Virus record (IMG/VR): IMGVR_UViG_3300017917_002704
Location: 1 to 58,915 of that record
Reading direction: 5' to 3' (one strand)
Source of the DNA: a virus
Length of the DNA stretch: 58,915 bases
In this document: piece by piece, positions 1 through 58,915 of the stretch
Numbering within the stretch: the stretch's first letter is position 1
How the letters are laid out: every line of letters starts with the position of its first letter
Program-made: the position numbers and the translations under genes
The notes under the pieces: model-generated
The model's database searches: none
The model's input: only the letters and a program-made list of their open reading frames with translations
What the model was told of the DNA's origin: nothing

Positions 1-1
1 A

Positions 2-118
2 AAGTTCGCCGAGTTGATTGTCAAGGAATGTGCTGCGTTTATTATTCCTTTAGATGCTGAACCTGTTTCTCATCAGAGTGCGGCGCAGTTATTGTTGCAA
101 CATTTCGGAGTTAAATGA
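2..118 (+). CDS. Partial phage protein, KFAELIVKEC family (5' end cut)
   Basis: The reading frame is open from the window edge to TGA at 116-118, giving the last 38 residues, which begin KFAELIVKEC and end HFGVK. The same signature occurs in the genes at 115 and 4949, so this is a paralogue family that ends in a hydrophobic HFGV/HFEIK tail. The stop overlaps the ATG of the next gene. Function is unknown; the family is a common small early protein of T4-like phages. Confidence 0.75.
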   Translation, partial: KFAELIVKECAAFIIPLDAEPVSHQSAAQLLLQHFGVK

Positions 119-318
119 TGAACGAAGGAATTAAAGAATTGGCTGCACAGGCCCTCATACCATTCAAAGATGAAAATGGATTTGAGTGTCATCATTTTTC
201 AAAAGAAAAGTTCGCCGAGTTGATTGTCAAAGAATGTATAAAACTCTGTGATCAAGTTGACCTAGTGGGTGCAGATGATTGCATTTATTTTATTAAAGAA
301 CATTTTGAAATTAAATAA
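115..318 (+). CDS. Small phage protein, KFAELIVKEC family
   Basis: 67 residues, ATG overlapping the stop of the truncated gene before it. Residues about 29-42 (SKEKFAELIVKECI) repeat the signature of the upstream gene almost base for base (about 30 bp at 1-30 and 207-237), so the two are a recent tandem duplication. The third copy at 4949 is more diverged. The family has no assigned role that I recognise; the short helical protein with conserved Cys may bind a partner protein. Stop codon TAA shares a base with the next ATG. Confidence 0.8.
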   Translation: MMNEGIKELAAQALIPFKDENGFECHHFSKEKFAELIVKECIKLCDQVDLVGADDCIYFIKEHFEIK

Positions 319-638
319 TGGAAATCCTACAAGAAACTACCTCTAATTGGAACACCACGTATCGTGTTCCGCAGCATTCTTATATTGTAGAAGGTGCCAA
401 GATGATTGGTTACATTCCTGAGGGCACTACCGAACCGGTAATCTTCAAGGCTGCACAATCATTCTCCAAGTCTGGGCGCACTTTTAAACGCCTTGGTGCA
501 TTCAAGTTGGCCAAACCAGAGACCCGTAGGAAAGTGGTAGGATCGAAGGGGAACGTTTACCTAGTGGATGATGCTGCGGGCACCTGTACCTGTGCAGGCT
601 TCACCTACCGTGGGTACTGCAAGCACCTGCATACTTGA
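318..638 (+). CDS. SWIM-type zinc-finger protein
   Basis: 106 residues. The C-terminus carries Cys-Thr-Cys followed seven residues later by Cys-Lys-His (CTCAGFTYRGYCKHLH, about residues 89-104), which matches the CxC...CxH pattern of SWIM zinc fingers used for nucleic-acid or protein binding. The N-terminal 85 residues are not recognised. It starts at a TAATG junction with the gene before and is the last gene before a promoter region, so it probably ends the leftmost early transcription unit. Function beyond zinc binding is inference. Confidence 0.75.
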   Translation: MEILQETTSNWNTTYRVPQHSYIVEGAKMIGYIPEGTTEPVIFKAAQSFSKSGRTFKRLGAFKLAKPETRRKVVGSKGNVYLVDDAAGTCTCAGFTYRGYCKHLHT

Positions 639-685
639 CCAATCCGGTCAACAATGGTTGCCAACCACCAGGATTCCTGTATAAT
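635..685 (+). promoter_or_regulatory. Sigma70-type early promoter with palindromes
   Basis: -35 TTGCCA at 658-663, 16-bp spacer, -10 TATAAT at 680-685 with an upstream TG (extended -10). The -35 lies in the near-perfect palindrome TGGTTGcCAACCA (655-667). Six bases upstream is a second inverted repeat TTGACC-5-GGTCAA (635-651). The same arrangement recurs before the ATPase at 6845. It would drive the gene at 715, which has the ribosome site TAAGGAG at 701-707. Confidence 0.75.
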
Positions 686-714
686 GTGGAACATAGTCAA
701 TAAGGAGTTGCTAC

Positions 715-957
715 ATGGGTAAGATTTCTAATTTGGTTCTGGAGATTCAAGACCTTTTGGTTTCTGGGCTTGATGCAGAGCAAATTTCTCGGCGTCTGGA
801 TGTACCTGTGAGTTGGGTATATGAGGCTGCTGATATGATGAATGATATGGAACCATTTGATTATGATGATTCTATGGATGGAGATTTTGATTCGGCCATG
901 ACCTCAGCAGGTTTTGGCACCGATGAAGACTATGGTTATTATGGTGAGGATTATTGA
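715..957 (+). CDS. Small HTH-like protein with acidic tail
   Basis: 80 residues, ATG 8 bases after TAAGGAG. Residues about 8-38 (LEIQDLLVSGLDAEQISRRL and following VPVSWVYEA) look like a helix-turn-helix of the homeodomain/sigma-region-4 type; the C-terminal 40 residues are Asp/Glu/Tyr-rich. An acidic tail on a small DNA-binding-like module could mimic DNA or contact polymerase, but that is inference. First gene behind the promoter at 658-685. Confidence 0.75.
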   Translation: MGKISNLVLEIQDLLVSGLDAEQISRRLDVPVSWVYEAADMMNDMEPFDYDDSMDGDFDSAMTSAGFGTDEDYGYYGEDY

Positions 958-1308
958 ATGAGTGATTTTATGACACATTTGCACGCCGATGCGTTTGTGG
1001 ATTATCCTTTGCGTGAGCCATCACCACAATATGGTCTCACCAAAATGTGCCCTAAATGTCAAGGGCATGGTGGTTGGAATCTGGCCTTGAATCAGTATCG
1101 GATGCATAATTACCCCGATACACCAGAGAATCGCCATCGTTATGCACATTTTACCTGCCTGTGTGGTAACTGCACTGGTTGGGGTTATGTGCATGAATCT
1201 CAAACTTGTGTGCATGACTGGGAGTATTCCAGAAATGTTGGCCGCTGTTTGAATGAATATAAATGTATTCATTGCGGCAAATTGAATCAAGTTGATTCGT
1301 CGGACTAA
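958..1308 (+). CDS. DnaJ-type zinc-finger phage protein
   Basis: 116 residues, starting directly after the previous stop. Two CxxC pairs of DnaJ cysteine-rich type are visible: CPKCQGHGGW (about 31-40) and CLCGNCTGWGY (about 67-77), followed by a zinc-ribbon-like C-terminal part with CVHDW and CIHCGK. Zinc binding is therefore likely. There is no J domain, so this is not a DnaJ chaperone. Role unknown. Confidence 0.75.
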   Translation: MSDFMTHLHADAFVDYPLREPSPQYGLTKMCPKCQGHGGWNLALNQYRMHNYPDTPENRHRYAHFTCLCGNCTGWGYVHESQTCVHDWEYSRNVGRCLNEYKCIHCGKLNQVDSSD

Positions 1309-1320
1309 TAGGAGTTTATC

Positions 1321-1695
1321 ATGGGTTTAGATATGTACGCTTATCGTGTTGCAGCCAATGCAGTAGTTAACGATTTTGAATATGATGATGCGCTCCCGCC
1401 AAATGAATTCTTTTATTGGCGTAAACACCACGACCTGCATGGTTGGATGGAAGAATTGTATCGCGCCAAAGGTGGTGATAAAGAATTTAATTGTGTCCCG
1501 CTTCGGTTGACCTTTGATGACCTATTGGCACTGGAAGATGCAGTATTGAATAATACTCTACCCAAAACAACTGGATTCTTTTTTGGTAATAACCCACCAG
1601 ATGATATAACCAAAGCCGAAGACCTGAATTTTATTGCTGAGGCCAAATACGCAATATACAAAGGCTATGCGGTATATTACAGTTCTTGGTGGTAG
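1321..1695 (+). CDS. Conserved phage protein (MGLDMYA family)
   Basis: 124 residues with ribosome site AGGAG at 1311-1315. It begins MGLDMYAYRV and contains FYWRKHHDLHGWMEELY, a pattern I recognise from a widespread family of uncharacterised phage proteins. The conserved Trp/His/Tyr-rich stretch suggests a fold with a binding site, but no catalytic motif is evident. It ends just before a second promoter, closing the 715-1695 unit. Confidence 0.75.
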   Translation: MGLDMYAYRVAANAVVNDFEYDDALPPNEFFYWRKHHDLHGWMEELYRAKGGDKEFNCVPLRLTFDDLLALEDAVLNNTLPKTTGFFFGNNPPDDITKAEDLNFIAEAKYAIYKGYAVYYSSWW

Positions 1696-1717
1696 TGTTG
1701 TATTAAAACAACACCGC

Positions 1718-1745
1718 TTGCCTTTTCCTAGGATTCCTGTATAAT
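1718..1745 (+). promoter_or_regulatory. Early promoter
   Basis: -35 TTGCCT at 1718-1723, 16-bp spacer, -10 TATAAT at 1740-1745 with upstream TG. The core GGATTCCTGTATAAT is identical to that of the promoter at 658-685. It would drive the AT-hook gene at 1774. Confidence 0.7.
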
Positions 1746-1773
1746 ACCATTATTGATTGATAGGAGTATTGCA

Positions 1774-2310
1774 TTGGATAGTTTTGTTTCTAAAGGTAAC
1801 CCCGAGGTAACCGGTCTATATAAGATTGACCGTGGTCCTCAGGGTATCTCTTATCGTTATTATGATGCCAAGAAAAAGAAATGGGCTCGACCTGATTATG
1901 ACCCATATGTGGCTAATGAATTGAAAGGTACAGAACCTATTGTTGGTTTCTTTCCTTGGGTAGGTCCAATCAACCTGCGCCCAAAGCAAGAGGTGATGCC
2001 AGAACCCGAACCTAAGCGCCCCGGGCGCCCCAAGAAGGTTGTGGCTGATGTACAAGCAGCACCCGTAGATACACCGAAACCAAAGAGTAAAGCCGGCAGA
2101 CCAAAGAAAGGAACAACCGTCAAAATGAGCACTGGTACAAGTAAACAAACCATGGATAATGGTACCATTTTCTTCCGTGATGATCGTAAGAAATGGGTTG
2201 CAGTATGGGATGGCAAACAAGAAGCGGCACGAGATACTGCCGAAGCCTGTCTCAAGTTTCTCAAGAAAAAATATGATGTAGTAGGTGTCGTTGTTCAGCC
2301 AAACGGTTAA
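1774..2310 (+). CDS. AT-hook DNA-binding-like protein
   Basis: 178 residues, TTG start chosen because TAGGAG (1761-1766) lies 7 bases upstream; a TTG at 1753 is in frame but lies before the ribosome site. The middle carries two AT-hook cores, KRPGRPKK (about 83-90) and KAGRPKK (about 110-116), in Pro/Lys-rich linkers. AT-hooks bind the minor groove of A/T-rich DNA. The flanking parts, each with a Lys-rich YDAKKKKW or DDRKKWVAVW stretch, look like two related small beta folds. Likely a DNA-binding protein acting early; its target is unknown. Confidence 0.75.
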   Translation: MDSFVSKGNPEVTGLYKIDRGPQGISYRYYDAKKKKWARPDYDPYVANELKGTEPIVGFFPWVGPINLRPKQEVMPEPEPKRPGRPKKVVADVQAAPVDTPKPKSKAGRPKKGTTVKMSTGTSKQTMDNGTIFFRDDRKKWVAVWDGKQEAARDTAEACLKFLKKKYDVVGVVVQPNG

Positions 2311-2511
2311 ATGGACTTCGCCACTATATTTGTATTGATATATGGCGTGATGACAGGAACTTATATAATAATCTTCGTATACTATTTGTTATTTGAAATG
2401 GATGAACCAAAGGTTGTGCCACCACCTAAACCAAAACAAATAATTAAGAATGCACCACTACAACCAATAGGGCCAGTAAAATCTAGAATTAAGAATGCAC
2501 CAAGATTATGA
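2311..2511 (+). CDS. Small membrane protein
   Basis: 66 residues. Residues 4-28 form one strong transmembrane segment (FATIFVLIYGVMTGTYIIIF and onward). A cytoplasmic-looking tail follows with a duplicated KNAP motif (IIKNAPLQP and RIKNAPRL). ATG directly follows the preceding stop. The stop overlaps the next ATG as ATGA. Function unknown; possibly inner-membrane modification during infection. Confidence 0.7.
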   Translation: MDFATIFVLIYGVMTGTYIIIFVYYLLFEMDEPKVVPPPKPKQIIKNAPLQPIGPVKSRIKNAPRL

Positions 2512-2651
2512 GTGATGAATATGATGATGAAGAGAAAGCCGTACAATTTATTATGGAATTCTATAATGTGAGTCGTGATGAAGCTATTCGGTTGTATCGG
2601 GATGAAATTGAAGCCTATATGAGTCTAATGAAAAAAGGAATTATTCTATGA
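2508..2651 (+). CDS. Small acidic protein, 47 aa
   Basis: ATG at 2508 overlaps the stop before it and TGA at 2649-2651 overlaps the next ATG, so the gene fits exactly into the overlapping ladder with no gap. It begins MSDEYDDEEK and is predicted to be helical. Length 47 residues. Not recognised. The tight coupling on both sides is the main support. Confidence 0.65.
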   Translation: MSDEYDDEEKAVQFIMEFYNVSRDEAIRLYRDEIEAYMSLMKKGIIL

Positions 2652-2911
2652 GTGATATTGGGGATCGCCGATATGCTATTGAAAATGCTCGGCGCAAGCA
2701 TATGCAAAATGTTATGCATGATTATGATGTTACTGTTTATCATCCAGCTAAACAACAATTGGTAAAAGACTGTTATGCTGAAGGGCATGCTGGTGGTGTA
2801 TACCATGACAATGGCTTTGGTTGGTCTTGGATGTATTGCGGTAAATGCGACGGGCGATATAAAATCACTGGTCCGAATGGTGAACGTAAACCTGATTCTG
2901 GGAGTGAATGA
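2648..2911 (+). CDS. Small phage protein with CxxC
   Basis: 87 residues. A basic helical N-terminus (RRYAIENARRKH) is followed by a Gly/His/Trp-rich middle and a CGKCDGRYKI motif near residues 64-73 that may hold a metal. It is translationally coupled at both ends by ATGA overlaps. Function not recognised. Confidence 0.7.
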   Translation: MSDIGDRRYAIENARRKHMQNVMHDYDVTVYHPAKQQLVKDCYAEGHAGGVYHDNGFGWSWMYCGKCDGRYKITGPNGERKPDSGSE

Positions 2912-3291
2912 TGGGAACAAATTATTATGTTGCCAAAAATGTCTGTTTGTGTTGTAATAGGTATGATGAGGAATACCATATCGGTAAGTCATCTGGAGGA
3001 TGGGCATTCACCTTTCAAGGATACAAATATGAGAATCTGACTTCGTGGAAATTGTGGAAGGAATTCCTGAAGAATAGAACCATCAAGAATGAATACGGCG
3101 ATGCAATTTCATATGAGGATTTTGTTACAATGATTGAAACAGTTAAATCACCAAATTTCGTTAGAGAAGATGGGCGTAAGAACTTGAGTCACAATGAAAT
3201 GGGAAAAAGTGATCCTCGCCCATGGTTTAATCCCGAATATGATTGGGATGATGAAGATGGTTACTCATTCACATCAAAAAATTTTTCGTAA
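2911..3291 (+). CDS. Conserved phage protein (MGTNYY family)
   Basis: 126 residues starting MGTNYYVAKN; an ATG at 2908 is in frame, but 2911 matches the usual start of this family. Conserved features are CLCC (about residues 12-15), HIGKSSGGWAF, and an aromatic C-terminal half. This is a widespread uncharacterised phage family; the Cys pair and His suggest zinc binding. Coupled to the preceding gene. Confidence 0.75.
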   Translation: MGTNYYVAKNVCLCCNRYDEEYHIGKSSGGWAFTFQGYKYENLTSWKLWKEFLKNRTIKNEYGDAISYEDFVTMIETVKSPNFVREDGRKNLSHNEMGKSDPRPWFNPEYDWDDEDGYSFTSKNFS

Positions 3292-3310
3292 TGGCAAGTG
3301 GGAGTGTATA

Positions 3311-3490
3311 ATGAATAAAGATGAAATGTTTGAATTTTTGGATTCTGTGCGAGAGTCTGGCCATATCAATATGTTTGGTGCTGCGCCACTATTGCAAGAA
3401 GTTTTTGGTCTGAGTAGGTTTGATGCTAAAGATACACTGTTGGAATGGATGCAAACTTTCAACGAGCGTAAACAAAACAGTCACGCCTAA
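3311..3490 (+). CDS. Small hypothetical protein, 59 aa
   Basis: Start at 3311 chosen because GGGAG lies 5-9 bases upstream; an upstream in-frame ATG at 3194 is buried in the preceding gene. The product MNKDEMFEFL... is helical and acidic, with no recognised motif. Confidence 0.65.
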   Translation: MNKDEMFEFLDSVRESGHINMFGAAPLLQEVFGLSRFDAKDTLLEWMQTFNERKQNSHA

Positions 3491-3491
3491 A

Positions 3492-3701
3492 ATGAAACGC
3501 ATTGATTATTTTTGGCATCGTGCAGCATTGCAAATTACCAGCATTGTATTCTTTTCTCAGTTGTTGGTAGAAATGATTAGTACCCGAAAACCAGGTTTTG
3601 AATGGGTGCTTCCCGTATGTGGTGCAGCATTTGGTATTGCCATTGTATGGACAATCTGCACAATGATTATCAATGTTATTAGAGCAGAGGAGAATGTATG
3701 A
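3492..3701 (+). CDS. Small membrane protein, two TM segments
   Basis: 69 residues from ATG at 3492, one base after the stop of the preceding gene; an in-frame ATG at 3420 lies inside that gene. Two hydrophobic segments are visible: residues about 10-26 (AALQITSIVFFSQLLVEM) and about 39-61 (VLPVCGAAFGIAIVWTICTM). Likely an inner-membrane protein. The stop overlaps the next ATG. Confidence 0.65.
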   Translation: MKRIDYFWHRAALQITSIVFFSQLLVEMISTRKPGFEWVLPVCGAAFGIAIVWTICTMIINVIRAEENV

Positions 3702-3898
3702 ACGCGACAAGCAAACTGCGTTTCGTGGAGAGAGTAGTGTCGGCACCAGAATACGGAGAAAATGTCGGCAAAACAGTACGCATTCTCCAGCAATGGTGGG
3801 AAGAAAATCAAAACATAAACCTCGGGTGGGCTGAAATACCACTGCAAGAAGCCAAAGGTGAATGGCGTGATGTGCCGATTGAGAAGGAGAATGCATAA
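3698..3898 (+). CDS. Small hypothetical protein, 66 aa
   Basis: Begins MNATSKLRFVERVV and contains QQWWEEN near the middle. The ATG overlaps the previous stop as ATGA, and a GAGGAG-like ribosome site (AGAGGAGAATGT) is in place. No recognised domain. Confidence 0.6.
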   Translation: MNATSKLRFVERVVSAPEYGENVGKTVRILQQWWEENQNINLGWAEIPLQEAKGEWRDVPIEKENA

Positions 3899-3935
3899 TG
3901 ACCTCCAATTTAATTACATTTGCAAGAGAGTAGAT

Positions 3936-4151
3936 ATGACCGACCGCGAGCTGCTAGAAATGGCGCTGGAGGCTATGGATGTCCTTCTAATTGATGAAAA
4001 ATGGTACGCAACAAAAAAAGCACTACGCGCTCGGCTTGCAGAACCAGATCCATTGCCGCCACCACCTGAATGCCAAACCGAAGGCGAGAAACTTGCATAT
4101 GCATTTGGTTGGTGGAAAGCATTAGAGACTAAAAGGATGAATGATGACTGA
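3936..4151 (+). CDS. Small MTDREL-type phage/prophage protein
   Basis: 71 residues from ATG at 3936, preceded by AGAGAG; the product begins MTDRELLEMALEAM and has ALRARLAEPDPLPPPP near residues 32-48. This layout (MTDRELLE..., then ALRARLA and a Pro-rich linker) is familiar from proteobacterial phages and prophages, especially of Burkholderiales. An in-frame ATG at 3891 would add 15 residues but sits one base after its AAGGAG. Function unknown. Confidence 0.65.
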   Translation: MTDRELLEMALEAMDVLLIDEKWYATKKALRARLAEPDPLPPPPECQTEGEKLAYAFGWWKALETKRMNDD

Positions 4152-4590
4152 AGCAGAATTAAGACGCCAAGAATTTATTGAACGTGCCAAGGTTCTTGAT
4201 GCGCAGCATAAGGCCAGATTCAGTAATGCATACGAGAAACTATTCAATGAAGGCCAATTCTTGGATGAAGATGGTTATCCCACCGAAGAAACACTCGAAC
4301 TCATCCAATGTTGGCATTGGTCTGATTGCCGTGGATGGTTTGAATTCATCAAAGGAATTTGGTGGAATGCTGATGATGCGTGGGACGAAATCAAAGGTGG
4401 CAATGATTATTGGTTGAACGAAGAACTTGATCCTGAAACTGTACGATATCATATCTCTACCTTTGGTTGGTCTGGTAATGAGAGCATTATCGGTGCAATG
4501 AAAAAGAACTTTATGTGGAACACCACATGGGTTCAATCACGCCGTGGTGGGCACTATATTTTTGAATTGAAGGAGTATAAAGATGACTAA
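4144..4590 (+). CDS. Hypothetical phage protein, 148 aa
   Basis: ATG at 4144 is 7 bases after AAGG; the ATG at 4141 is also in frame. The start lies inside the end of the preceding gene. The product is rich in Trp and acidic residues (CWHWSDCRGWFEFIKGIWW near residues 57-75), which suggests a compact globular protein. No recognised family. Confidence 0.65.
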   Translation: MTEAELRRQEFIERAKVLDAQHKARFSNAYEKLFNEGQFLDEDGYPTEETLELIQCWHWSDCRGWFEFIKGIWWNADDAWDEIKGGNDYWLNEELDPETVRYHISTFGWSGNESIIGAMKKNFMWNTTWVQSRRGGHYIFELKEYKDD

Positions 4591-4795
4591 AGGTGTGAAA
4601 CAGATTTTTCTCGCTACATTTTCTTTGGTTTTAAGCATGTGGGCCGTATCATGGTTCAATCATATGATTGGTTTCAAAACCAATACTGATGAATGGTGGG
4701 TTCTTCCACTTACTATCACCGAAGTTATTTTTGTGGCCTCTTGTTGGGTTGCATGTATGTTTGCACCATTTAAAGAAGATTCAGCAAATGATTAA
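4583..4795 (+). CDS. Small membrane protein, two TM segments
   Basis: 70 residues with two hydrophobic segments (about 8-28 and 42-62) separated by a short Asn/Thr/Trp loop. Ribosome site GGAG lies 7 bases before the ATG, within the end of the preceding gene. Probably inner membrane; function unknown. Confidence 0.65.
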   Translation: MTKGVKQIFLATFSLVLSMWAVSWFNHMIGFKTNTDEWWVLPLTITEVIFVASCWVACMFAPFKEDSAND

Positions 4796-4949
4796 GCTTT
4801 TAGAATTCCTGTGGCATGGTTGTTGGCACGATTGGAAACATGAAGACAACAGCAAAATTGTAGATGATGAACGCCACCAAATTGGTATTGCTTTTTGGTA
4901 TCGATGTGAAAAGTGTGGCCGTTTTAAAGTAAGTAAAAGGACCTTTTAA
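4788..4949 (+). CDS. Small zinc-ribbon-like protein, 53 aa
   Basis: ATG at 4788 overlaps the last codons of the preceding gene. The product has Cys/His in the N-terminal part (WHGCWHDWKH, about 9-18) and CEKCGRFKV near residues 40-48, consistent with a single zinc site. The stop shares a base with the next ATG at 4949. Common type of small phage zinc protein; role unknown. Confidence 0.65.
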   Translation: MIKLLEFLWHGCWHDWKHEDNSKIVDDERHQIGIAFWYRCEKCGRFKVSKRTF

Positions 4950-5158
4950 TGAACAAAAGATATGAAATGCATCCAGTCATGGAAAAACTGGCACTAGAGG
5001 CAGGCGGTTGTACCTATCCCGATGTTAACACCATGCAATTGGTGAAATACACCGAGTTGGTGGTTAAAGAATGTGCAGAATTGCTGCGACATGCACACCA
5101 TGAACACATTGACCGTTTCGTCGCAGCGAATATGTTAGAAAAACATTTTGGAGTATAA
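4949..5158 (+). CDS. Small phage protein, KFAELIVKEC family (third copy)
   Basis: 69 residues. The middle has LVVKECAELL and the C-terminus ends EKHFGV, matching the genes at 2 and 115 in order and spacing, so it is a diverged paralogue. It starts MNKRYEMHPVMEKLALEAGG, a longer and different N-terminus. Function unknown. Confidence 0.7.
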   Translation: MNKRYEMHPVMEKLALEAGGCTYPDVNTMQLVKYTELVVKECAELLRHAHHEHIDRFVAANMLEKHFGV

Positions 5159-5160
5159 TT

Positions 5161-5334
5161 ATGTGGAATAAACTTGTACAATGGCACAGAAATAATGCCG
5201 ATTTTATTGACGGTCTAGCATGTGGCATCCTTACAATAGGAGGCACAACCTCAATACACAATGGTGAAACGGTGTGGGGAATGTTTCAACTGTTTTTTGT
5301 TGTGCTCTCACTATGGCTTCGTTTCGGAAAATGA
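5161..5334 (+). CDS. Small membrane-associated protein, 57 aa
   Basis: ATG at 5161 follows the preceding stop by two bases and GGAG lies 8 bases upstream. The C-terminal third (GMFQLFFVVLSLWLRF) is a likely membrane segment. TGA at 5332-5334 overlaps the next ATG (ATGA), which supports it as a real link in the operon. Not recognised. Confidence 0.6.
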   Translation: MWNKLVQWHRNNADFIDGLACGILTIGGTTSIHNGETVWGMFQLFFVVLSLWLRFGK

Positions 5335-5513
5335 ATCGTGAAAAGTTGGATGCCATTCTATTGGCCAATCTTGGTAACCGAGAACTGGTAGAAAAATGGT
5401 GGCATTCACCTAATCTGTCGTTTAAATCATACACTCCTACAGAAATGCTTGACATTGACCACAAAGCCGTGGTACAATACATTCTTGGGCAGTTGAATGG
5501 AGATTATGCATGA
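5331..5513 (+). CDS. Small phage protein, ParS/MbcA-like tail (weak)
   Basis: 60 residues from ATG at 5331, coupled to the preceding gene by ATGA; in-frame ATGs upstream lie inside that gene. The stretch WWHSPNLSFKSYTPTEMLD resembles the W..SPN...G.TP.E core of antitoxin/toxin-binding tails (MbcA/ParS type) and of small phage proteins with the same pattern. No toxin partner is seen, so I do not call it an antitoxin. Confidence 0.6.
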   Translation: MNREKLDAILLANLGNRELVEKWWHSPNLSFKSYTPTEMLDIDHKAVVQYILGQLNGDYA

Positions 5514-5893
5514 GTCCCGAAAAGGAACAGTTATTATATGAACGATACCCTTTGATTTTCGCAAATAGAAATCGTGAGGGTATGTTTTGGTATGGTATTG
5601 AATGTGGTGATGGTTGGTTTAATATCATTGATCGTTTGTGTAATAACATTCAAAAGCATATTAACAACCAAAATAGGCATGAAGAAATAGTTGAGCAAGT
5701 TGTTGTCGATCAAATTAAAGAAAAGTTTGCAGGGCTTCGTTTTTATTGTGAAGGCGGCGATTCAGCAATCTATGGTATGATATCTATGGCCGAATCAATG
5801 AGTGAAGTTACTTGTGAAGAATGTGGAGCACCTGGCACCGTTTATGGAAAAGGATGGTTTCGGGTGCATTGTGATCAGCAGAGGAGAGAATAA
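5510..5893 (+). CDS. Conserved phage protein with C-terminal zinc site
   Basis: 127 residues. Recognisable conserved blocks are WYGIECGDGWFNIIDRLC (about 27-44), KEKFAGLRFY (about 70-79) and TCEECGAPGTVYG (about 100-112), ending with another Cys. This is a widespread uncharacterised phage family. The Cys pattern suggests one structural zinc. ATGA overlaps at both ends show translational coupling. Confidence 0.75.
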   Translation: MSPEKEQLLYERYPLIFANRNREGMFWYGIECGDGWFNIIDRLCNNIQKHINNQNRHEEIVEQVVVDQIKEKFAGLRFYCEGGDSAIYGMISMAESMSEVTCEECGAPGTVYGKGWFRVHCDQQRRE

Positions 5894-6204
5894 TGGCATT
5901 AGAAGTTTTTAGTTTACCCACTCCGAATGTATTGGGTTATTCTCAGCAGCAAATGATTGATTATGGGCAAGAGTATGCTCAATATTATAAACAAGAAATT
6001 CGAGACCTTCGGGACCGATTGGCTGATGTAGAATATGAATTGCAGTTGTTTCGTATGATTGCAAAATCTGGTTTGAATATCTCAATCACTGCACAAGATA
6101 TGCGGTATTGGAAACCAGATCATAATGAAATGTTGGAACAACTAAAGGCTGCGAGTAAAACTCGCCAAACATCTTATAATCCAGATAGTTTTACGTTTGA
6201 TTAA
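5893..6204 (+). CDS. Hypothetical coiled-coil protein
   Basis: 103 residues. The centre (YAQYYKQEIRDLRDRLADVE, about 29-48) is strongly helical with a heptad-like pattern. Start ATG overlaps the preceding TAA. No recognised domain. Confidence 0.65.
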   Translation: MALEVFSLPTPNVLGYSQQQMIDYGQEYAQYYKQEIRDLRDRLADVEYELQLFRMIAKSGLNISITAQDMRYWKPDHNEMLEQLKAASKTRQTSYNPDSFTFD

Positions 6205-6205
6205 A

Positions 6206-6514
6206 ATGAAAAAAGTAATTGAAGATAACCAAGTTGCCGTATTGTATTCACCAGGCTTTGGTGCCGGTTGGTATTCATGGCATGGTGTACTTGAAGCAGT
6301 GTTTGATCCTGTGATTGTGAAAATGGTTCTAGATGAACGTCACGATGAAATTGAGGAATACTGTAATAAAACCTACGGCACCGACCATTATTGGGGTGGT
6401 GCCGAACAACTTAGGGTTGATTGGGTTACAGTTGGTGCTCATTTCAGAATTGAAGAATATGATGGTAATGAACGAGTATATACCGAATTTGAATATAAAT
6501 GGTTAGAAGCATGA
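6206..6514 (+). CDS. Conserved phage protein (AVLYSPGFGAGW family)
   Basis: 102 residues starting MKKVIEDNQ. The motif VAVLYSPGFGAGWYSW (about 11-26) marks a common uncharacterised phage family; the remainder is acidic and aromatic. An in-frame TTG at 6197 would add three residues. The end overlaps the next start by four bases. Confidence 0.7.
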   Translation: MKKVIEDNQVAVLYSPGFGAGWYSWHGVLEAVFDPVIVKMVLDERHDEIEEYCNKTYGTDHYWGGAEQLRVDWVTVGAHFRIEEYDGNERVYTEFEYKWLEA

Positions 6515-6753
6515 AAACGGCCGATATTAAAAAAGGTATGCGAGTTATGCTGAGTAATGGCTGGGAAGCCACTATTCTGGATAATAGCAGGTCAATTACT
6601 AGATTGGCCGAAGTATATGGTTACCATACTGAAATGGGCAGCGTATATACCCACGATATTGAAATGGTAAATATCGATGGTATTTGGCACCATATTGCTC
6701 TTACTGATAAACAAAAACAACTAAAAAAACAAGTAGAAGAAACGTTGTTTTAA
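6511..6753 (+). CDS. Conserved phage protein (KKGMRVMLSNGW family)
   Basis: 80 residues from ATG at 6511 overlapping the previous stop. The block DIKKGMRVMLSNGWEATI (about 5-22), then AEVYGYHTEMGSVYTHDI, resembles a small SH3-like beta barrel seen in many phages. Function unknown. This is the last gene before the promoter at 6765-6815. Confidence 0.7.
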   Translation: MKTADIKKGMRVMLSNGWEATILDNSRSITRLAEVYGYHTEMGSVYTHDIEMVNIDGIWHHIALTDKQKQLKKQVEETLF

Positions 6754-6764
6754 TACAACAATAC

Positions 6765-6815
6765 TTGACCGGATTAGTCAACAATCATTGCCATTTCCTG
6801 TGGTTGTGTTAGAAT
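6765..6815 (+). promoter_or_regulatory. Early promoter with upstream inverted repeat
   Basis: -35 TTGCCA at 6788-6793, 16-bp spacer, -10 TAGAAT at 6810-6815. An inverted repeat TTGAC-7-GTCAA (6765-6781) sits six bases upstream of the -35, the same distance as at 635-651. Drives the ATPase at 6845 (ribosome site TAGGAG). Confidence 0.7.
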
Positions 6816-6844
6816 ACTTGTATTGATTGATTAGGAGTTGTTAT

Positions 6845-7675
6845 ATGCCCCGTGGTGTTCCCAAGTCTGGTTTCCGTATGACCAAAAAGCGTATGTCTCA
6901 AGCAGTCGCCGTTGCCAATGTGCCGGCACCTGTTGCCGAGTCGCGTTTCACCATCAACCAGCGCTTTGGTTTCGTTTCCGACATGGTGATGATGCTGGCG
7001 CGCGGTGACCAGGCCTCAGTCGTGGTGACTGGTCCTGGCGGTCTTGGCAAGTCTTACACCGTGTCCAAGACTCTGACCGATGCAGGCTTCCTGGATGTCT
7101 CCAATGTCGAGGATTTTGACGTTGGCACCAAGATTGCCAAGTCCTTCACGGTCATCAAGGGCTACTCTACACCTAAGGGCCTGTATCGCATCCTGTACGA
7201 GAACCGTAACGGTGTTATTGTTTTCGATGATTGTGATTCAGTGCTCAAGGATCCAGTTTCTCTTAACCTTCTCAAAGGTGCTCTTGATTCTTATTCTCGC
7301 CGTATTATCTCATGGCGTGCTGATATGAAAGACGAAGAGTTGCCTCAGGCTTTCGAGTTCAAAGGCCGTGTGGTGTTTATCTCCAATCTTGCGTCGAGTC
7401 AAATTGACCAGGCCATTATTACTCGCTCTATGGCTGTTGATTTGTCCATGACCACGCAGCAGAAAGTTGACCGTATGCGGCATATTGTTGCTGAGTCTGG
7501 CGATTTTATGCCTGAATTCACCATGTCTCACAAGGTCGATGCTCTTAATCTTATTGAGTCTTTGCAAGATAATGTCAAAGAGTTGTCGCTTCGTACTCTT
7601 ATTCAGGTCACCAAGATTCGCAAGAGTGCAGGTGCCAATTGGCGTGACCTTGCTGAGTATACTATCGCTGGATAA
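6845..7675 (+). CDS. AAA-type ATPase
   Basis: 276 residues from ATG at 6845, 9 bases after TAGGAG; an in-frame ATG at 6827 precedes the ribosome site. Walker A GPGGLGKS is at residues 63-70 and Walker B VIVFDDCDS at about 124-132, followed by FISNLA (sensor-1 like) near residue 180 and a C-terminal helical lid. It is a nucleotide-dependent remodelling ATPase; the substrate cannot be read from the sequence. It stands alone behind its own promoter. The last 14 bases overlap the antisense stop of the endonuclease at 7662. Codons are richer in C/G than in the neighbouring small genes. Confidence 0.85.
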   Translation: MPRGVPKSGFRMTKKRMSQAVAVANVPAPVAESRFTINQRFGFVSDMVMMLARGDQASVVVTGPGGLGKSYTVSKTLTDAGFLDVSNVEDFDVGTKIAKSFTVIKGYSTPKGLYRILYENRNGVIVFDDCDSVLKDPVSLNLLKGALDSYSRRIISWRADMKDEELPQAFEFKGRVVFISNLASSQIDQAIITRSMAVDLSMTTQQKVDRMRHIVAESGDFMPEFTMSHKVDALNLIESLQDNVKELSLRTLIQVTKIRKSAGANWRDLAEYTIAG

Positions 7676-8216
7676 CTGTCCAACCTCTGTATTGTTTGTA
7701 TCGACCTTTGGCAACAGCAGACATATTACCGGTATCCAAATTATGTTCCCTACAAAATTGAGCCAAGTTTTTAATATCATGTTTGTTGCCATTTGGATCG
7801 GTGACAGTCCATAATTTTGAACAGTCATCACCTTTTTTTAACCTATTTTTTGGATCGGAATAGTATCGTTTCATATTTTCAGAATGATTTTTTGCCAACT
7901 GTGGATTTCTATGATGGCCTGGAGTTCCATCTCCACCCTTTGTCATGTTATAACCGTTTGCAAAAGAATTGTATTCTATGATAAAATATGGTTCCATAAT
8001 TTTTAATGTGTGTGTAGCATCGTATGATTGATAGATTACATCCCACTCAAAATTATTCCAACCATATTTTGCAATAGCTTGATATAAACGATATGATTTG
8101 TTTTTCTTTGATCGATTTTTATGTTGATACTTTCTCGTTGGCCAATCAGAATCAAAACCAATATAGGTCTTGCCGTTGATTTTATTGGTGGCTCGATAAA
8201 TGGAATATATTTTCAT
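7662..8216 (-). CDS. GIY-YIG homing endonuclease (copy 1)
   Basis: 184 residues from ATG at 8216; upstream in-frame ATG codons would add an unrelated N-terminus. The catalytic GIY-YIG module opens with IYSIYRATNKINGKTYIGFD, followed by WPTRKYQHK, the helix KYGWNNFEWDVIY, and EYNSFANGYNMTKGGDG. The C-terminus (about 140-184, including LAQFCREHNLDTGNMSAVAK and GRYKQYRGWTV) looks like a DNA-binding modular tail of homing nucleases. It is free-standing, antisense to its neighbours, and its 3' end overlaps the ATPase gene. Such enzymes cut phage DNA lacking the element and spread by repair. Copies 2 and 3 lie at 13938 and 22652. Confidence 0.9.
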   Translation of the reverse strand: MKIYSIYRATNKINGKTYIGFDSDWPTRKYQHKNRSKKNKSYRLYQAIAKYGWNNFEWDVIYQSYDATHTLKIMEPYFIIEYNSFANGYNMTKGGDGTPGHHRNPQLAKNHSENMKRYYSDPKNRLKKGDDCSKLWTVTDPNGNKHDIKNLAQFCREHNLDTGNMSAVAKGRYKQYRGWTVIQR

Positions 8217-8221
8217 AAACC

Positions 8222-8229
8222 TATTTATA
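8222..8229 (-). promoter_or_regulatory. Late-promoter-like TATAAATA
   Basis: An exact T4 late-promoter octamer reads TATAAATA on the minus strand, five bases before the start of endonuclease copy 1. With usual T4 spacing, transcription would begin at or next to the ATG, so a normal leader is not possible; it may be fortuitous or give a leaderless mRNA. Confidence 0.35.
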
Positions 8230-8294
8230 ACACAAACTGTGGTTAATATGGCAATATTGATTGATTCGCCCCGTGGCAAAGAGTACACAGCCTG

Positions 8295-8322
8295 TTGCCA
8301 TGGATTCCCACCGCACTATAAT
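8295..8322 (+). promoter_or_regulatory. Early promoter
   Basis: -35 TTGCCA at 8295-8300, 16-bp spacer, -10 TATAAT at 8317-8322. It lies in the gap between the endonuclease start and the gene at 8350, which has AAGGAG before its ATG. Confidence 0.75.
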
Positions 8323-8349
8323 CCATACTTTTAATAAAAGGAGTTTATT

Positions 8350-8607
8350 ATGTTTACAGAGAATTTTGATTATACCCTTGATATGACCAGCTTTGAAGCT
8401 GAATTGATTTTTGCTTTGTTGTCTCATGTTCGGCTTGGTAGGCCAGATGAATATACCCAAGCGGCACACAGTCTTTTGGATCGTATGATAAATGTTGTTG
8501 GTGATGATTTTGGTAATATGGTTGATGTTGGTGCCAAGATTGAGAACGATAATGGTGATATTCATGTATCCATTGAGATTGATGTGGCCGATCCTGTTCC
8601 GTGGTAA
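8350..8607 (+). CDS. Small acidic phage protein, 85 aa
   Basis: Preceded by the promoter at 8295-8322 and by AAAAGGAG eight bases before ATG. The protein is acidic and begins MFTENFDYTLDMTSFEAEL; two amphipathic helices are followed by a beta-rich C-terminus. Not recognised. It has its own promoter and is followed at once by another, so it is a single-gene transcription unit. Confidence 0.7.
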   Translation: MFTENFDYTLDMTSFEAELIFALLSHVRLGRPDEYTQAAHSLLDRMINVVGDDFGNMVDVGAKIENDNGDIHVSIEIDVADPVPW

Positions 8608-8621
8608 ATATACCACAACAA

Positions 8622-8653
8622 TGGTTGCCAACCATTCGTTTTTGTGTTATGAT
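8622..8653 (+). promoter_or_regulatory. Early promoter with palindromic -35
   Basis: -35 TTGCCA at 8625-8630 inside TGGTTGCCAACCA (8622-8634), 17-bp spacer, -10 TATGAT at 8648-8653. The block ACAACAATGGTTGCCAACCA is almost identical to 649-667. Drives the CobS-like ATPase. Confidence 0.75.
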
Positions 8654-8683
8654 ACCTACCTTTGTTAATGTTGGAGTGAAGTT

Positions 8684-9835
8684 ATGAGTCTAAATCGAAA
8701 TGCTCGTGCGTTTGTTGCTGCAGCTGAAGAAGCTTATGGCATCGGTTCTATTGTGACCCGTGATGGTATTGCGGCCATTGTTGAAGAGCATAATGTTCCG
8801 TATCCTCACTGGCTGGTCACCAAGTCAGAGTATCGCGTTGAACGTGGGCGTTATAAACTGCCAGATATTGGCACCAAGCCCAAAACCAAAACTCAGGTAC
8901 AACCTGAACCTGAAATGGAAGTTGCTATGGCACAGGTCGTTGCGTTGCGTCAACCTAAGTTGATTGATGAATCCGATCCTGCAATTCCCTCCAGGTATCC
9001 TGATTATGTTCCCTTTGGTTTCTATACTGATTTGGTGAACATCGTCAAGTCTAAAGAATTCTATCCTGTTTTTATTACTGGGCTTTCTGGTAATGGTAAG
9101 ACCTTGATGGTCGAACAGGTATGTGCTGTTATGAAACGGGAGTGTATCCGTGTTAACGTGTCTATTGAAACCGATGAATCTGACCTTCTTGGTGGTCCTA
9201 CTCTCGTCAATGGCAACGTGGTTAATCGTGACGGGCCAGTTATCATTGCAATGAAACGTGGTGCTGTGTTGTTGATTGACGAAGTTGACCGTGGTTCTAA
9301 TAAGCTGATGTGCTTGCAGGGTATTCTAGAGGGCAAGCCATACTACAATAAGAAGAATGGTGAGGTCGTTTATCCTACCGAAGGTTTCAACGTAATTGCT
9401 ACGGCGAATACCAAAGGCCGTGGTTCAGATGAAGGCCGTTATCTGTCTCAGATTCTCGATGATGCATTCTTGGAACGTTTCCCGATTACTGTTGAACAGG
9501 AATATCCTGATGTAAAGACTGAGAAAAAGATTCTCACGCCTCTTATTGAAGATGCAGAATTTGTGGAAAACCTGGTCAAGTGGGCTGACGTTGTTCGCCA
9601 ATCATTTGACCAAGGCGCAGTTGATGAGATTATCTCCACTCGCCGTTTGGTACACATTGCAAAGGCATTCAAGATTTTCGGTGACCGTATGAAGGCCATC
9701 GAATTGTGTGTGTCTCGCTTCGATGCCGAAACCAAGAATGCTTTCTTGGACCTGTATTCAAAAGTGGACGGCAAAGTTGATGAACTTGTGCACGATGTGC
9801 CTGGTCCGACTCAAACTCAAGAAATTCCGTTCTAA
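8684..9835 (+). CDS. MoxR/CobS-like AAA+ ATPase
   Basis: 383 residues, ATG eight bases after GGAGTG. Walker A GLSGNGKT is at 133-140 and Walker B VLLIDEVDRGS at about 195-205, followed by NVIATANTKGRGSDEGRY (sensor 1/arginine-finger region) and a helical lid. This is the MoxR/CobS branch of AAA+ ATPases; CobS-named homologues are common in T4-like phages although no cobalamin role is shown there. The N-terminal 60 residues form a separate small helical domain with HWLVTKSEYRVERGRY, linked by a Lys/Pro-rich segment. Probably remodels a protein complex during replication or takeover. Confidence 0.85.
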   Translation: MSLNRNARAFVAAAEEAYGIGSIVTRDGIAAIVEEHNVPYPHWLVTKSEYRVERGRYKLPDIGTKPKTKTQVQPEPEMEVAMAQVVALRQPKLIDESDPAIPSRYPDYVPFGFYTDLVNIVKSKEFYPVFITGLSGNGKTLMVEQVCAVMKRECIRVNVSIETDESDLLGGPTLVNGNVVNRDGPVIIAMKRGAVLLIDEVDRGSNKLMCLQGILEGKPYYNKKNGEVVYPTEGFNVIATANTKGRGSDEGRYLSQILDDAFLERFPITVEQEYPDVKTEKKILTPLIEDAEFVENLVKWADVVRQSFDQGAVDEIISTRRLVHIAKAFKIFGDRMKAIELCVSRFDAETKNAFLDLYSKVDGKVDELVHDVPGPTQTQEIPF

Positions 9836-9838
9836 TAC

Positions 9839-9882
9839 AACACAACGGCTGGTTGCCAACATGCCAGTTGTTGTGTTACAAT
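9839..9882 (+). promoter_or_regulatory. Early promoter folded in a long inverted repeat
   Basis: -35 TTGCCA at 9853-9858, 18-bp spacer, -10 TACAAT at 9877-9882. The -35 lies in the loop of a 14-bp inverted repeat (9839-9852 with 9864-9877, two G-T pairs) that runs up to the -10. In RNA from upstream the same sequence would form a long hairpin after the ATPase stop, without a T-run. Drives the gene at 9926. Confidence 0.65.
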
Positions 9883-9925
9883 CTCCATGTTGGATTTTAT
9901 GATTTGTTTTTGAAAGGTTTATATC

Positions 9926-10258
9926 ATGGCTAATATTGTTCGTAAAGGTAAAATCAATCGTCACGAAAAGATCACTCAGGTTCTCCTGTCTGGTAAACCC
10001 GTTTCACCTGATGAAATTCATAAGGTGTTTGCTGGTACCGACCAAGAATCGGTTTTGTATCGATTGTCTACCAATATCTACAACATTCGTAAAGATGGCG
10101 GCATCGTGAAGGTGCATAAAGATGGCCGCAAGGTCAAGGCATATCAGTTGGTGAACCACACCGAATTCAATGCTGATGGGCGTTATGTTGGCCCTGCCAA
10201 GAAAGTTGTATCTCAAACTCAACCTGTTGCACAAGTGCAAGAAACTGTGGAGGCCTAA
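9926..10258 (+). CDS. Winged-helix-like small protein
   Basis: 110 residues. Residues about 10-75 (HEKITQVLLSGKPVSPDEI, then NIYNIRKDGGIVKVHKDGRK) have the helix-turn-helix plus wing pattern of small DNA-binding proteins, followed by a flexible Gln/Val-rich tail. Ribosome site AAAGG. Could be a phage regulator; this is inferred from secondary-structure pattern only. Confidence 0.7.
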   Translation: MANIVRKGKINRHEKITQVLLSGKPVSPDEIHKVFAGTDQESVLYRLSTNIYNIRKDGGIVKVHKDGRKVKAYQLVNHTEFNADGRYVGPAKKVVSQTQPVAQVQETVEA

Positions 10259-10260
10259 TC

Positions 10261-10650
10261 ATGGCACGTTGGAGAATTACCCCTAGCTGGAAGAAATCTA
10301 TTATCGAAGTCCTTGAATTGACCAAGGATGGAAAAGTCATTCGCAATGAAATCTGCTGGCGATGGGGTGAATTCTTCATTGACACAGAAGATGATAATCC
10401 ACCTGAACTCGAAGAAGGTGTGGATATGTTTGATTGCGGTTATGAAGTTACTGATTGGTCAACCGATGACGGCTGCAGCGAAGATACCGATTTGAGTGAA
10501 CTCGATGATGATGAACGCGAAGAACTTGAAGAATTCTTGGAAGAAAATTCATTCTTGGATCTGGATGGGCATGATGGTTGGATGTTCTCTGATTCTTATA
10601 TGTACATTGATTGCGAATTGATTATTGAAAAAGTGGAGGATGAAGAATGA
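10261..10650 (+). CDS. Acidic hypothetical protein, 129 aa
   Basis: A basic 20-residue N-terminus (MARWRITPSWKKSIIEVLEL) is followed by a strongly acidic stretch at about 45-95 rich in Asp/Glu. Starts two bases after the preceding stop and overlaps the next start by four bases. DNA-mimic-like composition, function unknown. Confidence 0.65.
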   Translation: MARWRITPSWKKSIIEVLELTKDGKVIRNEICWRWGEFFIDTEDDNPPELEEGVDMFDCGYEVTDWSTDDGCSEDTDLSELDDDEREELEEFLEENSFLDLDGHDGWMFSDSYMYIDCELIIEKVEDEE

Positions 10651-10976
10651 GTACGATTGTGTATAAGGGTATTCGAATTCACTGTGAACCAGGTGTTAAT
10701 CTTTTGGTTCATAATGATCGAATTGAAGTGATTGATTCTGCTCCCAACTTTCACCAAAAGAAAATCAAAAAGAATCTTTCAACCAAAACTAAGTCAACTG
10801 GTCGCACCGGCTCGGTTTCAAATTTTATTCGCGAAAATTTCACCAAACCTGGCACTAAAAAAGAAGTCAGGGCATCAACGGATCACGCTATTCGTAGCGT
10901 CTTTGGTCGATTGGGTTGGTCTGGAAAGGTAAAACAAATTCGTTCAGGACTTTATGATGTTACGAGAGTAGCTTAA
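10647..10976 (+). CDS. Basic hypothetical protein, 109 aa
   Basis: Lys/Arg-rich, in contrast to the acidic protein before it. The C-terminal part (VSNFIRENFTKPGTKKEVRA, then SVFGRLGWSGKVKQIRSGLYDV) looks like a small helical DNA-binding fold. ATGA-type overlap with the preceding gene. Not recognised. Confidence 0.65.
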   Translation: MSTIVYKGIRIHCEPGVNLLVHNDRIEVIDSAPNFHQKKIKKNLSTKTKSTGRTGSVSNFIRENFTKPGTKKEVRASTDHAIRSVFGRLGWSGKVKQIRSGLYDVTRVA

Positions 10977-10977
10977 T

Positions 10978-11280
10978 ATGACTCCCCTACAAACTATAAA
11001 ATCAATCAATGAATATGCGTTGTCGGGGGAAATGTTATCAGTGGATTATGTTCTTAATCATTCCGAATCAATCTTAAAAAGCACTCCAGAAAAATTTGAA
11101 TTGATTCTTAAGAACGATCTTTGTAATGCCCTGGCTAAAAAAATGATGGAGGCAAATTGTATTGAATTTACAAAACAAACTATGCACGATACAGATACAA
11201 CGGTATATCGTGCAAGGGTATTTGTAACGACTAGTGATGTTGTAAAAATGATACGAGAGAATAAAATAATTGTTGCCTAG
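10978..11280 (+). CDS. Hypothetical protein, 100 aa
   Basis: Begins MTPLQTIKSINEYALSGE and is mainly helical with a beta-rich end. ATG one base after the preceding stop region (GCTTAATATG). No recognised family. Its 3' end holds the -35 of the next promoter. Confidence 0.6.
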   Translation: MTPLQTIKSINEYALSGEMLSVDYVLNHSESILKSTPEKFELILKNDLCNALAKKMMEANCIEFTKQTMHDTDTTVYRARVFVTTSDVVKMIRENKIIVA

Positions 11281-11301
11281 ATACCTGTTCTGTAGTATAA
11301 T
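11273..11301 (+). promoter_or_regulatory. Early promoter
   Basis: -35 TTGCCT at 11273-11278 within the last codons of the preceding gene, 17-bp spacer, -10 TATAAT at 11296-11301. The ATG of the phosphoesterase is at 11311, so the leader would be only a few bases, giving a nearly leaderless message. Confidence 0.65.
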
Positions 11302-11310
11302 GTACTCATT

Positions 11311-12105
11311 ATGAAAATCGCAATTTGTTCTGACCTTCACCTTGAATTTGGCCACATCACCCTTGAGAATACCGAGGGTGCTGAGGTTCTAATTCTTTCT
11401 GGTGATATTTGTACTGCACATGGTTTCATGGAATTTAATCCAGACTGTGTGCATAAGTCTAAGGACTGGCATCTATTCTTCCAAGAGTGTTGCAAGAATT
11501 TCCCTCATGTAATCTATATCATGGGCAACCATGAGCACTATCATGGTGATTTTGCAACAACTGAAAAGATTCTGCGTGATCGTTTGAGTTATCTACCGAA
11601 TCTTCACATTCTAGAAAAGTCCACGTTTACTCTGAATGATGTAACATTCATTGGCGGTACACTTTGGACTGATATGAATAAAGAAGATCCAACGACACTT
11701 CATGCTATCCGTAATATGATGAATGATTTTCGTATCATTAGTTATACGAATAAACGCTTTGAACCAAAAGATGCAGTACAAGATCATCATATGATGTTAC
11801 AATACATTCGTGCGGTGATTGAGTCTAAGTTCAATGGTAAGTTTGTTGTTGTTGGGCACCATGCACCAAGTAAATTGTCTACGCATCCAAAATATGCGAA
11901 TGAGTATTTGATGAATGGTGGTTACTCTTCGGATCTATCCGAATTTATCCTAGATAATCCACAAATTAAATTGTGGACTCATGGGCATACTCACGAACCG
12001 TTTGATTATATGATTGGTTCGACTCGCGTTGTTTGTAATCCGCGTGGTTATGCTGATTATGAAAAACGTGCTGATGATTTTAAGTTACAATATGTAGAGG
12101 TTTGA
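11311..12105 (+). CDS. Calcineurin-like metallophosphoesterase
   Basis: 264 residues. The metal-binding motifs of the family are all present in order: SDLHLEF (8-14), SGDIC (about 30-34), GNHEHYHGD (about 72-80), GHHAPS (about 190-195) and THGHTHEP (about 225-232). These enzymes use two metal ions to hydrolyse phosphate mono- or diesters; the substrate cannot be deduced. Related proteins are frequent in T4-like phages. It is followed closely by two conserved phage genes. Confidence 0.85.
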   Translation: MKIAICSDLHLEFGHITLENTEGAEVLILSGDICTAHGFMEFNPDCVHKSKDWHLFFQECCKNFPHVIYIMGNHEHYHGDFATTEKILRDRLSYLPNLHILEKSTFTLNDVTFIGGTLWTDMNKEDPTTLHAIRNMMNDFRIISYTNKRFEPKDAVQDHHMMLQYIRAVIESKFNGKFVVVGHHAPSKLSTHPKYANEYLMNGGYSSDLSEFILDNPQIKLWTHGHTHEPFDYMIGSTRVVCNPRGYADYEKRADDFKLQYVEV

Positions 12106-12106
12106 T

Positions 12107-12403
12107 ATGAAAAAGAAATTGTACCTTGTTGAGACTATTTCATTCTTTCGCCATCGTTATGTTGTCGAGGCTAAAGAGGCAACACATGCAACAGATGAAA
12201 CAGTAATGAATGTTGGAACAAGTAACGAAAACTGGAAAGAATTTTCACAGGCTCATATCGATGAAACTGTTACCTCTGTTCGCGATATCTCTATTGAAGA
12301 GTATTTGAAGTTGTTTGACAAAGATAATGACTATCTCAGAGGTTGGACCAACAAACAAAAGTTGGCCGTAATCAATACAATCGATTATAAGGATGAAGAA
12401 TGA
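12107..12403 (+). CDS. Conserved T4-like phage protein, 98 aa
   Basis: Starts MKKKLYLVETISFFRHRYVV, one base after the preceding stop, and contains EATHATDETVM and EFSQAHIDETV blocks I recognise from small T4-like phage proteins of unknown function. Ends inside the start of the next gene (ATGA). Confidence 0.65.
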   Translation: MKKKLYLVETISFFRHRYVVEAKEATHATDETVMNVGTSNENWKEFSQAHIDETVTSVRDISIEEYLKLFDKDNDYLRGWTNKQKLAVINTIDYKDEE

Positions 12404-13071
12404 AAGTTTACATTAGTAAATATCGGCATCATTGGCTCAGCCCATATACAATTCTTGAGAAGGTTTGTTTCTGGGAAAAAGATAAAGATGTTTTATATAA
12501 CTTCAACGACGATCCAAATAACAAGTATGAGAAGTGGGTGACTCTTCTAGATTATGTTTCAAAAGCTATTCAGAAAGTTTTGGATTTTGTTCATCCAAAA
12601 ATCGATTATGTAAAGATTGATTATTGGGACACTTGGTCGATGGATCATACTCTTGGTATGATTGCGTTGCCCATGCTCAAGCAACTTAAAGAAACGAAAC
12701 AAGGTGCGCCTTATGTGGATGATGAGGATGTTCCTGAAGAATTGAAATCAACATCTGCACCACCAAAAGAAAATGAGTGGGACACCGACGCAAATCATTT
12801 CAAACGGTGGGATTGGGCCATGGACGAAATGATTTTCGCATTCGAACACCATAACAACCGTGATTGGGAAAATGATTATCGGTCAGGTGAGGCGGACTAT
12901 AAGAGTGAACCATGCGAATGGGATAGAAATGGTAAACCAACAATGTATCAACTGAAAGAAGGACCGAAACATACATTCGAATGTGATTATGACGGTATCG
13001 AAGTTGTAGAGAATCGAATTCGTAATGGTTTTCGTTTGTTTGGAAAATATTATCAACACTTGTGGGATTAA
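12400..13071 (+). CDS. Conserved phage protein, 223 aa
   Basis: The segment VKIDYWDTWSMDHTLGMIAL (about 70-89) followed by PMLKQLKETKQGAPYVDDED is characteristic of a conserved uncharacterised family in T4-like phages. The second half has DANHFKRWDWAMDEMIFAFE, an alpha-helical conserved block. No catalytic motif recognised. Coupled to the preceding gene by a four-base overlap. Confidence 0.7.
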   Translation: MKVYISKYRHHWLSPYTILEKVCFWEKDKDVLYNFNDDPNNKYEKWVTLLDYVSKAIQKVLDFVHPKIDYVKIDYWDTWSMDHTLGMIALPMLKQLKETKQGAPYVDDEDVPEELKSTSAPPKENEWDTDANHFKRWDWAMDEMIFAFEHHNNRDWENDYRSGEADYKSEPCEWDRNGKPTMYQLKEGPKHTFECDYDGIEVVENRIRNGFRLFGKYYQHLWD

Positions 13072-13084
13072 AAAGGAGTAAATT

Positions 13085-13465
13085 ATGTACGGTAATGAAG
13101 TATTGAAACGCCAAGGGCTTATGCCATCATTTGAATCCGAAAATGCACAGATGCCATATTATCCTCCTGGTGCAAATGGTAATGGCCCGCCGGTTTCTGT
13201 CAATCAGGTTCCCAAAGAAACTATTGGTGATCATCTGAGGGAAATGCAAGGGCTGTTGAATGAACAATCTAAAATGTTGTATAAACTCACTGAAGAACTC
13301 CAACCAGTTTTGGATCCTATCTTGGATCGTAACGTCCAATTGGGAGAAGGTATAGGTAGAACGGTAGACAGCAGTTCATATATTGATTTGGTTTCCGATA
13401 TGAGATCCAAAGTATTGTACAATATGAATCTTATTATGGATTTGTTGAATCGGCACCGCGTATGA
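13085..13465 (+). CDS. Hypothetical protein with helical bundle
   Basis: 126 residues with AAAAAGGAG before the ATG. The N-terminus is Pro/Gly/Asn-rich and flexible; from about residue 45 on it is helical with heptad-like spacing (LREMQGLLNEQSKMLYKLTE). Overlaps the next start by four bases. Not recognised. Confidence 0.65.
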   Translation: MYGNEVLKRQGLMPSFESENAQMPYYPPGANGNGPPVSVNQVPKETIGDHLREMQGLLNEQSKMLYKLTEELQPVLDPILDRNVQLGEGIGRTVDSSSYIDLVSDMRSKVLYNMNLIMDLLNRHRV

Positions 13466-13710
13466 TCTCCATCATTCATTGGATTTCTGCCAAAAGGCGG
13501 TTGACAGAAGTACAAAAAACCATTATAATGCTAGGCGGCGAGCATGATGCATCGGAAGTTCCTGTGCAGATTCTTGCCCAACGTGAAATGATTGAGCGAG
13601 AGGTTAACTATTACGAAACCTCAGCACTGACATGGATTTGTATCATGGGCGCTTTGGTAATTATTGCAGTACCGACTTTCGTTCTTATGCATAAATCAGG
13701 AGTATTATAA
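13462..13710 (+). CDS. Small membrane protein with C-terminal TM
   Basis: 82 residues: a helical cytoplasmic-type N-terminal part and one strong transmembrane segment at about 56-76 (WICIMGALVIIAVPTFVLM). Overlaps its neighbours at both ends. Function unknown. Confidence 0.65.
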   Translation: MISIIHWISAKRRLTEVQKTIIMLGGEHDASEVPVQILAQREMIEREVNYYETSALTWICIMGALVIIAVPTFVLMHKSGVL

Positions 13711-13973
13711 TGCAGAAAATTTATTCTTGGGTAGGAAAAAATCTTGTCAATGTGGCCATCGGTGTATCGATGCTTTTTGCATTCGCACTTGGTTGGTCCG
13801 CAATCGATAAGTATAAGGATCATTTGCCTAAGTTTCCACTAGAAGTCGCAGATTTCAAAGGTGGAATTCAGAACCATTTGGTGTGGTCTATGAAGGGTGA
13901 ATGTTATTTTGTTCGTGCAGTAACGGATCAAACCGTATTACTCGTCAGGGTGGACGATTGCGACAAGAAATAA
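13710..13973 (+). CDS. Membrane-anchored small protein
   Basis: 87 residues with an N-terminal anchor (about 10-30, NLVNVAIGVSMLFAFALGW) and an exported-looking domain with two Cys (GECYF and VDDCDKK). The two Cys could form a periplasmic disulphide. The last 36 bases overlap the antisense endonuclease copy 2. Role unknown; may form a membrane pair with the preceding gene. Confidence 0.65.
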   Translation: MQKIYSWVGKNLVNVAIGVSMLFAFALGWSAIDKYKDHLPKFPLEVADFKGGIQNHLVWSMKGECYFVRAVTDQTVLLVRVDDCDKK

Positions 13974-14528
13974 TTTACATTTTTTGCCGTGCCATCTGGT
14001 GTGATTGGATTTACTAACTTCTAGTTGGCAGTGTTCGCATACGACACGAAATAATTTTGAAGGATTTTTTTCACACATCATCTTTTTGACTTTTAACTTA
14101 AAATCATTTGTGTGCAATTTCTTTCCAAAAATTGGTGACAATTTTCCTGTTTTTCCGTAATTAGGATTATTTTTACCTGCACGTTTTTCGCTTAATAATT
14201 TTCGTGTGTCGTCGGAAATTTTAAAACCAAACGTACCTTCACCGCCAACAGTCATGTTATACCCATTTTCACCAAAAGAATTATATTCTTTTATGAAATA
14301 TTTTTCCATGACATTTAAAGTATAGTCTCGATCTTTTGATTGGTATATTATTTCCCATTCAAAATTTTGCCATCCATATTTTCTTATAGCTTTATGGAAA
14401 ATCCTTGTGGATGTTGAAGACTCTCGGAAATGTTCTTTTTTTCTTGTTGGCCAATTTGAATCAAATCCGATGTACACCTTGTTGTTTATGGTATTTGTAA
14501 CTTTATAGATTGAATATATACTTGACAT
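13938..14528 (-). CDS. GIY-YIG homing endonuclease (copy 2)
   Basis: 196 residues from ATG at 14528, which follows CAGGAG on the minus strand. GIY-YIG core: IYSIYKVTNTINNKVYIGFD, then WPTRKKEHF, KYGWQNFEWEIIY and EYNSFGENGYNMTVGGEG. The C-terminal part has a NUMOD3-like repeat (RAGKNNPNYGKTG) and a final zinc-finger-like CEHCQLEVSKSNHTRWHGKKC pattern (two Cys, later His and Cys). It is antisense, and its 3' end overlaps the gene at 13710 by 36 bases. The first codons overlap a + strand promoter. Confidence 0.9.
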   Translation of the reverse strand: MSSIYSIYKVTNTINNKVYIGFDSNWPTRKKEHFRESSTSTRIFHKAIRKYGWQNFEWEIIYQSKDRDYTLNVMEKYFIKEYNSFGENGYNMTVGGEGTFGFKISDDTRKLLSEKRAGKNNPNYGKTGKLSPIFGKKLHTNDFKLKVKKMMCEKNPSKLFRVVCEHCQLEVSKSNHTRWHGKKCKLFLVAIVHPDE

Positions 14529-14550
14529 GCTGTGTCTCCTGTTGTACAAT
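14522..14550 (+). promoter_or_regulatory. Strong sigma70-type promoter
   Basis: TTGACA at 14522-14527, 17-bp spacer, TACAAT at 14545-14550. It overlaps the start codon of the antisense endonuclease. It would drive the gene at 14627 with a leader of about 70 bases ending in GAGGAG. Confidence 0.65.
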
Positions 14551-14626
14551 GTTAGACATAGAGCCGGTGGATGTTACCGCATCGCGACTGGCACCTTTAT
14601 TTATCTTTTTTGTGAGGAGATGTATC

Positions 14627-14923
14627 ATGAGTATTTTTGTTGAAGTTGATTCGATTGAAAAAAGTTGCCCCGTTATTATTAACCTGGATGCGATTGTTGA
14701 AATTGCACCTTTGGTTACCGGCGGTTGTGTTATTTTCTTTGCTGATTCTGCTGGTATGAATTCGCGTATGGGCATGAAGGTGTCTAATGAATACTCCGAG
14801 TTCAAGCAATTTGTTATGCAAACTGTTTCTGCTGAAGATATTGCCAAGCGTTTCCCTAAGAAGGAAGTCGTAGAAGAAAAACCAGTTAAACTTAAGAATG
14901 AGTTCAAGATTCCTAAGTTGTAA
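14627..14923 (+). CDS. Hypothetical protein, 98 aa
   Basis: Start at 14627 follows GAGGAG by 8 bases; an in-frame ATG at 14510 lies before the promoter. N-terminal two thirds are beta-rich (MSIFVEVDSIEKSCPVIINL), followed by a Lys/Glu/Val-rich tail. Resembles a small PH/SH3-like fold but no family is recognised. Confidence 0.65.
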   Translation: MSIFVEVDSIEKSCPVIINLDAIVEIAPLVTGGCVIFFADSAGMNSRMGMKVSNEYSEFKQFVMQTVSAEDIAKRFPKKEVVEEKPVKLKNEFKIPKL

Positions 14924-15207
14924 TGAACGACATTTTATATGATGTTTTTTCTTGGATAAAGGATGACTTTCGTTCACATCGTTCTCGTTTTGTTATCGAA
15001 TTTGTCGCTTGGGGTCTTAGCATTGGCTGTAGTATTACAATGGCCGTTTCGGTCCCCAATCCACCTCTTCTTGTTCTTTATCCTATTTGGATTTCTGGTT
15101 GTGCTATGTACGCTTGGGCAGCTTACACTCGCAGATCATTTGGCATGTTGGCTAACTATCTCTTGCTAGTAAGTATTGATACAGTTGGTTTATTGAGGAT
15201 GTTATGA
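14923..15207 (+). CDS. Small membrane protein, three TM segments
   Basis: 94 residues with hydrophobic segments at about 27-44, 49-66 and 75-92. TAATG junction with the preceding stop and four-base overlap with the next gene. Probably an inner-membrane protein of unknown function. Confidence 0.65.
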   Translation: MNDILYDVFSWIKDDFRSHRSRFVIEFVAWGLSIGCSITMAVSVPNPPLLVLYPIWISGCAMYAWAAYTRRSFGMLANYLLLVSIDTVGLLRML

Positions 15208-15671
15208 CTATTGATCGTAATCAGGCTATAGATATTCTTGGCCGCACCGGTGAAAAAATTATTGCCAATCTATTATCTCGTCAAGGCCTCAAAGTGGAAG
15301 AATCAATCAACCATTTTGATAGCGAAAAAGACTTTTTGGTTGATGGCAAAAAAGTTGAAGTTAAAACGGAACAACCGTATGTACGTAAAAATGCATTCAC
15401 GTTCCGAGAAAATCAACTACGAAAGTGTCGGTCTGTCGATGTGTTGTACTTCGTTTCAATACCTCCATTGATTGCACCTGATTATAAATGGGGTGGTTGG
15501 ATCTTTCGAGCAGAACCAAGTGCTTTTGAATATTATCGTTACACCACAAAATTTGGTATTCGTATGATTGCTGTGCCAATCAATCAGAGTGCCATGTTTC
15601 CTTTATGTAAAATGAAAGAAGAGGAGATTCGCGAATTGGTGAAATACGCTAATTCCGCATACGCACGATGA
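15204..15671 (+). CDS. PD-(D/E)XK-like nuclease
   Basis: 155 residues. The arrangement GEKIIANLLSRQG (about 12-24), FDSEKDFLVDGKKVEVKTEQ (about 35-54) shows the D...(D/E)xK signature of restriction-endonuclease-like folds (D at DFL, EVK). A conserved phage family with this pattern exists. Likely acts on DNA, for example host genome breakdown or repair; substrate not evident. Coupled to both neighbours by four-base overlaps. Confidence 0.7.
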   Translation: MTIDRNQAIDILGRTGEKIIANLLSRQGLKVEESINHFDSEKDFLVDGKKVEVKTEQPYVRKNAFTFRENQLRKCRSVDVLYFVSIPPLIAPDYKWGGWIFRAEPSAFEYYRYTTKFGIRMIAVPINQSAMFPLCKMKEEEIRELVKYANSAYAR

Positions 15672-16261
15672 ATATCTTTTATCTTGATCCTGATCCCAAA
15701 ACCTGTGCTGAAATGCATTGCAGCAAGCACGTAGTGAAAATGATTATTGAGTATGCTCAACTCATGTCAACTGCACACCGTGTATTAGATGGCACCGAAT
15801 ATACCGACCTAACTGCAAACGGTCGCCGCATTAAACGGTGGCGCATGAGTGATCCAGATATGGAATCTACACTATACAAAGCTTCTCATATCAATCATCC
15901 ATCGGCCATTTGGTGCCGTGTAAATAAGTTCAACTATGTTTGGCTGTATCGTATGTGGTTTTATTTGCTACAGGAATACACCTATCGTTATGGTAAACAA
16001 CACGAATGTGCAAAACTTCGTGCAGCATTATATTTGACACCTGAAAATATTCCTGATGGTGAATTCTATGCTCCTACTCCTGCAATGCCACCAGACGTAA
16101 AAATTATTGCAGAGAATCCTATCCCCGGTCGTAAGTATGATGTAATCAAGTCATATCATAATTACTATATAAAGCATAAGAGCTCTTTTGCATCATGGGC
16201 AGGCAAGATTAATTCACGTAACATTCCGGAGTGGTATAGTGCCAACGTACAGTTTTCTTAA
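15668..16261 (+). CDS. Conserved phage protein (NIFYLDPDPKTCA family)
   Basis: 197 residues beginning MNIFYLDPDPKTCAEMHCSK, then HVVKMIIEYAQLMSTAHRVL and NHPSAIWCRVNKFNYVWLY. I recognise this as a widespread phage family of unknown function; the conserved Cys/His/Asp cluster at the N-terminus suggests a metal or active site. ATGA overlap with the nuclease gene upstream may indicate linked function. Confidence 0.75.
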   Translation: MNIFYLDPDPKTCAEMHCSKHVVKMIIEYAQLMSTAHRVLDGTEYTDLTANGRRIKRWRMSDPDMESTLYKASHINHPSAIWCRVNKFNYVWLYRMWFYLLQEYTYRYGKQHECAKLRAALYLTPENIPDGEFYAPTPAMPPDVKIIAENPIPGRKYDVIKSYHNYYIKHKSSFASWAGKINSRNIPEWYSANVQFS

Positions 16262-16292
16262 TAAGAATACAAATGAGATTGAAGAACATATA

Positions 16293-16520
16293 ATGTCTTA
16301 TAAGGTATTGGATGAGTTCAAGGAGCAGAATCCACACCTAGAAAGACATTTCTCTATCGACACTTTACCTGTTTTTGGTGATGGCATACGTATGTCTGTA
16401 CCAGGTGTTGGTCAACCAGACGCGCGATTCGAACGTGAAATCATTGGGCGCATCAAAGAAAAGGTGCCTGGCAATACTTTGGCCAAGTCACACAAAACTA
16501 AGATGCCGAGGGAATGGTAA
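16293..16520 (+). CDS. Hypothetical protein, 75 aa
   Basis: ATG at 16293 chosen as the first start outside the preceding gene; the ribosome site is weak (GAAGAA). Begins MSYKVLDEFKEQNPHLERHF and includes GDGIRMSVPGVGQPDARF. Not recognised. Confidence 0.55.
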   Translation: MSYKVLDEFKEQNPHLERHFSIDTLPVFGDGIRMSVPGVGQPDARFEREIIGRIKEKVPGNTLAKSHKTKMPREW

Positions 16521-16687
16521 TGCCTCAAGTAGCCGCTTTATTTTTACCGCCAAGGAGAGTTAATGGTAAGAAAACCTCCGTAAGAAAGAATGCTTCCAAT
16601 AAATCTGTTGTCAACAAAATGGGAGGCACACATGAGCGAAAAGAAAAGAAAAACAAAGGGCCAGCGTATCTACTCAGAGCTTTCTAG
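16520..16687 (+). CDS. Possible small basic protein, 55 aa
   Basis: ATG overlaps the preceding stop (TAATG). The frame is open for 55 codons, beginning MPQVAALFLPPRRVNGKK and rich in Lys/Arg/Asn. It overlaps the better supported gene at 16632 by 56 bases in another frame. The junction fits the operon style, but there is no ribosome site, so the call is weak. Confidence 0.3.
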   Translation: MPQVAALFLPPRRVNGKKTSVRKNASNKSVVNKMGGTHERKEKKNKGPAYLLRAF

Positions 16688-16787
16688 TAAGAAGAGAATT
16701 AGACAAGACCTGATTGAGATGTATAAATATCAGAGAGAACAGGAAGCATTACAACACTTCCTTGATTTTTATAAAACTCCAAGTTAA
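16632..16787 (+). CDS. Small basic helical protein, 51 aa
   Basis: ATG at 16632 follows GGGAGG by 5 bases. Begins MSEKKRKTKGQRIYSELSSK and continues as amphipathic helix with IEMYKYQREQEAL. It sits directly upstream of a virion-like gene. Function unknown. Confidence 0.6.
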   Translation: MSEKKRKTKGQRIYSELSSKKRIRQDLIEMYKYQREQEALQHFLDFYKTPS

Positions 16788-16799
16788 CAGGACATCTCA

Positions 16800-17426
16800 A
16801 TGACCCTTCCGGTTGCCAATAATGCCATCAGTTTAAATGCCATAAAAACGGAATTTGGTGGTCCTGCCAGCCCAAGTCTTGGTGACTATTATTCTGGTGG
16901 AACATACGTTATTGCTGGCACAAAAGGTTATCCCAATGGTGTTGCAACAGTTATTCCATCGGCCGGTACAATCGCGATGAATAATTTTCACGGTGCAACT
17001 AAACTGACATTATCAGCCACAGCATCTTGGAATGGCACTAGTTACACCGATACAGGTAGTTATCCTGATGCACCATCAGCTGCTTCGCGTTTTTTCGTGT
17101 ACTCTGATGGCACATGGAGTGCAACACAAGATACTGCTGGTACATCGACAAACGGGAATTGGGTTTCACCAACAACAACTGGAATTGGTTCTTATTATTG
17201 GGTTAAATTTACAATCACCAGTACCTCTGGTTCGTCTACACAAACTTCGTGGACAGCCAATACCGGCTGGTTGGCCATGAGTTCAACTCAAACTGTTGCT
17301 GTTACTGCAATAAGTACAGGATCGCCAAGAAATAGAACCACAACTTACAATGTACAAATTGCAAAAGATTCATTAGGCACATCTGTTGTTTCTTCGGGCA
17401 CCGTAACATTGACCGCTACAATTTAA
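16800..17426 (+). CDS. Virion/tail-associated beta-rich protein
   Basis: 208 residues. N-terminus MTLPVANNAISLNAIKTEFG followed by GTIAMNNFHGATK matches the opening of a family of phage/prophage tail-associated proteins (SL..I..E.G...., ISM..LRG). The rest is Ser/Thr-rich, beta-sandwich-like (Ig-like). It is separated from the main structural operon. Attachment or decoration role is inferred. Confidence 0.65.
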   Translation: MTLPVANNAISLNAIKTEFGGPASPSLGDYYSGGTYVIAGTKGYPNGVATVIPSAGTIAMNNFHGATKLTLSATASWNGTSYTDTGSYPDAPSAASRFFVYSDGTWSATQDTAGTSTNGNWVSPTTTGIGSYYWVKFTITSTSGSSTQTSWTANTGWLAMSSTQTVAVTAISTGSPRNRTTTYNVQIAKDSLGTSVVSSGTVTLTATI

Positions 17427-17446
17427 TATTATTATGAAAGTTTGTT

Positions 17447-18106
17447 ATGTTTCATTATTGCCCACCTCGTGAAATCCCTAATCTAAACTCAGTCACACAA
17501 CCAGACGGTAAAAGATACTATACACTACCAAACGGTAAACAAGTACCGTCGGTGACCACCGTTATTGGTGCAATGAAGAAACAGTCCATCATGGAATGGC
17601 GCCGTAGGGTTGGTGAAGAGGCTGCAAATAAAATCTCAAGGCAGGCCACGCAACGTGGCACCAATATGCATACTCTGTGCGAGAGGTATCTAAACAATGA
17701 TTCTCTGGGTACAGATATTATGCCTGATGCGAAAGAGATGTTTCTTTCGTTAAAGCCTTTTCTCAATAAAATCAACAACATACACTATCAAGAGCAAGCA
17801 CTTTGGTCAGAAACCATTGGTATGGCCGGTCGTGTAGATTGTATCGGTGAATATAATGGTATTCTTTCGGTAATTGATTTTAAGACTTCTAAGAAGATTA
17901 AAACGAGAGAAGATATCACGGATTACTTTGCACAATGTGTGGCCTATGCTGCAATGTATGAAGAATTGGTGGGTAATCCTATCGAACAAATCGTCATCCT
18001 GATGGCGGTTCAAGACAATCCTCCGTTGGTTTTTATCGAAAAAACAGCGGATCACATAAATACCTTGATGGAGTATATTAAATACTATAAAAAATACGGT
18101 AAATGA
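17447..18106 (+). CDS. PD-(D/E)XK exonuclease
   Basis: 219 residues. Conserved elements in order: PSVTTVIGAMKK (about 34-45), RGTNMHTLCERYL with His75, the acidic strand GRVDCIGEY (Asp131), and IDFKTSKK (Asp144, Lys146). This is the RecB/Cas4/MGME1-like exonuclease fold seen in T4-like marine phages, acting on DNA ends in recombination or host DNA processing. Overlaps the following phosphoesterase start by four bases. Confidence 0.8.
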   Translation: MFHYCPPREIPNLNSVTQPDGKRYYTLPNGKQVPSVTTVIGAMKKQSIMEWRRRVGEEAANKISRQATQRGTNMHTLCERYLNNDSLGTDIMPDAKEMFLSLKPFLNKINNIHYQEQALWSETIGMAGRVDCIGEYNGILSVIDFKTSKKIKTREDITDYFAQCVAYAAMYEELVGNPIEQIVILMAVQDNPPLVFIEKTADHINTLMEYIKYYKKYGK

Positions 18107-18945
18107 AAACCTACCGATCCATCTTCATCAGCGATGTACATCTAGGCACGAAAGATTGCAAGGCTGAAGCCCTCAATAATTTTCTAAAACACAATACCTG
18201 CGATACGTTGTATCTAGTGGGTGATATTATTGACGGTTGGCGAATACAACAAAACAAATGGCGATGGAAACAAAGCCATACGAATGTAGTTCGTAGAGTA
18301 TTGGGTCATGCAAAACGTGGCACTCGCGTTGTATATGTAGCCGGAAATCACGACGAATTTTTAAGACCTCTTTTACCGTATAATATTGGATTCGGTTTGG
18401 TTGAAATACGCAATCAAACAGAGCATGTTGGTGTAGATGGAAAACATTATTTGGTTGTTCATGGCGACCTTTTTGATGGCATTACTCGCCTTGCGCCATG
18501 GTTGAGTTTTTTGGGAGATAAAGCATATGATATCATTCTTTCGATCAATACTAAGTTCAATTGGATACTTCGCCGTTTGGGTTTTAGGTATTTTAGTCTT
18601 AGCAAATACCTTAAGCACCGAGTAAAAAAAGCTGTAGACTTCATGTTCAAATTTGAAGACAATCTTGCTAGTTATTGCAAGAAACGAGGATTTGATGGAG
18701 TCATTTGTGGGCATATTCACCATGCTGAAATAAAAGAGATAAGAGAAATCAAATATATGAATGATGGTGATTGGGTTGAAAGTTGTACAGCATTAGTAGA
18801 ACATCATGACGGCCGATGGGAAATCATAACATGGACTAAGGAGAACGATGATGTGGTTGATGATATTAATAGCAGTTCACATGAGCAATCCAAAAGACGT
18901 TCCGGGAAGAATAGAACTTCAGTTTCCCGATCAGAAAACTTGTGA
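18103..18945 (+). CDS. LpxH-like metallophosphoesterase
   Basis: 280 residues. Two-metal motifs in order: SDVHLGT (9-15), VGDIIDGW (about 41-48), GNHDE (about 87-91), VVHGDLFD (about 122-129) and GHIHHAE (about 206-212). The spacing and the WR-rich segment after GDIIDGW match the UDP-2,3-diacylglucosamine diphosphatase family that acts in lipid A synthesis. The last 45 residues are Ser/Arg/Lys-rich and disordered, and encode in another frame the start of the small exported protein at 18848. With the glycosyltransferase downstream this suggests changes to lipid A/LPS or another envelope glycolipid. Confidence 0.8.
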   Translation: MKTYRSIFISDVHLGTKDCKAEALNNFLKHNTCDTLYLVGDIIDGWRIQQNKWRWKQSHTNVVRRVLGHAKRGTRVVYVAGNHDEFLRPLLPYNIGFGLVEIRNQTEHVGVDGKHYLVVHGDLFDGITRLAPWLSFLGDKAYDIILSINTKFNWILRRLGFRYFSLSKYLKHRVKKAVDFMFKFEDNLASYCKKRGFDGVICGHIHHAEIKEIREIKYMNDGDWVESCTALVEHHDGRWEIITWTKENDDVVDDINSSSHEQSKRRSGKNRTSVSRSENL

Positions 18946-19027
18946 GCAATCATTAGCATCAATGAAATGGCAATTAAAGTTTGATAATTTTAAGGTAGAA
19001 GGTAAGTGTCAAAAACAATCCTCATAA
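18848..19027 (+). CDS. Tiny exported protein overlapping two genes
   Basis: 59 residues in a frame different from both neighbours. AAGGAG lies 5 bases before ATG 18848. The N-terminus MMWLMILIAVHMSNPKD is a short signal-like hydrophobic stretch; the rest (RIELQFPDQKTCEQSLASMK, later EGKCQKQSS) is polar with two Cys that could pair. It overlaps the phosphoesterase by 98 bases and the glycosyltransferase start by 22. The strong ribosome site and exported-protein architecture argue it is real. It resembles small exported Cys-containing phage proteins, role unknown. Confidence 0.65.
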   Translation: MMWLMILIAVHMSNPKDVPGRIELQFPDQKTCEQSLASMKWQLKFDNFKVEGKCQKQSS

Positions 19028-20022
19028 TAAACGATAATTTGCCGGATCAAATAAATGGTGTGGTCACAACTTACAAAAACATTGAGGCATGTGCGGCTCG
19101 TGACAACTATAACATTGTGGTGCTTCATCCCGGGTGGTTCCGCTACATTGATTGCCCTGGCTACAACGAAGTCAAGATTACCTATCCCCGGCAGGTGGGC
19201 AAGAAGATTGAGGAGATCAATCCGGATTATATCCATATCGCCACAGAGGGTCCTCTTGGTTTGTGGGCTAGAAAGTATCTTTCATTACGTTCTTATCGCT
19301 ATAATACCGCTTATCATACTAAGTTTCCAGAAGGATTTAAAAAACTTTTTGGTATTCCTGAATCTTTAACTTGGAGATTTGTTCGTTGGTTTCATAAACA
19401 TTCTGGTAAGGTATTGACCACCACAGAAACAATGGTAAAGGAGTTACGCAATCATGGATTTGATGGAACTATTATACCATGGACTAGAGGTGTTGACAGG
19501 GATATTTTTTATCCTGAACCTAATTTTACTAAGTCTGGCGTGCTCTTGTGCGTTAGTAGAGTCTCAAAAGAAAAATCATTAGAAAACTTTTTTACATTAG
19601 ATTATCCAGGCTACCGTAAGATAATGGTAGGAGATGGACCTATGTTAGAAACATATAAAAAAGAATATCCCGATGTAGAATTTGTGGGTGCCAAACGAGG
19701 TAAAGAATTAGGTGACTATTATCGTATGGCTGATGTGTTTGTATTTCCTAGTCGTTGGGAAACATTCGGGCTTGTTATGATTGAGGCCATGGCCTGCGGT
19801 ACACCAGTTGCAGCTTATAATTGTCAAGGGCCAGTGGACGTTATTGATCAGGGAATTACAGGATTCGTGGTTTCCGAAAAAGAAAGTTTATCTGTAGCCG
19901 TTGAAAAATGTTTAAAACTTGACAGAAAAGTCGTTTTAAACGGTAGTCAAAGGTGGTCCTGGGAATCTGCATGGCAAATATTCAAAGAAAATTTAGTGCA
20001 GAAAAATGGTAACAATTCATAA
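19006..20022 (+). CDS. Glycosyltransferase family 4-type
   Basis: 338 residues, GTG start preceded by AGAAGG. GT-B fold features: N-terminal LIINDNLPDQINGVVTTYKN (donor/acceptor domain), then VSKEKSLENF, the Gly-rich VGDGPMLETYKKEYP, and the family signature WETFGLVMIEAMACGTPVAA with the E-x7-E pair. Similar to mannosyl/glucosyltransferases that build glycolipids and often lie beside LpxH-like phosphoesterases in bacteria. Probably modifies host envelope glycolipid to block superinfection or alter the surface; this is inference from gene pairing. Confidence 0.85.
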   Translation: MSKTILIINDNLPDQINGVVTTYKNIEACAARDNYNIVVLHPGWFRYIDCPGYNEVKITYPRQVGKKIEEINPDYIHIATEGPLGLWARKYLSLRSYRYNTAYHTKFPEGFKKLFGIPESLTWRFVRWFHKHSGKVLTTTETMVKELRNHGFDGTIIPWTRGVDRDIFYPEPNFTKSGVLLCVSRVSKEKSLENFFTLDYPGYRKIMVGDGPMLETYKKEYPDVEFVGAKRGKELGDYYRMADVFVFPSRWETFGLVMIEAMACGTPVAAYNCQGPVDVIDQGITGFVVSEKESLSVAVEKCLKLDRKVVLNGSQRWSWESAWQIFKENLVQKNGNNS

Positions 20023-20027
20023 AATAC

Positions 20028-20056
20028 TTGACAATTTGCGCGTATACCTATATAAT
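20028..20056 (+). promoter_or_regulatory. Full-consensus sigma70 promoter for tmRNA
   Basis: TTGACA at 20028-20033, 17-bp spacer, TATAAT at 20051-20056, matching the consensus at all 12 positions. It lies six bases after the glycosyltransferase stop, and the first stable RNA element follows at once, as expected for a highly transcribed stable RNA. Confidence 0.9.
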
Positions 20057-20062
20057 AATGGA

Positions 20063-20400
20063 TATGATCGTATGAAGTAAATCAAAACGTATTCTGGACG
20101 CGGCTTCGATGCCGCCAGGTCCACCATAAACATACTAGAATCTCTACAAAACCGAAAGGTTGGGATCAGGGATGGTACACCGGATTACTCTAGGAGGAAA
20201 CCTAAAAGTGCGAATAGACCATAGTATGTTTATGATGGGCCTGAATTGGATTCGACAGGGTAAATAGTAGAGGCATGGACGATCCGGTAGGCGATGACCG
20301 TAAATCAAGCAAATCGATAAATGCAAACGATGAAAAGTTCGCATTAGCAGCCTAATTACTGCTTAGGGTTCGGTGGGTTCCTCGTAACAGAATACCCACC
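20063..20400 (+). ncRNA. ssrA: Two-piece (circularly permuted) tmRNA
   Basis: Rescues stalled ribosomes by acting as tRNA-Ala and mRNA. The 3' acceptor piece comes first and ends with GGTCCACCA at 20126, containing a T arm GCGGC-TTCGAT-GCCGC (loop one base shorter than usual). The coding piece starts at 20237 with GGGCCTGAATTGGATTCGAC, the typical tmRNA 5' end. GGGCCTG pairs with CAGGTCC (20117-20123) over 7 bp with one G-U. The spacer 20127-20236 begins TAAACATACTA and ends with its exact complement, TAGTATGTTTA (20222-20232), so the precursor stem is extended. After the tag come helix 5 (AGCAG/CTGCT) and a hairpin (20372-20400). Order and spacer identify the permuted form. The 5' and 3' ends are approximate. 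Confidence 0.92.
20323..20355 (+). other. tmRNA tag-peptide reading frame
   Basis: Resume codon GCA at 20323-20325 followed by codons for ANDEKFALAA and TAA at 20353-20355 (all ten residues include the resume Ala). The ALAA end is the conserved ClpXP/ClpAP degron of proteobacterial tags. ANDE...FALAA is close to tags of betaproteobacteria. Confidence 0.92.
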
Positions 20401-20427
20401 ACTATGTTTAACAACAAGGAGTTTATT

Positions 20428-20961
20428 TTGAAGAAAACAATCATTGCTCTTACATTGGGTACTTTGATGGGAGTTGCTTCTGCTGGCGTTGTCAGTCTTG
20501 AAGTGGATCACGTTAAAGACGACAAGACGAAAGCAAAGAGCACAGCACAATATCTACGTGTTAACGGTAATGTTGATGGTTTGGATCTTGGCTTGCAAGC
20601 TCGGACAGCCACCTTTGATAAAGGCGGAATGGTTAATAGTCTTGAACTAACTGGTGGTAGCAAAGTTGGTCCAGTCGCTGCATTTGTTGGCGTTGGTTTT
20701 GATAATGGTTTCAATGGCGTTAAGCCTTTCCAATACGGCCTAGTTGGTGCTTCAACTGGCGCAAAGTTTGGCATTGTCAATGCTTATGCTGGTGTTAAGA
20801 CTCGCGTAAACTGGGACTCTGCTAATCCTAAACAAACAGTTCTGTTCGCTGGTGCTGCTATGCCTGTAACCAAGGGTCTTGCCCTGGAAGCTGGCGTAAG
20901 CAAGAGCTATCAGACAATCAAAGAGACCGCATTTGGTCTGGGCCTAAGTGCCAAATTTTAA
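20428..20961 (+). CDS. Porin-like outer-membrane beta-barrel protein
   Basis: 177 residues from TTG at 20428, chosen because AAGGAG (20416-20421) is six bases upstream; the in-frame ATG at 20404 precedes that site. The signal peptide KKTIIALTLGTLMGVASAG has a clear cleavage site after ASA. The mature part consists of alternating polar/hydrophobic strands (YLRVNGNVDGLDLGLQART and similar, ending FGLGLSAKF with terminal Phe), as in small bacterial outer-membrane barrels such as porin/OmpW-type proteins. A terminal Phe is the BAM insertion signal. Phage-borne; could change surface permeability or mask the receptor. Likely in a unit with tmRNA. Confidence 0.8.
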   Translation: MKKTIIALTLGTLMGVASAGVVSLEVDHVKDDKTKAKSTAQYLRVNGNVDGLDLGLQARTATFDKGGMVNSLELTGGSKVGPVAAFVGVGFDNGFNGVKPFQYGLVGASTGAKFGIVNAYAGVKTRVNWDSANPKQTVLFAGAAMPVTKGLALEAGVSKSYQTIKETAFGLGLSAKF

Positions 20962-20976
20962 TCTAAGGGAGAAACT

Positions 20977-21189
20977 ATGAAATCCGTAATCGCAATCGCA
21001 TTGGCTGCTTTCGCTGCCACTTCTTTTGCTGCTGACGCCGCTAAGCCAGCTGCAGCTCCTGCTGCTCCTGCTGCCGCTTCAGCACCAGTTGCTAAGGCTG
21101 CTCCTGCAGCTGCACCAGCTGCTTCTGCTCCAGCTAAGGCCGCTTCTGCTGCCAAGAAGGAAGCAAAGAAAGAAGAAGCCAAGAAATAA
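20977..21189 (+). CDS. Exported Ala/Pro-rich, Lys-tailed protein
   Basis: 70 residues. Signal peptide MKSVIAIALAAFAATSFAAD with cleavage after SFA, then about 35 residues of Ala/Pro repeats and a Lys/Glu C-terminal tail. Small exported proteins of this composition occur in betaproteobacteria. Codons are much richer in G/C than around, imposed by Ala/Pro content. Ribosome site AAGGGAG. Function unknown; could be a periplasmic linker or toxin-like small protein. Confidence 0.75.
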   Translation: MKSVIAIALAAFAATSFAADAAKPAAAPAAPAAASAPVAKAAPAAAPAASAPAKAASAAKKEAKKEEAKK

Positions 21190-21207
21190 TCTAGGCTCAA
21201 CAGTTTT

Positions 21208-21228
21208 GCCGGGTCTGTAAAACCCGGC
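21208..21228 (+). terminator. GC-rich hairpin, weak terminator candidate
   Basis: GCCGGGT at 21208-21214 pairs with ACCCGGC at 21222-21228. No T-run follows on either strand, so it may attenuate or protect the RNA end, not stop transcription fully. Lies between the exported protein and the wall hydrolase. Confidence 0.4.
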
Positions 21229-21247
21229 TAACCAACCTATACAAACT

Positions 21248-21763
21248 ATGATTAAGAAAACACTACAAGCATTTGTCTTGTTTGCTGTTTTGTTCTTTTC
21301 ATATTTCGCTACGGTTTCGGTGACAGAGAAATTGTATCACAAGCATGTGGAAGCACAAATAAGGAAAGATTTCAACAGACAAGTTGAATGCCTCGCCAAA
21401 AACATATATTATGAATCGGCAACTGAGCCGTATGAAGGCAAACTGGCGGTCGCACAAGTGACCATTAATCGTACAAACAATCCGAATTTTCCGTCAGACT
21501 TTTGTTCGGTAGTCTATCAGAGGGACGAAAAAGTTTGTCAATTTTCATGGACATGCTGGAAGGCATCGGTGAAAACACCTGATGAATATACATGGGAAGA
21601 ATGTATGCACATCGCTCGCATGGCCGTGACTAAACCGACGTTGCATAGAGAACTGGCACTATCTAAAGCTTTGTTCTATCACGCAACATATGTATCGCCT
21701 GGATGGAAAAACTTGAGAGTTATTAAGAAAATCGGCAATCACGTTTTCTATACTCAGGCATAA
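21248..21763 (+). CDS. SleB/CwlJ-type cell wall hydrolase (endolysin candidate)
   Basis: 171 residues. An N-terminal hydrophobic segment (about 7-25, QAFVLFAVLFFSYFATVSV) acts as signal anchor. The hydrolase domain opens with ECLAKNIYYESATEPYEGKL, where Glu56 is the likely catalytic acid, followed by AVAQVTINRTNN, CSVVYQRDEKVCQFSW and ALFYHA, the order found in the SleB/CwlJ family of peptidoglycan-cleaving enzymes. A signal-anchor endolysin would be exported by the host. It may lyse the host or help the particle. Ends in a strong terminator. Confidence 0.85.
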   Translation: MIKKTLQAFVLFAVLFFSYFATVSVTEKLYHKHVEAQIRKDFNRQVECLAKNIYYESATEPYEGKLAVAQVTINRTNNPNFPSDFCSVVYQRDEKVCQFSWTCWKASVKTPDEYTWEECMHIARMAVTKPTLHRELALSKALFYHATYVSPGWKNLRVIKKIGNHVFYTQA

Positions 21764-21767
21764 AACA

Positions 21768-21804
21768 GAGGCAAGTACCGAAAGGGCTTGCCTCTTTTCT
21801 TTTT
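21768..21804 (+). terminator. Rho-independent terminator
   Basis: GAGGCAAG (21768-21775) pairs with CTTGCCTC (21787-21794), 8 bp, followed by TTTTCTTTTT. Ends the tmRNA-porin-hydrolase unit. Its 3' arm includes the -35 of the next promoter. Confidence 0.9.
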
Positions 21805-21815
21805 ATCTGTATAAT
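21788..21815 (+). promoter_or_regulatory. Promoter embedded in a terminator
   Basis: TTGCCT at 21788-21793 lies in the 3' arm of the terminator stem, then a 16-bp spacer formed by the T-run, then TATAAT at 21810-21815. Same form as the early promoters. Drives gp33-gp59. Confidence 0.65.
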
Positions 21816-21841
21816 TGTTATTTTAACTTACACAAACAATT

Positions 21842-22063
21842 ATGCCTACTAAAACCGAGATTACAGATTTTAGTCTATTGATTGATGAACTTTCCGCAAA
21901 ATTGAGAGTCACAAGAATGGACGCAATCATACACCACTGTGAACAAACAGGAATGGAATTAGAAATTGCATCTTCTCTTATTTCTACCGCACTGAAAGCC
22001 AAGATTAGAGAAGAAGCAGAATCTTTGAATCTTTTGAAATCAAGCTCTAAACTGCCCATCTGA
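21842..22063 (+). CDS. gp33: gp33-like late transcription coactivator
   Basis: 73 residues. In T4, gp33 bridges the RNA polymerase beta-flap and the sliding clamp to activate late promoters. The pattern here, MDAIIHHCEQTGMELEIASS followed by LISTALKAKIREEAESLNLL and the ending SSKLPI, matches the short gp33 family of T4-like phages. It directly precedes gp59 with a TGATGG overlap, as in T4 (33-59-32). Shorter than T4 gp33, as in other distant relatives. Ribosome site weak. Confidence 0.8.
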   Translation: MPTKTEITDFSLLIDELSAKLRVTRMDAIIHHCEQTGMELEIASSLISTALKAKIREEAESLNLLKSSSKLPI

Positions 22064-22668
22064 TGGAAGAAACTACAGGGTTTACGGCCTATACATTATA
22101 CCAGGCCATTAAACTGCACTTCACTTCTGATTATGATTTCTTTAAGTACAATGGTAAAACCAATGTATCTAAAGATTCGTTCATGCATAGTAAGTCTAAA
22201 TATTCCTTTTATAAGTTGTCCAGGAAATATTCCTACGATGACCTGAAAGATTTCTATGTTGCAAACTTCATTGAACATGATGTAAATTGGGTTGGTGAAA
22301 TCACAGGACCTGAAGGTGAAGAGACATACAAAAAGTGGCAAAAAAGAATTCAGGGCTTGACATATCGATTTGAACAAGATATAATGTCGCTCATGGATTC
22401 GGTGGATGAACCGAACCAGTTGTTGGTAGTTAAGAATGGTCAGTATCCAAAATTACTGGTCTCCACTCAACAAGGTGACATTGCTATTGAAACATTGGTA
22501 ATAATGAACGATATTATGAATTTCTTTCCTATGTGGGATAAGAAGATTGATGATACCATTATTTGGCCAACGTACAAAAAACGTTGTGAGAAGTACTCAC
22601 CATTTTTAATCTACGACAAACGAAAATTTAAAACTATTTTACAAGAGAGTGTTAAAGAAAATGCTTAG
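22063..22668 (+). CDS. gp59: gp59-like replicative helicase loader
   Basis: 201 residues, T4 gp59 is 217. T4 gp59 loads the gp41 helicase onto gp32-coated forked DNA. N-terminal FTAYTLYQAIKLHFTSDYDF, KYNGKTNVS and the basic helix KYSFYKLSRKYS fit the gp59 N domain; the C-terminal ETLVIMNDIMNFFPMWDKKI and DTIIWPTYKKRCEKY fit the C domain. Position between gp33 and gp32 supports the call. The 3' end overlaps the antisense endonuclease copy 3 by 17 bases. Confidence 0.88.
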   Translation: MEETTGFTAYTLYQAIKLHFTSDYDFFKYNGKTNVSKDSFMHSKSKYSFYKLSRKYSYDDLKDFYVANFIEHDVNWVGEITGPEGEETYKKWQKRIQGLTYRFEQDIMSLMDSVDEPNQLLVVKNGQYPKLLVSTQQGDIAIETLVIMNDIMNFFPMWDKKIDDTIIWPTYKKRCEKYSPFLIYDKRKFKTILQESVKENA

Positions 22669-23206
22669 GTAACATTCCTAATTTCCATCCCGTAGGGGGA
22701 TCACTTGTCAACAATTGCTTTTCGCCATTATTGTACCACTTATAACCTTTTGTTGATGGTTTCTGATTTATTCTACCCAAAAACCATCCGTCTCCTGGAT
22801 GTTTTTCACAAAATGTATTTTCTTTTCCGTTGTTATACCATTTACTTTTTTTGTTTAATATGGAACGACGTAAAGATTGTTCTTTCTTATTTTCTTCGGA
22901 TTGTTTTTTACCAGAACCGCCATCACCACCAAAAGTTTTGTTATATCCAGAGTAAAAAGAATTATATTCTTCTATGAAAAACTTTTCCATATCTCTCGCA
23001 TGTCGGCATTCTTTTGTTTGGTAGATAACATACCATTCAAAATTATTCCAACCATATTTTTTTATGGCTCGATGAAAATGAAAACCTTTTTCGTTTTTGG
23101 CTTTGGATTTATGTGCGTACTTGCGCGTTGGCCAATTTTTGTCAATACCAATATAAACTTTACCGTTTAAGTTGTTGACACATTTATAAATTGAATATAT
23201 AATCAT
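22652..23206 (-). CDS. GIY-YIG homing endonuclease (copy 3)
   Basis: 184 residues from ATG at 23206, seven bases after GGGAG on the minus strand. GIY-YIG core IYSIYKCVNNLNGKVYIGID, WPTRKYAHKSK, KYGWNNFEWYVIY and EEYNSFYSGYNKTFGGDG. The C-terminal half has two WYNNG repeats (KWYNNGKENTF and KWYNNGEKQLL) each followed by P..GW..G, a DNA-binding repeat known from phage homing nucleases. Inserted between gp59 and the HAD gene on the opposite strand; the 3' end overlaps gp59. Different tail from copies 1 and 2 but nearly the same catalytic half. Confidence 0.9.
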   Translation of the reverse strand: MIIYSIYKCVNNLNGKVYIGIDKNWPTRKYAHKSKAKNEKGFHFHRAIKKYGWNNFEWYVIYQTKECRHARDMEKFFIEEYNSFYSGYNKTFGGDGGSGKKQSEENKKEQSLRRSILNKKSKWYNNGKENTFCEKHPGDGWFLGRINQKPSTKGYKWYNNGEKQLLTSDPPTGWKLGMLPKHFL

Positions 23207-23283
23207 GCTGATACTCCCGAAAGTGTTAGAGTGTATGCGGACGGCAATCCGGCGATACACACCTATTTATTAAAGGAATTAAG

Positions 23284-23772
23284 ATGAAATTTATAATTTC
23301 AAAAATATATTTGGATCTAGATGGTGTGTTGTGTGATTTTAAAAAACGATATATTGAACTTTACGGCAACACACCAGAACGCCATGATAAGACCAAAGAG
23401 TTTGGTAAGCGATTCGACCACTTCATTCAGACTGAGCAATTTTCAACACTTGATCCTATGCCTGGTATGGTATTGTTGATTGATTTTCTACGCAAGGCAC
23501 CGGTGCCTACCGAGATTTTGTCCTCTACCGCAAGAGAGGACAGACACGATGCCATTTCAAAACAAAAAATGATTTGGTTACAGACACACGGTATTACATT
23601 TAAACCAAATTTTGTACCAGGCAAACACCTGAAACACAAGTTCGCAACACCAGATTCACTCATCATTGATGATACCGAAAGTGTTATTGGTGACTGGATG
23701 AAAGCCGGTGGACAAACCATCTGGCACCATGATGTTCCGTCAACTTTGTCTGTACTGAGAACCATGCTTTAA
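23284..23772 (+). CDS. HAD-family 5'(3')-nucleotidase-like protein
   Basis: 162 residues. Motif I YLDLDGVLCDF has nucleophile Asp11 and Asp13; motif II lies at EILSSTARED (about 78-87), the conserved Lys near 96-100, and motif III is DSLIIDDTES (about 126-135). This layout matches HAD deoxyribonucleotidases found in T4-like phages that adjust nucleotide pools. AAAGGAAT precedes the ATG. Its substrate is inferred. Confidence 0.8.
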   Translation: MKFIISKIYLDLDGVLCDFKKRYIELYGNTPERHDKTKEFGKRFDHFIQTEQFSTLDPMPGMVLLIDFLRKAPVPTEILSSTAREDRHDAISKQKMIWLQTHGITFKPNFVPGKHLKHKFATPDSLIIDDTESVIGDWMKAGGQTIWHHDVPSTLSVLRTML

Positions 23773-23778
23773 TAAATA
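23771..23778 (+). promoter_or_regulatory. Late-promoter-like AATAAATA
   Basis: AATAAATA directly after the HAD stop, 28 bases before the next ATG, which leaves room for a normal leader. T4 late promoters are TATAAATA. Weak alone; similar motifs occur at 30527, 54505 and 56195. Confidence 0.35.
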
Positions 23779-23806
23779 ATAGATAAACACTTTCTATTCA
23801 AAAGAT

Positions 23807-24004
23807 ATGGCTGCACACTCATCAATAATGATCGCCCATCTAGTACATGCTAAGTTGGGACTGGAACATCCAATGGCACAAGACATCATCAACAAATATT
23901 CTGCCATGGCCGATGATGTGTCTTTCAACAATACTACACACGACATGTTAAAATTCCAAAAGGTATTGGCAGACTTACAGGAAGAAATGAAAAATATATC
24001 TTGA
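23807..24004 (+). CDS. Small helical protein, 65 aa
   Basis: Begins MAAHSSIMIAHLVHAKLGLE and is wholly helical, His/Met-rich, acidic C-terminus. Situated between the HAD gene and the gp32 leader. Not recognised. Its stop region overlaps the UUCG hairpin. Confidence 0.65.
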   Translation: MAAHSSIMIAHLVHAKLGLEHPMAQDIINKYSAMADDVSFNNTTHDMLKFQKVLADLQEEMKNIS

Positions 24005-24024
24005 CATAGACTTCGGTCTGTGTC
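24003..24024 (+). promoter_or_regulatory. UUCG hairpin upstream of gp32
   Basis: GACATAGAC pairs with GTCTGTGTC (9 bp, one G-U) around a UUCG tetraloop, the very stable hairpin typical of T4 intergenic regions. There is no T-run. TTGACA at 24001-24006 overlaps the 5' arm and CACAAT follows 17 bp later, a weak promoter candidate. May stabilise or process the gp32 message. Confidence 0.6.
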
Positions 24025-24057
24025 ACAATAAGAATCGTTATGAATTTCGTGGATAAT

Positions 24058-24079
24058 CCGTTTATACTCCGTTTATACA
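24058..24079 (+). repeat. Tandem 11-bp repeat in gp32 leader
   Basis: CCGTTTATACT and CCGTTTATACA stand head to tail just before the ribosome site (AAAGG at 24082-24086). T4 gp32 represses its own translation by binding an unstructured A/T-rich leader; this A/T-rich repeat is positioned to be such an operator. Inferred from position. Confidence 0.6.
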
Positions 24080-24092
24080 AGAAAGGTAAATT

Positions 24093-24968
24093 ATGAGCTC
24101 ATTTGCAAACCTCAAGCGCCAATCTGGCAATCTCGATAAACTGACCAAGGCAATCGAAGCCTTGAACACCTCATCAGAAGGTGGCGACAGTCGAGATAAT
24201 TTCTGGAAACCTGAAGTTGATAAGTCCGGCAACGGCATGGCAACCATTCGTTTCCTTCCCGCATCTCCTGGTGACGGCGACGACGCACTTCCCTGGGTTA
24301 AGTTGTTTTCGCATGGATTCCAAGGTCCTGGCGGTTGGTTGATTGATAACTGTCTGACAACCAAGAATCAACAATGCCCTGTTTGTGAACACAATAACAA
24401 ACTGTGGAATTCTGGCATTGAAGCTAACAAAGAAATTGTACGTAAGCAAAAGCGTAAACTAAACTATGTTGCTAACGTATACATTGTTTCTGACCCTAAG
24501 CATCCTGAGAATGAAGGCAAGGTGTTCCTGTACAAGTTCGGTAAGAAGATTTTTGACAAACTGAACGAAGCCATGAACCCACAATTTGAAGATGAAACCC
24601 CCATCAATCCATTTGATTTGTGGAAAGGTGCAAACTTCAAGTTGAAGATTCGTAAGGTTGAAGGCTATCAGAACTATGATAAGTCCGAATTCGAATCTGC
24701 CAGCCCATTGTCACAAGATGACGAGGAACTGGAAAAGATTTGGAAGATGGAACACACACTGAAAGACCTGGTGTCTGAAAAAGAATTCAAGACATACGAC
24801 GAATTGAAGTCTCGTCTTGAAAAGGTACTAGGTTTGAATGGTGAAGTTCCTGCCGCAAAGACTACTGTTGAACAATTGAAGTCAGCACCTAAGAAGCCTG
24901 AACCTGAATTGGTAACATCCGATGAGGATGATGATATGGCTTATTTCAGTAAACTGGCTGAAGATTGA
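24093..24968 (+). CDS. gp32: gp32-like single-stranded DNA-binding protein
   Basis: 291 residues, T4 gp32 is 301. Coats single-stranded DNA in replication, recombination and repair. N-terminal basic LKRQSG (7-12) corresponds to the LAST motif for cooperativity. The zinc site is His74-x12-Cys87-x7-Cys95-x2-Cys98, almost the T4 spacing. The OB-core contains KLNYVANVYIVSDPKHPENE and LYKFGKKIFDKLNEAM. The acidic C-terminus (DEDDDMAYFSKLAED) is the usual protein-interaction tail for gp59 and others. Codons are G/C-richer than neighbours, as in highly expressed genes. Confidence 0.93.
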   Translation: MSSFANLKRQSGNLDKLTKAIEALNTSSEGGDSRDNFWKPEVDKSGNGMATIRFLPASPGDGDDALPWVKLFSHGFQGPGGWLIDNCLTTKNQQCPVCEHNNKLWNSGIEANKEIVRKQKRKLNYVANVYIVSDPKHPENEGKVFLYKFGKKIFDKLNEAMNPQFEDETPINPFDLWKGANFKLKIRKVEGYQNYDKSEFESASPLSQDDEELEKIWKMEHTLKDLVSEKEFKTYDELKSRLEKVLGLNGEVPAAKTTVEQLKSAPKKPEPELVTSDEDDDMAYFSKLAED

Positions 24969-25156
24969 ACACACTAGAAAAGATATGGGCCCGTACTACG
25001 GGCCATTTAATGGGTCAAACCGATGATGACCGTCCAGATGTACCGATTCTAACGGTAAGAGAAGCGAGAATTGCTTTGTTTCTCAAAACATTCTGGGTCA
25101 TCATCCATGTGGTGACATGTTTGTTTATTATTGCAAACATTGTACATCACTGGTAA
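24965..25156 (+). CDS. Small inner-membrane protein
   Basis: 63 residues, TTG start overlapping the gp32 stop (TTGA). Cytoplasmic N-terminal 35 residues (WARTTGHLMGQTDDDRPDVP) and one transmembrane segment at about 42-60 (FWVIIHVVTCLFIIANIV). Translationally coupled to gp32. Function unknown. Confidence 0.65.
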   Translation: MNTLEKIWARTTGHLMGQTDDDRPDVPILTVREARIALFLKTFWVIIHVVTCLFIIANIVHHW

Positions 25157-25180
25157 AAGAACCGTGTGAAGGCAGTGCAA

Positions 25181-25205
25181 CCCCGCTTCGGCGGGGTTTT
25201 TTATT
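25181..25205 (+). terminator. Strong Rho-independent terminator
   Basis: CCCCGC-TTCG-GCGGGG followed by TTTTTTATTTTAT. It ends the gp33-gp32 unit and separates it from the convergent minus-strand operon that stops at 25206. On the minus strand the T-run is short, so it is mainly a + strand terminator. Confidence 0.92.
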
Positions 25206-26594
25206 TTATACGACTCGTGTTGAGTAATAAATCATTCGTTGGAATGTTTCTTCATTATTACGTACAGACAGTTTATCCAAACGACTGAGTAAAGTCTGTT
25301 TGTTCTGTGTCTGTGTTGTGGTCATTTCATTTTTGGTTACTGCTGGTGCAGCAGATTTTGGTAAATTCAATTCTGCGTTTTGTTTTGAAACTGCATTCAG
25401 TGTTTGTCCGGCATTTGATGCCGGTGCTGCAGGTGGAGTTACAGGAGTAGGAACGGAAGTGCCTTCACTTTTTTGTGTAGCTAAGTCTTTTCTTAGACCA
25501 GTTTCTGGATCATAATATTTTCCCCATTTTCTGTCCCATTCTTCCTGTTTTGATTTCAGTGCCACACCACCAGTTTTGGGTCTTGGAGCAACCTTTTCTA
25601 ATCCTTTGTCTATGTTTTCTGGAATGTCATAGACTTTAGTATCTCCAGCAATTTGCTGGACTTTATCCAACCCTCCAAGATTTCGTATAGCCTTGTCTTT
25701 TTCTTCACCTTCAGGCATCTTTAAAGCGGCGACTGCTCTCTGTCTTTGATTTTTAATAATATCTTTTAAATAATCTTCGCCACCCATAGCTTCAATTTGT
25801 TGTGGCGTTCCATTTTGAAGTACAGATTGAGCTTCCGCAGGAGACATGGCTTTCATATTTGGTGTAACTTCAGCCAATTTAAATAACAATTCTCTCAAAG
25901 CCATAATTGTAGCAGCACCAGCAGCAAGCATTAAAAATGCTGGGCTTCCAAGCACAGAAAATAAGTTTAAAACGAGGCCCAAACCCATTTTCGTAAACAC
26001 CTTAAATAAGTCTTTAAAGAAATCCAACATAGGTTTCAAATCACTGAAAAAATCAAATAATGATTCAAAAAATCCTTTGCCGGTTCTCTTCTTTGAACTG
26101 GTACCAACTATTGTTTCTCCACCTAAAGCTTTCAATAGTTCTTTGTGTCTCTTTTCATCTTCGAGTTTGTTTTCTTCTTCATAATTTCGTTTCAATTCAA
26201 AACGACGCATTTCATTTTCTTGCGTCTTTTTCATGAATGCATACATTGAAGTAAGGATGTCTAAATTGGAACCCTCATCGTGCAGGCCATGTAATCTACT
26301 GGCTGTTGAACGTTTACTTAATATTCTTGCAGTACCAGCAAAGTATTCGATGTCTCGTTGACTTCTACCCAACATTCTACCCAACAATGCGGGAGCCAAT
26401 TTAGATCCGCCCGTCATGAATTTAACAATATTCAGTGGATCAAATTTCTCTTTAATTCTGGTAAATCTTGCGGCTGTTTTTTGTGATATGGCTTTACCGA
26501 CTGCACCAAGCGTTGATTCGCCGGCAACAAGATTGGCCGCTATAACGTCAGAAAGCGATCTCTGTCTTATTCTTTGCGCTTGTCTGTAATCCAT
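25206..26594 (-). CDS. Tape-measure/baseplate hub candidate
   Basis: 462 residues. Basic N-terminus, helical middle with a charged coiled-coil stretch (EMRRFELKRNYEEENKLEDE), a hydrophobic region at about 200-235 (LVLNLFSVLGSPAFLMLAAG and onward) and a Pro/Ala/Ser/Thr-rich, disordered C-terminal third. Long helix plus a membrane-active segment is typical of tail tape-measure proteins (T4 gp29), and it is last in the hub operon. No direct sequence signature is recognised, so the assignment rests on architecture and position. Confidence 0.5.
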   Translation of the reverse strand: MDYRQAQRIRQRSLSDVIAANLVAGESTLGAVGKAISQKTAARFTRIKEKFDPLNIVKFMTGGSKLAPALLGRMLGRSQRDIEYFAGTARILSKRSTASRLHGLHDEGSNLDILTSMYAFMKKTQENEMRRFELKRNYEEENKLEDEKRHKELLKALGGETIVGTSSKKRTGKGFFESLFDFFSDLKPMLDFFKDLFKVFTKMGLGLVLNLFSVLGSPAFLMLAAGAATIMALRELLFKLAEVTPNMKAMSPAEAQSVLQNGTPQQIEAMGGEDYLKDIIKNQRQRAVAALKMPEGEEKDKAIRNLGGLDKVQQIAGDTKVYDIPENIDKGLEKVAPRPKTGGVALKSKQEEWDRKWGKYYDPETGLRKDLATQKSEGTSVPTPVTPPAAPASNAGQTLNAVSKQNAELNLPKSAAPAVTKNEMTTTQTQNKQTLLSRLDKLSVRNNEETFQRMIYYSTRVV

Positions 26595-26596
26595 TA

Positions 26597-27916
26597 TTAT
26601 TTTCCTTTACTCAACAAAGCAGGTGTTATATTTACATTTTTTTCTGTTGTTGGTTGTGGTTGTTGTGTTGTTTGTGATACGTTGGCATATTGGTTGGTAA
26701 CGCTATGTGTGGCGGTAGAAGCTAACTGGATTTTCATGTCTTTATTTTCTTTCGATAACTGATCAACTGGAACATCAGATTGTTTTATTGTCGCGATTGA
26801 TGTTGTTTTCTTTTTACCTGAACCATATCCTTCTTGTTTTTCCATGGCATCAAGTACAAATTTTCTCTGTATGTCCGTATACTCAATCATTTTCTTGCGA
26901 GATAACTCTTCATCGGTTACGCCAGCTCGTCTTAACGCCGATTTAATAGCATTTTGATAAGCCACAGTATCGTTTTCGGATGGAGGAGCATATTTCGATA
27001 TCGCAGAATCTACAATTAAATTTTTATAATTGTCTCCTTCAAATATTAGATTTTCTTTCGCTTTTCTTCCCATTTCATATGTTGGAAATACCGCAAATCT
27101 TTCTTCGGGTTTTTGTGATTTTGACAAACCATGATCAAATCGAATCGCTCCCATTTTTAATGCATAATTTCCATATTCAATATTTCCAGGATTATTATTT
27201 CTCCAATTCCATGCACCTTCTTGTTTAACAATTTCACCATTTTGTAATCTAACAATGTTATAACCCTTACCAACTTCAACTACATTAGCAATAGCTGAAC
27301 CTGCCGCAGTTGCGATTGCGGCACCAGTAACAGCAGCTGGTAATAATGATGGTTTGGAAACCACTGGAGGTGTCGTCGATACAGAAGGAGGTGCTGCAGG
27401 TTTTTCTGCTGCCGTTTCTTTTTTAGTGAATCTGCCCCTTGCATCACGAGGTTGTGGAGCTCTTGGCGGTGGAGCTGGAGCCGGCGTTGGTGCCGGAGCA
27501 GGAGCCGGTGCCGGAGCAGGAGCCGGTGCCGGAGCAGGCGCAGGAGCCGGTGCTGGCGCACCTGCCGGTTTTTCTGGAGGTGGAGCTTCTTTCTCCACCT
27601 TTTTTTCCATTTCTTTCTTGGCTTCTTTGGCCTTCTTTTTAACTGCTGGTTTTTTACGACCAGTTAAGGCCTTAATTAATTCCTGATTTCTTCTATTTTC
27701 TTCTTTTTGTTTCAGTGTATTGGAAAGTTCTTCAATTTCTCCTCGAAGTTTTCTTTCTTCTTCAATCTCTACCATCAGATCATATATTTTACCTAATGCT
27801 TCTCTTGATGTATTAAATGTAACACCAGTAGATTCAGGCTTCATTGACTTGAAGCCAAACATAGAAGAAACTGCACTCTTCAGTTTCTGAGATACACTAG
27901 GTTTTTTATCGTTCAT
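26597..27916 (-). CDS. Baseplate hub-like protein with lysozyme-like domain
   Basis: 439 residues. N-terminal coiled coil (about 40-85), a Lys-rich stretch, then a Pro-Ala repeat linker of about 30 residues (from about 120). Residues about 232-365 contain WRNNNPGNIEYG, ERFAVFPTYEMGRKA and ISKYAPPSENDTVAYQNAI, the signature of a phage peptidoglycan-hydrolase-like domain (NNPGN family). C-terminal 75 residues are Gln/Thr-rich. As gp5 here lacks a lysozyme domain, this may be the tail-borne wall-cutting activity. The catalytic residue cannot be named. Confidence 0.65.
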   Translation of the reverse strand: MNDKKPSVSQKLKSAVSSMFGFKSMKPESTGVTFNTSREALGKIYDLMVEIEEERKLRGEIEELSNTLKQKEENRRNQELIKALTGRKKPAVKKKAKEAKKEMEKKVEKEAPPPEKPAGAPAPAPAPAPAPAPAPAPAPAPAPTPAPAPPPRAPQPRDARGRFTKKETAAEKPAAPPSVSTTPPVVSKPSLLPAAVTGAAIATAAGSAIANVVEVGKGYNIVRLQNGEIVKQEGAWNWRNNNPGNIEYGNYALKMGAIRFDHGLSKSQKPEERFAVFPTYEMGRKAKENLIFEGDNYKNLIVDSAISKYAPPSENDTVAYQNAIKSALRRAGVTDEELSRKKMIEYTDIQRKFVLDAMEKQEGYGSGKKKTTSIATIKQSDVPVDQLSKENKDMKIQLASTATHSVTNQYANVSQTTQQPQPTTEKNVNITPALLSKGK

Positions 27917-27919
27917 TTA

Positions 27920-28051
27920 CTACTGCTTCATTCGTTCTTTTAGTTTTCTATTTTCCTCTTCAATATACTGTATCAACATAGTAATATAGATGTCTCTTTC
28001 CCACGGTATCATTCCTTCAAGTTCCGCGAGACTGTATTTGTGATGTTGCAT
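27920..28051 (-). CDS. Small gp51-like hub assembly ORF
   Basis: 43 residues from ATG at 28051 (54 if TTG at 28084 is used). The product HHKYSLAELEGMIPWERDIY and on resembles the small baseplate hub assembly proteins that follow gp26 in T4-like marine phages. No good ribosome site precedes either start. The frame is open upstream without a stop to the slippery site in gp26, so it may be translated only by frameshift. Stop TAG, then TAA and the next ATG follow. Confidence 0.65.
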   Translation of the reverse strand: MQHHKYSLAELEGMIPWERDIYITMLIQYIEEENRKLKERMKQ

Positions 28052-28101
28052 CAACGAGAAATTAGTTTTATAATAATTTCTCAAATCATCATGACGAAGT
28101 G

Positions 28102-28827
28102 TTAACCGAAAAAACTTTCGAGCCCTTCCACATCAATTCGATGTTTAAAACCACATTTACTACATGTCATTTGAATCTTCTCTTTCAATTTAGGAAGATT
28201 ACTAAAGAAATTTTCAACCTTGGCAAATTGTTCCTGGTTCATAGACTCTACGAAATCCAACAATTCTTTAGGTGAAGATTCTTTACCATAATAAAACTGT
28301 TCACCATCATAAATGTAATCAATACTCTGAGCAATCATGGTGAAAGTCAAGTCACTCATGTTTTCCAAATTCAACGAATTCTTAATCATGCCAAATTCTG
28401 GATACTTAAACTTGACCGTCAATTTTTCATTCAGTTGAATTTCCGGTTTAATGTCTTCATTCATTTCAACTTTTAGATTCAACAGATTCAATTTGTGTTC
28501 CATTGTGTTGCCACATTCTTTATCACCAACAATGTTATTGCAACTATATTTCGATTCAACAATTTCACCCACTGATTTGGCTCTCAGTTGAACAAAATAA
28601 AATTCAATATCAATAATTGGCAACGAATCAATATCAACATTCTCAGTCAATGTGCAGTTGTTCAAAATATCCCTAATGGCCGAATGAACATCTGCGGTTT
28701 CATTTGATTCCATGGCCATTAACAGATTTCTCTGCTCTTTGACCAAGAATGGTCTGTATCTAATTTTTTTCTTTGAAACTGGTAAAGTCAATTCATAGGT
28801 TGGTGTATCAATTTTAGGCAAAGCCAT
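28102..28827 (-). CDS. gp26: gp26-like baseplate hub assembly protein
   Basis: 241 residues, T4 gp26 is 208. N-terminal PTYELTLPVSKKKIRYRPFL and VKEQRNLLMAMES are the gp26 family opening. Two Cys clusters, CNNIVGDKECGNTMEH (about 98-113) and CSKCGFKH (about 222-229), suggest zinc. Helps assemble the central baseplate hub. AAGGAGATATT precedes the ATG. Two codons before the stop is T_TTT_TTC (28108-28114); a -1 slip would add 62 residues. Confidence 0.88.
   Translation of the reverse strand: MALPKIDTPTYELTLPVSKKKIRYRPFLVKEQRNLLMAMESNETADVHSAIRDILNNCTLTENVDIDSLPIIDIEFYFVQLRAKSVGEIVESKYSCNNIVGDKECGNTMEHKLNLLNLKVEMNEDIKPEIQLNEKLTVKFKYPEFGMIKNSLNLENMSDLTFTMIAQSIDYIYDGEQFYYGKESSPKELLDFVESMNQEQFAKVENFFSNLPKLKEKIQMTCSKCGFKHRIDVEGLESFFG
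28108..28114 (-). other. Candidate -1 frameshift site T_TTT_TTC
   Basis: In the gp26 frame the codons read AGT TTT TTC GGT TAA. The heptamer fits X_XXY_YYZ exactly, and the -1 frame is open from here to 27922. An 8-bp inverted repeat GAGAAATT...AATTTCTC (28082-28075 with 28063-28056) lies about 25 bases downstream. Predicted fusion: 240 + 62 = 302 residues. Confidence 0.55.
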
Positions 28828-28848
28828 AATATCTCCTTATCAAATCAT

Positions 28849-29481
28849 TTAATATCCTGTTAGAGTTCTTTCTCCAATTTGTAAAGTCTGTTTTGCAGCT
28901 TGTTCGCTGGAAGTAAAATCAAAAGATGAAAATATTGCTCGATTACCGGTGAAATTTTCCCAACGGGTATATGCAAAAGTAACAACTAATTTGTGGTAAC
29001 CATCACTATTCCAGTCTAAATCCAATTGGTTGATAGAAACTGGAAATGCATTGAATAGATTTACAGAATAAGAAATATCATCAGATACGGTGTATTGGTT
29101 GACAGTGATGATTGTCTCATAATCTTGACGGTATCTAAAATCGTTAGTTGATGTTGGATTTATAAAGTTTAACCAATCATCGAAGAAATTTTTCTGCTGC
29201 ATATCATCATCAACAATAAATGTTAAATCGATGTCATTATATGTGGCCAAATATGGATGTTTTTCGATTGGACCGTAAATTCTTTGTTCCGTGGTCGCAA
29301 GTGTTTTTCCTGGAAGTTGTGCATTTTCACAACGAAAAACTAAATTTCTTGTAACATCAAACTGACCAGCCAAATTGATATCAGTCAAAAACTTTACTGG
29401 TGTGGGAATAAAGACCAGAAATCTGTTCTGTCTTGCAATGTCTCCCTTGAAACTTTGCTTAAAATCGTTGATGCTAGGCAT
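28849..29481 (-). CDS. gp54/gp19-like tail tube family protein
   Basis: 210 residues. NRFLVFIPTPVKFL, LVFRCENAQLPGKTLATTEQ, IYGPIEKHPYLATYNDIDLT and VTFAYTRW follow the beta-barrel pattern of the T4 gp19 tail tube family, which also includes gp54 (tube initiator on the baseplate) and gp48. At 210 residues and lying among hub/baseplate genes it could be either gp54 or a longer gp19; gp54 seems likelier because gp48 is nearby and no sheath gene is adjacent. ATG starts immediately after the preceding stop. Confidence 0.7.
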   Translation of the reverse strand: MPSINDFKQSFKGDIARQNRFLVFIPTPVKFLTDINLAGQFDVTRNLVFRCENAQLPGKTLATTEQRIYGPIEKHPYLATYNDIDLTFIVDDDMQQKNFFDDWLNFINPTSTNDFRYRQDYETIITVNQYTVSDDISYSVNLFNAFPVSINQLDLDWNSDGYHKLVVTFAYTRWENFTGNRAIFSSFDFTSSEQAAKQTLQIGERTLTGY

Positions 29482-30084
29482 TTAAGATTTCCTTATTTCG
29501 TTTATTGAATCTTGCCAGACTTCTTGTGGTTTGGCTTTTCTGAACTGTTGAACTGGCAAATATGTGGCAATATCCCATTCGTTTGGTTGTACGGCCAGAA
29601 TTTTTGATGTGATGTGGTTCGTCAAGTATCGTTTCAAACATGGTCGGAACTCACGGAATCGTCTGGCCGCATTCAATATGTCATATGTGATGCGAATACG
29701 TTTAATTTCGTCCTGGTCGTTATAGATGGCACCGAAACCTATAAGTTTTCTCAAAAATGCCACTCGATAACGTATTGGTAGGTAATGTAGGTTCAATCCT
29801 AAGAATCCGTCTGGATATCTTTCCAACATCAAAACCAACGGAAATGTGTCATAATAGGGCAATTCATTCTTCATTTTCGGGTTGTATTGAAAGAAATACA
29901 TACCTCCCAACAGAAATCTACGGGTATATCTTTCTCTCTCTGCCTTAATTTGTCTGGGTACAGCCCGAAAACCTTTTAATTCTGCAATTCTTTCAGTCAA
30001 CCACTTAACCGACTCGCGGCTAAGTGTCTGCAATTCTGCCGCAGACTTTTCTTTTTCTAGTAATGTGAGTAATGATGATGCCAT
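29482..30084 (-). CDS. gp2-like DNA end protector (probable)
   Basis: 200 residues. Conserved core GMYFFQYNPKMKNELPYYDT, FPLVLMLERYPDGFLGLNLH, YLPIRYRVAFLRKL and FRPCLKRYLTNHITSKIL matches a family annotated as DNA end protector/head completion in T4-like marine phages. It lies next to gp4, as gene 2 does in T4. T4 gp2 (274 aa) is longer. Would act in capsid completion, protecting ends from RecBCD. Confidence 0.6.
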   Translation of the reverse strand: MASSLLTLLEKEKSAAELQTLSRESVKWLTERIAELKGFRAVPRQIKAERERYTRRFLLGGMYFFQYNPKMKNELPYYDTFPLVLMLERYPDGFLGLNLHYLPIRYRVAFLRKLIGFGAIYNDQDEIKRIRITYDILNAARRFREFRPCLKRYLTNHITSKILAVQPNEWDIATYLPVQQFRKAKPQEVWQDSINEIRKS

Positions 30085-30091
30085 GTTCTAT

Positions 30092-30529
30092 TTATTTCAG
30101 TCCTAGGTGATCCTCAGTTATCACTTTGAATTCCCAACCACGGTCCAAACAGAATTCATTCGCTGCCTTCCATTTGGCCTGATTGATACCCCAAGTTGCA
30201 ACCTCTTGGATATATTGTTTAGTCACTCGTTTCTTTGGTTCTGGCGGCTGCGATTGTTTCTTGGGTTTTACTTCCAACATCATCGTTCTGATTTTACCAT
30301 CTTTAGTACGAACTTTAACCAGAAAGTCTGGAAAGTATCGGTGCCATTTTCCATCAACCGGAGAAACGTAAGGTATGATAACTTCCTCAGAAGCCCACGA
30401 CAAAATATCAGGATTTTTGTCGAGCCAATTCATCACCCGACACTCCCATGACGAACGATATATGATGTTTTTGTGATCCCCAATGTATTTTTTGGGATTT
30501 GACGGTTTAAATATTCCAGAATATGCCAT
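30092..30529 (-). CDS. gp4: gp4-like head completion nuclease
   Basis: 145 residues, T4 gp4 is 150. Clear family blocks: FKPSNPKKYIGD (7-18), NIIYRSSWECRVMNWLDKNP, RYFPDFLVKVRT and the nuclease-like TMMLEVKPKKQSQPP, where Asp in FPDF and Glu-x-Lys in LEVKPK form a PD-(D/E)XK pattern. Needed to finish filled heads so tails can join. First gene of the minus-strand operon; its start codon overlaps the + strand motif CATAAATA. Confidence 0.9.
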   Translation of the reverse strand: MAYSGIFKPSNPKKYIGDHKNIIYRSSWECRVMNWLDKNPDILSWASEEVIIPYVSPVDGKWHRYFPDFLVKVRTKDGKIRTMMLEVKPKKQSQPPEPKKRVTKQYIQEVATWGINQAKWKAANEFCLDRGWEFKVITEDHLGLK

Positions 30530-30534
30530 AAATA
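30527..30534 (+). promoter_or_regulatory. Late-promoter-like CATAAATA
   Basis: Lies 28 bases before the gp48 ATG, so transcription six bases downstream of the motif would leave a leader of about 20 bases with AGGG as ribosome site. It is the only element in the 32-bp gap between the divergent gp4 and gp48 operons. Confidence 0.5.
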
Positions 30535-30561
30535 CTATGTATATCTTTTCCAGGGATCAAC

Positions 30562-31581
30562 ATGGGCGCATCCATAACTATACTTCCTACTTTTAGTACA
30601 AAGCAAACCACACCAACAAATTTGATTGGTCCATTGGCTTCATTATATTCTCAAGATAATGTTCTTCAATTTTTACATTATCCGAGAGATTTGAGTTCTT
30701 CGCAAAGAGGGCATTACGTACAATTCACCATTAAAAAAATCAAAGAAATCACTTTTGATGACGTTGAAAGATTTATATCATCCGGATTTAATTCAGTTAC
30801 GTCAGCGATAAGATCCGACCAGCAACACGAAGAATATTTTACAAGTACCAGTTCAGCACCAACCAGCCTCAAACAATTTTTTTCCGACGCGATAGCTTCC
30901 GGGCAAAATATGTCTTTTACTCTCGCGGAAGCAAAAAGATTAGGTATAGTAGCAAGCGAAGCCATTCAACAATTAACAAGACAAAGCACAGAAACAATAG
31001 GTTTTGTCAACTTATACATGCCAGAAACGGTCAATTTTTCATATCAATCACAATATAATGGTTTAAGCTTGATGCAGGCCGTGGCTTCTACACCTTATGT
31101 TCCTTTAGTTGGAAAAATTGCATCAGGCATCAACTCAATTATGGAAAATAGTGCGGTAAAGTTGTTGTTAAATCGGGCCGGTTATGTTTTTAACCCACAA
31201 CAACAACTTCTGTTTGAGGGTATTGATTTTAGAACTTTCCAAATGTCATTTACTTTTTCTCCAGTTTCAAAAGAAGAAGCAGATGATGTGTCTAGAATCA
31301 TTCAAATGTTTAGAATGTATGCGGCACCACAGATTGTTCGGGAAGCTGCAGGTATGTTCTTCGTTCCTCCTGCTGTTTTTGAAATAGATTTCTTACAAAA
31401 CGGCAAAAGAAATCCAAATATTAATAGAATTGAAACCTGCGTCATCGACAATATTGATGTTAATTATGCACCTAACGGATGGGCTGCGCATGAAGATGGG
31501 CAACCCGTACAAACGACACTAACAATTTCATTCAAAGAAAATGTACTTATTGATAGAGATAAAATTTCTCAAGGATATTAA
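30562..31581 (+). CDS. gp48: gp48-like baseplate tail tube cap
   Basis: 339 residues, T4 gp48 is 364. The N-terminal part has LQFLHYPRDLSSSQRGHYVQ, a pattern of gp48 proteins of T4-like phages; the C-terminal half (FEGIDFRTFQMSFTFSPVSK, SRIIQMFRMYAAP) is the tube-like domain that caps the baseplate before tube assembly. First gene of the long + strand baseplate operon. Confidence 0.8.
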   Translation: MGASITILPTFSTKQTTPTNLIGPLASLYSQDNVLQFLHYPRDLSSSQRGHYVQFTIKKIKEITFDDVERFISSGFNSVTSAIRSDQQHEEYFTSTSSAPTSLKQFFSDAIASGQNMSFTLAEAKRLGIVASEAIQQLTRQSTETIGFVNLYMPETVNFSYQSQYNGLSLMQAVASTPYVPLVGKIASGINSIMENSAVKLLLNRAGYVFNPQQQLLFEGIDFRTFQMSFTFSPVSKEEADDVSRIIQMFRMYAAPQIVREAAGMFFVPPAVFEIDFLQNGKRNPNINRIETCVIDNIDVNYAPNGWAAHEDGQPVQTTLTISFKENVLIDRDKISQGY

Positions 31582-31583
31582 AG

Positions 31584-32177
31584 ATGAAATACTTTGATTC
31601 TCTACCAAAAATACTTCAAGTAGGTAATTTTCAGACTAGTGTTCTGACCAACTTGATGGCCAGAGCCAGTTTTATACCTTCCGTTTTAAATGATCCTTTA
31701 GTTTTCTATTCATACGACATTCAAGATGGTGATACACCCGAAATTGTCGCTTACAAATATTACGGTGATTCATATCGTTATTGGATAGTTTTATATACAA
31801 ATCAAATGACTGATCCACAATGGGACTGGCCTTTATCTAGAAATAATTTTGATGCATACATTACAGAAAAATATACGGAATTTGATCCTTATGCAGAAGT
31901 GCATCATTATGAAAAAATTATCACTAGTTATGATGCCGGTACGCAAACAACGACAACAGAAACAATTATTATCGATGAGACTGCATATAATGAATTGGTG
32001 GAATCGACAAATTTTTATTCTTTACCGACGGGTCAAGTGAGTGTAGAGATTCGTAAATCTGCCGTTTCTTATTATGATTATGAGTTAAATCTCAATGAAT
32101 CGAAACGCAGCATAAAAATATTGAACAAATCTTATGCAGACAGATTAGAGAATGAATTTCAAAATTTGATGGGTTGA
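31584..32177 (+). CDS. gp53: gp53-like baseplate wedge protein
   Basis: 197 residues, T4 gp53 is 196. N-terminal helix region, then DIQDGDTPEIVAYKYYGDSY and RYWIVLYTNQMTDPQWDWPL, the LysM-like fold that in T4 joins neighbouring wedges. C-terminal segment ends in LNESKRSIKILNKSYADRLE. AAGGA precedes the ATG. Confidence 0.88.
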   Translation: MKYFDSLPKILQVGNFQTSVLTNLMARASFIPSVLNDPLVFYSYDIQDGDTPEIVAYKYYGDSYRYWIVLYTNQMTDPQWDWPLSRNNFDAYITEKYTEFDPYAEVHHYEKIITSYDAGTQTTTTETIIIDETAYNELVESTNFYSLPTGQVSVEIRKSAVSYYDYELNLNESKRSIKILNKSYADRLENEFQNLMG

Positions 32178-32178
32178 A

Positions 32179-33615
32179 ATGGAAGCACCAAACGTCAATA
32201 CTCCAAGTAATGCTCCATCAGGAAATTTTTATCCGCAGGATTTCGATCTCGAAAGTGTGGATATTATTACTAGTGCTGGGCAAACACTAAAATTAAAAAA
32301 TTTAGTCACCGAAATGTCCTTCTTTGAGGACATCTATACATTTGCGGTTTCAGGATATGTCATACTGAGAGATGCGGTAGGTTTAATTGAAAAATTGCGT
32401 TTGAGTGGTAACGAATTCTTACAACTAACTTACGGAAAAGCAAAGAGTCAAAATAAATCCGCAAAGAATTCAAGAAAATATAGAGTCTACAAAATTGGCA
32501 ACAGGAGACCTGTTGGTAACTTTTCAAGTGAATTCTTCACACTATACTTTTGTTCTGAAACCTTAATGTTATCCGAACAAATAAAGATTAGTAAATCGTA
32601 CAGCGGAAAGAAAATTGCCGTATCGAATCTTGCAGGTGATGGTATCATCAATGACATTCTGGTAAATCAGCTGAAAGTTAATGAGGACGGTATTGTAAAA
32701 ATCGAAGAAACCTATGGTACCTACGATTTTATTGTACCTCGTCTGAAACCATTAGAAGCAATAAGTTGGTTATCAACTTATGCACGGCCACAAAGTAGCA
32801 AACTTGGCGCCGATATGTTGTTTTTTGAAACAAATGATGGTTTTAATTATCGTTCTTTGCAATCGTTGTATGCGGATACACCATACAATACTTACAAATA
32901 TCAACCCAAAAATATTCTTTCCAATCAAGACGAAGGCGGTTTTGCAGATGCTACAGTGAGTGTTTTGGAAGTAGAACACGTAAAGACATTCGATGTATTA
33001 AATGAAACAAGTTCGGGCACATATGCAAATAGACTTATTTCAATCGATCCAATCACAAGATCATATAAAGTCACAGATTATAGTTACGAAGATGATTATC
33101 TGAACAATCAGAATAAACCTAATTTATTGAATAATAACTCTACGTTTAGCCCAGGAAAAAATAAACTTGGGCTAACACAAACATCCGCATATGAAAGTCT
33201 AGTTAAAGTTGTAATTGGTAATTCGAACCAGAACAGCGCAGACTATATAAAAGAGCGTACCGGTAGTGTCGCGAAAGACATTTATATTGAAACTTTTGTG
33301 CCCTTCAGAACTTCACAAATATCTTTGGCCAACTATACAGTATTAAAATTATTGGTACCAGGAGATAGCGGCATCACAGCAGGAAGAACAGTTAATTTCA
33401 ATATGTATTCTTTGGCTGTTGATTCAAATAATAACAAAAAATTAGATGAATATTTTTCGGGTAAATATTTGGTAACAGCGGTACGCCATATAATGCAACC
33501 GACAGGCGTATATCAGATGATACTTGAAGTAGCCAAAGAGAGCGCAAAAATGGCTTTTAGTTCTCCTAATAGTATGTCGGCACAAGAACAAAGAGTAATT
33601 AACGAGGCTTACTAA
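32179..33615 (+). CDS. gp27-like baseplate hub protein
   Basis: 478 residues. T4 gp27 (391 aa) forms the trimeric hub ring that holds gp5. The N-terminal DFDLESVDIITSAGQTLKLK with MSFFEDIYTFAVSGYVILRD and VPRLKPLEAISWLSTYARPQ fits hub domains of the gp27/gpD kind, and NFNMYSLAVDSNNNKKLDEY-SGKYLVTAVRH near the end matches the final hub barrel. It is directly followed by the gp5-like gene, as expected of a partner. Confidence 0.75.
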   Translation: MEAPNVNTPSNAPSGNFYPQDFDLESVDIITSAGQTLKLKNLVTEMSFFEDIYTFAVSGYVILRDAVGLIEKLRLSGNEFLQLTYGKAKSQNKSAKNSRKYRVYKIGNRRPVGNFSSEFFTLYFCSETLMLSEQIKISKSYSGKKIAVSNLAGDGIINDILVNQLKVNEDGIVKIEETYGTYDFIVPRLKPLEAISWLSTYARPQSSKLGADMLFFETNDGFNYRSLQSLYADTPYNTYKYQPKNILSNQDEGGFADATVSVLEVEHVKTFDVLNETSSGTYANRLISIDPITRSYKVTDYSYEDDYLNNQNKPNLLNNNSTFSPGKNKLGLTQTSAYESLVKVVIGNSNQNSADYIKERTGSVAKDIYIETFVPFRTSQISLANYTVLKLLVPGDSGITAGRTVNFNMYSLAVDSNNNKKLDEYFSGKYLVTAVRHIMQPTGVYQMILEVAKESAKMAFSSPNSMSAQEQRVINEAY

Positions 33616-33616
33616 A

Positions 33617-34783
33617 ATGATGAACAATTTTATTGGTAAAGATAATTTTGTATGGTGGACTGGCGTCGTTGAACGCATCAACGATCCATTACAGTTGGGG
33701 CGTTGCAAAGTTAGAATTTTTGGTTGGCACACAGATGATTTAAATGCCATTCCAACGGATGATTTACCTTGGGCTTCGATCATCAGCCCAGCAACGAGTT
33801 CACAATCGTTTACGACATTCCGTGAAGGTGATTATGTTATGGGATTCTTCTTGGATGGTATGTCCGGGCAAAACCCAGCAATCATCGGAATGTATCCTGG
33901 AATTGAGGTTACTGCACCAAATACAAATAAAGGATTCTCACCACAAGGACCAACAACAAATATACCAACGATGCCAGAGGGGCAAATCGCAAGATCAGTT
34001 GGGCAACCAACAACCGCACCTTTAGCTCGAGGTGTTGTTGCAAACACAGCTATTGCCTTTACAAATGCTGACTTAGCTCACGTTTGCGGATTTAAATTTA
34101 ATTTAAATTTTAATATTGATTTGGGGCTTGGCGAATTGACTGCTGTAAAGGAACTTGCAACTGCACTACAACGAGGAATACAAGCAGGTAAAAAAGGTGT
34201 TGCGGATGTTGTCAGAGCAAAAACTACTGAACTCGTAACCACATTAAGAACTGCAATCAATACAATTATTAAAGCAATAGGTGCGGCTGACGTCACGGGT
34301 GTATTTTCGTATTCATTTTCACAGTTGAAAAGTCTAACAAGAAAATTAAATTCTTTCCTTTCTCAGGCCGCAGAAATGGCATACAATGCGGGTCTGGCGA
34401 TTGGCGTTGTGCAAGGAATACAAGAACTGATAAATTGGATTGCCACACTACCTGCTCAAATCAAGTCTGTCGTTCAAAATTGTTTGACCAATTTTACAAA
34501 TTCAGTAAAAGGTGTCGTTAAGACTATTAATGCAGTTCCTTCACAAATCGAATCATCAGTTAAAAGTCAATTTAGTACATTTACTAGCAGTCTAGATCAG
34601 TCCATAAATAGTATTAAATCTCAAGTGACAACTAGCAACAAAGGTCAAACTACCACAATGCTAAATGTTTTAAATGGTGATTCGAGCACATCTTCTTTGG
34701 ATAGTTTAGCAAAATTATTGGAACCGCCAAGTAAAGAACAATTATTGAAATCAGCAACACAATCTAGTTTACAAAGACCTTAA
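33617..34783 (+). CDS. gp5-like OB-fold hub protein without lysozyme
   Basis: 388 residues. The first 110 (FVWWTGVVERINDPLQLGRC, VRIFGWHTDDL, FREGDYVMGFFLDGMSGQNP, AIIGMYPG) are the gp5 N-terminal OB fold. In T4 a lysozyme and beta-helix follow; here the rest is a helical, Ala/Thr/Ser-rich region (about 170-388) with no lysozyme motif. The spike is encoded by the next gene. So this is the first half of a split gp5, with a new long helical tail. Confidence 0.8.
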   Translation: MMNNFIGKDNFVWWTGVVERINDPLQLGRCKVRIFGWHTDDLNAIPTDDLPWASIISPATSSQSFTTFREGDYVMGFFLDGMSGQNPAIIGMYPGIEVTAPNTNKGFSPQGPTTNIPTMPEGQIARSVGQPTTAPLARGVVANTAIAFTNADLAHVCGFKFNLNFNIDLGLGELTAVKELATALQRGIQAGKKGVADVVRAKTTELVTTLRTAINTIIKAIGAADVTGVFSYSFSQLKSLTRKLNSFLSQAAEMAYNAGLAIGVVQGIQELINWIATLPAQIKSVVQNCLTNFTNSVKGVVKTINAVPSQIESSVKSQFSTFTSSLDQSINSIKSQVTTSNKGQTTTMLNVLNGDSSTSSLDSLAKLLEPPSKEQLLKSATQSSLQRP

Positions 34784-34785
34784 TT

Positions 34786-35634
34786 ATGGCAACAGAACCA
34801 CTGGGATTTGATGGGTTTACAGAGCCAGAATCGGCCGCAAATACAAACTATCAACCCGTATTTCCTTTTAACAACATTACACAAACGCCGAGTGGGCATC
34901 ATTTCGAGTTAGATGATACACCAACTCGTGAACGAGTACGTCTGCAACATCGTTCCGGTACATTTTTGGAAATGCATCCGAATGGCGATGAAGTTCACAA
35001 GATTTATGGTAATGGGTATACAATCATATTGGGTGATAACAATATTGCAATTGGTGTTCCCACTGGCGCGAACAACAAATGTAACATTACAGTGTATGGT
35101 GATGTCAATCTAAACGTCAAAGGCGATTTCTATCAAGAAGTCGAGGGTGATTATAATCTACACGTAAAAGGTCGTTATTCGCAAACGGTTGATAAAACAA
35201 CAACAGTGACATCAGCTGGAGATATGCGAATCACGGCCGGTGCATCTGCTCTAGGTGCATTACGAATCAATACTGGTGATCACGTATACATTAACGGCGA
35301 TCTGAATGTGGAAGGTGAAATGATTGCCGATAAAATCACCTCCACCACTCGCGTGGATGCAGGAACAGGAATAGGCGCTGGTCTTGCCGGTGTTGTTTCG
35401 TTAGGCGGCATATCAGCAGGAGGTGCAGTTCCTGCAATTCCAGGCACCATCACCGCAACGGTTTCTGTGCTTGCACCTCTTGTTATGGGCACAAATATGG
35501 TATATGGCAGCATTATTATGGATCCGACGGGAGGATTACCACTTGTTCGTTCAATTTATGATTCACATGCGCACCTTTCCTCTGCGCCTGGCATACCAAC
35601 CAGTACACCACTTACATTGATGCCACTACCGTGA
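34786..35634 (+). CDS. Tail spike (gp5 C-terminal-like beta-helix)
   Basis: 282 residues. HFELDDTPTRERVRLQHRSG, TFLEMHPNGDEVHKIYGNGY and the VxVxGD-type repeats (VYGDVNLNVKGDFYQEVEGD, YNLHVKGRYSQTV) are hallmarks of the trimeric beta-helix needle of gp5/gpV. The C-terminal third is Gly/Ala/Pro-rich, ending DSHAHLSSAPGIPTSTPL, similar to spike tips of other phages. Forms the membrane-piercing needle with the preceding OB-fold protein. Confidence 0.8.
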   Translation: MATEPLGFDGFTEPESAANTNYQPVFPFNNITQTPSGHHFELDDTPTRERVRLQHRSGTFLEMHPNGDEVHKIYGNGYTIILGDNNIAIGVPTGANNKCNITVYGDVNLNVKGDFYQEVEGDYNLHVKGRYSQTVDKTTTVTSAGDMRITAGASALGALRINTGDHVYINGDLNVEGEMIADKITSTTRVDAGTGIGAGLAGVVSLGGISAGGAVPAIPGTITATVSVLAPLVMGTNMVYGSIIMDPTGGLPLVRSIYDSHAHLSSAPGIPTSTPLTLMPLP

Positions 35635-35644
35635 TGGAGATAAA

Positions 35645-36460
35645 ATGACTACAGTTTATGACAGATTAGGATTAGATTTAGATACAGCACTTTTTGGTGC
35701 AGCTGCAAATTTATCCCCCGCAGCAGCCAACTCGTTAATGTTTATTGCTGACAATACGCCGCCAATGCCTGATTGGCAAGTAAATACATTATCAAATGGT
35801 GCAACAACACCAATCGTTCGTACGGATTATTTTCAAAATCCTATGTCCGCAAATCTTGCAAATATCTATGCAAGCGCACAATCAATTTATATAACTGCAA
35901 ACACAGCATCAGATGCATCTGTAATGTATGTTGCAAATAATTTAATTATTAAAATTCAAGATTTTTCTAAGCACACAGACAATATTTCTGGTGTTACTAT
36001 GATTATGGATGCAAATGTTCCTGCATACGACACCGCATCGGCACTTGGCCAACAAATCATGATGATTTTGGCGAAAACTGACGGAAACACCTCGGTACAA
36101 AATACTGCACCAATTTTAGGAAGTTTTACAAGTTTATTCGTGACTTCCGAAATTCAGTCGAACACGATTCAAATGTACACATATGCACACGAATATGCGA
36201 ACAGTTTGATTAGTGATGGTATGGGTGGTTATTATAGTGGTATGAATACATCGAATATGCTGAGTTATATGGTAAACACAGCAATTTTCATGAACACAAG
36301 AACCTATTTTGATAAAGATTATTATGTAAATGCGAAACAAGTGGTCCAAGACTACTCATTCTTGCAACAATTTAATACGATGGGTGGAACCAACACATAT
36401 TTGGTCACAAACATTATCGGAACACCAGAACTAGCCAATAATTTAACTGCAAATACCTAA
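35645..36460 (+). CDS. Unknown virion protein, 271 aa
   Basis: Helical, Ala/Asn/Thr/Met-rich protein beginning MTTVYDRLGLDLDTALFGAA. It lies between the spike and gp25, with GGAG before the ATG, so it is likely a baseplate-associated protein. No family recognised. A gap of 89 bases to gp25 follows, A/T-rich and without obvious structure except ATAAATA near its end. Confidence 0.6.
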   Translation: MTTVYDRLGLDLDTALFGAAANLSPAAANSLMFIADNTPPMPDWQVNTLSNGATTPIVRTDYFQNPMSANLANIYASAQSIYITANTASDASVMYVANNLIIKIQDFSKHTDNISGVTMIMDANVPAYDTASALGQQIMMILAKTDGNTSVQNTAPILGSFTSLFVTSEIQSNTIQMYTYAHEYANSLISDGMGGYYSGMNTSNMLSYMVNTAIFMNTRTYFDKDYYVNAKQVVQDYSFLQQFNTMGGTNTYLVTNIIGTPELANNLTANT

Positions 36461-36549
36461 AATTCGAATTTTTCGATTCCGGCCCGAGAATTTTTGCCGC
36501 GAGTTTTGAGATTCCGAAAAAGCGTTTTACTCCTAGAGATAAATAAAAG

Positions 36550-36942
36550 ATGGCAAACTTACAAAAAATTTATTCGGATATAGACTTTACGTTCACCAAA
36601 AAACCGGTGACGGCTGATGTTGCTCTCAGTTATGATCAACAAGCTGTCATTCGTTCAATACGTAATCTATTGTTGACTAAATTTTATGAAAGACCGTTTA
36701 ATCCTGGATTAGGTTCAAATTTAGAAACATTGTTATTTGAACCTATGATACCAACAACGACTGCAGCCATTGAAAAAGAAATAGCTGCAACAATTTCTAA
36801 TTATGAACCAAGAGCATCCGTAAAAAGTGTAGTTGCAACACCAGATGAATACAAGAATGCATATAACGTAACAATGACGTTCTTTTTAGAAAATGCAGCC
36901 ACACCAACAACAGTAACAGTCTTTTTAGAGAGAAACAGATAA
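36550..36942 (+). CDS. gp25: gp25-like baseplate wedge protein
   Basis: 130 residues, T4 gp25 is 132. YSDIDFTFTKKPVTADVALS, YDQQAVIRSIRNLLLTKFYE, RPFNPGLGSNLETLLFEPM and the EPR motif (NYEPRASVKSV) are family signatures of the gpW/gp25 lysozyme-like fold, which starts the sheath and holds wedges together. Confidence 0.93.
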   Translation: MANLQKIYSDIDFTFTKKPVTADVALSYDQQAVIRSIRNLLLTKFYERPFNPGLGSNLETLLFEPMIPTTTAAIEKEIAATISNYEPRASVKSVVATPDEYKNAYNVTMTFFLENAATPTTVTVFLERNR

Positions 36943-36943
36943 A

Positions 36944-39022
36944 ATGGCAGGTGCAAATTCAAACATCCAGATGACCGATCTGGATTTTAACACAATCAAG
37001 AATAATCTGAAGACGTTTCTGCAATCTCAAGATGTACTTAAAGATTACAATTTTGAAGGTTCTGCACTTTCTACTTTACTAGATGTTCTTGCATACAACA
37101 CACAATATAATGCATATTATCTCAATATGGTGGCCAACGAGATGTTTTTGGACACCGCTATACAAAGAGATTCTGTTGTTTCTCAAGCAAAACTATTAAA
37201 TTACGTTCCAAAATCAGCTAAAGCGCCCACTGCAACAATCAATTTAACTGTACACCAAGTTTCTGACACGAGTCTTACATTACCAAAATTTACTTCGTTT
37301 CTTTCTGAGGCTGTTGATGGTGTAAATTATAATTTCGTGACAACAGATTCACAAACTGTAAGTGTTGTGAATAATCAGGCAGTTTTTTCGGATGTTCTTA
37401 TTCATCAGGGTCAACCAGTCACTAGCACATTCGTTGTAAACTCAACACAAAATCCAAAATATTTGTTTCAATTACCACAAACAAATGTTGATACGAGCAC
37501 GTTGAGTGTATTAGTACAAGAATCATCTTCGAACGGAAGTACAACCACTTTCACACAGTCATCTGATTATTTAATGCTCGACGGCGATTCTCTTGTTTAT
37601 TTCTTACAAGAAGGTATTGGTGGTGTATATGAAATATACTTTGGTGATGGTATACTCGGTAAACAACTGAAAGATGGTAATATCGTTATTGCTTCCTATA
37701 TTACAACACAAGGCACCTCAGCATTTGGCGCAAACAACTTCACATTAATGGATCCAATTGGTGGATACTCAAATACATCAATTCAACCATTAGTTTCTGC
37801 AACTCAAGGTTCTGAACGAGAATCAATTTCATCCATCAAATTCCAAGCACCTAAGTCTTATTCGGCCCAAGGGCGCGCAGTCACCAAAGAAGATTATGTG
37901 ACAGCCATCCAACAAAACCAACTGGGTTATCCACTGGAAGCAGTGAGTGTCTGGGGCGGAGAACAAAATGATCCTCCAGTTTACGGGCAAGTATTTGTTG
38001 CAATCAAACCATCTGGTGGTTATCTGTTGACAGATACACAGAAACAAAGATTGATTCAAGATGTTATCAAACCAATTTCTGTTGTGACAGTTCAACCAAC
38101 AATTGTTGATCCAGATTATACTTACTTGAAACTTACATCAAACGTTCTGTATGATTCCAAGAAGACAACCAGAACTGCACAGCAACTACAGTCCGCAGTC
38201 AAATCAACTATCAGTAATTTTGCTGCATCAACATTAAACAGTTTCAATTCAACGTTTGCGGCTTCTGAATTGAACAATGCGGTTCAAAACACAGACCAAG
38301 CAATCGTCGCAAATGAAATTAGTTTGCAAGTACAGAAAAAGATTATGCCCAATTTAACAAGTGCAACCTCATATAAGTTGTATTTTGGTACGGGGTTGAA
38401 ACGTGGCATGTTCGAAAGTGGGGTAACAAGTTATCCTGGAATGCAATATAGAAATCCATTGAATGCGTCCCTGACAATTGATGGAATTTATATTGAAGAG
38501 GTGCCGACATCGACTGGCGGTATTGATTCTGTATTAGTTACGAATCCTGGTTTCAGTTATCAATCAACACCAACTGTCAAAATTCTAGGTGATGGCACTG
38601 GAGCAACAGCAGAAGCCGTATTGAATTCAAATGGAAGTATCAAAGAAATAAATGTACTGACAGCTGGATCTGGTTACACAAGTGCGATTGTTACAATCAC
38701 TGCTGCTGATAATGACACCACGGGACAACTTGGTGCCGCAGTTGCGATTCTTCAGGGTCAATATGGAACATTAAGATTGTATTATAACGACACAAACAAT
38801 GTCAAAACAATCTTCAATAATAATGTAGGTACAATAGATTATACAAATGGAATCATCACATTAAATGCTCTCAATCCTATCAGCACCGGTGATCCATTAG
38901 GGCAGTTAACAATAACAGCCAATCCAGTGACTACAATTATCTCGTCTACATATAATCGTATCATCACCGTGGATGATTATGATCCTGCCGCAATCACAGT
39001 TAATGTTACAGCCAAGTCATGA
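36944..39022 (+). CDS. gp6: gp6-like baseplate wedge protein
   Basis: 692 residues, T4 gp6 is 660. N-terminus MTDLDFNTIKNNLKTFLQSQ, DYNFEGSALSTLLDVLAYNT, YYLNMVANEMFLDTAIQRDS and VTKEDYVTAIQQ match the gp6/gpJ family. It forms the inner baseplate ring that dilates on contraction. Residues about 530-600 carry Gly-rich modules (TNPGFSYQSTPTVKILGDGT; LTAGSGYTSAIVTI) also found in three following proteins. The stop overlaps the next start. Confidence 0.9.
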   Translation: MAGANSNIQMTDLDFNTIKNNLKTFLQSQDVLKDYNFEGSALSTLLDVLAYNTQYNAYYLNMVANEMFLDTAIQRDSVVSQAKLLNYVPKSAKAPTATINLTVHQVSDTSLTLPKFTSFLSEAVDGVNYNFVTTDSQTVSVVNNQAVFSDVLIHQGQPVTSTFVVNSTQNPKYLFQLPQTNVDTSTLSVLVQESSSNGSTTTFTQSSDYLMLDGDSLVYFLQEGIGGVYEIYFGDGILGKQLKDGNIVIASYITTQGTSAFGANNFTLMDPIGGYSNTSIQPLVSATQGSERESISSIKFQAPKSYSAQGRAVTKEDYVTAIQQNQLGYPLEAVSVWGGEQNDPPVYGQVFVAIKPSGGYLLTDTQKQRLIQDVIKPISVVTVQPTIVDPDYTYLKLTSNVLYDSKKTTRTAQQLQSAVKSTISNFAASTLNSFNSTFAASELNNAVQNTDQAIVANEISLQVQKKIMPNLTSATSYKLYFGTGLKRGMFESGVTSYPGMQYRNPLNASLTIDGIYIEEVPTSTGGIDSVLVTNPGFSYQSTPTVKILGDGTGATAEAVLNSNGSIKEINVLTAGSGYTSAIVTITAADNDTTGQLGAAVAILQGQYGTLRLYYNDTNNVKTIFNNNVGTIDYTNGIITLNALNPISTGDPLGQLTITANPVTTIISSTYNRIITVDDYDPAAITVNVTAKS

Positions 39023-41868
39023 TTGATAGTAATCAAAAGACCTCGTTATTAGTACCATCACAGTTACCCGAATTTATTCGGGACAATCCGGACTATTCCA
39101 ATTTCGTATTGTTTATCAAGGCATACTACGAATGGATGGAACAAAACGGGCAGGTCACCGAAAGATCCAAAAATCTTTTAAATTATAAAGATGTTGATAG
39201 AACTACTTCGGAGTTCATTGATTACTTCACGAACGATTTTCTACCATATTTTCCTCAAGAAATTCTAGTAGACAAAGCAAAGGCAGTTAAACTGGCCAGA
39301 CAGTTGTACCAATCTAAAGGTACGCCAGGTTCATATGAGTTTCTATTTAAGGTTTTGTACGATTCTTCGTTTGATATTTTTTATACGAGAGATGCCGTTC
39401 TTCGTGCATCGGACGGCAATTGGTACATTGCAAAAAGTCTGAAACTGAATTCTTCAGACAAAAATTTTTTAAATACGAAAAACCTAAGAATATTTGGTGA
39501 AACAACAAAGTCGATTGCAACCATTGAAAATGCGGTCGTTGCAAAAAATAAAATAGAAATTTTCATCTCGAACATTGAACGACTGTTTCAATCTGGTGAA
39601 TATGTACGTGTTGTCGATAATAAGAACCAAGATGTTTTGTTTAATGGGCAACCACTTCGCGCAAAGATTGTAGGCCAGATCAGCCAAATTACTATCAGCC
39701 CAACCAACAGAGGTCTTTTATATAAAGTTGGTGATCCTGTTATCGTTTATAATGGTCTGGCATCTAATACAGGTATCGGTGCGACTGCTGAAGTCAGTGA
39801 AGTTACCACAGGTTCAGTTAGAAAAGTTACTGTATTGACTGGTGGGCAAGGTTATTCACCAACAAACGTGTATCCAGCAAACACACAATTAGAGTTTACA
39901 GTATTTGATGATGGTGCACAAAAGCCTGTCGCTATCGTTGGTTCTTTAGATCCAAATGGTGCTAATTCCAGAACCGTAAATCTTCTTTCATCAGATACGA
40001 TTGCTTTAAAGAAGGATATACCAATTGGAAATGTCCGTTATTATTTCGCAGCTAATCTGAATGCAAATATTAGTTGTAGTTTAGCTAACGCATTATCATT
40101 TTCAACAATTACAACTTATCCATTATCTTCAATTGTTGTTACGAATGGTGGTGGCGGCATCACCACAAAACCAACATTAGAAGCCAGATCACTTTATGCG
40201 ACCGATATTCTACAAGGTTCAAACATTAAAAATTTGGGCATACTAGGTAAAATTAAAGTTGTGAATGGCGGCACAGGTTACCAAGTCAACGATACAATCG
40301 TATTCACTGGTGGTTCTGGTTATGGTGCAGCCGCAAAAGTTTCTTCTGTTAATGCTTCGGGCGGAATCATTAACGTATCTTTCTATGCAGCCAATAGTAA
40401 TTTCTCGATTGGTGGTATGGGTTATAAACCCGAATGGATGCCATCACTGAGTGTTAATTCTGCCAATGCAAATGCCACAGGTGCCATACTTACAACAACA
40501 GGCATATTAGGTGATGGTGCAACGTTTGATATGGTCGTGGATCGTGCAGGATCAATCACCAAGATCAACGTTATTGATGGTGGTGAAGACTACATTTCTA
40601 CACCAAATGTCTCAATTAAAATACAGGATATTCTGGTAACGAACGTTTCCATTTCATCATTACCACAAAAAGGTGATGTGGTATATCAGGGCAACAACGT
40701 CAATACGGCAATTTATAAAGCCTTTGCTGATTCGGTGGAGTTATTGGTACCTTATGCGGATCCGTTGCAGTCGTTATACAAGTTTAGAGTTTATAACTAT
40801 AATGCAGCACCAAATCCAAACTATACACTGAATATTTCTGATAAGAATATACATTTTGTTATGGCCAACACCGCATGGAAACCATCAGGTGTTTCCAAAT
40901 CTGTATATGACAAGACGGGTGTAAGAACATATGGTGATGGTACAGCAAGGGCAAATGCTTCGTTCTTGAATGGTCTGGTCCTTGGGCAAGGGCAATGGTT
41001 GGATTCACAGGGCCGTTTATCTTCATTCTCTAAACTTGAAAGTGAAGATTACAACAACTATACTTATGAGATCACAGTACAAAAAGAAATTTCAAAATAC
41101 AGAGATGTATTGTTGAATCTGTTGCATCCTTCTGGCATGAAACTCATTGGTCGTTATGGCAATATTGACCAAAAAACCTTCAATACACACGAGTACAGCG
41201 CACTAAAGACAGGTCGAACACTCTATTCTTACACAGGAATAGCAGCGTCAGCGGTTAGAATTTATTCTGACTGGACAAATAAGAGCAATAATATACTGAA
41301 TTTTATTAACTTGGGTGTAGGTGTAAATGTTGCAAACCTTGTTTTTGCAAATACAACAATCACCATGGACACATTAACTGGTCCAGATATTTCTTGTGAA
41401 GTTCAATCGATTGACTATGCGAACAACCGAGTTACTCTGAAAAATAATGTTTGGTTGACATTCATGAACGTAGCTTATGTAAGTGCAAATGCCAATTCAA
41501 ACGTCATAAATATTAAATCTGTCACAGATTCCTATAATCTTGTAAATAATGGCGCATATAGCAATACAATGTATCCAATGATGGACATTGTATTCTCTGG
41601 TGATAACATTAAGATAGGCAATGTAGTTAAACAAGTTGATTATGTTGATATTGCACACAATAAGATATATGTAGCCAACAATTTCAGCGCGAACGTGACC
41701 AACTCTTTAATGTCAGTTAATAGAATACTGACCGCAGGCGGCCAACTTTCCAGACAAAATGAAGTTATACTTTATGGTCCAGTAGGTACACAATATATAC
41801 CTGAATTGACAACAGAATCGGGAGATTCAATCACAACAGAAGACGGAAGAATTCTAATTTTGGGGTAA
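39019..41868 (+). CDS. gp7-like baseplate wedge protein
   Basis: 949 residues, T4 gp7 is 1032. LPEFIRDNPDYSNFVLFIKA, YYEWMEQNGQVTERSKNLLN, FPQEILVDKAKAVKLARQLY and SKGTPGSYEFLFKVLYDSSF are the N-terminal features of gp7-type wedge proteins in T4-like marine phages. Gly-rich modules (GGQGYSP, NGGTGYQVNDTIVFTGGSGY, GGEDYISTP) occupy about 270-530. Order gp25-6-7-(fibre)-8 fits T4 synteny. ATG overlaps gp6. Confidence 0.72.
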   Translation: MIDSNQKTSLLVPSQLPEFIRDNPDYSNFVLFIKAYYEWMEQNGQVTERSKNLLNYKDVDRTTSEFIDYFTNDFLPYFPQEILVDKAKAVKLARQLYQSKGTPGSYEFLFKVLYDSSFDIFYTRDAVLRASDGNWYIAKSLKLNSSDKNFLNTKNLRIFGETTKSIATIENAVVAKNKIEIFISNIERLFQSGEYVRVVDNKNQDVLFNGQPLRAKIVGQISQITISPTNRGLLYKVGDPVIVYNGLASNTGIGATAEVSEVTTGSVRKVTVLTGGQGYSPTNVYPANTQLEFTVFDDGAQKPVAIVGSLDPNGANSRTVNLLSSDTIALKKDIPIGNVRYYFAANLNANISCSLANALSFSTITTYPLSSIVVTNGGGGITTKPTLEARSLYATDILQGSNIKNLGILGKIKVVNGGTGYQVNDTIVFTGGSGYGAAAKVSSVNASGGIINVSFYAANSNFSIGGMGYKPEWMPSLSVNSANANATGAILTTTGILGDGATFDMVVDRAGSITKINVIDGGEDYISTPNVSIKIQDILVTNVSISSLPQKGDVVYQGNNVNTAIYKAFADSVELLVPYADPLQSLYKFRVYNYNAAPNPNYTLNISDKNIHFVMANTAWKPSGVSKSVYDKTGVRTYGDGTARANASFLNGLVLGQGQWLDSQGRLSSFSKLESEDYNNYTYEITVQKEISKYRDVLLNLLHPSGMKLIGRYGNIDQKTFNTHEYSALKTGRTLYSYTGIAASAVRIYSDWTNKSNNILNFINLGVGVNVANLVFANTTITMDTLTGPDISCEVQSIDYANNRVTLKNNVWLTFMNVAYVSANANSNVINIKSVTDSYNLVNNGAYSNTMYPMMDIVFSGDNIKIGNVVKQVDYVDIAHNKIYVANNFSANVTNSLMSVNRILTAGGQLSRQNEVILYGPVGTQYIPELTTESGDSITTEDGRILILG

Positions 41869-41871
41869 AAA

Positions 41872-43515
41872 ATGTCCACAGTAAAAATTTCTGAATTACC
41901 AGTAATAACACATCTAAGTTCAAATACATCCAACACACTCTTTGTCGGTGTGGATATTCCTTCCGGAGTTACAGGTAAAATTGATGCGACTACACTGGCT
42001 CATGGTTTATATTCAAATAACAATCTAATTGTCGGTAATAATAACATAGTATTTCCAAATACAATCGCACAATTTACAGGAAACAGTGCTATATATTTAC
42101 AAGTCAACCAACAGAATTTTACGAGTACAGGTTCAGGCGACTATGTAATCACAGCAGATACTGGCACAAACGCAAATAGTTATATTGATTTAGGACTGAA
42201 CAACTCTGGTTATTCTGATACAGATTTCTCATCGATGGGTGCATATGATGGTTATCTGTACGTGCAGGGTCCATCTACAGGAAGTTCTCAGGGTAATCTT
42301 GTTATTGGAACAGCATCAGCCAACGCAAACATTTCTGTGATGGTTGGTGGTACTAAATCAGAAAATGTCGCACTGAAATTTACAAAAACTGGACTAACAT
42401 TTTCTAATACCAAATATCTAACATTCGGTGACGGAACCACTCTATCAACATCACCTGCGGCGATGGGCGTCTATGCAAACGGCGCCTTCGTGCAAGCAAA
42501 CGCAGCATTCTTAGTTGCAAATACACCAACTCATGTTGCCAATTCAGCAGCAATCTATGCAAACGGCGCGTTCACACAAGCCAATTCTGCATACGCGAAG
42601 GCCAACAATGCATTGGCAAACACAACAGGTACTTTTGCTGGTGACCTAACTGTTACCGGTAACGTCACAACACTTGGAACAGGAAACACCACAGTATCCG
42701 GTACATTGGCCGTATCCAGAAACCTGACAGTCAACGGTACATTGGTGATGTCCAATTCCAATTTCTTGGCGACAGAATCCGCAGTAACTATCAAAGCGAC
42801 CGCAAATGTTGCGACCCCATCAAACGATGGTTATATGTTGCACATTTCTGGTAAACAAAACGTTTCATCAAGAATTGTTTTTGACTCCTATAGTATCACA
42901 GGTAATGCGTACGGATTGGTTGCAGGAAGAACAGCAAGAGGTACTGTTGATGCGCCATTAGCCGCTGCAAACGGCGACGTACTGATGCGCATTTCAGGTA
43001 ACGGATACGGCACAACAGGATTTGCACCTCTAGGTATCGCAAGAATTGATATTATTGCAACTGAAAATTACACAGATGCAGCAAGAGGTTCTAGAATCGA
43101 ATTCTATAACATTGCAAACGGATCAAATACATTAAGCAAAATTGCATCTTTCAATGCGAATTCTGTAACATTTACCGGTCAAATAGAACCACAAAAAGGA
43201 TTCGTATATACACCAAGACTTCCTGTTGGTGCACAAACGGCCATCACAATTAATTATAGTACAGATTCTATGGTTAAAGCCAACTTGTCGGCCGATTTGA
43301 CTGTTTCACACAGTAATTTTGTGGCAGGAAAAATTGTTGAGGTATGGTTGGTCAATACGGGTGCACAGAACAGAACCATCACACATGGATTATCTGCAAT
43401 TAATTCAACAACAAAATCCACAACATTCACAATCACCGCATCTAGCTGTGCTTACATGCGATTCTTTAGTATTGATGGTGACTTAGCAAATACATTTGTT
43501 ACCGTAACAGCATAA
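41872..43515 (+). CDS. Fibre-like structural protein inserted between gp7 and gp8
   Basis: 547 residues. Short N-terminal attachment part (MSTVKISELPVITHLSSNTS), a beta-rich region, then ANGAFVQANAAF / [18 protein letters not shown] repeats (about 205-245) of the kind found in the big fibre at 51628, and a LTVTGNVTTLGTGNTTVSGT beta-helix-like region. The last 100 residues look like a C-terminal foldon. Probably a baseplate-associated fibre. GGGG precedes the ATG. Confidence 0.65.
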   Translation: MSTVKISELPVITHLSSNTSNTLFVGVDIPSGVTGKIDATTLAHGLYSNNNLIVGNNNIVFPNTIAQFTGNSAIYLQVNQQNFTSTGSGDYVITADTGTNANSYIDLGLNNSGYSDTDFSSMGAYDGYLYVQGPSTGSSQGNLVIGTASANANISVMVGGTKSENVALKFTKTGLTFSNTKYLTFGDGTTLSTSPAAMGVYANGAFVQANAAFLVANTPTHVANSAAIYANGAFTQANSAYAKANNALANTTGTFAGDLTVTGNVTTLGTGNTTVSGTLAVSRNLTVNGTLVMSNSNFLATESAVTIKATANVATPSNDGYMLHISGKQNVSSRIVFDSYSITGNAYGLVAGRTARGTVDAPLAAANGDVLMRISGNGYGTTGFAPLGIARIDIIATENYTDAARGSRIEFYNIANGSNTLSKIASFNANSVTFTGQIEPQKGFVYTPRLPVGAQTAITINYSTDSMVKANLSADLTVSHSNFVAGKIVEVWLVNTGAQNRTITHGLSAINSTTKSTTFTITASSCAYMRFFSIDGDLANTFVTVTA

Positions 43516-43525
43516 TAAATAAATC

Positions 43526-44932
43526 ATGGCAAATAAATCTCTTCTCACATACAACGCGCAAGTATCGGCTGTCGAACAGGCATATTATTTTCCTTCAGCC
43601 GTACTGCCTTATGCAACCGATATTAATTTAGAAACACTATATTGTTTCTTGGCTAGTACATTGCCATGGGAAGACGATAATAATCCTCCTGCACCAACAC
43701 AAGACCAAAAATACATCAAACAGGTCTTTAAAAATATCTTTGCAACTAAACGTATTACTTCTGGCGATATATCACCTGTTGTTGAACGTATTAATTGGGC
43801 AACAGGAACCGTATACGATTATTATACTGACGATGTTGACATGACTGCGCGTGATGAAAATGGTTTCTTATATAAGAAATTTTATGTTAAGAATCGTTAC
43901 GACCAAGTCTTCAAGTGTTTGTGGAATAATAATGGTGGTGTTGTTTCCGATGAACCATACTTTGAACCAGGAACATACAGCACAAATAACATTTATGCTG
44001 GCACAGACGGATATAAATGGAAATATATCTACACAATCGATACTGGTCTAAAAGTTAAATTTATGGACCAAGATTGGATTCCTATTCCTATTGGTGCCAA
44101 TACACCAAATCCAGAAATTTCTTCAGCTGGTGCCGGCAGTATCGACGTCATCAACGTTTTAGATGGCGGCACAGGTTACGATGCAGGCAACTCTGTAATC
44201 AAAGTAACGATTGTTGGTGACGGTACAAATGCCGAAGCATCATTGTCATTGTCTCAAATTAGTGGTGGAGTAATTACGGACGTAACAGTTACCAATCCAG
44301 GTAAAAATTATACTTATGCGAATGTTGTAATTACAGGCACCGCAGCAAACGGATCTTCTATGGGTGCTGGTGTTGTTGCAATTGCACCAACTTCACCTGT
44401 TGGTGGCCACGGTTTTGATCCTGTATCCGAACTCGGTTGTGCTCACGTTATGTTTGCGGTTGAATTTATTCGTGATGAAGGTGGGCTTATTCCAACAGAC
44501 AACAATTATTATCAAGTTGGCTTGATTAGTAACCCCACAACAAAAGAAAATCCAACTGCACCAGCAAATAGTTCTATTTACAGAACCACAACAGATTTAA
44601 CTGTTTCACCTGGTTTTGGTACATATACTGATGATGAATATGTATTCCAAGTTGCAACTCCAGGCGATTCAATATCTAATGCTACATTTAAAGCAACAGT
44701 ATTAAGTTTTAATACGTCAACCAATGTGGTAAAACTGATAAATATGGTCGGTACTCCGGTCATTAATGCGCCACTATACGGCAATTCATCAGGAACAACA
44801 AGAACATTATTATCTGTAGACTCTCCAACCTATTCACTTCTTTCTGGTTACATGACATACATTGAAAATAGAAGTGGTGTTCAGAGAAGCCCAGATGGTA
44901 TCGAACAATATAAATTTGTACTAGGTTACTAA
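43526..44932 (+). CDS. gp8: gp8-like baseplate wedge protein
   Basis: 468 residues, longer than T4 gp8 (334). The N-terminal 200 residues match gp8 proteins: ETLYCFLASTLPWEDDNNPP, IKQVFKNIFATKRITSGDIS, YDYYTDDVDMTARDENGFLY and FKCLWNNNGGVVSDEPYFEP. Extra length comes from Gly-rich modules at about 205-290 (VLDGGTGYDAGNSVIKVTIV; TNPGKNYTYANVVITG). gp8 is a dimer in the wedge binding gp6, gp7 and gp10. Confidence 0.88.
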   Translation: MANKSLLTYNAQVSAVEQAYYFPSAVLPYATDINLETLYCFLASTLPWEDDNNPPAPTQDQKYIKQVFKNIFATKRITSGDISPVVERINWATGTVYDYYTDDVDMTARDENGFLYKKFYVKNRYDQVFKCLWNNNGGVVSDEPYFEPGTYSTNNIYAGTDGYKWKYIYTIDTGLKVKFMDQDWIPIPIGANTPNPEISSAGAGSIDVINVLDGGTGYDAGNSVIKVTIVGDGTNAEASLSLSQISGGVITDVTVTNPGKNYTYANVVITGTAANGSSMGAGVVAIAPTSPVGGHGFDPVSELGCAHVMFAVEFIRDEGGLIPTDNNYYQVGLISNPTTKENPTAPANSSIYRTTTDLTVSPGFGTYTDDEYVFQVATPGDSISNATFKATVLSFNTSTNVVKLINMVGTPVINAPLYGNSSGTTRTLLSVDSPTYSLLSGYMTYIENRSGVQRSPDGIEQYKFVLGY

Positions 44933-44941
44933 GGGAATAAA

Positions 44942-47900
44942 ATGCTGAATTTTAATGTCAAGCCATACTACGATGATTTTGATGAAACAAAAAACTATCA
45001 TCGTATCCTTTTTAAACCAGGTTATGCAGTTCAGGCACGCGAATTAACACAATCGCAAACTATCTTACAGAATCAAGTCACTAAATTTGCTGACCACATT
45101 TTCGTACAGAATTCACCAGTATCTGGTGGAAAAATGTCTGTCAACTTCAAATGTTACTATGTAAAACTGCAAGACAGTTATAATGGTGTTGCAATTGATG
45201 TTAATGATTTCCAAAATCTTTTAGTTAAGAATTCAAACGGATCAGTATTGGCTAGAGTAATTGCTGTTGCTTCGGCCACAGGTGGTGACCCCCCTACATT
45301 GATTCTTTCGTACCTGAGTGGACCTAAATTCGCCGATAATGATGTTATCTATGATGTGACTTCTAATCTTGCTGCACAAGCATTAACAACCGCATCTACC
45401 GGTTTAAGTTCAGCTGCACACATCACACAAGGCGTATTTTATGTTCTTGGCAACTTTGTAACGAATGTAGAAGAAACTGTTATTCTTTCCAAGTATAGTG
45501 ACGTACCATCCGTTCGTGTTGGTTTAAATATCACCGAAACAATTCATGATTACGTAGACGATTCTTCGTTGCTAGATCCTGCCATTGGTGCAACAAACTA
45601 TCAAGCACCAGGTGCAGATCGTTATGTAATCGATTTGAATCTGGAAACCAGACCATTAACTTTTGGTGATGACCAAACTTTTATTGAATTACTCCGTATC
45701 GAGAATGGTCAGATTGTTAAAAAGGTAGATGGTTCTATCTACTCGACAATTGACGATTACTTTGCCAAGAGAACTTATGATACAAATGGTGATTATATTG
45801 TCAACGATTTCTCATTGACACCAAAAACTAATGACGATCCAACAATATACACAATGAATATTGGTAAGGGCGTAGCATATGTTCATGGATATCGTCTAGA
45901 AAATCAGACACCAATTTCTATCACATCAGACCGTGCAAGAACAACAGCGTCACAAAATAATGTGCCGGTGTTCATGGATTACGGTAACTATTTGTATATA
46001 AATGCTTTACGTGGTGCAAACGGTTCTATCTTTGACGTATCCACTTCACAGACAATTGACCTGCATTGCGTTACAGCTGCCAATATTAATACCACAAATA
46101 CAGCCACATATTCTTCAACGGTTGTGGCAAGTGGTTACATTCGTGGTTTAAATTTCGATCATTATACATCACAATCTGATGCCAACACATATGTTTATAA
46201 GGCATACGTCAATGATCTACAAAATGCTGTATTGACAGCGAATGCTATTGCTGGTGGAACAAACACAATAACATTACCAGGAACATATTCAACAACAAGT
46301 AATGCATATCTTGGTGTCAATATTTCCATTACTGCTGGCCCTTCTGCTGGCGATTTCAGAACAATTGCATCATACAATGGTGCCACAAGAATTGCAACAG
46401 TCAATCAAGCGTGGACTGCAACACCAACAACTGCATCAGTTTTTGCACTAAACTTTGGTGTTAAAGATGCTGAAGTAATGGTGTCATCTAATGCCGCACA
46501 TTACATTCTTTCTACATCAGTATTGTCCGCTGATGGTCGCGAAGGTGGTTTGTCTACAGGTGATCCTTCAGTACAAAATCCAAATGTTCCTGAGATGTTG
46601 TTTAGAGTTGGTATGCCATATGTTGCAACATTGGCCGACACATCATATACAACAACACAAATGTTCCGTGGTATCACTTTCACACCCTCCGGTGGCAATC
46701 TAGTTGCTCAGTTGCCATTTGGTGGAGACTACTCGAATGTTATGAGACACCTTGGCACTGGTGGTACAACTCTTTCTGCGGATGTTGTCAGTCAAAATTT
46801 CCACGTTATCGTTACGAGCAAAGGTTCCAGCAACTATAACGTTGGTGACCAGTTGCCTTGGACAATTAACAGCAGAACTGTTACATTGAATTCTGACGGA
46901 TCTATTGCCACACTAACAGGCACTTCTGCTGATCTTGGTGGTACCTTTACTGCCACAGTTATTGTTAAAGCATTCGTTTCAAATGCAGAAAATACAGGAC
47001 ATATACTAAAGAGAAAAAATTTAATCACAGCAAATACACAGAAGGTTATTTCTTCTTCTAATACTGCTGTTGGTAATGGTACATACACATATGTTGATGA
47101 TTCAGCCTTAACTTCTACTGGTCAAGTCTATATTCAGAATGCGGGTCTTGTTTCTCCTGGAAGCAAACAAAGTCTGTACATGACCGATGTTAAGAAAATT
47201 ATTAAGATTATTGATACTGGAAATGCAAACACTGCACCTAATGTTGCGATGTTGACCAGTTCTACGTATGATGTCACACAAAACTTTATTTTTGATGATG
47301 GGCAAAGAGACAACTATTATGATCATGCATCAGTTAAATTAAAAATTGGTGCGCCTAAGATCAAAGGTAACATGTTGGTGTTGATGGACTATTATCAACA
47401 CACTGGTGGCGACGGATATTTCAGTGTCGAGTCGTATCTGAATTCTTCATTACCAGAATCTTACAGAGAAATTGGTTCATACACAAGCACGAGTGGTGCA
47501 ACATATCAACTGAAAGATTCTCTAGACTTCAGACCAACTCGTCAGAACGGAGTCTACTCTTTTGCGTTCCGTTATTCCAACAGTGGCGACACACAGAGAT
47601 ATGGAACATTGTTACCAGTTGATCTATCAACATTCACCACAGACTATCAATATTATCTGGCCAGAAAAGATAAGTTGGTTTTGAGTAAAGACAGAAGTTT
47701 CCAGATTGTACAAGGAGCTCCTGCTGTCAATCCAATTTTTCCTCCTGAACCAGACAATTCATTGTTGATTGCAAACATTACACACCAACCATACACAGGT
47801 TATCTTCCAATTGAAGCACCTGTTGGTGTAAAACCAGATATCTCGATCGAGAAAGTAAAACACAAACGTTATACAATGCAAGATATTGCTTCTATTGAAA

Positions 47901-49699
47901 ATAGAATTGGCAATCTTGAATACTATACCTCATTAAATCTGTTAGAACAACAGACACAATCACTGCAAATCACAGATGCATACGGTCTGAACAGATTTAA
48001 AAATGGTATTGTTGTAGATAACTTCTCTGGTTTCCTAACAGCAGATACTGCAAGTGATGATTTCTTGGCGTCCATCAATCGTCGCGAAAGAAAGATGCAA
48101 CCATTACACTTGGTTAAGAATTTCCCACTGAAATCTCTGGATGTTGTGACGACATTTGGTGGTCAATTCTCATCTAATACATCATTAGGTTATTCTGTGG
48201 ATAAGGATGGATTCAATACATTGTTCTCGTTGCCATATACAACAGCCAATGTTGCAACACAAAAGGTTGCAAGTCGTAGTTTCAACCTAAATCCTTTCAA
48301 CGTAGCCAACCGTAAAGGTACTGCATCGACTACACCAAACACAAATACAAAACCTCCAGTCACAATTCTTCCTGTAGTTCCAAATAATCCCGGCGTGATT
48401 ATTCAACCAAATGTAGGTCAAGATTGTCATGATGAGGTATATTGGCAAGAAGATTTGGACCTTGGTGGTTATGGAACTGGCCACGGTGGTGGTCAATGGG
48501 TTACACACACTGTTTGCATACCTAAAACTTCTGTCACAGCAGGCGACTGGAAAACAGTTTCAACGGGCACACAGACAACAAACAATGTCAACAACACATC
48601 GTATGACTGGAAAAATACATCCGGACAATATGGTGGTGTAACCTCAAATGTTGATAATGTTGTTGATAACACATTCACAAACAATAATGATTTCATATTC
48701 GATAATCTTTCAACTTCATTAATTGATGCGCAACAAACATCTATTGCTGGAAGTGGTCTTTTAATAAACACACCAGTGACACCAACATTCCAAGGTGATG
48801 ACATAACGCCTTATTTTAAACCTTCTACTGTGGTGACAGTCACAGATATTAGTGACAATTTTAATGTTGGAGATGTTATTGGTACATATGTTGGTCCAAC
48901 TTTTAAACCAATAGGAAAAATTGTTGCGACGGAAACATTAGACGATGCGACAAATTTACACATCGAAGGTGACATCAATAACGCCGATCTTTATAGTGCA
49001 GGCGCAACACTCGTAAGCGTAGGTTGTAGTGTACCGACACCAGGAAATGAAGATAATCCCGTAACACCAACAGAAATAGTATGCAGTGCCACACTCGATA
49101 CTGTTGTAATTACATCAGGAACATTTTCAACTGACCATACCTCAACATCAACAGTTCAACTATCATCATTAGCAGATTCTATTGTGGATTATATTGGTGA
49201 TTCTACCAATCCAGCCACATTAAATGTTGTTGCTGGCACTGGTGCGGGACAATCGGTTGAAATCGTTGCATGGGATTCAGGCACAAACACTGCAACATTA
49301 AGTGGTACCATTACAGCTTCAGCTGGTGATGTCTATTCTACTGGCCCATTTGTAACATCACCGACCGGTTTAATTTGTGGCACTTTCTGTATTCCAGCAG
49401 ATACATTTACAGGTGGAACCATTCGTATCGACGATGCAACAACAATAGGTGATATTACTACAGCAACTACAGCAGCAGATACAACTTTCTATTCAAGTAG
49501 TGATCTTGTTGCTGTATCTCAAATTCCTCAAGACCCATCTCCAGCACCATCCGGATCTTCAGACCTATTGGTCACTTCAGTTGATCCACAAAATTCTACC
49601 ATAGGAAGTGTAGATATGGCAGGTAGAATTAATATTAATAGTGATGGTAGTGTAGGTGACGGCGGCGGTGGTGCCTTTGGTTTTGATAGTCTCGCTTAA
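44942..49699 (+). CDS. Giant DUF4815-type virion protein
   Basis: 1585 residues. The opening MLNFNVKPYYDDFDETKNYH, RILFKPGYAVQARELTQSQT, ILQNQVTKFADHIF is the DUF4815 signature found in large baseplate/tail structural proteins of T4-like marine phages, usually right after gp8. The middle is beta-rich; residues about 930-1080 have IRxIENRIGNLEYYTSLNLLEQ-type helices (YTMQDIASIENRIGNLEYYT). The C-terminal 450 residues are Thr/Ser/Asn/Gly-rich. Probably replaces T4 gp9/gp10-type peripheral baseplate parts and anchors fibres. Confidence 0.75.
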   Translation: MLNFNVKPYYDDFDETKNYHRILFKPGYAVQARELTQSQTILQNQVTKFADHIFVQNSPVSGGKMSVNFKCYYVKLQDSYNGVAIDVNDFQNLLVKNSNGSVLARVIAVASATGGDPPTLILSYLSGPKFADNDVIYDVTSNLAAQALTTASTGLSSAAHITQGVFYVLGNFVTNVEETVILSKYSDVPSVRVGLNITETIHDYVDDSSLLDPAIGATNYQAPGADRYVIDLNLETRPLTFGDDQTFIELLRIENGQIVKKVDGSIYSTIDDYFAKRTYDTNGDYIVNDFSLTPKTNDDPTIYTMNIGKGVAYVHGYRLENQTPISITSDRARTTASQNNVPVFMDYGNYLYINALRGANGSIFDVSTSQTIDLHCVTAANINTTNTATYSSTVVASGYIRGLNFDHYTSQSDANTYVYKAYVNDLQNAVLTANAIAGGTNTITLPGTYSTTSNAYLGVNISITAGPSAGDFRTIASYNGATRIATVNQAWTATPTTASVFALNFGVKDAEVMVSSNAAHYILSTSVLSADGREGGLSTGDPSVQNPNVPEMLFRVGMPYVATLADTSYTTTQMFRGITFTPSGGNLVAQLPFGGDYSNVMRHLGTGGTTLSADVVSQNFHVIVTSKGSSNYNVGDQLPWTINSRTVTLNSDGSIATLTGTSADLGGTFTATVIVKAFVSNAENTGHILKRKNLITANTQKVISSSNTAVGNGTYTYVDDSALTSTGQVYIQNAGLVSPGSKQSLYMTDVKKIIKIIDTGNANTAPNVAMLTSSTYDVTQNFIFDDGQRDNYYDHASVKLKIGAPKIKGNMLVLMDYYQHTGGDGYFSVESYLNSSLPESYREIGSYTSTSGATYQLKDSLDFRPTRQNGVYSFAFRYSNSGDTQRYGTLLPVDLSTFTTDYQYYLARKDKLVLSKDRSFQIVQGAPAVNPIFPPEPDNSLLIANITHQPYTGYLPIEAPVGVKPDISIEKVKHKRYTMQDIASIENRIGNLEYYTSLNLLEQQTQSLQITDAYGLNRFKNGIVVDNFSGFLTADTASDDFLASINRRERKMQPLHLVKNFPLKSLDVVTTFGGQFSSNTSLGYSVDKDGFNTLFSLPYTTANVATQKVASRSFNLNPFNVANRKGTASTTPNTNTKPPVTILPVVPNNPGVIIQPNVGQDCHDEVYWQEDLDLGGYGTGHGGGQWVTHTVCIPKTSVTAGDWKTVSTGTQTTNNVNNTSYDWKNTSGQYGGVTSNVDNVVDNTFTNNNDFIFDNLSTSLIDAQQTSIAGSGLLINTPVTPTFQGDDITPYFKPSTVVTVTDISDNFNVGDVIGTYVGPTFKPIGKIVATETLDDATNLHIEGDINNADLYSAGATLVSVGCSVPTPGNEDNPVTPTEIVCSATLDTVVITSGTFSTDHTSTSTVQLSSLADSIVDYIGDSTNPATLNVVAGTGAGQSVEIVAWDSGTNTATLSGTITASAGDVYSTGPFVTSPTGLICGTFCIPADTFTGGTIRIDDATTIGDITTATTAADTTFYSSSDLVAVSQIPQDPSPAPSGSSDLLVTSVDPQNSTIGSVDMAGRININSDGSVGDGGGGAFGFDSLA

Positions 49700-49716
49700 A
49701 AAATTCGGAGTAAATA

Positions 49717-51402
49717 ATGGCAGATCCAGTAGCACAAACATTTATGATAGATAAACAAAACTACCCTAACGGGTGTTTTTTGAAATCTGTCAAATTGTTT
49801 TTTAAATCCAAATCTACATTTTGGAAAGGTCCAGTCACTTTAAGTATTGTTAATACGCTGAATGGATATCCTACTGGAAGCACATTGGACTATTCCATAT
49901 CGTCTGTTCCAACCAGCAAAATTAATGTTTCAGATCAACCACATTATTTGGACTCAACAACATGGACCGAATTTGCATTTGATGCACCCGTTTATGTTCA
50001 AGCAGGTGTATTATATGCATTCGTAATCAGAGCACAAACTAATGAATATGAAGTTTGGGGTGTGACATTGGGTGATGATGCGGTAAAATCTACCACAAAG
50101 AATTTACCTACAGATCCCACACCAAGTGAAACAACAATGATCTCAACTGCACCCTATATTGGTTCATTGTTTTTGTCACAGAATGCATTGACTTGGACAA
50201 CAGATTTAAATTCTTGTCTGATGTTTGTATTGGATCGTTGCGTGTTTAGTACAACGGCCACACCAAATATTCGATTTGTTGTACCGAAAAAACTTCCAGA
50301 ATCAACATTAGTTATTGATTCGGTTGATCATTTTTCAAATGCAAATACAATATCAAGTTCGACAAACAGCATTTCGAATAATAAAATATTTGTCGATGCA
50401 TTCAACGTGACTACCACCGATTTTATTCCAACCGGCGGGTCTATTAATTACACATATAGTTCTACGTTGACGGACGGAACAAAGACCGATGCAACTAGCA
50501 TCACACCAGGAAAATATGGTACTGCCATGAATAAAGATATTTTATTGGCAGATGGTAAAGGTTCGCGTATTTTAGATCCAAATACACATTTATCATTCTC
50601 GGTGTATGCACAATTGTCTACATCAGACGATGCTGTTAGCCCAATCATCAATGATTCCAGTTTGTCTACATTTGCCATCCGTAACATCATTAACAATTGT
50701 GAAATGTCGAATGGCATGATTACACTTGTATCTGGTGGTACTGGTTATAACGCAAACACAACATCAGTTACTGTTTCTGCGCCAACAGGAACAGATGGTG
50801 TGCAAGCCACGGCCGCAGCAAATATATCTGGCGGCGTAATTCAGTCCATCTATATCACTTCTGGTGGTTCTGGTTATATACAAACACCAACCATCACTAT
50901 CACAGATGCAAATACTTCTCCAGGTTCTGGTGCATCCGTTTCGATCTTAGGTGAAACATCAAGTCACGGCGGAAGTGCTGTAGCAAAATATGTCACCAAG
51001 AAGATTTCACTGGATCCCACATATGAATCTGGTGACCTTAATGTTTACCTGACTGCGTATAGACCTGTCGGTACAGATATTCATGTGTATTACAAGATTC
51101 AAAACAACAATGATACACAAGTATTCGAAGATGGAAACTGGCAATTAATGACGATGATCAATAATACTTCGACGTTATATTCTCCAGCAATCGACAACAC
51201 ATATGAATACGTTTTTGCACCAGGTACCAGCGGTACAGATCAAGGTTACGTAACATATACAAGCACCACCGGTCAAAAATATACTACATTTAATCAATTC
51301 GCAATTAAAGTTGTGATGAGAACAAATGATAGTACACTTGCACCATATGTAAAAGATTTCAGAACGATTGCTTTACCTGCTAACGTCAATACAACAGTTT
51401 AA
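49717..51402 (+). CDS. Virion protein following DUF4815
   Basis: 561 residues. Begins MADPVAQTFMIDKQNYPNGC, with LKSVKLFFKSKSTFWKGPVT and PVYVQAGVLYAFVIRAQTNE, a beta-sandwich similar to the domain fused to DUF4815 proteins in related phages. Gly-rich modules VSGGTGYNANTTSVTV and SGGSGYIQTPTITI lie near 335-400. C-terminal half is a further beta domain. Probably peripheral baseplate. Ribosome site GGAG. Confidence 0.68.
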   Translation: MADPVAQTFMIDKQNYPNGCFLKSVKLFFKSKSTFWKGPVTLSIVNTLNGYPTGSTLDYSISSVPTSKINVSDQPHYLDSTTWTEFAFDAPVYVQAGVLYAFVIRAQTNEYEVWGVTLGDDAVKSTTKNLPTDPTPSETTMISTAPYIGSLFLSQNALTWTTDLNSCLMFVLDRCVFSTTATPNIRFVVPKKLPESTLVIDSVDHFSNANTISSSTNSISNNKIFVDAFNVTTTDFIPTGGSINYTYSSTLTDGTKTDATSITPGKYGTAMNKDILLADGKGSRILDPNTHLSFSVYAQLSTSDDAVSPIINDSSLSTFAIRNIINNCEMSNGMITLVSGGTGYNANTTSVTVSAPTGTDGVQATAAANISGGVIQSIYITSGGSGYIQTPTITITDANTSPGSGASVSILGETSSHGGSAVAKYVTKKISLDPTYESGDLNVYLTAYRPVGTDIHVYYKIQNNNDTQVFEDGNWQLMTMINNTSTLYSPAIDNTYEYVFAPGTSGTDQGYVTYTSTTGQKYTTFNQFAIKVVMRTNDSTLAPYVKDFRTIALPANVNTTV

Positions 51403-51404
51403 TC

Positions 51405-51627
51405 ATGGCAGTTATACAAATTCCTGGTACCAATCTTTATCGTGATACCAATTCTATGGCTCTTCTAAACAAAGACAGAAATGGTTTAGAAGACTATAAA
51501 ATGAAACGAAGACTGTTGGAGACACAGGCCCATGAAATAAATAGGGTAAAATCCGAAATTAATGACATCAAAGGTGAGTTACAAGAAATAAAAACCTTGA
51601 TGTTAAGACTACTCGACAAGGGTTCAA

Positions 51628-51635
<8 letters not shown>
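51405..51635 (+). CDS. Small coiled-coil structural protein
   Basis: 76 residues. [31 protein letters not shown] and the coiled coil [20 protein letters not shown] form a short protein conserved in T4-like marine phages next to baseplate genes. Overlaps the next gene by 8 bases. Possibly a chaperone or clip for the fibre. Confidence 0.7.
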
Positions 51636-54492
<2,857 letters not shown>

Positions 54493-54504
54493 CCAAATTA
54501 TACC

Positions 54505-54512
54505 AATAAATA
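54505..54512 (+). promoter_or_regulatory. Late-promoter-like AATAAATA
   Basis: Just after the fibre stop and 32 bases before the next ATG, consistent with a late start of a short leader with AGGG as ribosome site. Confidence 0.35.
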
Positions 54513-54543
54513 AGGTAGACATTTTCAACGCAGGGAATTTATT

Positions 54544-54885
54544 ATGCCGGCAGGATATGCAGATCAATTTATCGAACAGGGCACAAACTTCACAAGTGAT
54601 TTAACTCTAAATGATTCAAATGGATTACCTTATAATCTAAATGGTTTTACAATCAGAAGTCAGGCTCGACGTTCATATTATTCCAGTAATGCAACAATTA
54701 CTTTTACCTCCACTATTGTGGATGCTAATAATGGAATAATTCGTTTGTCAGCCAATTCGCATGTTACGGCCGGCGTAAGAGCTGGAAAATTAGTTTATGA
54801 TGTTCTTTTGACCGAAGTATCGACGAATAATGTCTCACGCATATTGGAAGGGCAAATCTTTGTTTCTCCTGCTGTAACGAGATAG
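54544..54885 (+). CDS. Small beta-sandwich virion protein
   Basis: 113 residues. FIEQGTNFTSDLTLNDSNGL, PYNLNGFTIRSQARRSYYSS, LVYDVLLTEV and the end EGQIFVSPAVTR are the pattern of a small virion protein common in T4-like marine phages, located by the fibres. Probably a decoration or adaptor. Confidence 0.75.
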   Translation: MPAGYADQFIEQGTNFTSDLTLNDSNGLPYNLNGFTIRSQARRSYYSSNATITFTSTIVDANNGIIRLSANSHVTAGVRAGKLVYDVLLTEVSTNNVSRILEGQIFVSPAVTR

Positions 54886-54897
54886 TAAAGGCAAAAA

Positions 54898-56196
54898 ATG
54901 CCAACAAAGATTACGGTAAATTATCCTCAACCAATAACGGTAAAAGTAGACACCGGAGAAAAAGACCGCGTTGTACAAGGTAGTGCGGTCTTTGTTGGTT
55001 CGTCGAACAACTTTTTACCGAACACCGGCGGGACAATTACTGGTAATTTAATTGTACAGAATAATCTCACTGTACAAAATAATTTTATACTCCTTGGTAA
55101 TACACAATTTAACGGGAATACAATAACCCGTCATATTATACCGTCAGCGGATCAAGTATATGACATTGGAACTCCAAATCTAAGATTCAGAACACTGTAT
55201 CTTTCTGGAAATACTATTGACCTTGGCGGTGGTATTATTTCGGCCAGCGGCAATACTGTTACGGTATATTCTCCTGCGGGCGGATTGTTGTACTTTAATG
55301 CAGATGCAAACACATCCATCGATGCTGCTGCAGGTGTAAGAGCTGAAACTACCGCAAATTTAGCATTCGATCAAGCCAACACTTCAATAATTTATTCAAC
55401 CGCTTCATATTATTATTCCGGTCAAGCGATTTCAACATCACAAGAAGCTTCTAATATTGCGACCGCAGCATATACAACAACAAACGCTGCATTTCAACAA
55501 GCCAACTTATCGACCGAATATGCCACAGCTGCTTACTATTATTCTGCGGCAGCAGTATACACAGCAAATGATGCGGCCACAACAGCAACATCAGCAGCAG
55601 CTGCAGCCCAAAGTTCTTATGATTTAGCTTATGCGTCATATTATTATTCTGGTGTTGCAATTAATGATTCAAATACGGCTTTACAAACAGCCCAAACTGC
55701 AGCGGTTGCAGCCAATACGGCTTATGAAGCTTCACAGACAGCTATTGCATTAGCTAATACCGCCAGTGAATATGCTAATTTATCTTATCAGATCGCGACA
55801 GACCTTCTAGCAAATTCCAATACAATCGTAAGAGTTACTGGTGGAACACTAACAGGAAGCCTCGTATTCTTAGGAGAACCAACAGCCAATTTAACTATCG
55901 GCCCAATACAGAGTAGTTACGGTTTAGATATTTACTCTACGGACGGTGGTTATTCACAAATTAACTACTCAAATATACACGTTGCATATGCAGATACCAC
56001 AGGAGTGCATTTACAAACACCAAACGCATCTATTGGTGTAAATGCTTCCGACGATTCGATTGAAATTTTGTCAACAGGTATTTTTACAGTAAAGGTAGGA
56101 GGCATAGATGCTATTTCTGTGTATCCGAACAACGACATTTATTTTAATGGTACAATTTACGGCGCACCAACCGCACTTGACGGCGGCGATTTTTAA
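54898..56196 (+). CDS. Fibre protein with Ala/Tyr-rich helical shaft
   Basis: 432 residues. Beta-rich N-terminal 150 with ITGNLIVQNNLTVQNNFILL and YDIGTPNLRFRTLYLSGNTI (a beta-helix strand pattern found in phage fibres); residues about 155-305 are repeats such as ATAAYYYSAAAVYTANDAAT, likely a trimeric coiled coil; the C-terminal 120 are beta-rich. A second or third fibre of the particle. AAGG precedes the ATG. Confidence 0.7.
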   Translation: MPTKITVNYPQPITVKVDTGEKDRVVQGSAVFVGSSNNFLPNTGGTITGNLIVQNNLTVQNNFILLGNTQFNGNTITRHIIPSADQVYDIGTPNLRFRTLYLSGNTIDLGGGIISASGNTVTVYSPAGGLLYFNADANTSIDAAAGVRAETTANLAFDQANTSIIYSTASYYYSGQAISTSQEASNIATAAYTTTNAAFQQANLSTEYATAAYYYSAAAVYTANDAATTATSAAAAAQSSYDLAYASYYYSGVAINDSNTALQTAQTAAVAANTAYEASQTAIALANTASEYANLSYQIATDLLANSNTIVRVTGGTLTGSLVFLGEPTANLTIGPIQSSYGLDIYSTDGGYSQINYSNIHVAYADTTGVHLQTPNASIGVNASDDSIEILSTGIFTVKVGGIDAISVYPNNDIYFNGTIYGAPTALDGGDF

Positions 56197-56202
56197 TAAA
56201 TA
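56195..56202 (+). promoter_or_regulatory. Late-promoter-like AATAAATA
   Basis: Overlaps the stop of the fibre gene and lies 32 bases before the next ATG (leader with AAGGA). Confidence 0.35.
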
Positions 56203-56233
56203 ACAGGATAACCTTCAACAAGGATTCAATAAA

Positions 56234-58354
56234 ATGGCAAATACCAGTATTCGCATTAAACGTTCCGGCACAGTCGGTGTACCATCATCACTTTTGTCGG
56301 GTGAATTAGCCTATTCGTATGTATCAAATACCATATTCATCGGTAGTCCTGATGGTACTGGTGTTGTCAACGTAGGCGGTCAATATTACACTTCACAAAT
56401 CGACAGTGCGACCGACCTGTCCATTGGTAATTCTCTTGTTCGCCGTGATGCGTCCGGTAATGCAACATTCAATTACATTACCGCAAACCTTATCGGTATG
56501 ATTGAAGGCGTTGCATCACAAGCAGCCAAATTACAACACGCACACGACTTCTCAATCTCTGGTGGTGACATTACTGCTTCCGCTGTTGCATTTGATGGCA
56601 CTGCGAACGTCACACTGAGCGCTTCTCTCGATGCAGTTCCTGGTCTTTCTTCTGGTACATATGGTAATACCTCTTCTATTCCAGTAATTGGTGTTGCTGC
56701 CAACGGTCGTGTCACTACAATTTCTACCGTAAGCATTTCGACCGACCTAGGTATTGCAGGTGACTCAGGTACAGATACAGTTCATCTAGCCACCGACACA
56801 CTGACATTCGCTGGTGGCGCAGGTATTACTTCTACTGTCACAGACAATACAGTAACTTTTGACGTTGACACAACTGTTGTCCGTGCAAATACTGCAAGTT
56901 TGAATCAGACGATTGATGGCAATATTCAAATTAGCGGTAACTTGACAGTATTGGGTACACAAACAACAATTAATTCTCAATCGTTGAATATTGCTGACCC
57001 AATTATTATTCTGGCTTCCAATAATTCTTCAGATGTATCCGATATCGGTTTTGTTGGTCATTATAACGATGGCACACCAAGACATGCAGGTTTCATTCGT
57101 CATGCAGGCGATAAAGAATTTTATGCTTTCGATAATTATCCTGTAGAACCAGGTAATAATTATATCGACGTAGCTAATTCTGATTTTAGAACCGCAAACG
57201 TCAATGTACGTTATTTGAAGGGTAATGTCATCGGTCAAACCGCAAGATTTGACAGTATGGTATTGACTAATGTTCTGGGTGTACCAAGTGGTGGCACAGG
57301 AGCAACCTCGTTCAGTGCTGGCCAAGTTGTAATCGGTGATGGCACAAATTCACTGAAACAACTTGCTAACGTTTCTGCTGTTAATACGACACTAACCACA
57401 AATACTACTGTTTCAAATCTAACAACAGACGTTTATGGTCGTGTTACATCGTTCACAACACAAGCAATTTCTGGCCTGACTGTCGGTCAAGGCGGTACAG
57501 GTGGAAGTACATTTACTGCTGGCCAGATTCTAGTTGGTAATGGCAGCGGTGCGTTGCAATCTCTTGCAAATACCGGTACAGCTGGCACATACGGTAACAA
57601 CACAACCATTCCAGTAATTACAACTGACGCATACGGTAGAGTATCAGGTGTTACAACTGTTACTGCACAAGTACCAATGTTGTCGAATGGTTCTTACTAT
57701 CTGTCAATTTCTTCGACAGACGGTGTAGTTTCGTCGAACGGTGGTGGATTCTTATTGAAGAATGGCGCCGTTATTAAAGACAACTCAGACAATGCAGTTG
57801 CTTTCGGTGAAAATGCAGGTTCAATAAGTCAGGGCCTACAAGCTGTTGCGATTGGTGATTCTGCTGGTTACAACAACCAAGGCGCATTCGGTGTTGCAAT
57901 CGGTTACGGTGCGGGTAATCAAAACCAAGGACAAACCGCAGTTGCAATCGGTCTCAATGCCGGTATGTCAAGTCAAGGTTCATACGGTATCGCAATCGGT
58001 AATTCTTCCGGTGGTGCACAAGGAACTGGTTCTATTGCAATCGGTTATAACACAGGCAATAGTAGCGGAAATTATTCAGTTGCACTCGGTCACGAAGCTG
58101 CTGTTGGCAACACAAGCACTATCGGTGCAAATGCAGTCGCAATTGGTTACAAAGCTGGTTACGAAAGTGCAGTTGCAGGAAGTATCATATTGAATGCTTC
58201 TGGATCCAACCTAAGTTCAGCTGCAGCAGGTCTGTATGTCAATCCTGTTCGTTATACTAATGCACAAGACAGTACATATGATGGCTTGATGTTCTACAAC
58301 TCAAGCACGAAGGAAGTTCGTTACTCATATGTACTAGATGGAGGTCAATTCTAA
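56234..58354 (+). CDS. Fibre/adhesin with YadA-like head repeats
   Basis: 706 residues. N-terminal SIRIKRSGTVGVPSSLLSGE-LAYSY and GNLTVLGTQTTINSQSLNIA-DPIIIL are patterns of phage fibres of T4-like marine viruses. Residues about 515-655 hold seven or so AVAIGxxAG repeats (AVAIGDSAGYNNQGAFGVAI, GYGAGNQNQGQTAVAIGLNA), the left-handed beta-roll of trimeric autotransporter heads such as YadA. The C-terminus YDGLMFYNSSTKEVRYSYVL is a typical end of these proteins. Probably receptor binding. Confidence 0.78.
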   Translation: MANTSIRIKRSGTVGVPSSLLSGELAYSYVSNTIFIGSPDGTGVVNVGGQYYTSQIDSATDLSIGNSLVRRDASGNATFNYITANLIGMIEGVASQAAKLQHAHDFSISGGDITASAVAFDGTANVTLSASLDAVPGLSSGTYGNTSSIPVIGVAANGRVTTISTVSISTDLGIAGDSGTDTVHLATDTLTFAGGAGITSTVTDNTVTFDVDTTVVRANTASLNQTIDGNIQISGNLTVLGTQTTINSQSLNIADPIIILASNNSSDVSDIGFVGHYNDGTPRHAGFIRHAGDKEFYAFDNYPVEPGNNYIDVANSDFRTANVNVRYLKGNVIGQTARFDSMVLTNVLGVPSGGTGATSFSAGQVVIGDGTNSLKQLANVSAVNTTLTTNTTVSNLTTDVYGRVTSFTTQAISGLTVGQGGTGGSTFTAGQILVGNGSGALQSLANTGTAGTYGNNTTIPVITTDAYGRVSGVTTVTAQVPMLSNGSYYLSISSTDGVVSSNGGGFLLKNGAVIKDNSDNAVAFGENAGSISQGLQAVAIGDSAGYNNQGAFGVAIGYGAGNQNQGQTAVAIGLNAGMSSQGSYGIAIGNSSGGAQGTGSIAIGYNTGNSSGNYSVALGHEAAVGNTSTIGANAVAIGYKAGYESAVAGSIILNASGSNLSSAAAGLYVNPVRYTNAQDSTYDGLMFYNSSTKEVRYSYVLDGGQF

Positions 58355-58398
58355 CGCAACTATATAATGTTAGATTATTTTTATAATAGGAGTTTGAA

Positions 58399-58915
58399 AT
58401 GGAAAATGAAAAGTATGTTAATTATTATATCGAGACATTAACGGCCACATTAACAGATTGCGTGGTACGAAATGTCTCGATGCAGGCAAATGCAAAGCTG
58501 AACCAAGATATTGTTAGCGAACAGGCAAAAGCAATCGAAGAACTAAAATCTTCTGTTGGTAATCTGAGAGATAACAATAAAACTTTAATCGATCAGTTAC
58601 AATCTGAAAATAAAAATTTGAGAGATGAAATTAATGAATTAAAAACCATTAGGCATCAATATGAAAACGTTAAAAGTGAAGCTGCTCACGTTGAAACTTT
58701 CAGGAATGAATTGGTAAAAGAGCGAGATGCGCATAGGGTAACTCGTACCGATTATGAAAATAAATTAAGAGCTGCAGCCGTTGATTCTCAGAACAAAATT
58801 AATTCAATTACAAATGATTTTAATGATAAGATTAGTAAATTGAATAATGATTTTAATAACAAATTGGACAAATTGAATAAAGATCATAAGAAACAGGTCC
58901 AAGAGTTGAATGATA
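58399..58915 (+). CDS. Long coiled-coil protein (3' end beyond window)
   Basis: Open for 172 codons to the window edge. AGGAG lies six bases before the ATG. From about residue 45 the protein is one long charged coiled coil (KAIEELKSSVGNLRDNNKTL, LQSENKNLRDEINELK), with KISKLNNDFNNKLDKLNKD repeats at the end. Follows the fibres, so may be a fibre-associated or structural protein; T4-like phages have similar short coiled-coil proteins here. Confidence 0.7.
   Translation, partial: MENEKYVNYYIETLTATLTDCVVRNVSMQANAKLNQDIVSEQAKAIEELKSSVGNLRDNNKTLIDQLQSENKNLRDEINELKTIRHQYENVKSEAAHVETFRNELVKERDAHRVTRTDYENKLRAAAVDSQNKINSITNDFNDKISKLNNDFNNKLDKLNKDHKKQVQELND

Follow-up and report, generated by a model that had tools for sequence, protein, structure and literature searches.

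We found a gene for a permuted, two-piece tmRNA at positions 20014-20410 (+) of the window, a 58.9-kb virus record (58,915 nt). The two pieces flank an intervening sequence (IVS) whose closing stem is shared with other phages and whose content appears to be exchangeable. The explanation that best accounts for the whole locus, and that we hold with high confidence, is a phage-borne permuted tmRNA gene with a consensus promoter, probable read-through into a downstream barrel gene, a predicted role in ribosome rescue, and an IVS that acts as a swappable slot. A two-piece tmRNA in a phage is of an already known kind; the new part is the IVS slot. For the window itself, the novelty seems to lie in an exchangeable non-coding IVS and in the mosaic makeup of the gene. 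The initial annotation of this DNA overlooked that the 110-nt spacer is apparently the variable, exchangeable part.

A two-piece tmRNA gene in a T4-like phage

Two Rfam covariance models match the locus above their gathering scores: RF01850 (beta_tmRNA) at 20014-20410 (+), with 143.9 bits (E = 4.6e-44; gathering score 84), and RF04321 (tmRNA_permuted) at 20066-20355, with 135.7 bits (gathering score 47). By these scores and its sequence the locus is a permuted two-piece tmRNA gene, as had initially been proposed. Its features are listed in Table 1. The tRNA-like domain has a 7-bp acceptor stem with G3-U70, A73, CCA, a T-arm and a D-domain that lacks an anticodon arm; the pieces lie in permuted order and pair through P2; and the tag frame closes with a ClpXP-type end. 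The acceptor stem closes over 7 bp as first described, with its 3' strand one base upstream of the position then given (20117-20123), and the tag had been read correctly. The tag also reads ANDEKFALAA in three related loci (L080, L081 and L085), and the P2 counterpart in L080 is GTTG/CAAC. The fold of positions 20063-20405 is more stable than that of shuffled sequences (z = -3.4).

Table 1. Features of the tmRNA locus in the window.
Feature	Position	Strand	Basis or remark
Sigma-70 promoter TTGACA-17-TATAAT, 12/12 match	20028..20056	+	sequence; cassette relatives
Acceptor piece	20066..20126, 5' end approximate	+	RF04321/RF01850 alignment, sequence
P2 5' strand GATCG	20066-20070	+	pairs with CGATC 20280-20284
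T-arm GCGGC-TTCGAT-GCCGC, 6-nt loop	20100-20115	+	sequence
Acceptor 3' strand CAGGTCC	20116-20122	+	sequence
A73; CCA	20123; 20124-20126	+	sequence
IVS, 110 nt, non-coding, folded	20127..20236	+	sequence, fold; helix kept in relatives
IVS closing helix, 11 bp, TAAACATACTA with TAGTATGTTTA	20127-20137 with 20222-20232	+	sequence
Conserved TGAT leader	20233-20236	+	3' end of IVS
Coding piece	20237..20402, 3' end approximate	+	Rfam alignment, sequence
Acceptor 5' strand GGGCCTG	20237-20243	+	7 bp with CAGGTCC, including G3-U70
D-domain with TTCGAC	within coding piece 20237..20402	+	sequence
P2 3' strand CGATC	20280-20284	+	sequence
Tag frame GCA...TAA, ANDEKFALAA and stop TAA	20323-20355	+	sequence
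3' hairpin, 7 bp, GGTGGGT / ACCCACC	20372-20378 / 20394-20400	+	sequence
Signal peptide and 10-stranded beta-barrel outer-membrane protein gene	20428..20961	+	AlphaFold model, barrel matches

The window is a fragment of a T4-like phage, as the initial annotation had recognized: the gp59 loader, gp32 and T4-type baseplate genes are in the neighborhood. Its further suggestion, that phage tmRNAs are rare and that a permuted form in a T4-like phage is unusual, does not hold, because a 2022 paper (PMC9004378) predicted a two-piece structure for 53 of its 133 distinct phage tmRNAs, T4-like marine phages among them. The tmRNA database contains 79 phage sequences, according to PMC11915505. OM43 phage Melnitz and Pelagibacter phage Mosig likewise combine a two-piece tmRNA with a T4-like aquatic phage; the Melnitz tmRNA is described as sitting behind an early promoter, being of alpha type and linked to a glutamine riboswitch (PMC9004378), whereas the window has a beta-like type, and scanning its full length against Rfam gave the two tmRNA matches only and no glutamine riboswitch. 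With the betaproteobacterial tmRNAs of RF01850 and RF04321 the window shares the order acceptor piece–IVS–coding piece, P2, G3-U70, CCA and the ALAA tag end. It differs from them in being phage-borne, in its 6-nt T-loop, in its 110-nt IVS with an 11-bp closing stem, and in having the barrel gene directly downstream with no terminator hairpin.

A decaying or decoy copy, either inert or acting as an inhibitor (e.g., by titrating SmpB, as proposed for mycobacteriophage DS6A), would account for the 6-nt T-loop and for the failure of ARAGORN to detect the tmRNA at 20014-20410. It would also have a parallel in DS6A, which is reported to have a TLD-only tmRNA, a similar molecule being an inhibitor of tmRNA (PMC4131195 and PMC11915505). 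Nevertheless we regard this as very improbable. The tag frame is intact, has an ALAA end and is found in relatives too; the pairs of the acceptor stem, P2 and 3' hairpin are kept despite sequence differences; L080 has a nearly identical coding piece, yet its acceptor half has been swapped for another complete one; and Rhizobium tmRNAs have the same 6-nt loop.

A conserved promoter, tmRNA and barrel gene cassette

The promoter had been described as an exact match to consensus, and it is. We compared 30 distinct sequences upstream of this cassette: a 12/12 match is present in 15 and a match of at least 10/12 in 23, a level seen in 1.3% of shuffled sequences. No intrinsic terminator was found between the window tmRNA and the next gene, whose likely start is TTG at 20428 with AAGGAG at 20416-20421, although the ORF could also open at ATG 20404. 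The product, initially called a porin, is indeed an outer-membrane barrel, but it is better named a small 10-stranded beta-barrel outer-membrane protein (AlphaFold model with pLDDT 87.6). The structures closest to it are proteins from uncultured phages. A search with the barrel protein gave 51 viral loci. Among the matches listed, 69 of 85 loci with the barrel protein have a parsed tmRNA on the same strand, which lies at most 400 nt upstream in 52 of them, and most of the loci without a parsed tmRNA are truncated by a contig end. Because the linkage of tmRNA and promoter recurs, and because no terminator precedes the barrel gene, we take the promoter–tmRNA–barrel cassette to be conserved.

The consensus promoter suggests early transcription by the host RNA polymerase, and the lack of a terminator points to probable read-through from the tmRNA into the barrel gene. 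The transcript is predicted to fold into one long hairpin made of the acceptor stem, UGAU opposite the ACCA junction, and the 11-bp IVS stem. Host tRNA-processing enzymes would then cut at CCA and before G1, leaving a two-piece tmRNA and a 110-nt IVS that is discarded or released. We infer from G3-U70 that the host alanyl-tRNA synthetase would charge the molecule. Its partner would be host SmpB: no SmpB was found in 20 related phage records, several of them longer than 190 kb, while the protein was detected in 10 of the 14 genomes used as controls. We therefore take it to be supplied by the host, on which the function would depend. During infection the tmRNA would rescue ribosomes, adding its ANDEKFALAA tag to nascent chains. 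The simplest benefit may be that ribosomes stay in circulation while messages break.

Two further exact TTGACA-17-TATAAT promoters occur on the plus strand within 3.2 kb (22357-22385 and 23175-23203), near gp59 and a deoxyribonucleotidase gene. The exact promoters of the window are likely to be a set of early promoters.

The IVS has a constant stem and variable content

Scans of viral sequences with T-arm patterns, the barrel protein and an IVS element yielded at least 401 parsed tmRNA genes; the parser demands all 7 of 7 acceptor pairs, so genes may have been missed. For comparison we parsed 88 bacterial genes, mainly from alphaproteobacteria (one phylum) together with genomes picked for the 6-nt T-loop, and with no cyanobacteria. 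Because of the genomes chosen in this way, proportions in the bacterial set are not frequencies. The bacterial IVSs have a median length of 30 nt (n = 88) and never exceed 115 nt. Phage IVSs form 199 clusters among the matches listed, with a median of 81 nt and lengths up to 382 nt; 55 of these clusters are at least 100 nt long and 151 end in TGAT.

The initial annotation had pointed to an 11-bp precursor stem across the 110-nt spacer, and this stem is kept, with covariation, in 160 phage IVS clusters. We compared the first nine bases of each IVS with the last nine before TGAT. In 117 non-coding clusters, 8.36 of the 9 positions are paired on average, compared to 5.57 when partners are shuffled among phages; in 43 coding clusters the values are 8.47 and 6.37. 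Several pair types occur at each helix position across the 160 clusters, and in the window the first nine pairs are predicted to be near-certain. Since near-full pairing persists over such diverse IVSs, the IVS of these phages is a constant stem around variable content.

Some cultured phages also have two-piece tmRNAs that are not annotated: Xanthomonas phage X1 (L002, 3006-3334), phage Rb1 (L624, about 1501-1800) and Stenotrophomonas phage QDWS359 (L625, about 1501-1800), where the annotation places a hypothetical CDS across the tmRNA, on the opposite strand. Their IVSs are 107-126 nt long and apparently non-coding, with long closing stems.

Acceptor half, IVS and coding half have different histories

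Over coding positions 51-170 the window shares 93% identity with L080, and the two sequences remain nearly identical as far as the beginning of the barrel gene, whereas their acceptor pieces are only 55% identical, their IVSs 36%, and their T-loop types differ. Conversely, L080 and L060 have IVSs that are 95% identical but share only 37% over coding positions 51-170. Because identity differs part by part in this way, the acceptor half, IVS and coding half move independently of each other; recombination would exchange the three separately, with the IVS as a swappable slot. The window IVS itself has the closing helix and TGAT and is unrelated to that of L080, the nearest relative. Such exchange would show how phages retain a functional tmRNA while swapping its components.

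No hidden gene or tRNA was found inside the window IVS by ORF listing, ARAGORN or Rfam. It could instead be a functional small RNA released by processing, given that it folds better than shuffled sequences (z = -3.1) and that another non-coding IVS element, GGTCTGCGCCGTGCGNTAATGAAGATGACTAAGG...ATCACGGACATCC (in L047, L060, L080, L087, L104 and others), is strongly conserved and lies inside a tmRNA IVS in 38 of 38 contigs. We think this improbable for the window IVS: a 17-nt pattern of its core gave 4 hits, which represent one unrelated sequence outside any tmRNA and thus no relative, no Rfam family scored above cut-off in it, and the closing stem supplies much of its fold energy. An exchangeable, non-coding content of the slot remains our preferred reading.

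The proposal that the tmRNA was captured from a betaproteobacterium proved too simple. The best model is indeed of beta type, but the gene is a mosaic and its T-loop type occurs in bacteria mainly in Rhizobium-like genomes. This loop has 6 nt rather than 7, and its C-G closing pair removes the usual G53-C61. We also considered that the 6-nt loop might be a phage invention, which is ruled out by Rhizobium-type bacterial tmRNAs with the same loop; it occurs in intact-looking genes of both bacteria and phages. T-loops among the at least 401 phage genes are TTCGATT, TGCRAAT, GGCAGTR and 6-nt TTCGAN. The 88 bacterial genes, which went through the same parsing, also include 6-nt loops, TTCGATT, GGCAGTA and TGCGATT, and the phage GGCAGTR loops resemble GGCGGTA/GGCAGTA, the main types in alphaproteobacteria. 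The presence of the same loops in bacterial genes suggests that the T-loop variety is at least partly inherited and no phage novelty.

Several peripheral observations concern the detection of these genes. ARAGORN missed 132 of 401 parsed loci among the matches listed, about a third. A one-piece tmRNA with the same 6-nt T-loop is present in a viral contig (L152, 561-916). In several Rhizobium-type genomes (L541-L548) the main ssrA is accompanied, at a distance of a few hundred bases, by a second and third two-piece tmRNA copy of weaker quality. In four loci (L034, L040, L054 and L063) ARAGORN gives tags of 28-30 amino acids–for example, ANADTFDFTAMSFTGNTVANDSRFALAA–with an ordinary tag at the end; these are either very long tags or the result of a misplaced resume codon.

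Intact reading frames are nested in many phage IVSs

The IVS of the window is non-coding, but in many relatives it appears to hold a complete small protein gene whose start and stop are fitted to the borders of the slot. We defined a nested ORF as one spanning 70% or more of the IVS, with its start 5-25 nt after CCA, and obtained expectations by shuffling the IVS interior with dinucleotides kept. Among the matches listed, 22 of 28 IVS clusters of at least 150 nt contain a nested ORF (0.18 expected), as do 9 of 19 clusters of 110-150 nt (1.16 expected) and 12 of 54 of 80-110 nt (4.7 expected). There is no excess at 50-80 nt (5 of 74, 5.7 expected), so we rejected ORFs in IVSs shorter than 80 nt as genes. 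Starts are mostly 8-13 nt after CCA, and among the matches listed the stop lies inside the terminal TGAT for 18 of 31 ORFs in clusters of at least 110 nt. A Shine-Dalgarno-like (SD-like) motif in the first 14 nt of the IVS, the stretch that forms the 5' strand of the closing stem, is associated with the presence of an ORF (Fisher P = 7e-14), and G-U pairs in the stem are enriched in coding IVSs (30/86 versus 23/234 in non-coding ones, P = 7e-7).

Could the long IVSs be neutral filler, and the ORFs either frames that arose by chance or genes that inserted between the two halves to no effect? The window IVS and most IVSs shorter than 80 nt are non-coding, and IVS sequences are extremely diverse (at least 199 clusters). 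This view is nonetheless unlikely in light of the ORF excess in long IVSs, the SD association, and the substitutions between related nested ORFs, which number 123, 68 and 231 at codon positions 1, 2 and 3 (third-position bias, P = 6e-22). Moreover, some nested proteins match Pfam families (DUF2061, E = 3.7e-21; CxxCxxCC, 26.6 bits against a cut-off of 23) and have free-standing homologs in other phages. As judged from these patterns, chance frames are excluded and the nested ORFs are under purifying selection, though they may have no function coupled to the tmRNA.

The tmRNAs around these ORFs look intact: an Rfam tmRNA model scored above cut-off in 13 of 14 nested-ORF loci tested, and a recognizable tag is present in 12 of 13 checked. 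A 123-aa ORF in L360 was set aside, as Rfam did not confirm the tmRNA of that locus. An assembly artefact as the source of the nested ORFs seems unlikely because the same arrangement recurs in independent metagenomes (e.g., L375/L390/L458/L463 and L408/L441). For the 45-aa membrane protein encoded inside the L314 IVS, a free-standing homolog, 70% identical, occurs in the cultured Pelagibacter phage Mosig, where it adjoins baseplate genes; these neighbors were not found in the nested-ORF loci, so the gene appears to have changed place. In cultured phages, searches with nested proteins gave free-standing homologs only, and searches with acceptor pieces gave either no match or the phages of Xanthomonas and Stenotrophomonas, whose IVSs look non-coding, and thus no nested ORF.

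Open-access text contained no report of protein genes inside tmRNA IVSs, which is weak evidence of absence. The passages of PMC9004378 on Melnitz and Mosig do not mention ORFs in the IVS. PMC11915505 describes a permuted tmRNA whose IVS includes a tRNA-Ala and another whose IVS has a repetitive element; its passages on such inserts report no protein genes in IVSs, whereas here dozens of phage loci carry them. Group I introns with homing endonuclease genes (tmRNA_intron) similarly place a protein gene in a part of the tmRNA gene that is removed from the mature RNA. Here, however, there is no intron, the slot lies between permuted halves, and the cargo consists of DUF2061, CxxCxxCC, and small membrane or unknown proteins rather than endonucleases.

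In relatives with nested genes, we predict that translation of the nested ORF would unwind the closing stem and bring ribosomes to a halt at the acceptor, and hence should compete with tmRNA maturation. This leads to a tentative joint reading, which we put forward as possible but less than likely: phages may use the permuted-tmRNA spacer as a gene slot in which the closing helix holds the nested SD and UGAU supplies the stop, so that translation and maturation vie for the same transcript. If the IVS were excised before being translated, it would form an mRNA that ends one base past its stop and is itself prone to trans-translation, which could create an ArfA-like feedback between tmRNA supply and cargo. 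The cargo would be a structured RNA in the window and proteins elsewhere. This coupling is directly testable with cultured phages or reporters. If the slot reading is true, the gene for a stable housekeeping RNA also serves to carry protein genes, and the two-piece architecture gains a use beyond its history, its throw-away middle being free to evolve. It would also mean overlooked phage genes, in view of the tmRNAs that ARAGORN misses and the overlap of nested ORFs with an RNA gene.

Two smaller features of the nested genes were seen in individual loci. The IVSs of L309 and L364 (215-256 nt) open with a conserved 36-aa membrane ORF and then continue, and may hold two small genes. The nested proteins of L276, L413 and L455 have in common an N-terminus resembling M(M)RIKELTES / MKISELTS, which we take to be reminiscent of T4 capsid-targeting leaders, and the rest of these proteins looks unrelated.

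Follow-up and report, generated by a model that had tools for sequence, protein, structure and literature searches.

Pairs of short and long tail-building helper proteins, the long one produced by frameshifting, are a known kind in many long-tailed phages. The frameshifts of tail assembly chaperone genes, that of lambda (gpG/gpGT) among others, were reportedly described by Xu et al. in 2004. A passage of the Atkins 2016 review (PMC5009743) presents the lambda-type G-T frameshift as widely conserved, with T4 as the exception. According to papers that cite it, the work of Vladimirov, Gautam and Davidson (2022) identified T4-like tail assembly chaperone genes, and by these citations the arrangement described below, which an earlier note on the DNA analyzed here had set apart from the textbook description of T4 gp26/gp51, has a precedent among T4 relatives; no other description of a gp26/gp51 frameshift was found in the literature searched.

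In the databases, the gp51-like second half of this arrangement appears as a separate tiny gene or is missed. A 2010 paper (PMC3037559) puts the length of cyanophage gp51 at a mere 20% or so of that of gp51 proteins elsewhere, and gives gp51 of Aeh1 as missing; a gp51 that is in fact a −1 extension to gp26 would explain both. We report a locus that very probably represents one gene with two products, namely gp26 (241 aa) and a gp26-gp51 fusion (302 aa) made by a −1 frameshift. The slippery heptamer, the selection acting on it and the coding constraint on the −1 frame come from sequence comparison, and the chaperone-like fold of the N-terminal domain comes from structure prediction.

The gp26 locus and its reading frames

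The window, that is, the whole stretch of DNA analyzed, is a 58.9-kb virus record and probably a fragment. Judging by its genes, the virus is a member of the T4 superfamily; the markers of this superfamily in the window are gp48-like, gp53, gp5, gp6 and ssb-type genes. Along the minus strand come, one after another, genes for head closure, a DNA end protector and the tail tube, then gp26, the gp51-like reading, an endolysin-like gene and a 462-aa gene (Table 1). Pfam and PHROGs gave no tape measure assignment to the two genes downstream of the gp51-like reading; the tail tube gene is directly upstream of gp26. Within the window, in a record that is probably a fragment, no further PF12322 copy was found, and searches with the region returned zero matches among phages (megablast) and zero among plasmids. 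The 439-aa gene carries a long Ala-Pro repeat ahead of its endolysin-like domain (27450-27590, minus strand). Elsewhere in the window are genes for a member of a porphyrin biosynthesis PHROG family (phrog_249), a calcineurin-like phosphoesterase and a glycosyltransferase (8684-9835, 11311-12105 and 19006-20022).

Table 1. Features of the gp26 locus in the window, with the related loci that have the tail in −1 and no heptamer
Feature	Position	Strand	Remark
gp26-like gene, zero frame, TAC-N type short tail assembly chaperone	28102..28827	-	241 aa
Slippery heptamer T_TTT_TTC	28108..28114 (28114-28108)	-	two codons before stop
Zero-frame stop TAA, bypassed by the proposed slip	28102..28104	-	
−1 frame extension, gp51-like domain	27920..28108	-	stop at 27922-27920
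Shine-Dalgarno-like GGAAGGG upstream of heptamer, candidate stimulator (inferred)	28123..28129	-	
9-bp inverted repeat, probably outside the signal	28056..28082	-	25 nt after heptamer
Tail tube protein gene, just upstream of gp26	28849..29481	-	phrog_45, E 4.8e-42
Next downstream gene, endolysin-like domain	26597..27916	-	439 aa; phrog_873, E 6.4e-10
Ackermannvirus-type gp26 ends, tail in −1 without heptamer			L089, L091, L092, L336, L337, L341-L349

The window gp26 matches the profile PF12322 (T4_baseplate, the family of T4 gp26 and gp51) at E 5.9e-62 with 209.6 bits, against a curated cut-off of 24.5, and phrog_150 at E 1.3e-65. The gene ends in the codons AGT TTT TTC GGT TAA, and the −1 reading at the junction, TTT TTT CGG TTA ACA CTT CGT CAT, continues open until its stop. 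This extension matches phrog_634 (E 1.5e-28) and the C-terminal part of phrog_150 (E 2.7e-6). The earlier note had placed T_TTT_TTC two codons before the gp26 stop, with the −1 frame open to 27922 and a predicted fusion of 302 residues, and the coordinates, the open frame and the fusion length all agree with what we find.

The AlphaFold2 model of gp26 (pLDDT 87.5, pTM 0.81) resembles, over approximately 90 N-terminal residues, the structures 3fgx, 3klu and the HK97 chaperone 2ob9, with Z of 7.7, 7.4 and 7.2, respectively. We take 3fgx and 3klu to be prophage chaperone-like proteins. The alignment to 2ob9 spans 84 residues at 4.1 A. For models without relatives, the best Z is typically 7 to 8, such that a value under 8 alone is modest; we give weight to this match because the three top rows are of one kind and are separated by a gap from the next, unrelated row at Z 2.7. 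Foldseek against the PDB returned nothing for gp26 at E <= 0.001; 2ob9 came sixth and ninth in its ranking, and it is solely in the second comparison, the one scored by Z, that the chaperones lead. The sequence search for a solved relative gave one chance-level match only. Among predicted structures from viruses, the named proteins that matched best were T4-like baseplate hub proteins, several of them called hub assembly chaperone. The predicted chaperone-like fold of the N-terminal domain supports a chaperone role of gp26 rather than that of a structural hub protein.

Conservation of phase and heptamer among relatives

Relatives were collected by searching IMG/VR with six gp26 protein queries and by adding 13 annotated phage records, and the resulting 348 loci, the window included, were scored with gp26 and gp51-like tail profiles. 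The tail was found in the −1 phase in 337 loci and in none in the +1 phase or in the same frame as gp26; relatives with the small reading frame in other phases, which the earlier note had held would speak against frameshifting, are thus absent from the scored set. The remaining 11 loci were unscored, five because gp26 is cut by the contig end and six for lack of a tail in reach. In four of these six (L125, L170, L188 and L049), the sequence, judged from its length, stops within about 45 nt of the gp26 stop; another, L088, is a divergent locus in which a −1 reading can be made out by eye, and the last, L095, is T4-type.

After removal of identical junctions, the 337 loci yielded 263 distinct 240-nt junctions, which stem from related group members and accordingly are not independent events. 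In 249 of them, a T_TTT_TTN heptamer, its last base mostly C, lies in frame within the −1-open stretch; relatives in which the small reading frame has a strong ribosome site of its own and no slippery heptamer precedes it were the other observation that the earlier note had named as contrary. T_TTT_TTC is present also in four further cyanophage records, in Aeh1 and in KVP40. In six loci, the zero-frame stop is located seven codons further 3', with the heptamer and the phase of the tail unchanged. The remaining 14 junctions are Ackermannvirus-type (three assigned by name, 11 found via the Ackermannviridae gp26 query), and in every one of them the −1 phase is retained, along with a T_TTC tetramer in frame. 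In 13 of the 14, no ATG, GTG or TTG occurs before +32, and RC-2014 has TAATG. T_TTC falls in the Z_ZZN class, which is able to shift in E. coli (PMC4066793).

Could this heptamer be a chance product of a conserved Phe-Phe pair and T-rich codons, with the two frames being ordinary neighbors? TTTTTTY is common in AT-rich DNA; as plain DNA in the window, it is not rare (36 observed vs 80 expected), and the case therefore rests on position and conservation. In 52 likely genes of the window, a list chosen by hand (16,116 codons), T_TTT_TTN occurs six times in frame, and the present one is the only case within the last 10 codons of a gene. In a codon test of 61 aligned close genes (one of the 62 close-group rows was omitted), there are 70 degenerate columns with an invariant residue, and the only ones that use a single codon are the two slip codons, TTT in 61/61 and TTC in 61/61; the eight other invariant Phe columns are all mixed. 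Immediately ahead of the slip, the close group has Ser or Asn, and the full set has Ser, Asn, Asp, Ala, Thr or His; the codon for this residue nevertheless ends in T in 249/249 junctions, a set that was itself selected for six Ts.

Phe-Phe is conserved in T4 as well, but there gp26 encodes it as G TTC TTT and the −1 frame is closed. The same TTC TTT after G is found in the T4-type gp26 genes (six sequences, and likewise in HMGUkp2), with TTT TTT after G in L354; here, too, the −1 frame is closed. The heptamer is gone in these T4-type phages, which have a full gp51. The heptamer context appears to have been lost where the long form has a gene of its own and kept where it does not, a pattern that involves few independent T4-type lineages. 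Given the confinement of codon invariance to two of the 70 columns, the T kept before the slip through changes of residue and this loss in T4-type phages, we consider an origin by chance extremely unlikely.

Slippage of the RNA polymerase on the T run, yielding mRNAs altered by a base and hence the fusion, is another way to join the frames. Among the 249 junctions, 225 have a run of six Ts, 8 a run of seven and 16 a run of eight, lengths that would also permit such slippage. Six Ts, however, is short for polymerase slippage, the run mostly stays at six with C mostly as the last base, the codon phase is always X_XXY_YYZ, and the conserved Shine-Dalgarno-like element upstream, described below, would have no role in transcription. 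This explanation seems exceedingly improbable.

Start codons and candidate stimulators

The earlier note had pointed to the lack of a clear ribosome site and of a well placed ATG for the gp51-like reading, and both observations hold. The first ATG or GTG of the −1 frame in the window is the ATG at 28051 (+53), and there is a TTG at 28084 (+20); near the junction, no ribosome-site pairing was found for either (+1.6 kcal/mol for the ATG and +0.7 kcal/mol for the TTG), compared with a strong −9.3 kcal/mol for gp26. In the group of the window, ATG, GTG and TTG are all absent before +18 in 54 of 62 junctions, and in 61 of 62 no ATG precedes +45. Between the stop and the ATG, variation at −1-frame codon positions 1, 2 and 3 is 0.055, 0.064 and 0.297 (58 rows). 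Because this third-position-biased variation lies upstream of the ATG, in a stretch mostly free of starts before +18, the −1 frame appears to be translated from at or near the slip. From the aligned relatives, we conclude that the −1 frame is under protein-coding constraint and that the heptamer is selected at the nucleotide level.

These results bear on the possibility that gp51 is a separate small protein, with translational coupling letting ribosomes restart close to the end of gp26 at a TTG, an ATG or a non-standard start. In many relatives, gp51 is annotated as its own gene; in P-SSM2-group cyanophages, a start codon precedes +18 in all 65 distinct junctions, KVP40-type phages have TAATG at the junction, and the window itself offers the TTG and the ATG. 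In many cyanophages, where an ATG follows closely after the stop, gp51 could indeed be expressed separately. For the window, though, coupled restart is very unlikely: starts are scarce in its group, neither candidate start has a ribosome site, the codons upstream of the ATG are constrained as −1-frame protein, and the codon-invariant heptamer would be left unexplained. The −1 frameshift of the tail assembly chaperone kind, proposed in the earlier note, is instead supported by the conservation of both phase and heptamer.

Structure testing covered one stem and the fold of the window region. The inverted repeat that the earlier note had seen about 25 bases downstream exists, with 9 bp, but is not conserved: no more than 7 of 60 sequences, the window included, retain every one of its nine pairs, and double changes in the stem occur at one position only. 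The fold of this region in the window is no better than that of shuffled sequences (z −0.28). On account of this non-conservation and of the fold score, the downstream hairpin is rejected as a stimulator.

A better, and good, candidate is the conserved Shine-Dalgarno-like stretch that ends about 10 nt before the heptamer. In the group of the window, its mean pairing with the 16S tail is −7.8 kcal/mol, against −5.1 after synonymous shuffling and −2.1 at other places of the gene; the same comparison in the other three groups agrees in direction (−8.8/−5.8/−2.4, −7.3/−5.7/−3.2 and −6.3/−5.0/−3.0). In random samples of 30 per group, the stretch is the strongest-pairing place within 200 nt before the heptamer in all four groups; by excess over the synonymous expectation, it ranks 1, 1, 4 and 5 of 67, and the places above it are mostly overlapping windows of the same stretch. 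The Shine-Dalgarno motifs and spacing listed in a section of PMC4066793 are matched in 196 of the 249 junctions. A strict motif is present in 43 of 62 junctions of the window group, against an expectation of 33% from synonymous codons and 2% elsewhere; the GGAAGGG of the window itself is not on the strict list. AGAGG is found at the same place in some T4-type genes that have no heptamer.

The proposed frameshift and its counterparts

Under the model that we favor, the majority of ribosomes would end at the TAA and release the short chaperone, whereas a minority, their P and A sites both occupied by tRNA-Phe on T TTT TTC, would move back one base onto TTT TTT, where both tRNAs could re-pair fully, and would carry on in the −1 frame to produce the fusion. 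PMC4066793 counts UUY with the A-site codons that are comparatively prone to shift in E. coli, a tendency that is stronger if both X and Z are pyrimidines. The ribosome may be held up at the Shine-Dalgarno-like stretch upstream, which would aid the slip. By analogy with lambda gpG/gpGT, the product roles of which are described in a passage of the Atkins 2016 review (PMC5009743), the gp26 part common to both products would attach to the tape measure protein, and the gp51 addition would bring in subunits of the tail tube. That the slip takes place, how often it does so, what stimulates it and these assembly roles are our inferences.

None of the 18 annotated split-type phage records examined joins the two frames, and their annotations accordingly lack the fusion. 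In Aeh1 (L357, gp26 at 14002-14778, minus strand), an unannotated gp51 lies in the −1 frame after GAT TTT TTC GAC TGA. In CC2, VmeM-32 and Sf-CH1b (L086, L087 and L361), gp51 is likewise unannotated, yet the reading is present in −1.

In T4, both gp26 and gp51 belong to PF12322 (E 8.8e-64 and 3.9e-52) and match each other weakly by blastp; T4 gp51 consists of the PF12322 part plus the extra gp51 tail and matches phrog_150 nearly end to end. By these profile matches, T4 gp26 and gp51 are paralogues, and T4 gp51 is the natural in-frame form of the fusion, such that T4 apparently uses two genes for what the window phage would make by one slip. The T4 record also annotates gp26', the product of an internal in-frame start in gene 26 (L083, 3803-4090, minus strand). 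A broader scheme, to which we assign about an even chance, is that the T4 superfamily employs a two-part signal of bacterial type, a Shine-Dalgarno-like pause ending about 10 nt before T_TTT_TTY and the heptamer itself, that the Ackermannviridae retain a reduced, single-tRNA T_TTC, and that in T4 the slip was replaced by gene duplication, with its hub assembly catalyst gp51, a puzzle of long standing, being the long chaperone.

The T4 pair thus shares with the window locus the PF12322 family and the C-terminal tail on gp51, but differs in having two full genes, one on each strand, in lacking the heptamer and in its closed −1 frame. With lambda gpG/gpGT, the window locus shares a heptamer for a −1 slip towards the end of the gene for the short chaperone, the position of this gene directly behind that of the tail tube, a short form with a predicted long fusion, and an N-terminal domain with a predicted fold resembling the HK97 chaperone; it differs in protein family, PF12322, and in slip sequence, T_TTT_TTC. 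Compared with these systems, the window locus adds to a known kind of frameshift chaperone, the Shine-Dalgarno-like element and the resolved gp51 gap being modest additions.
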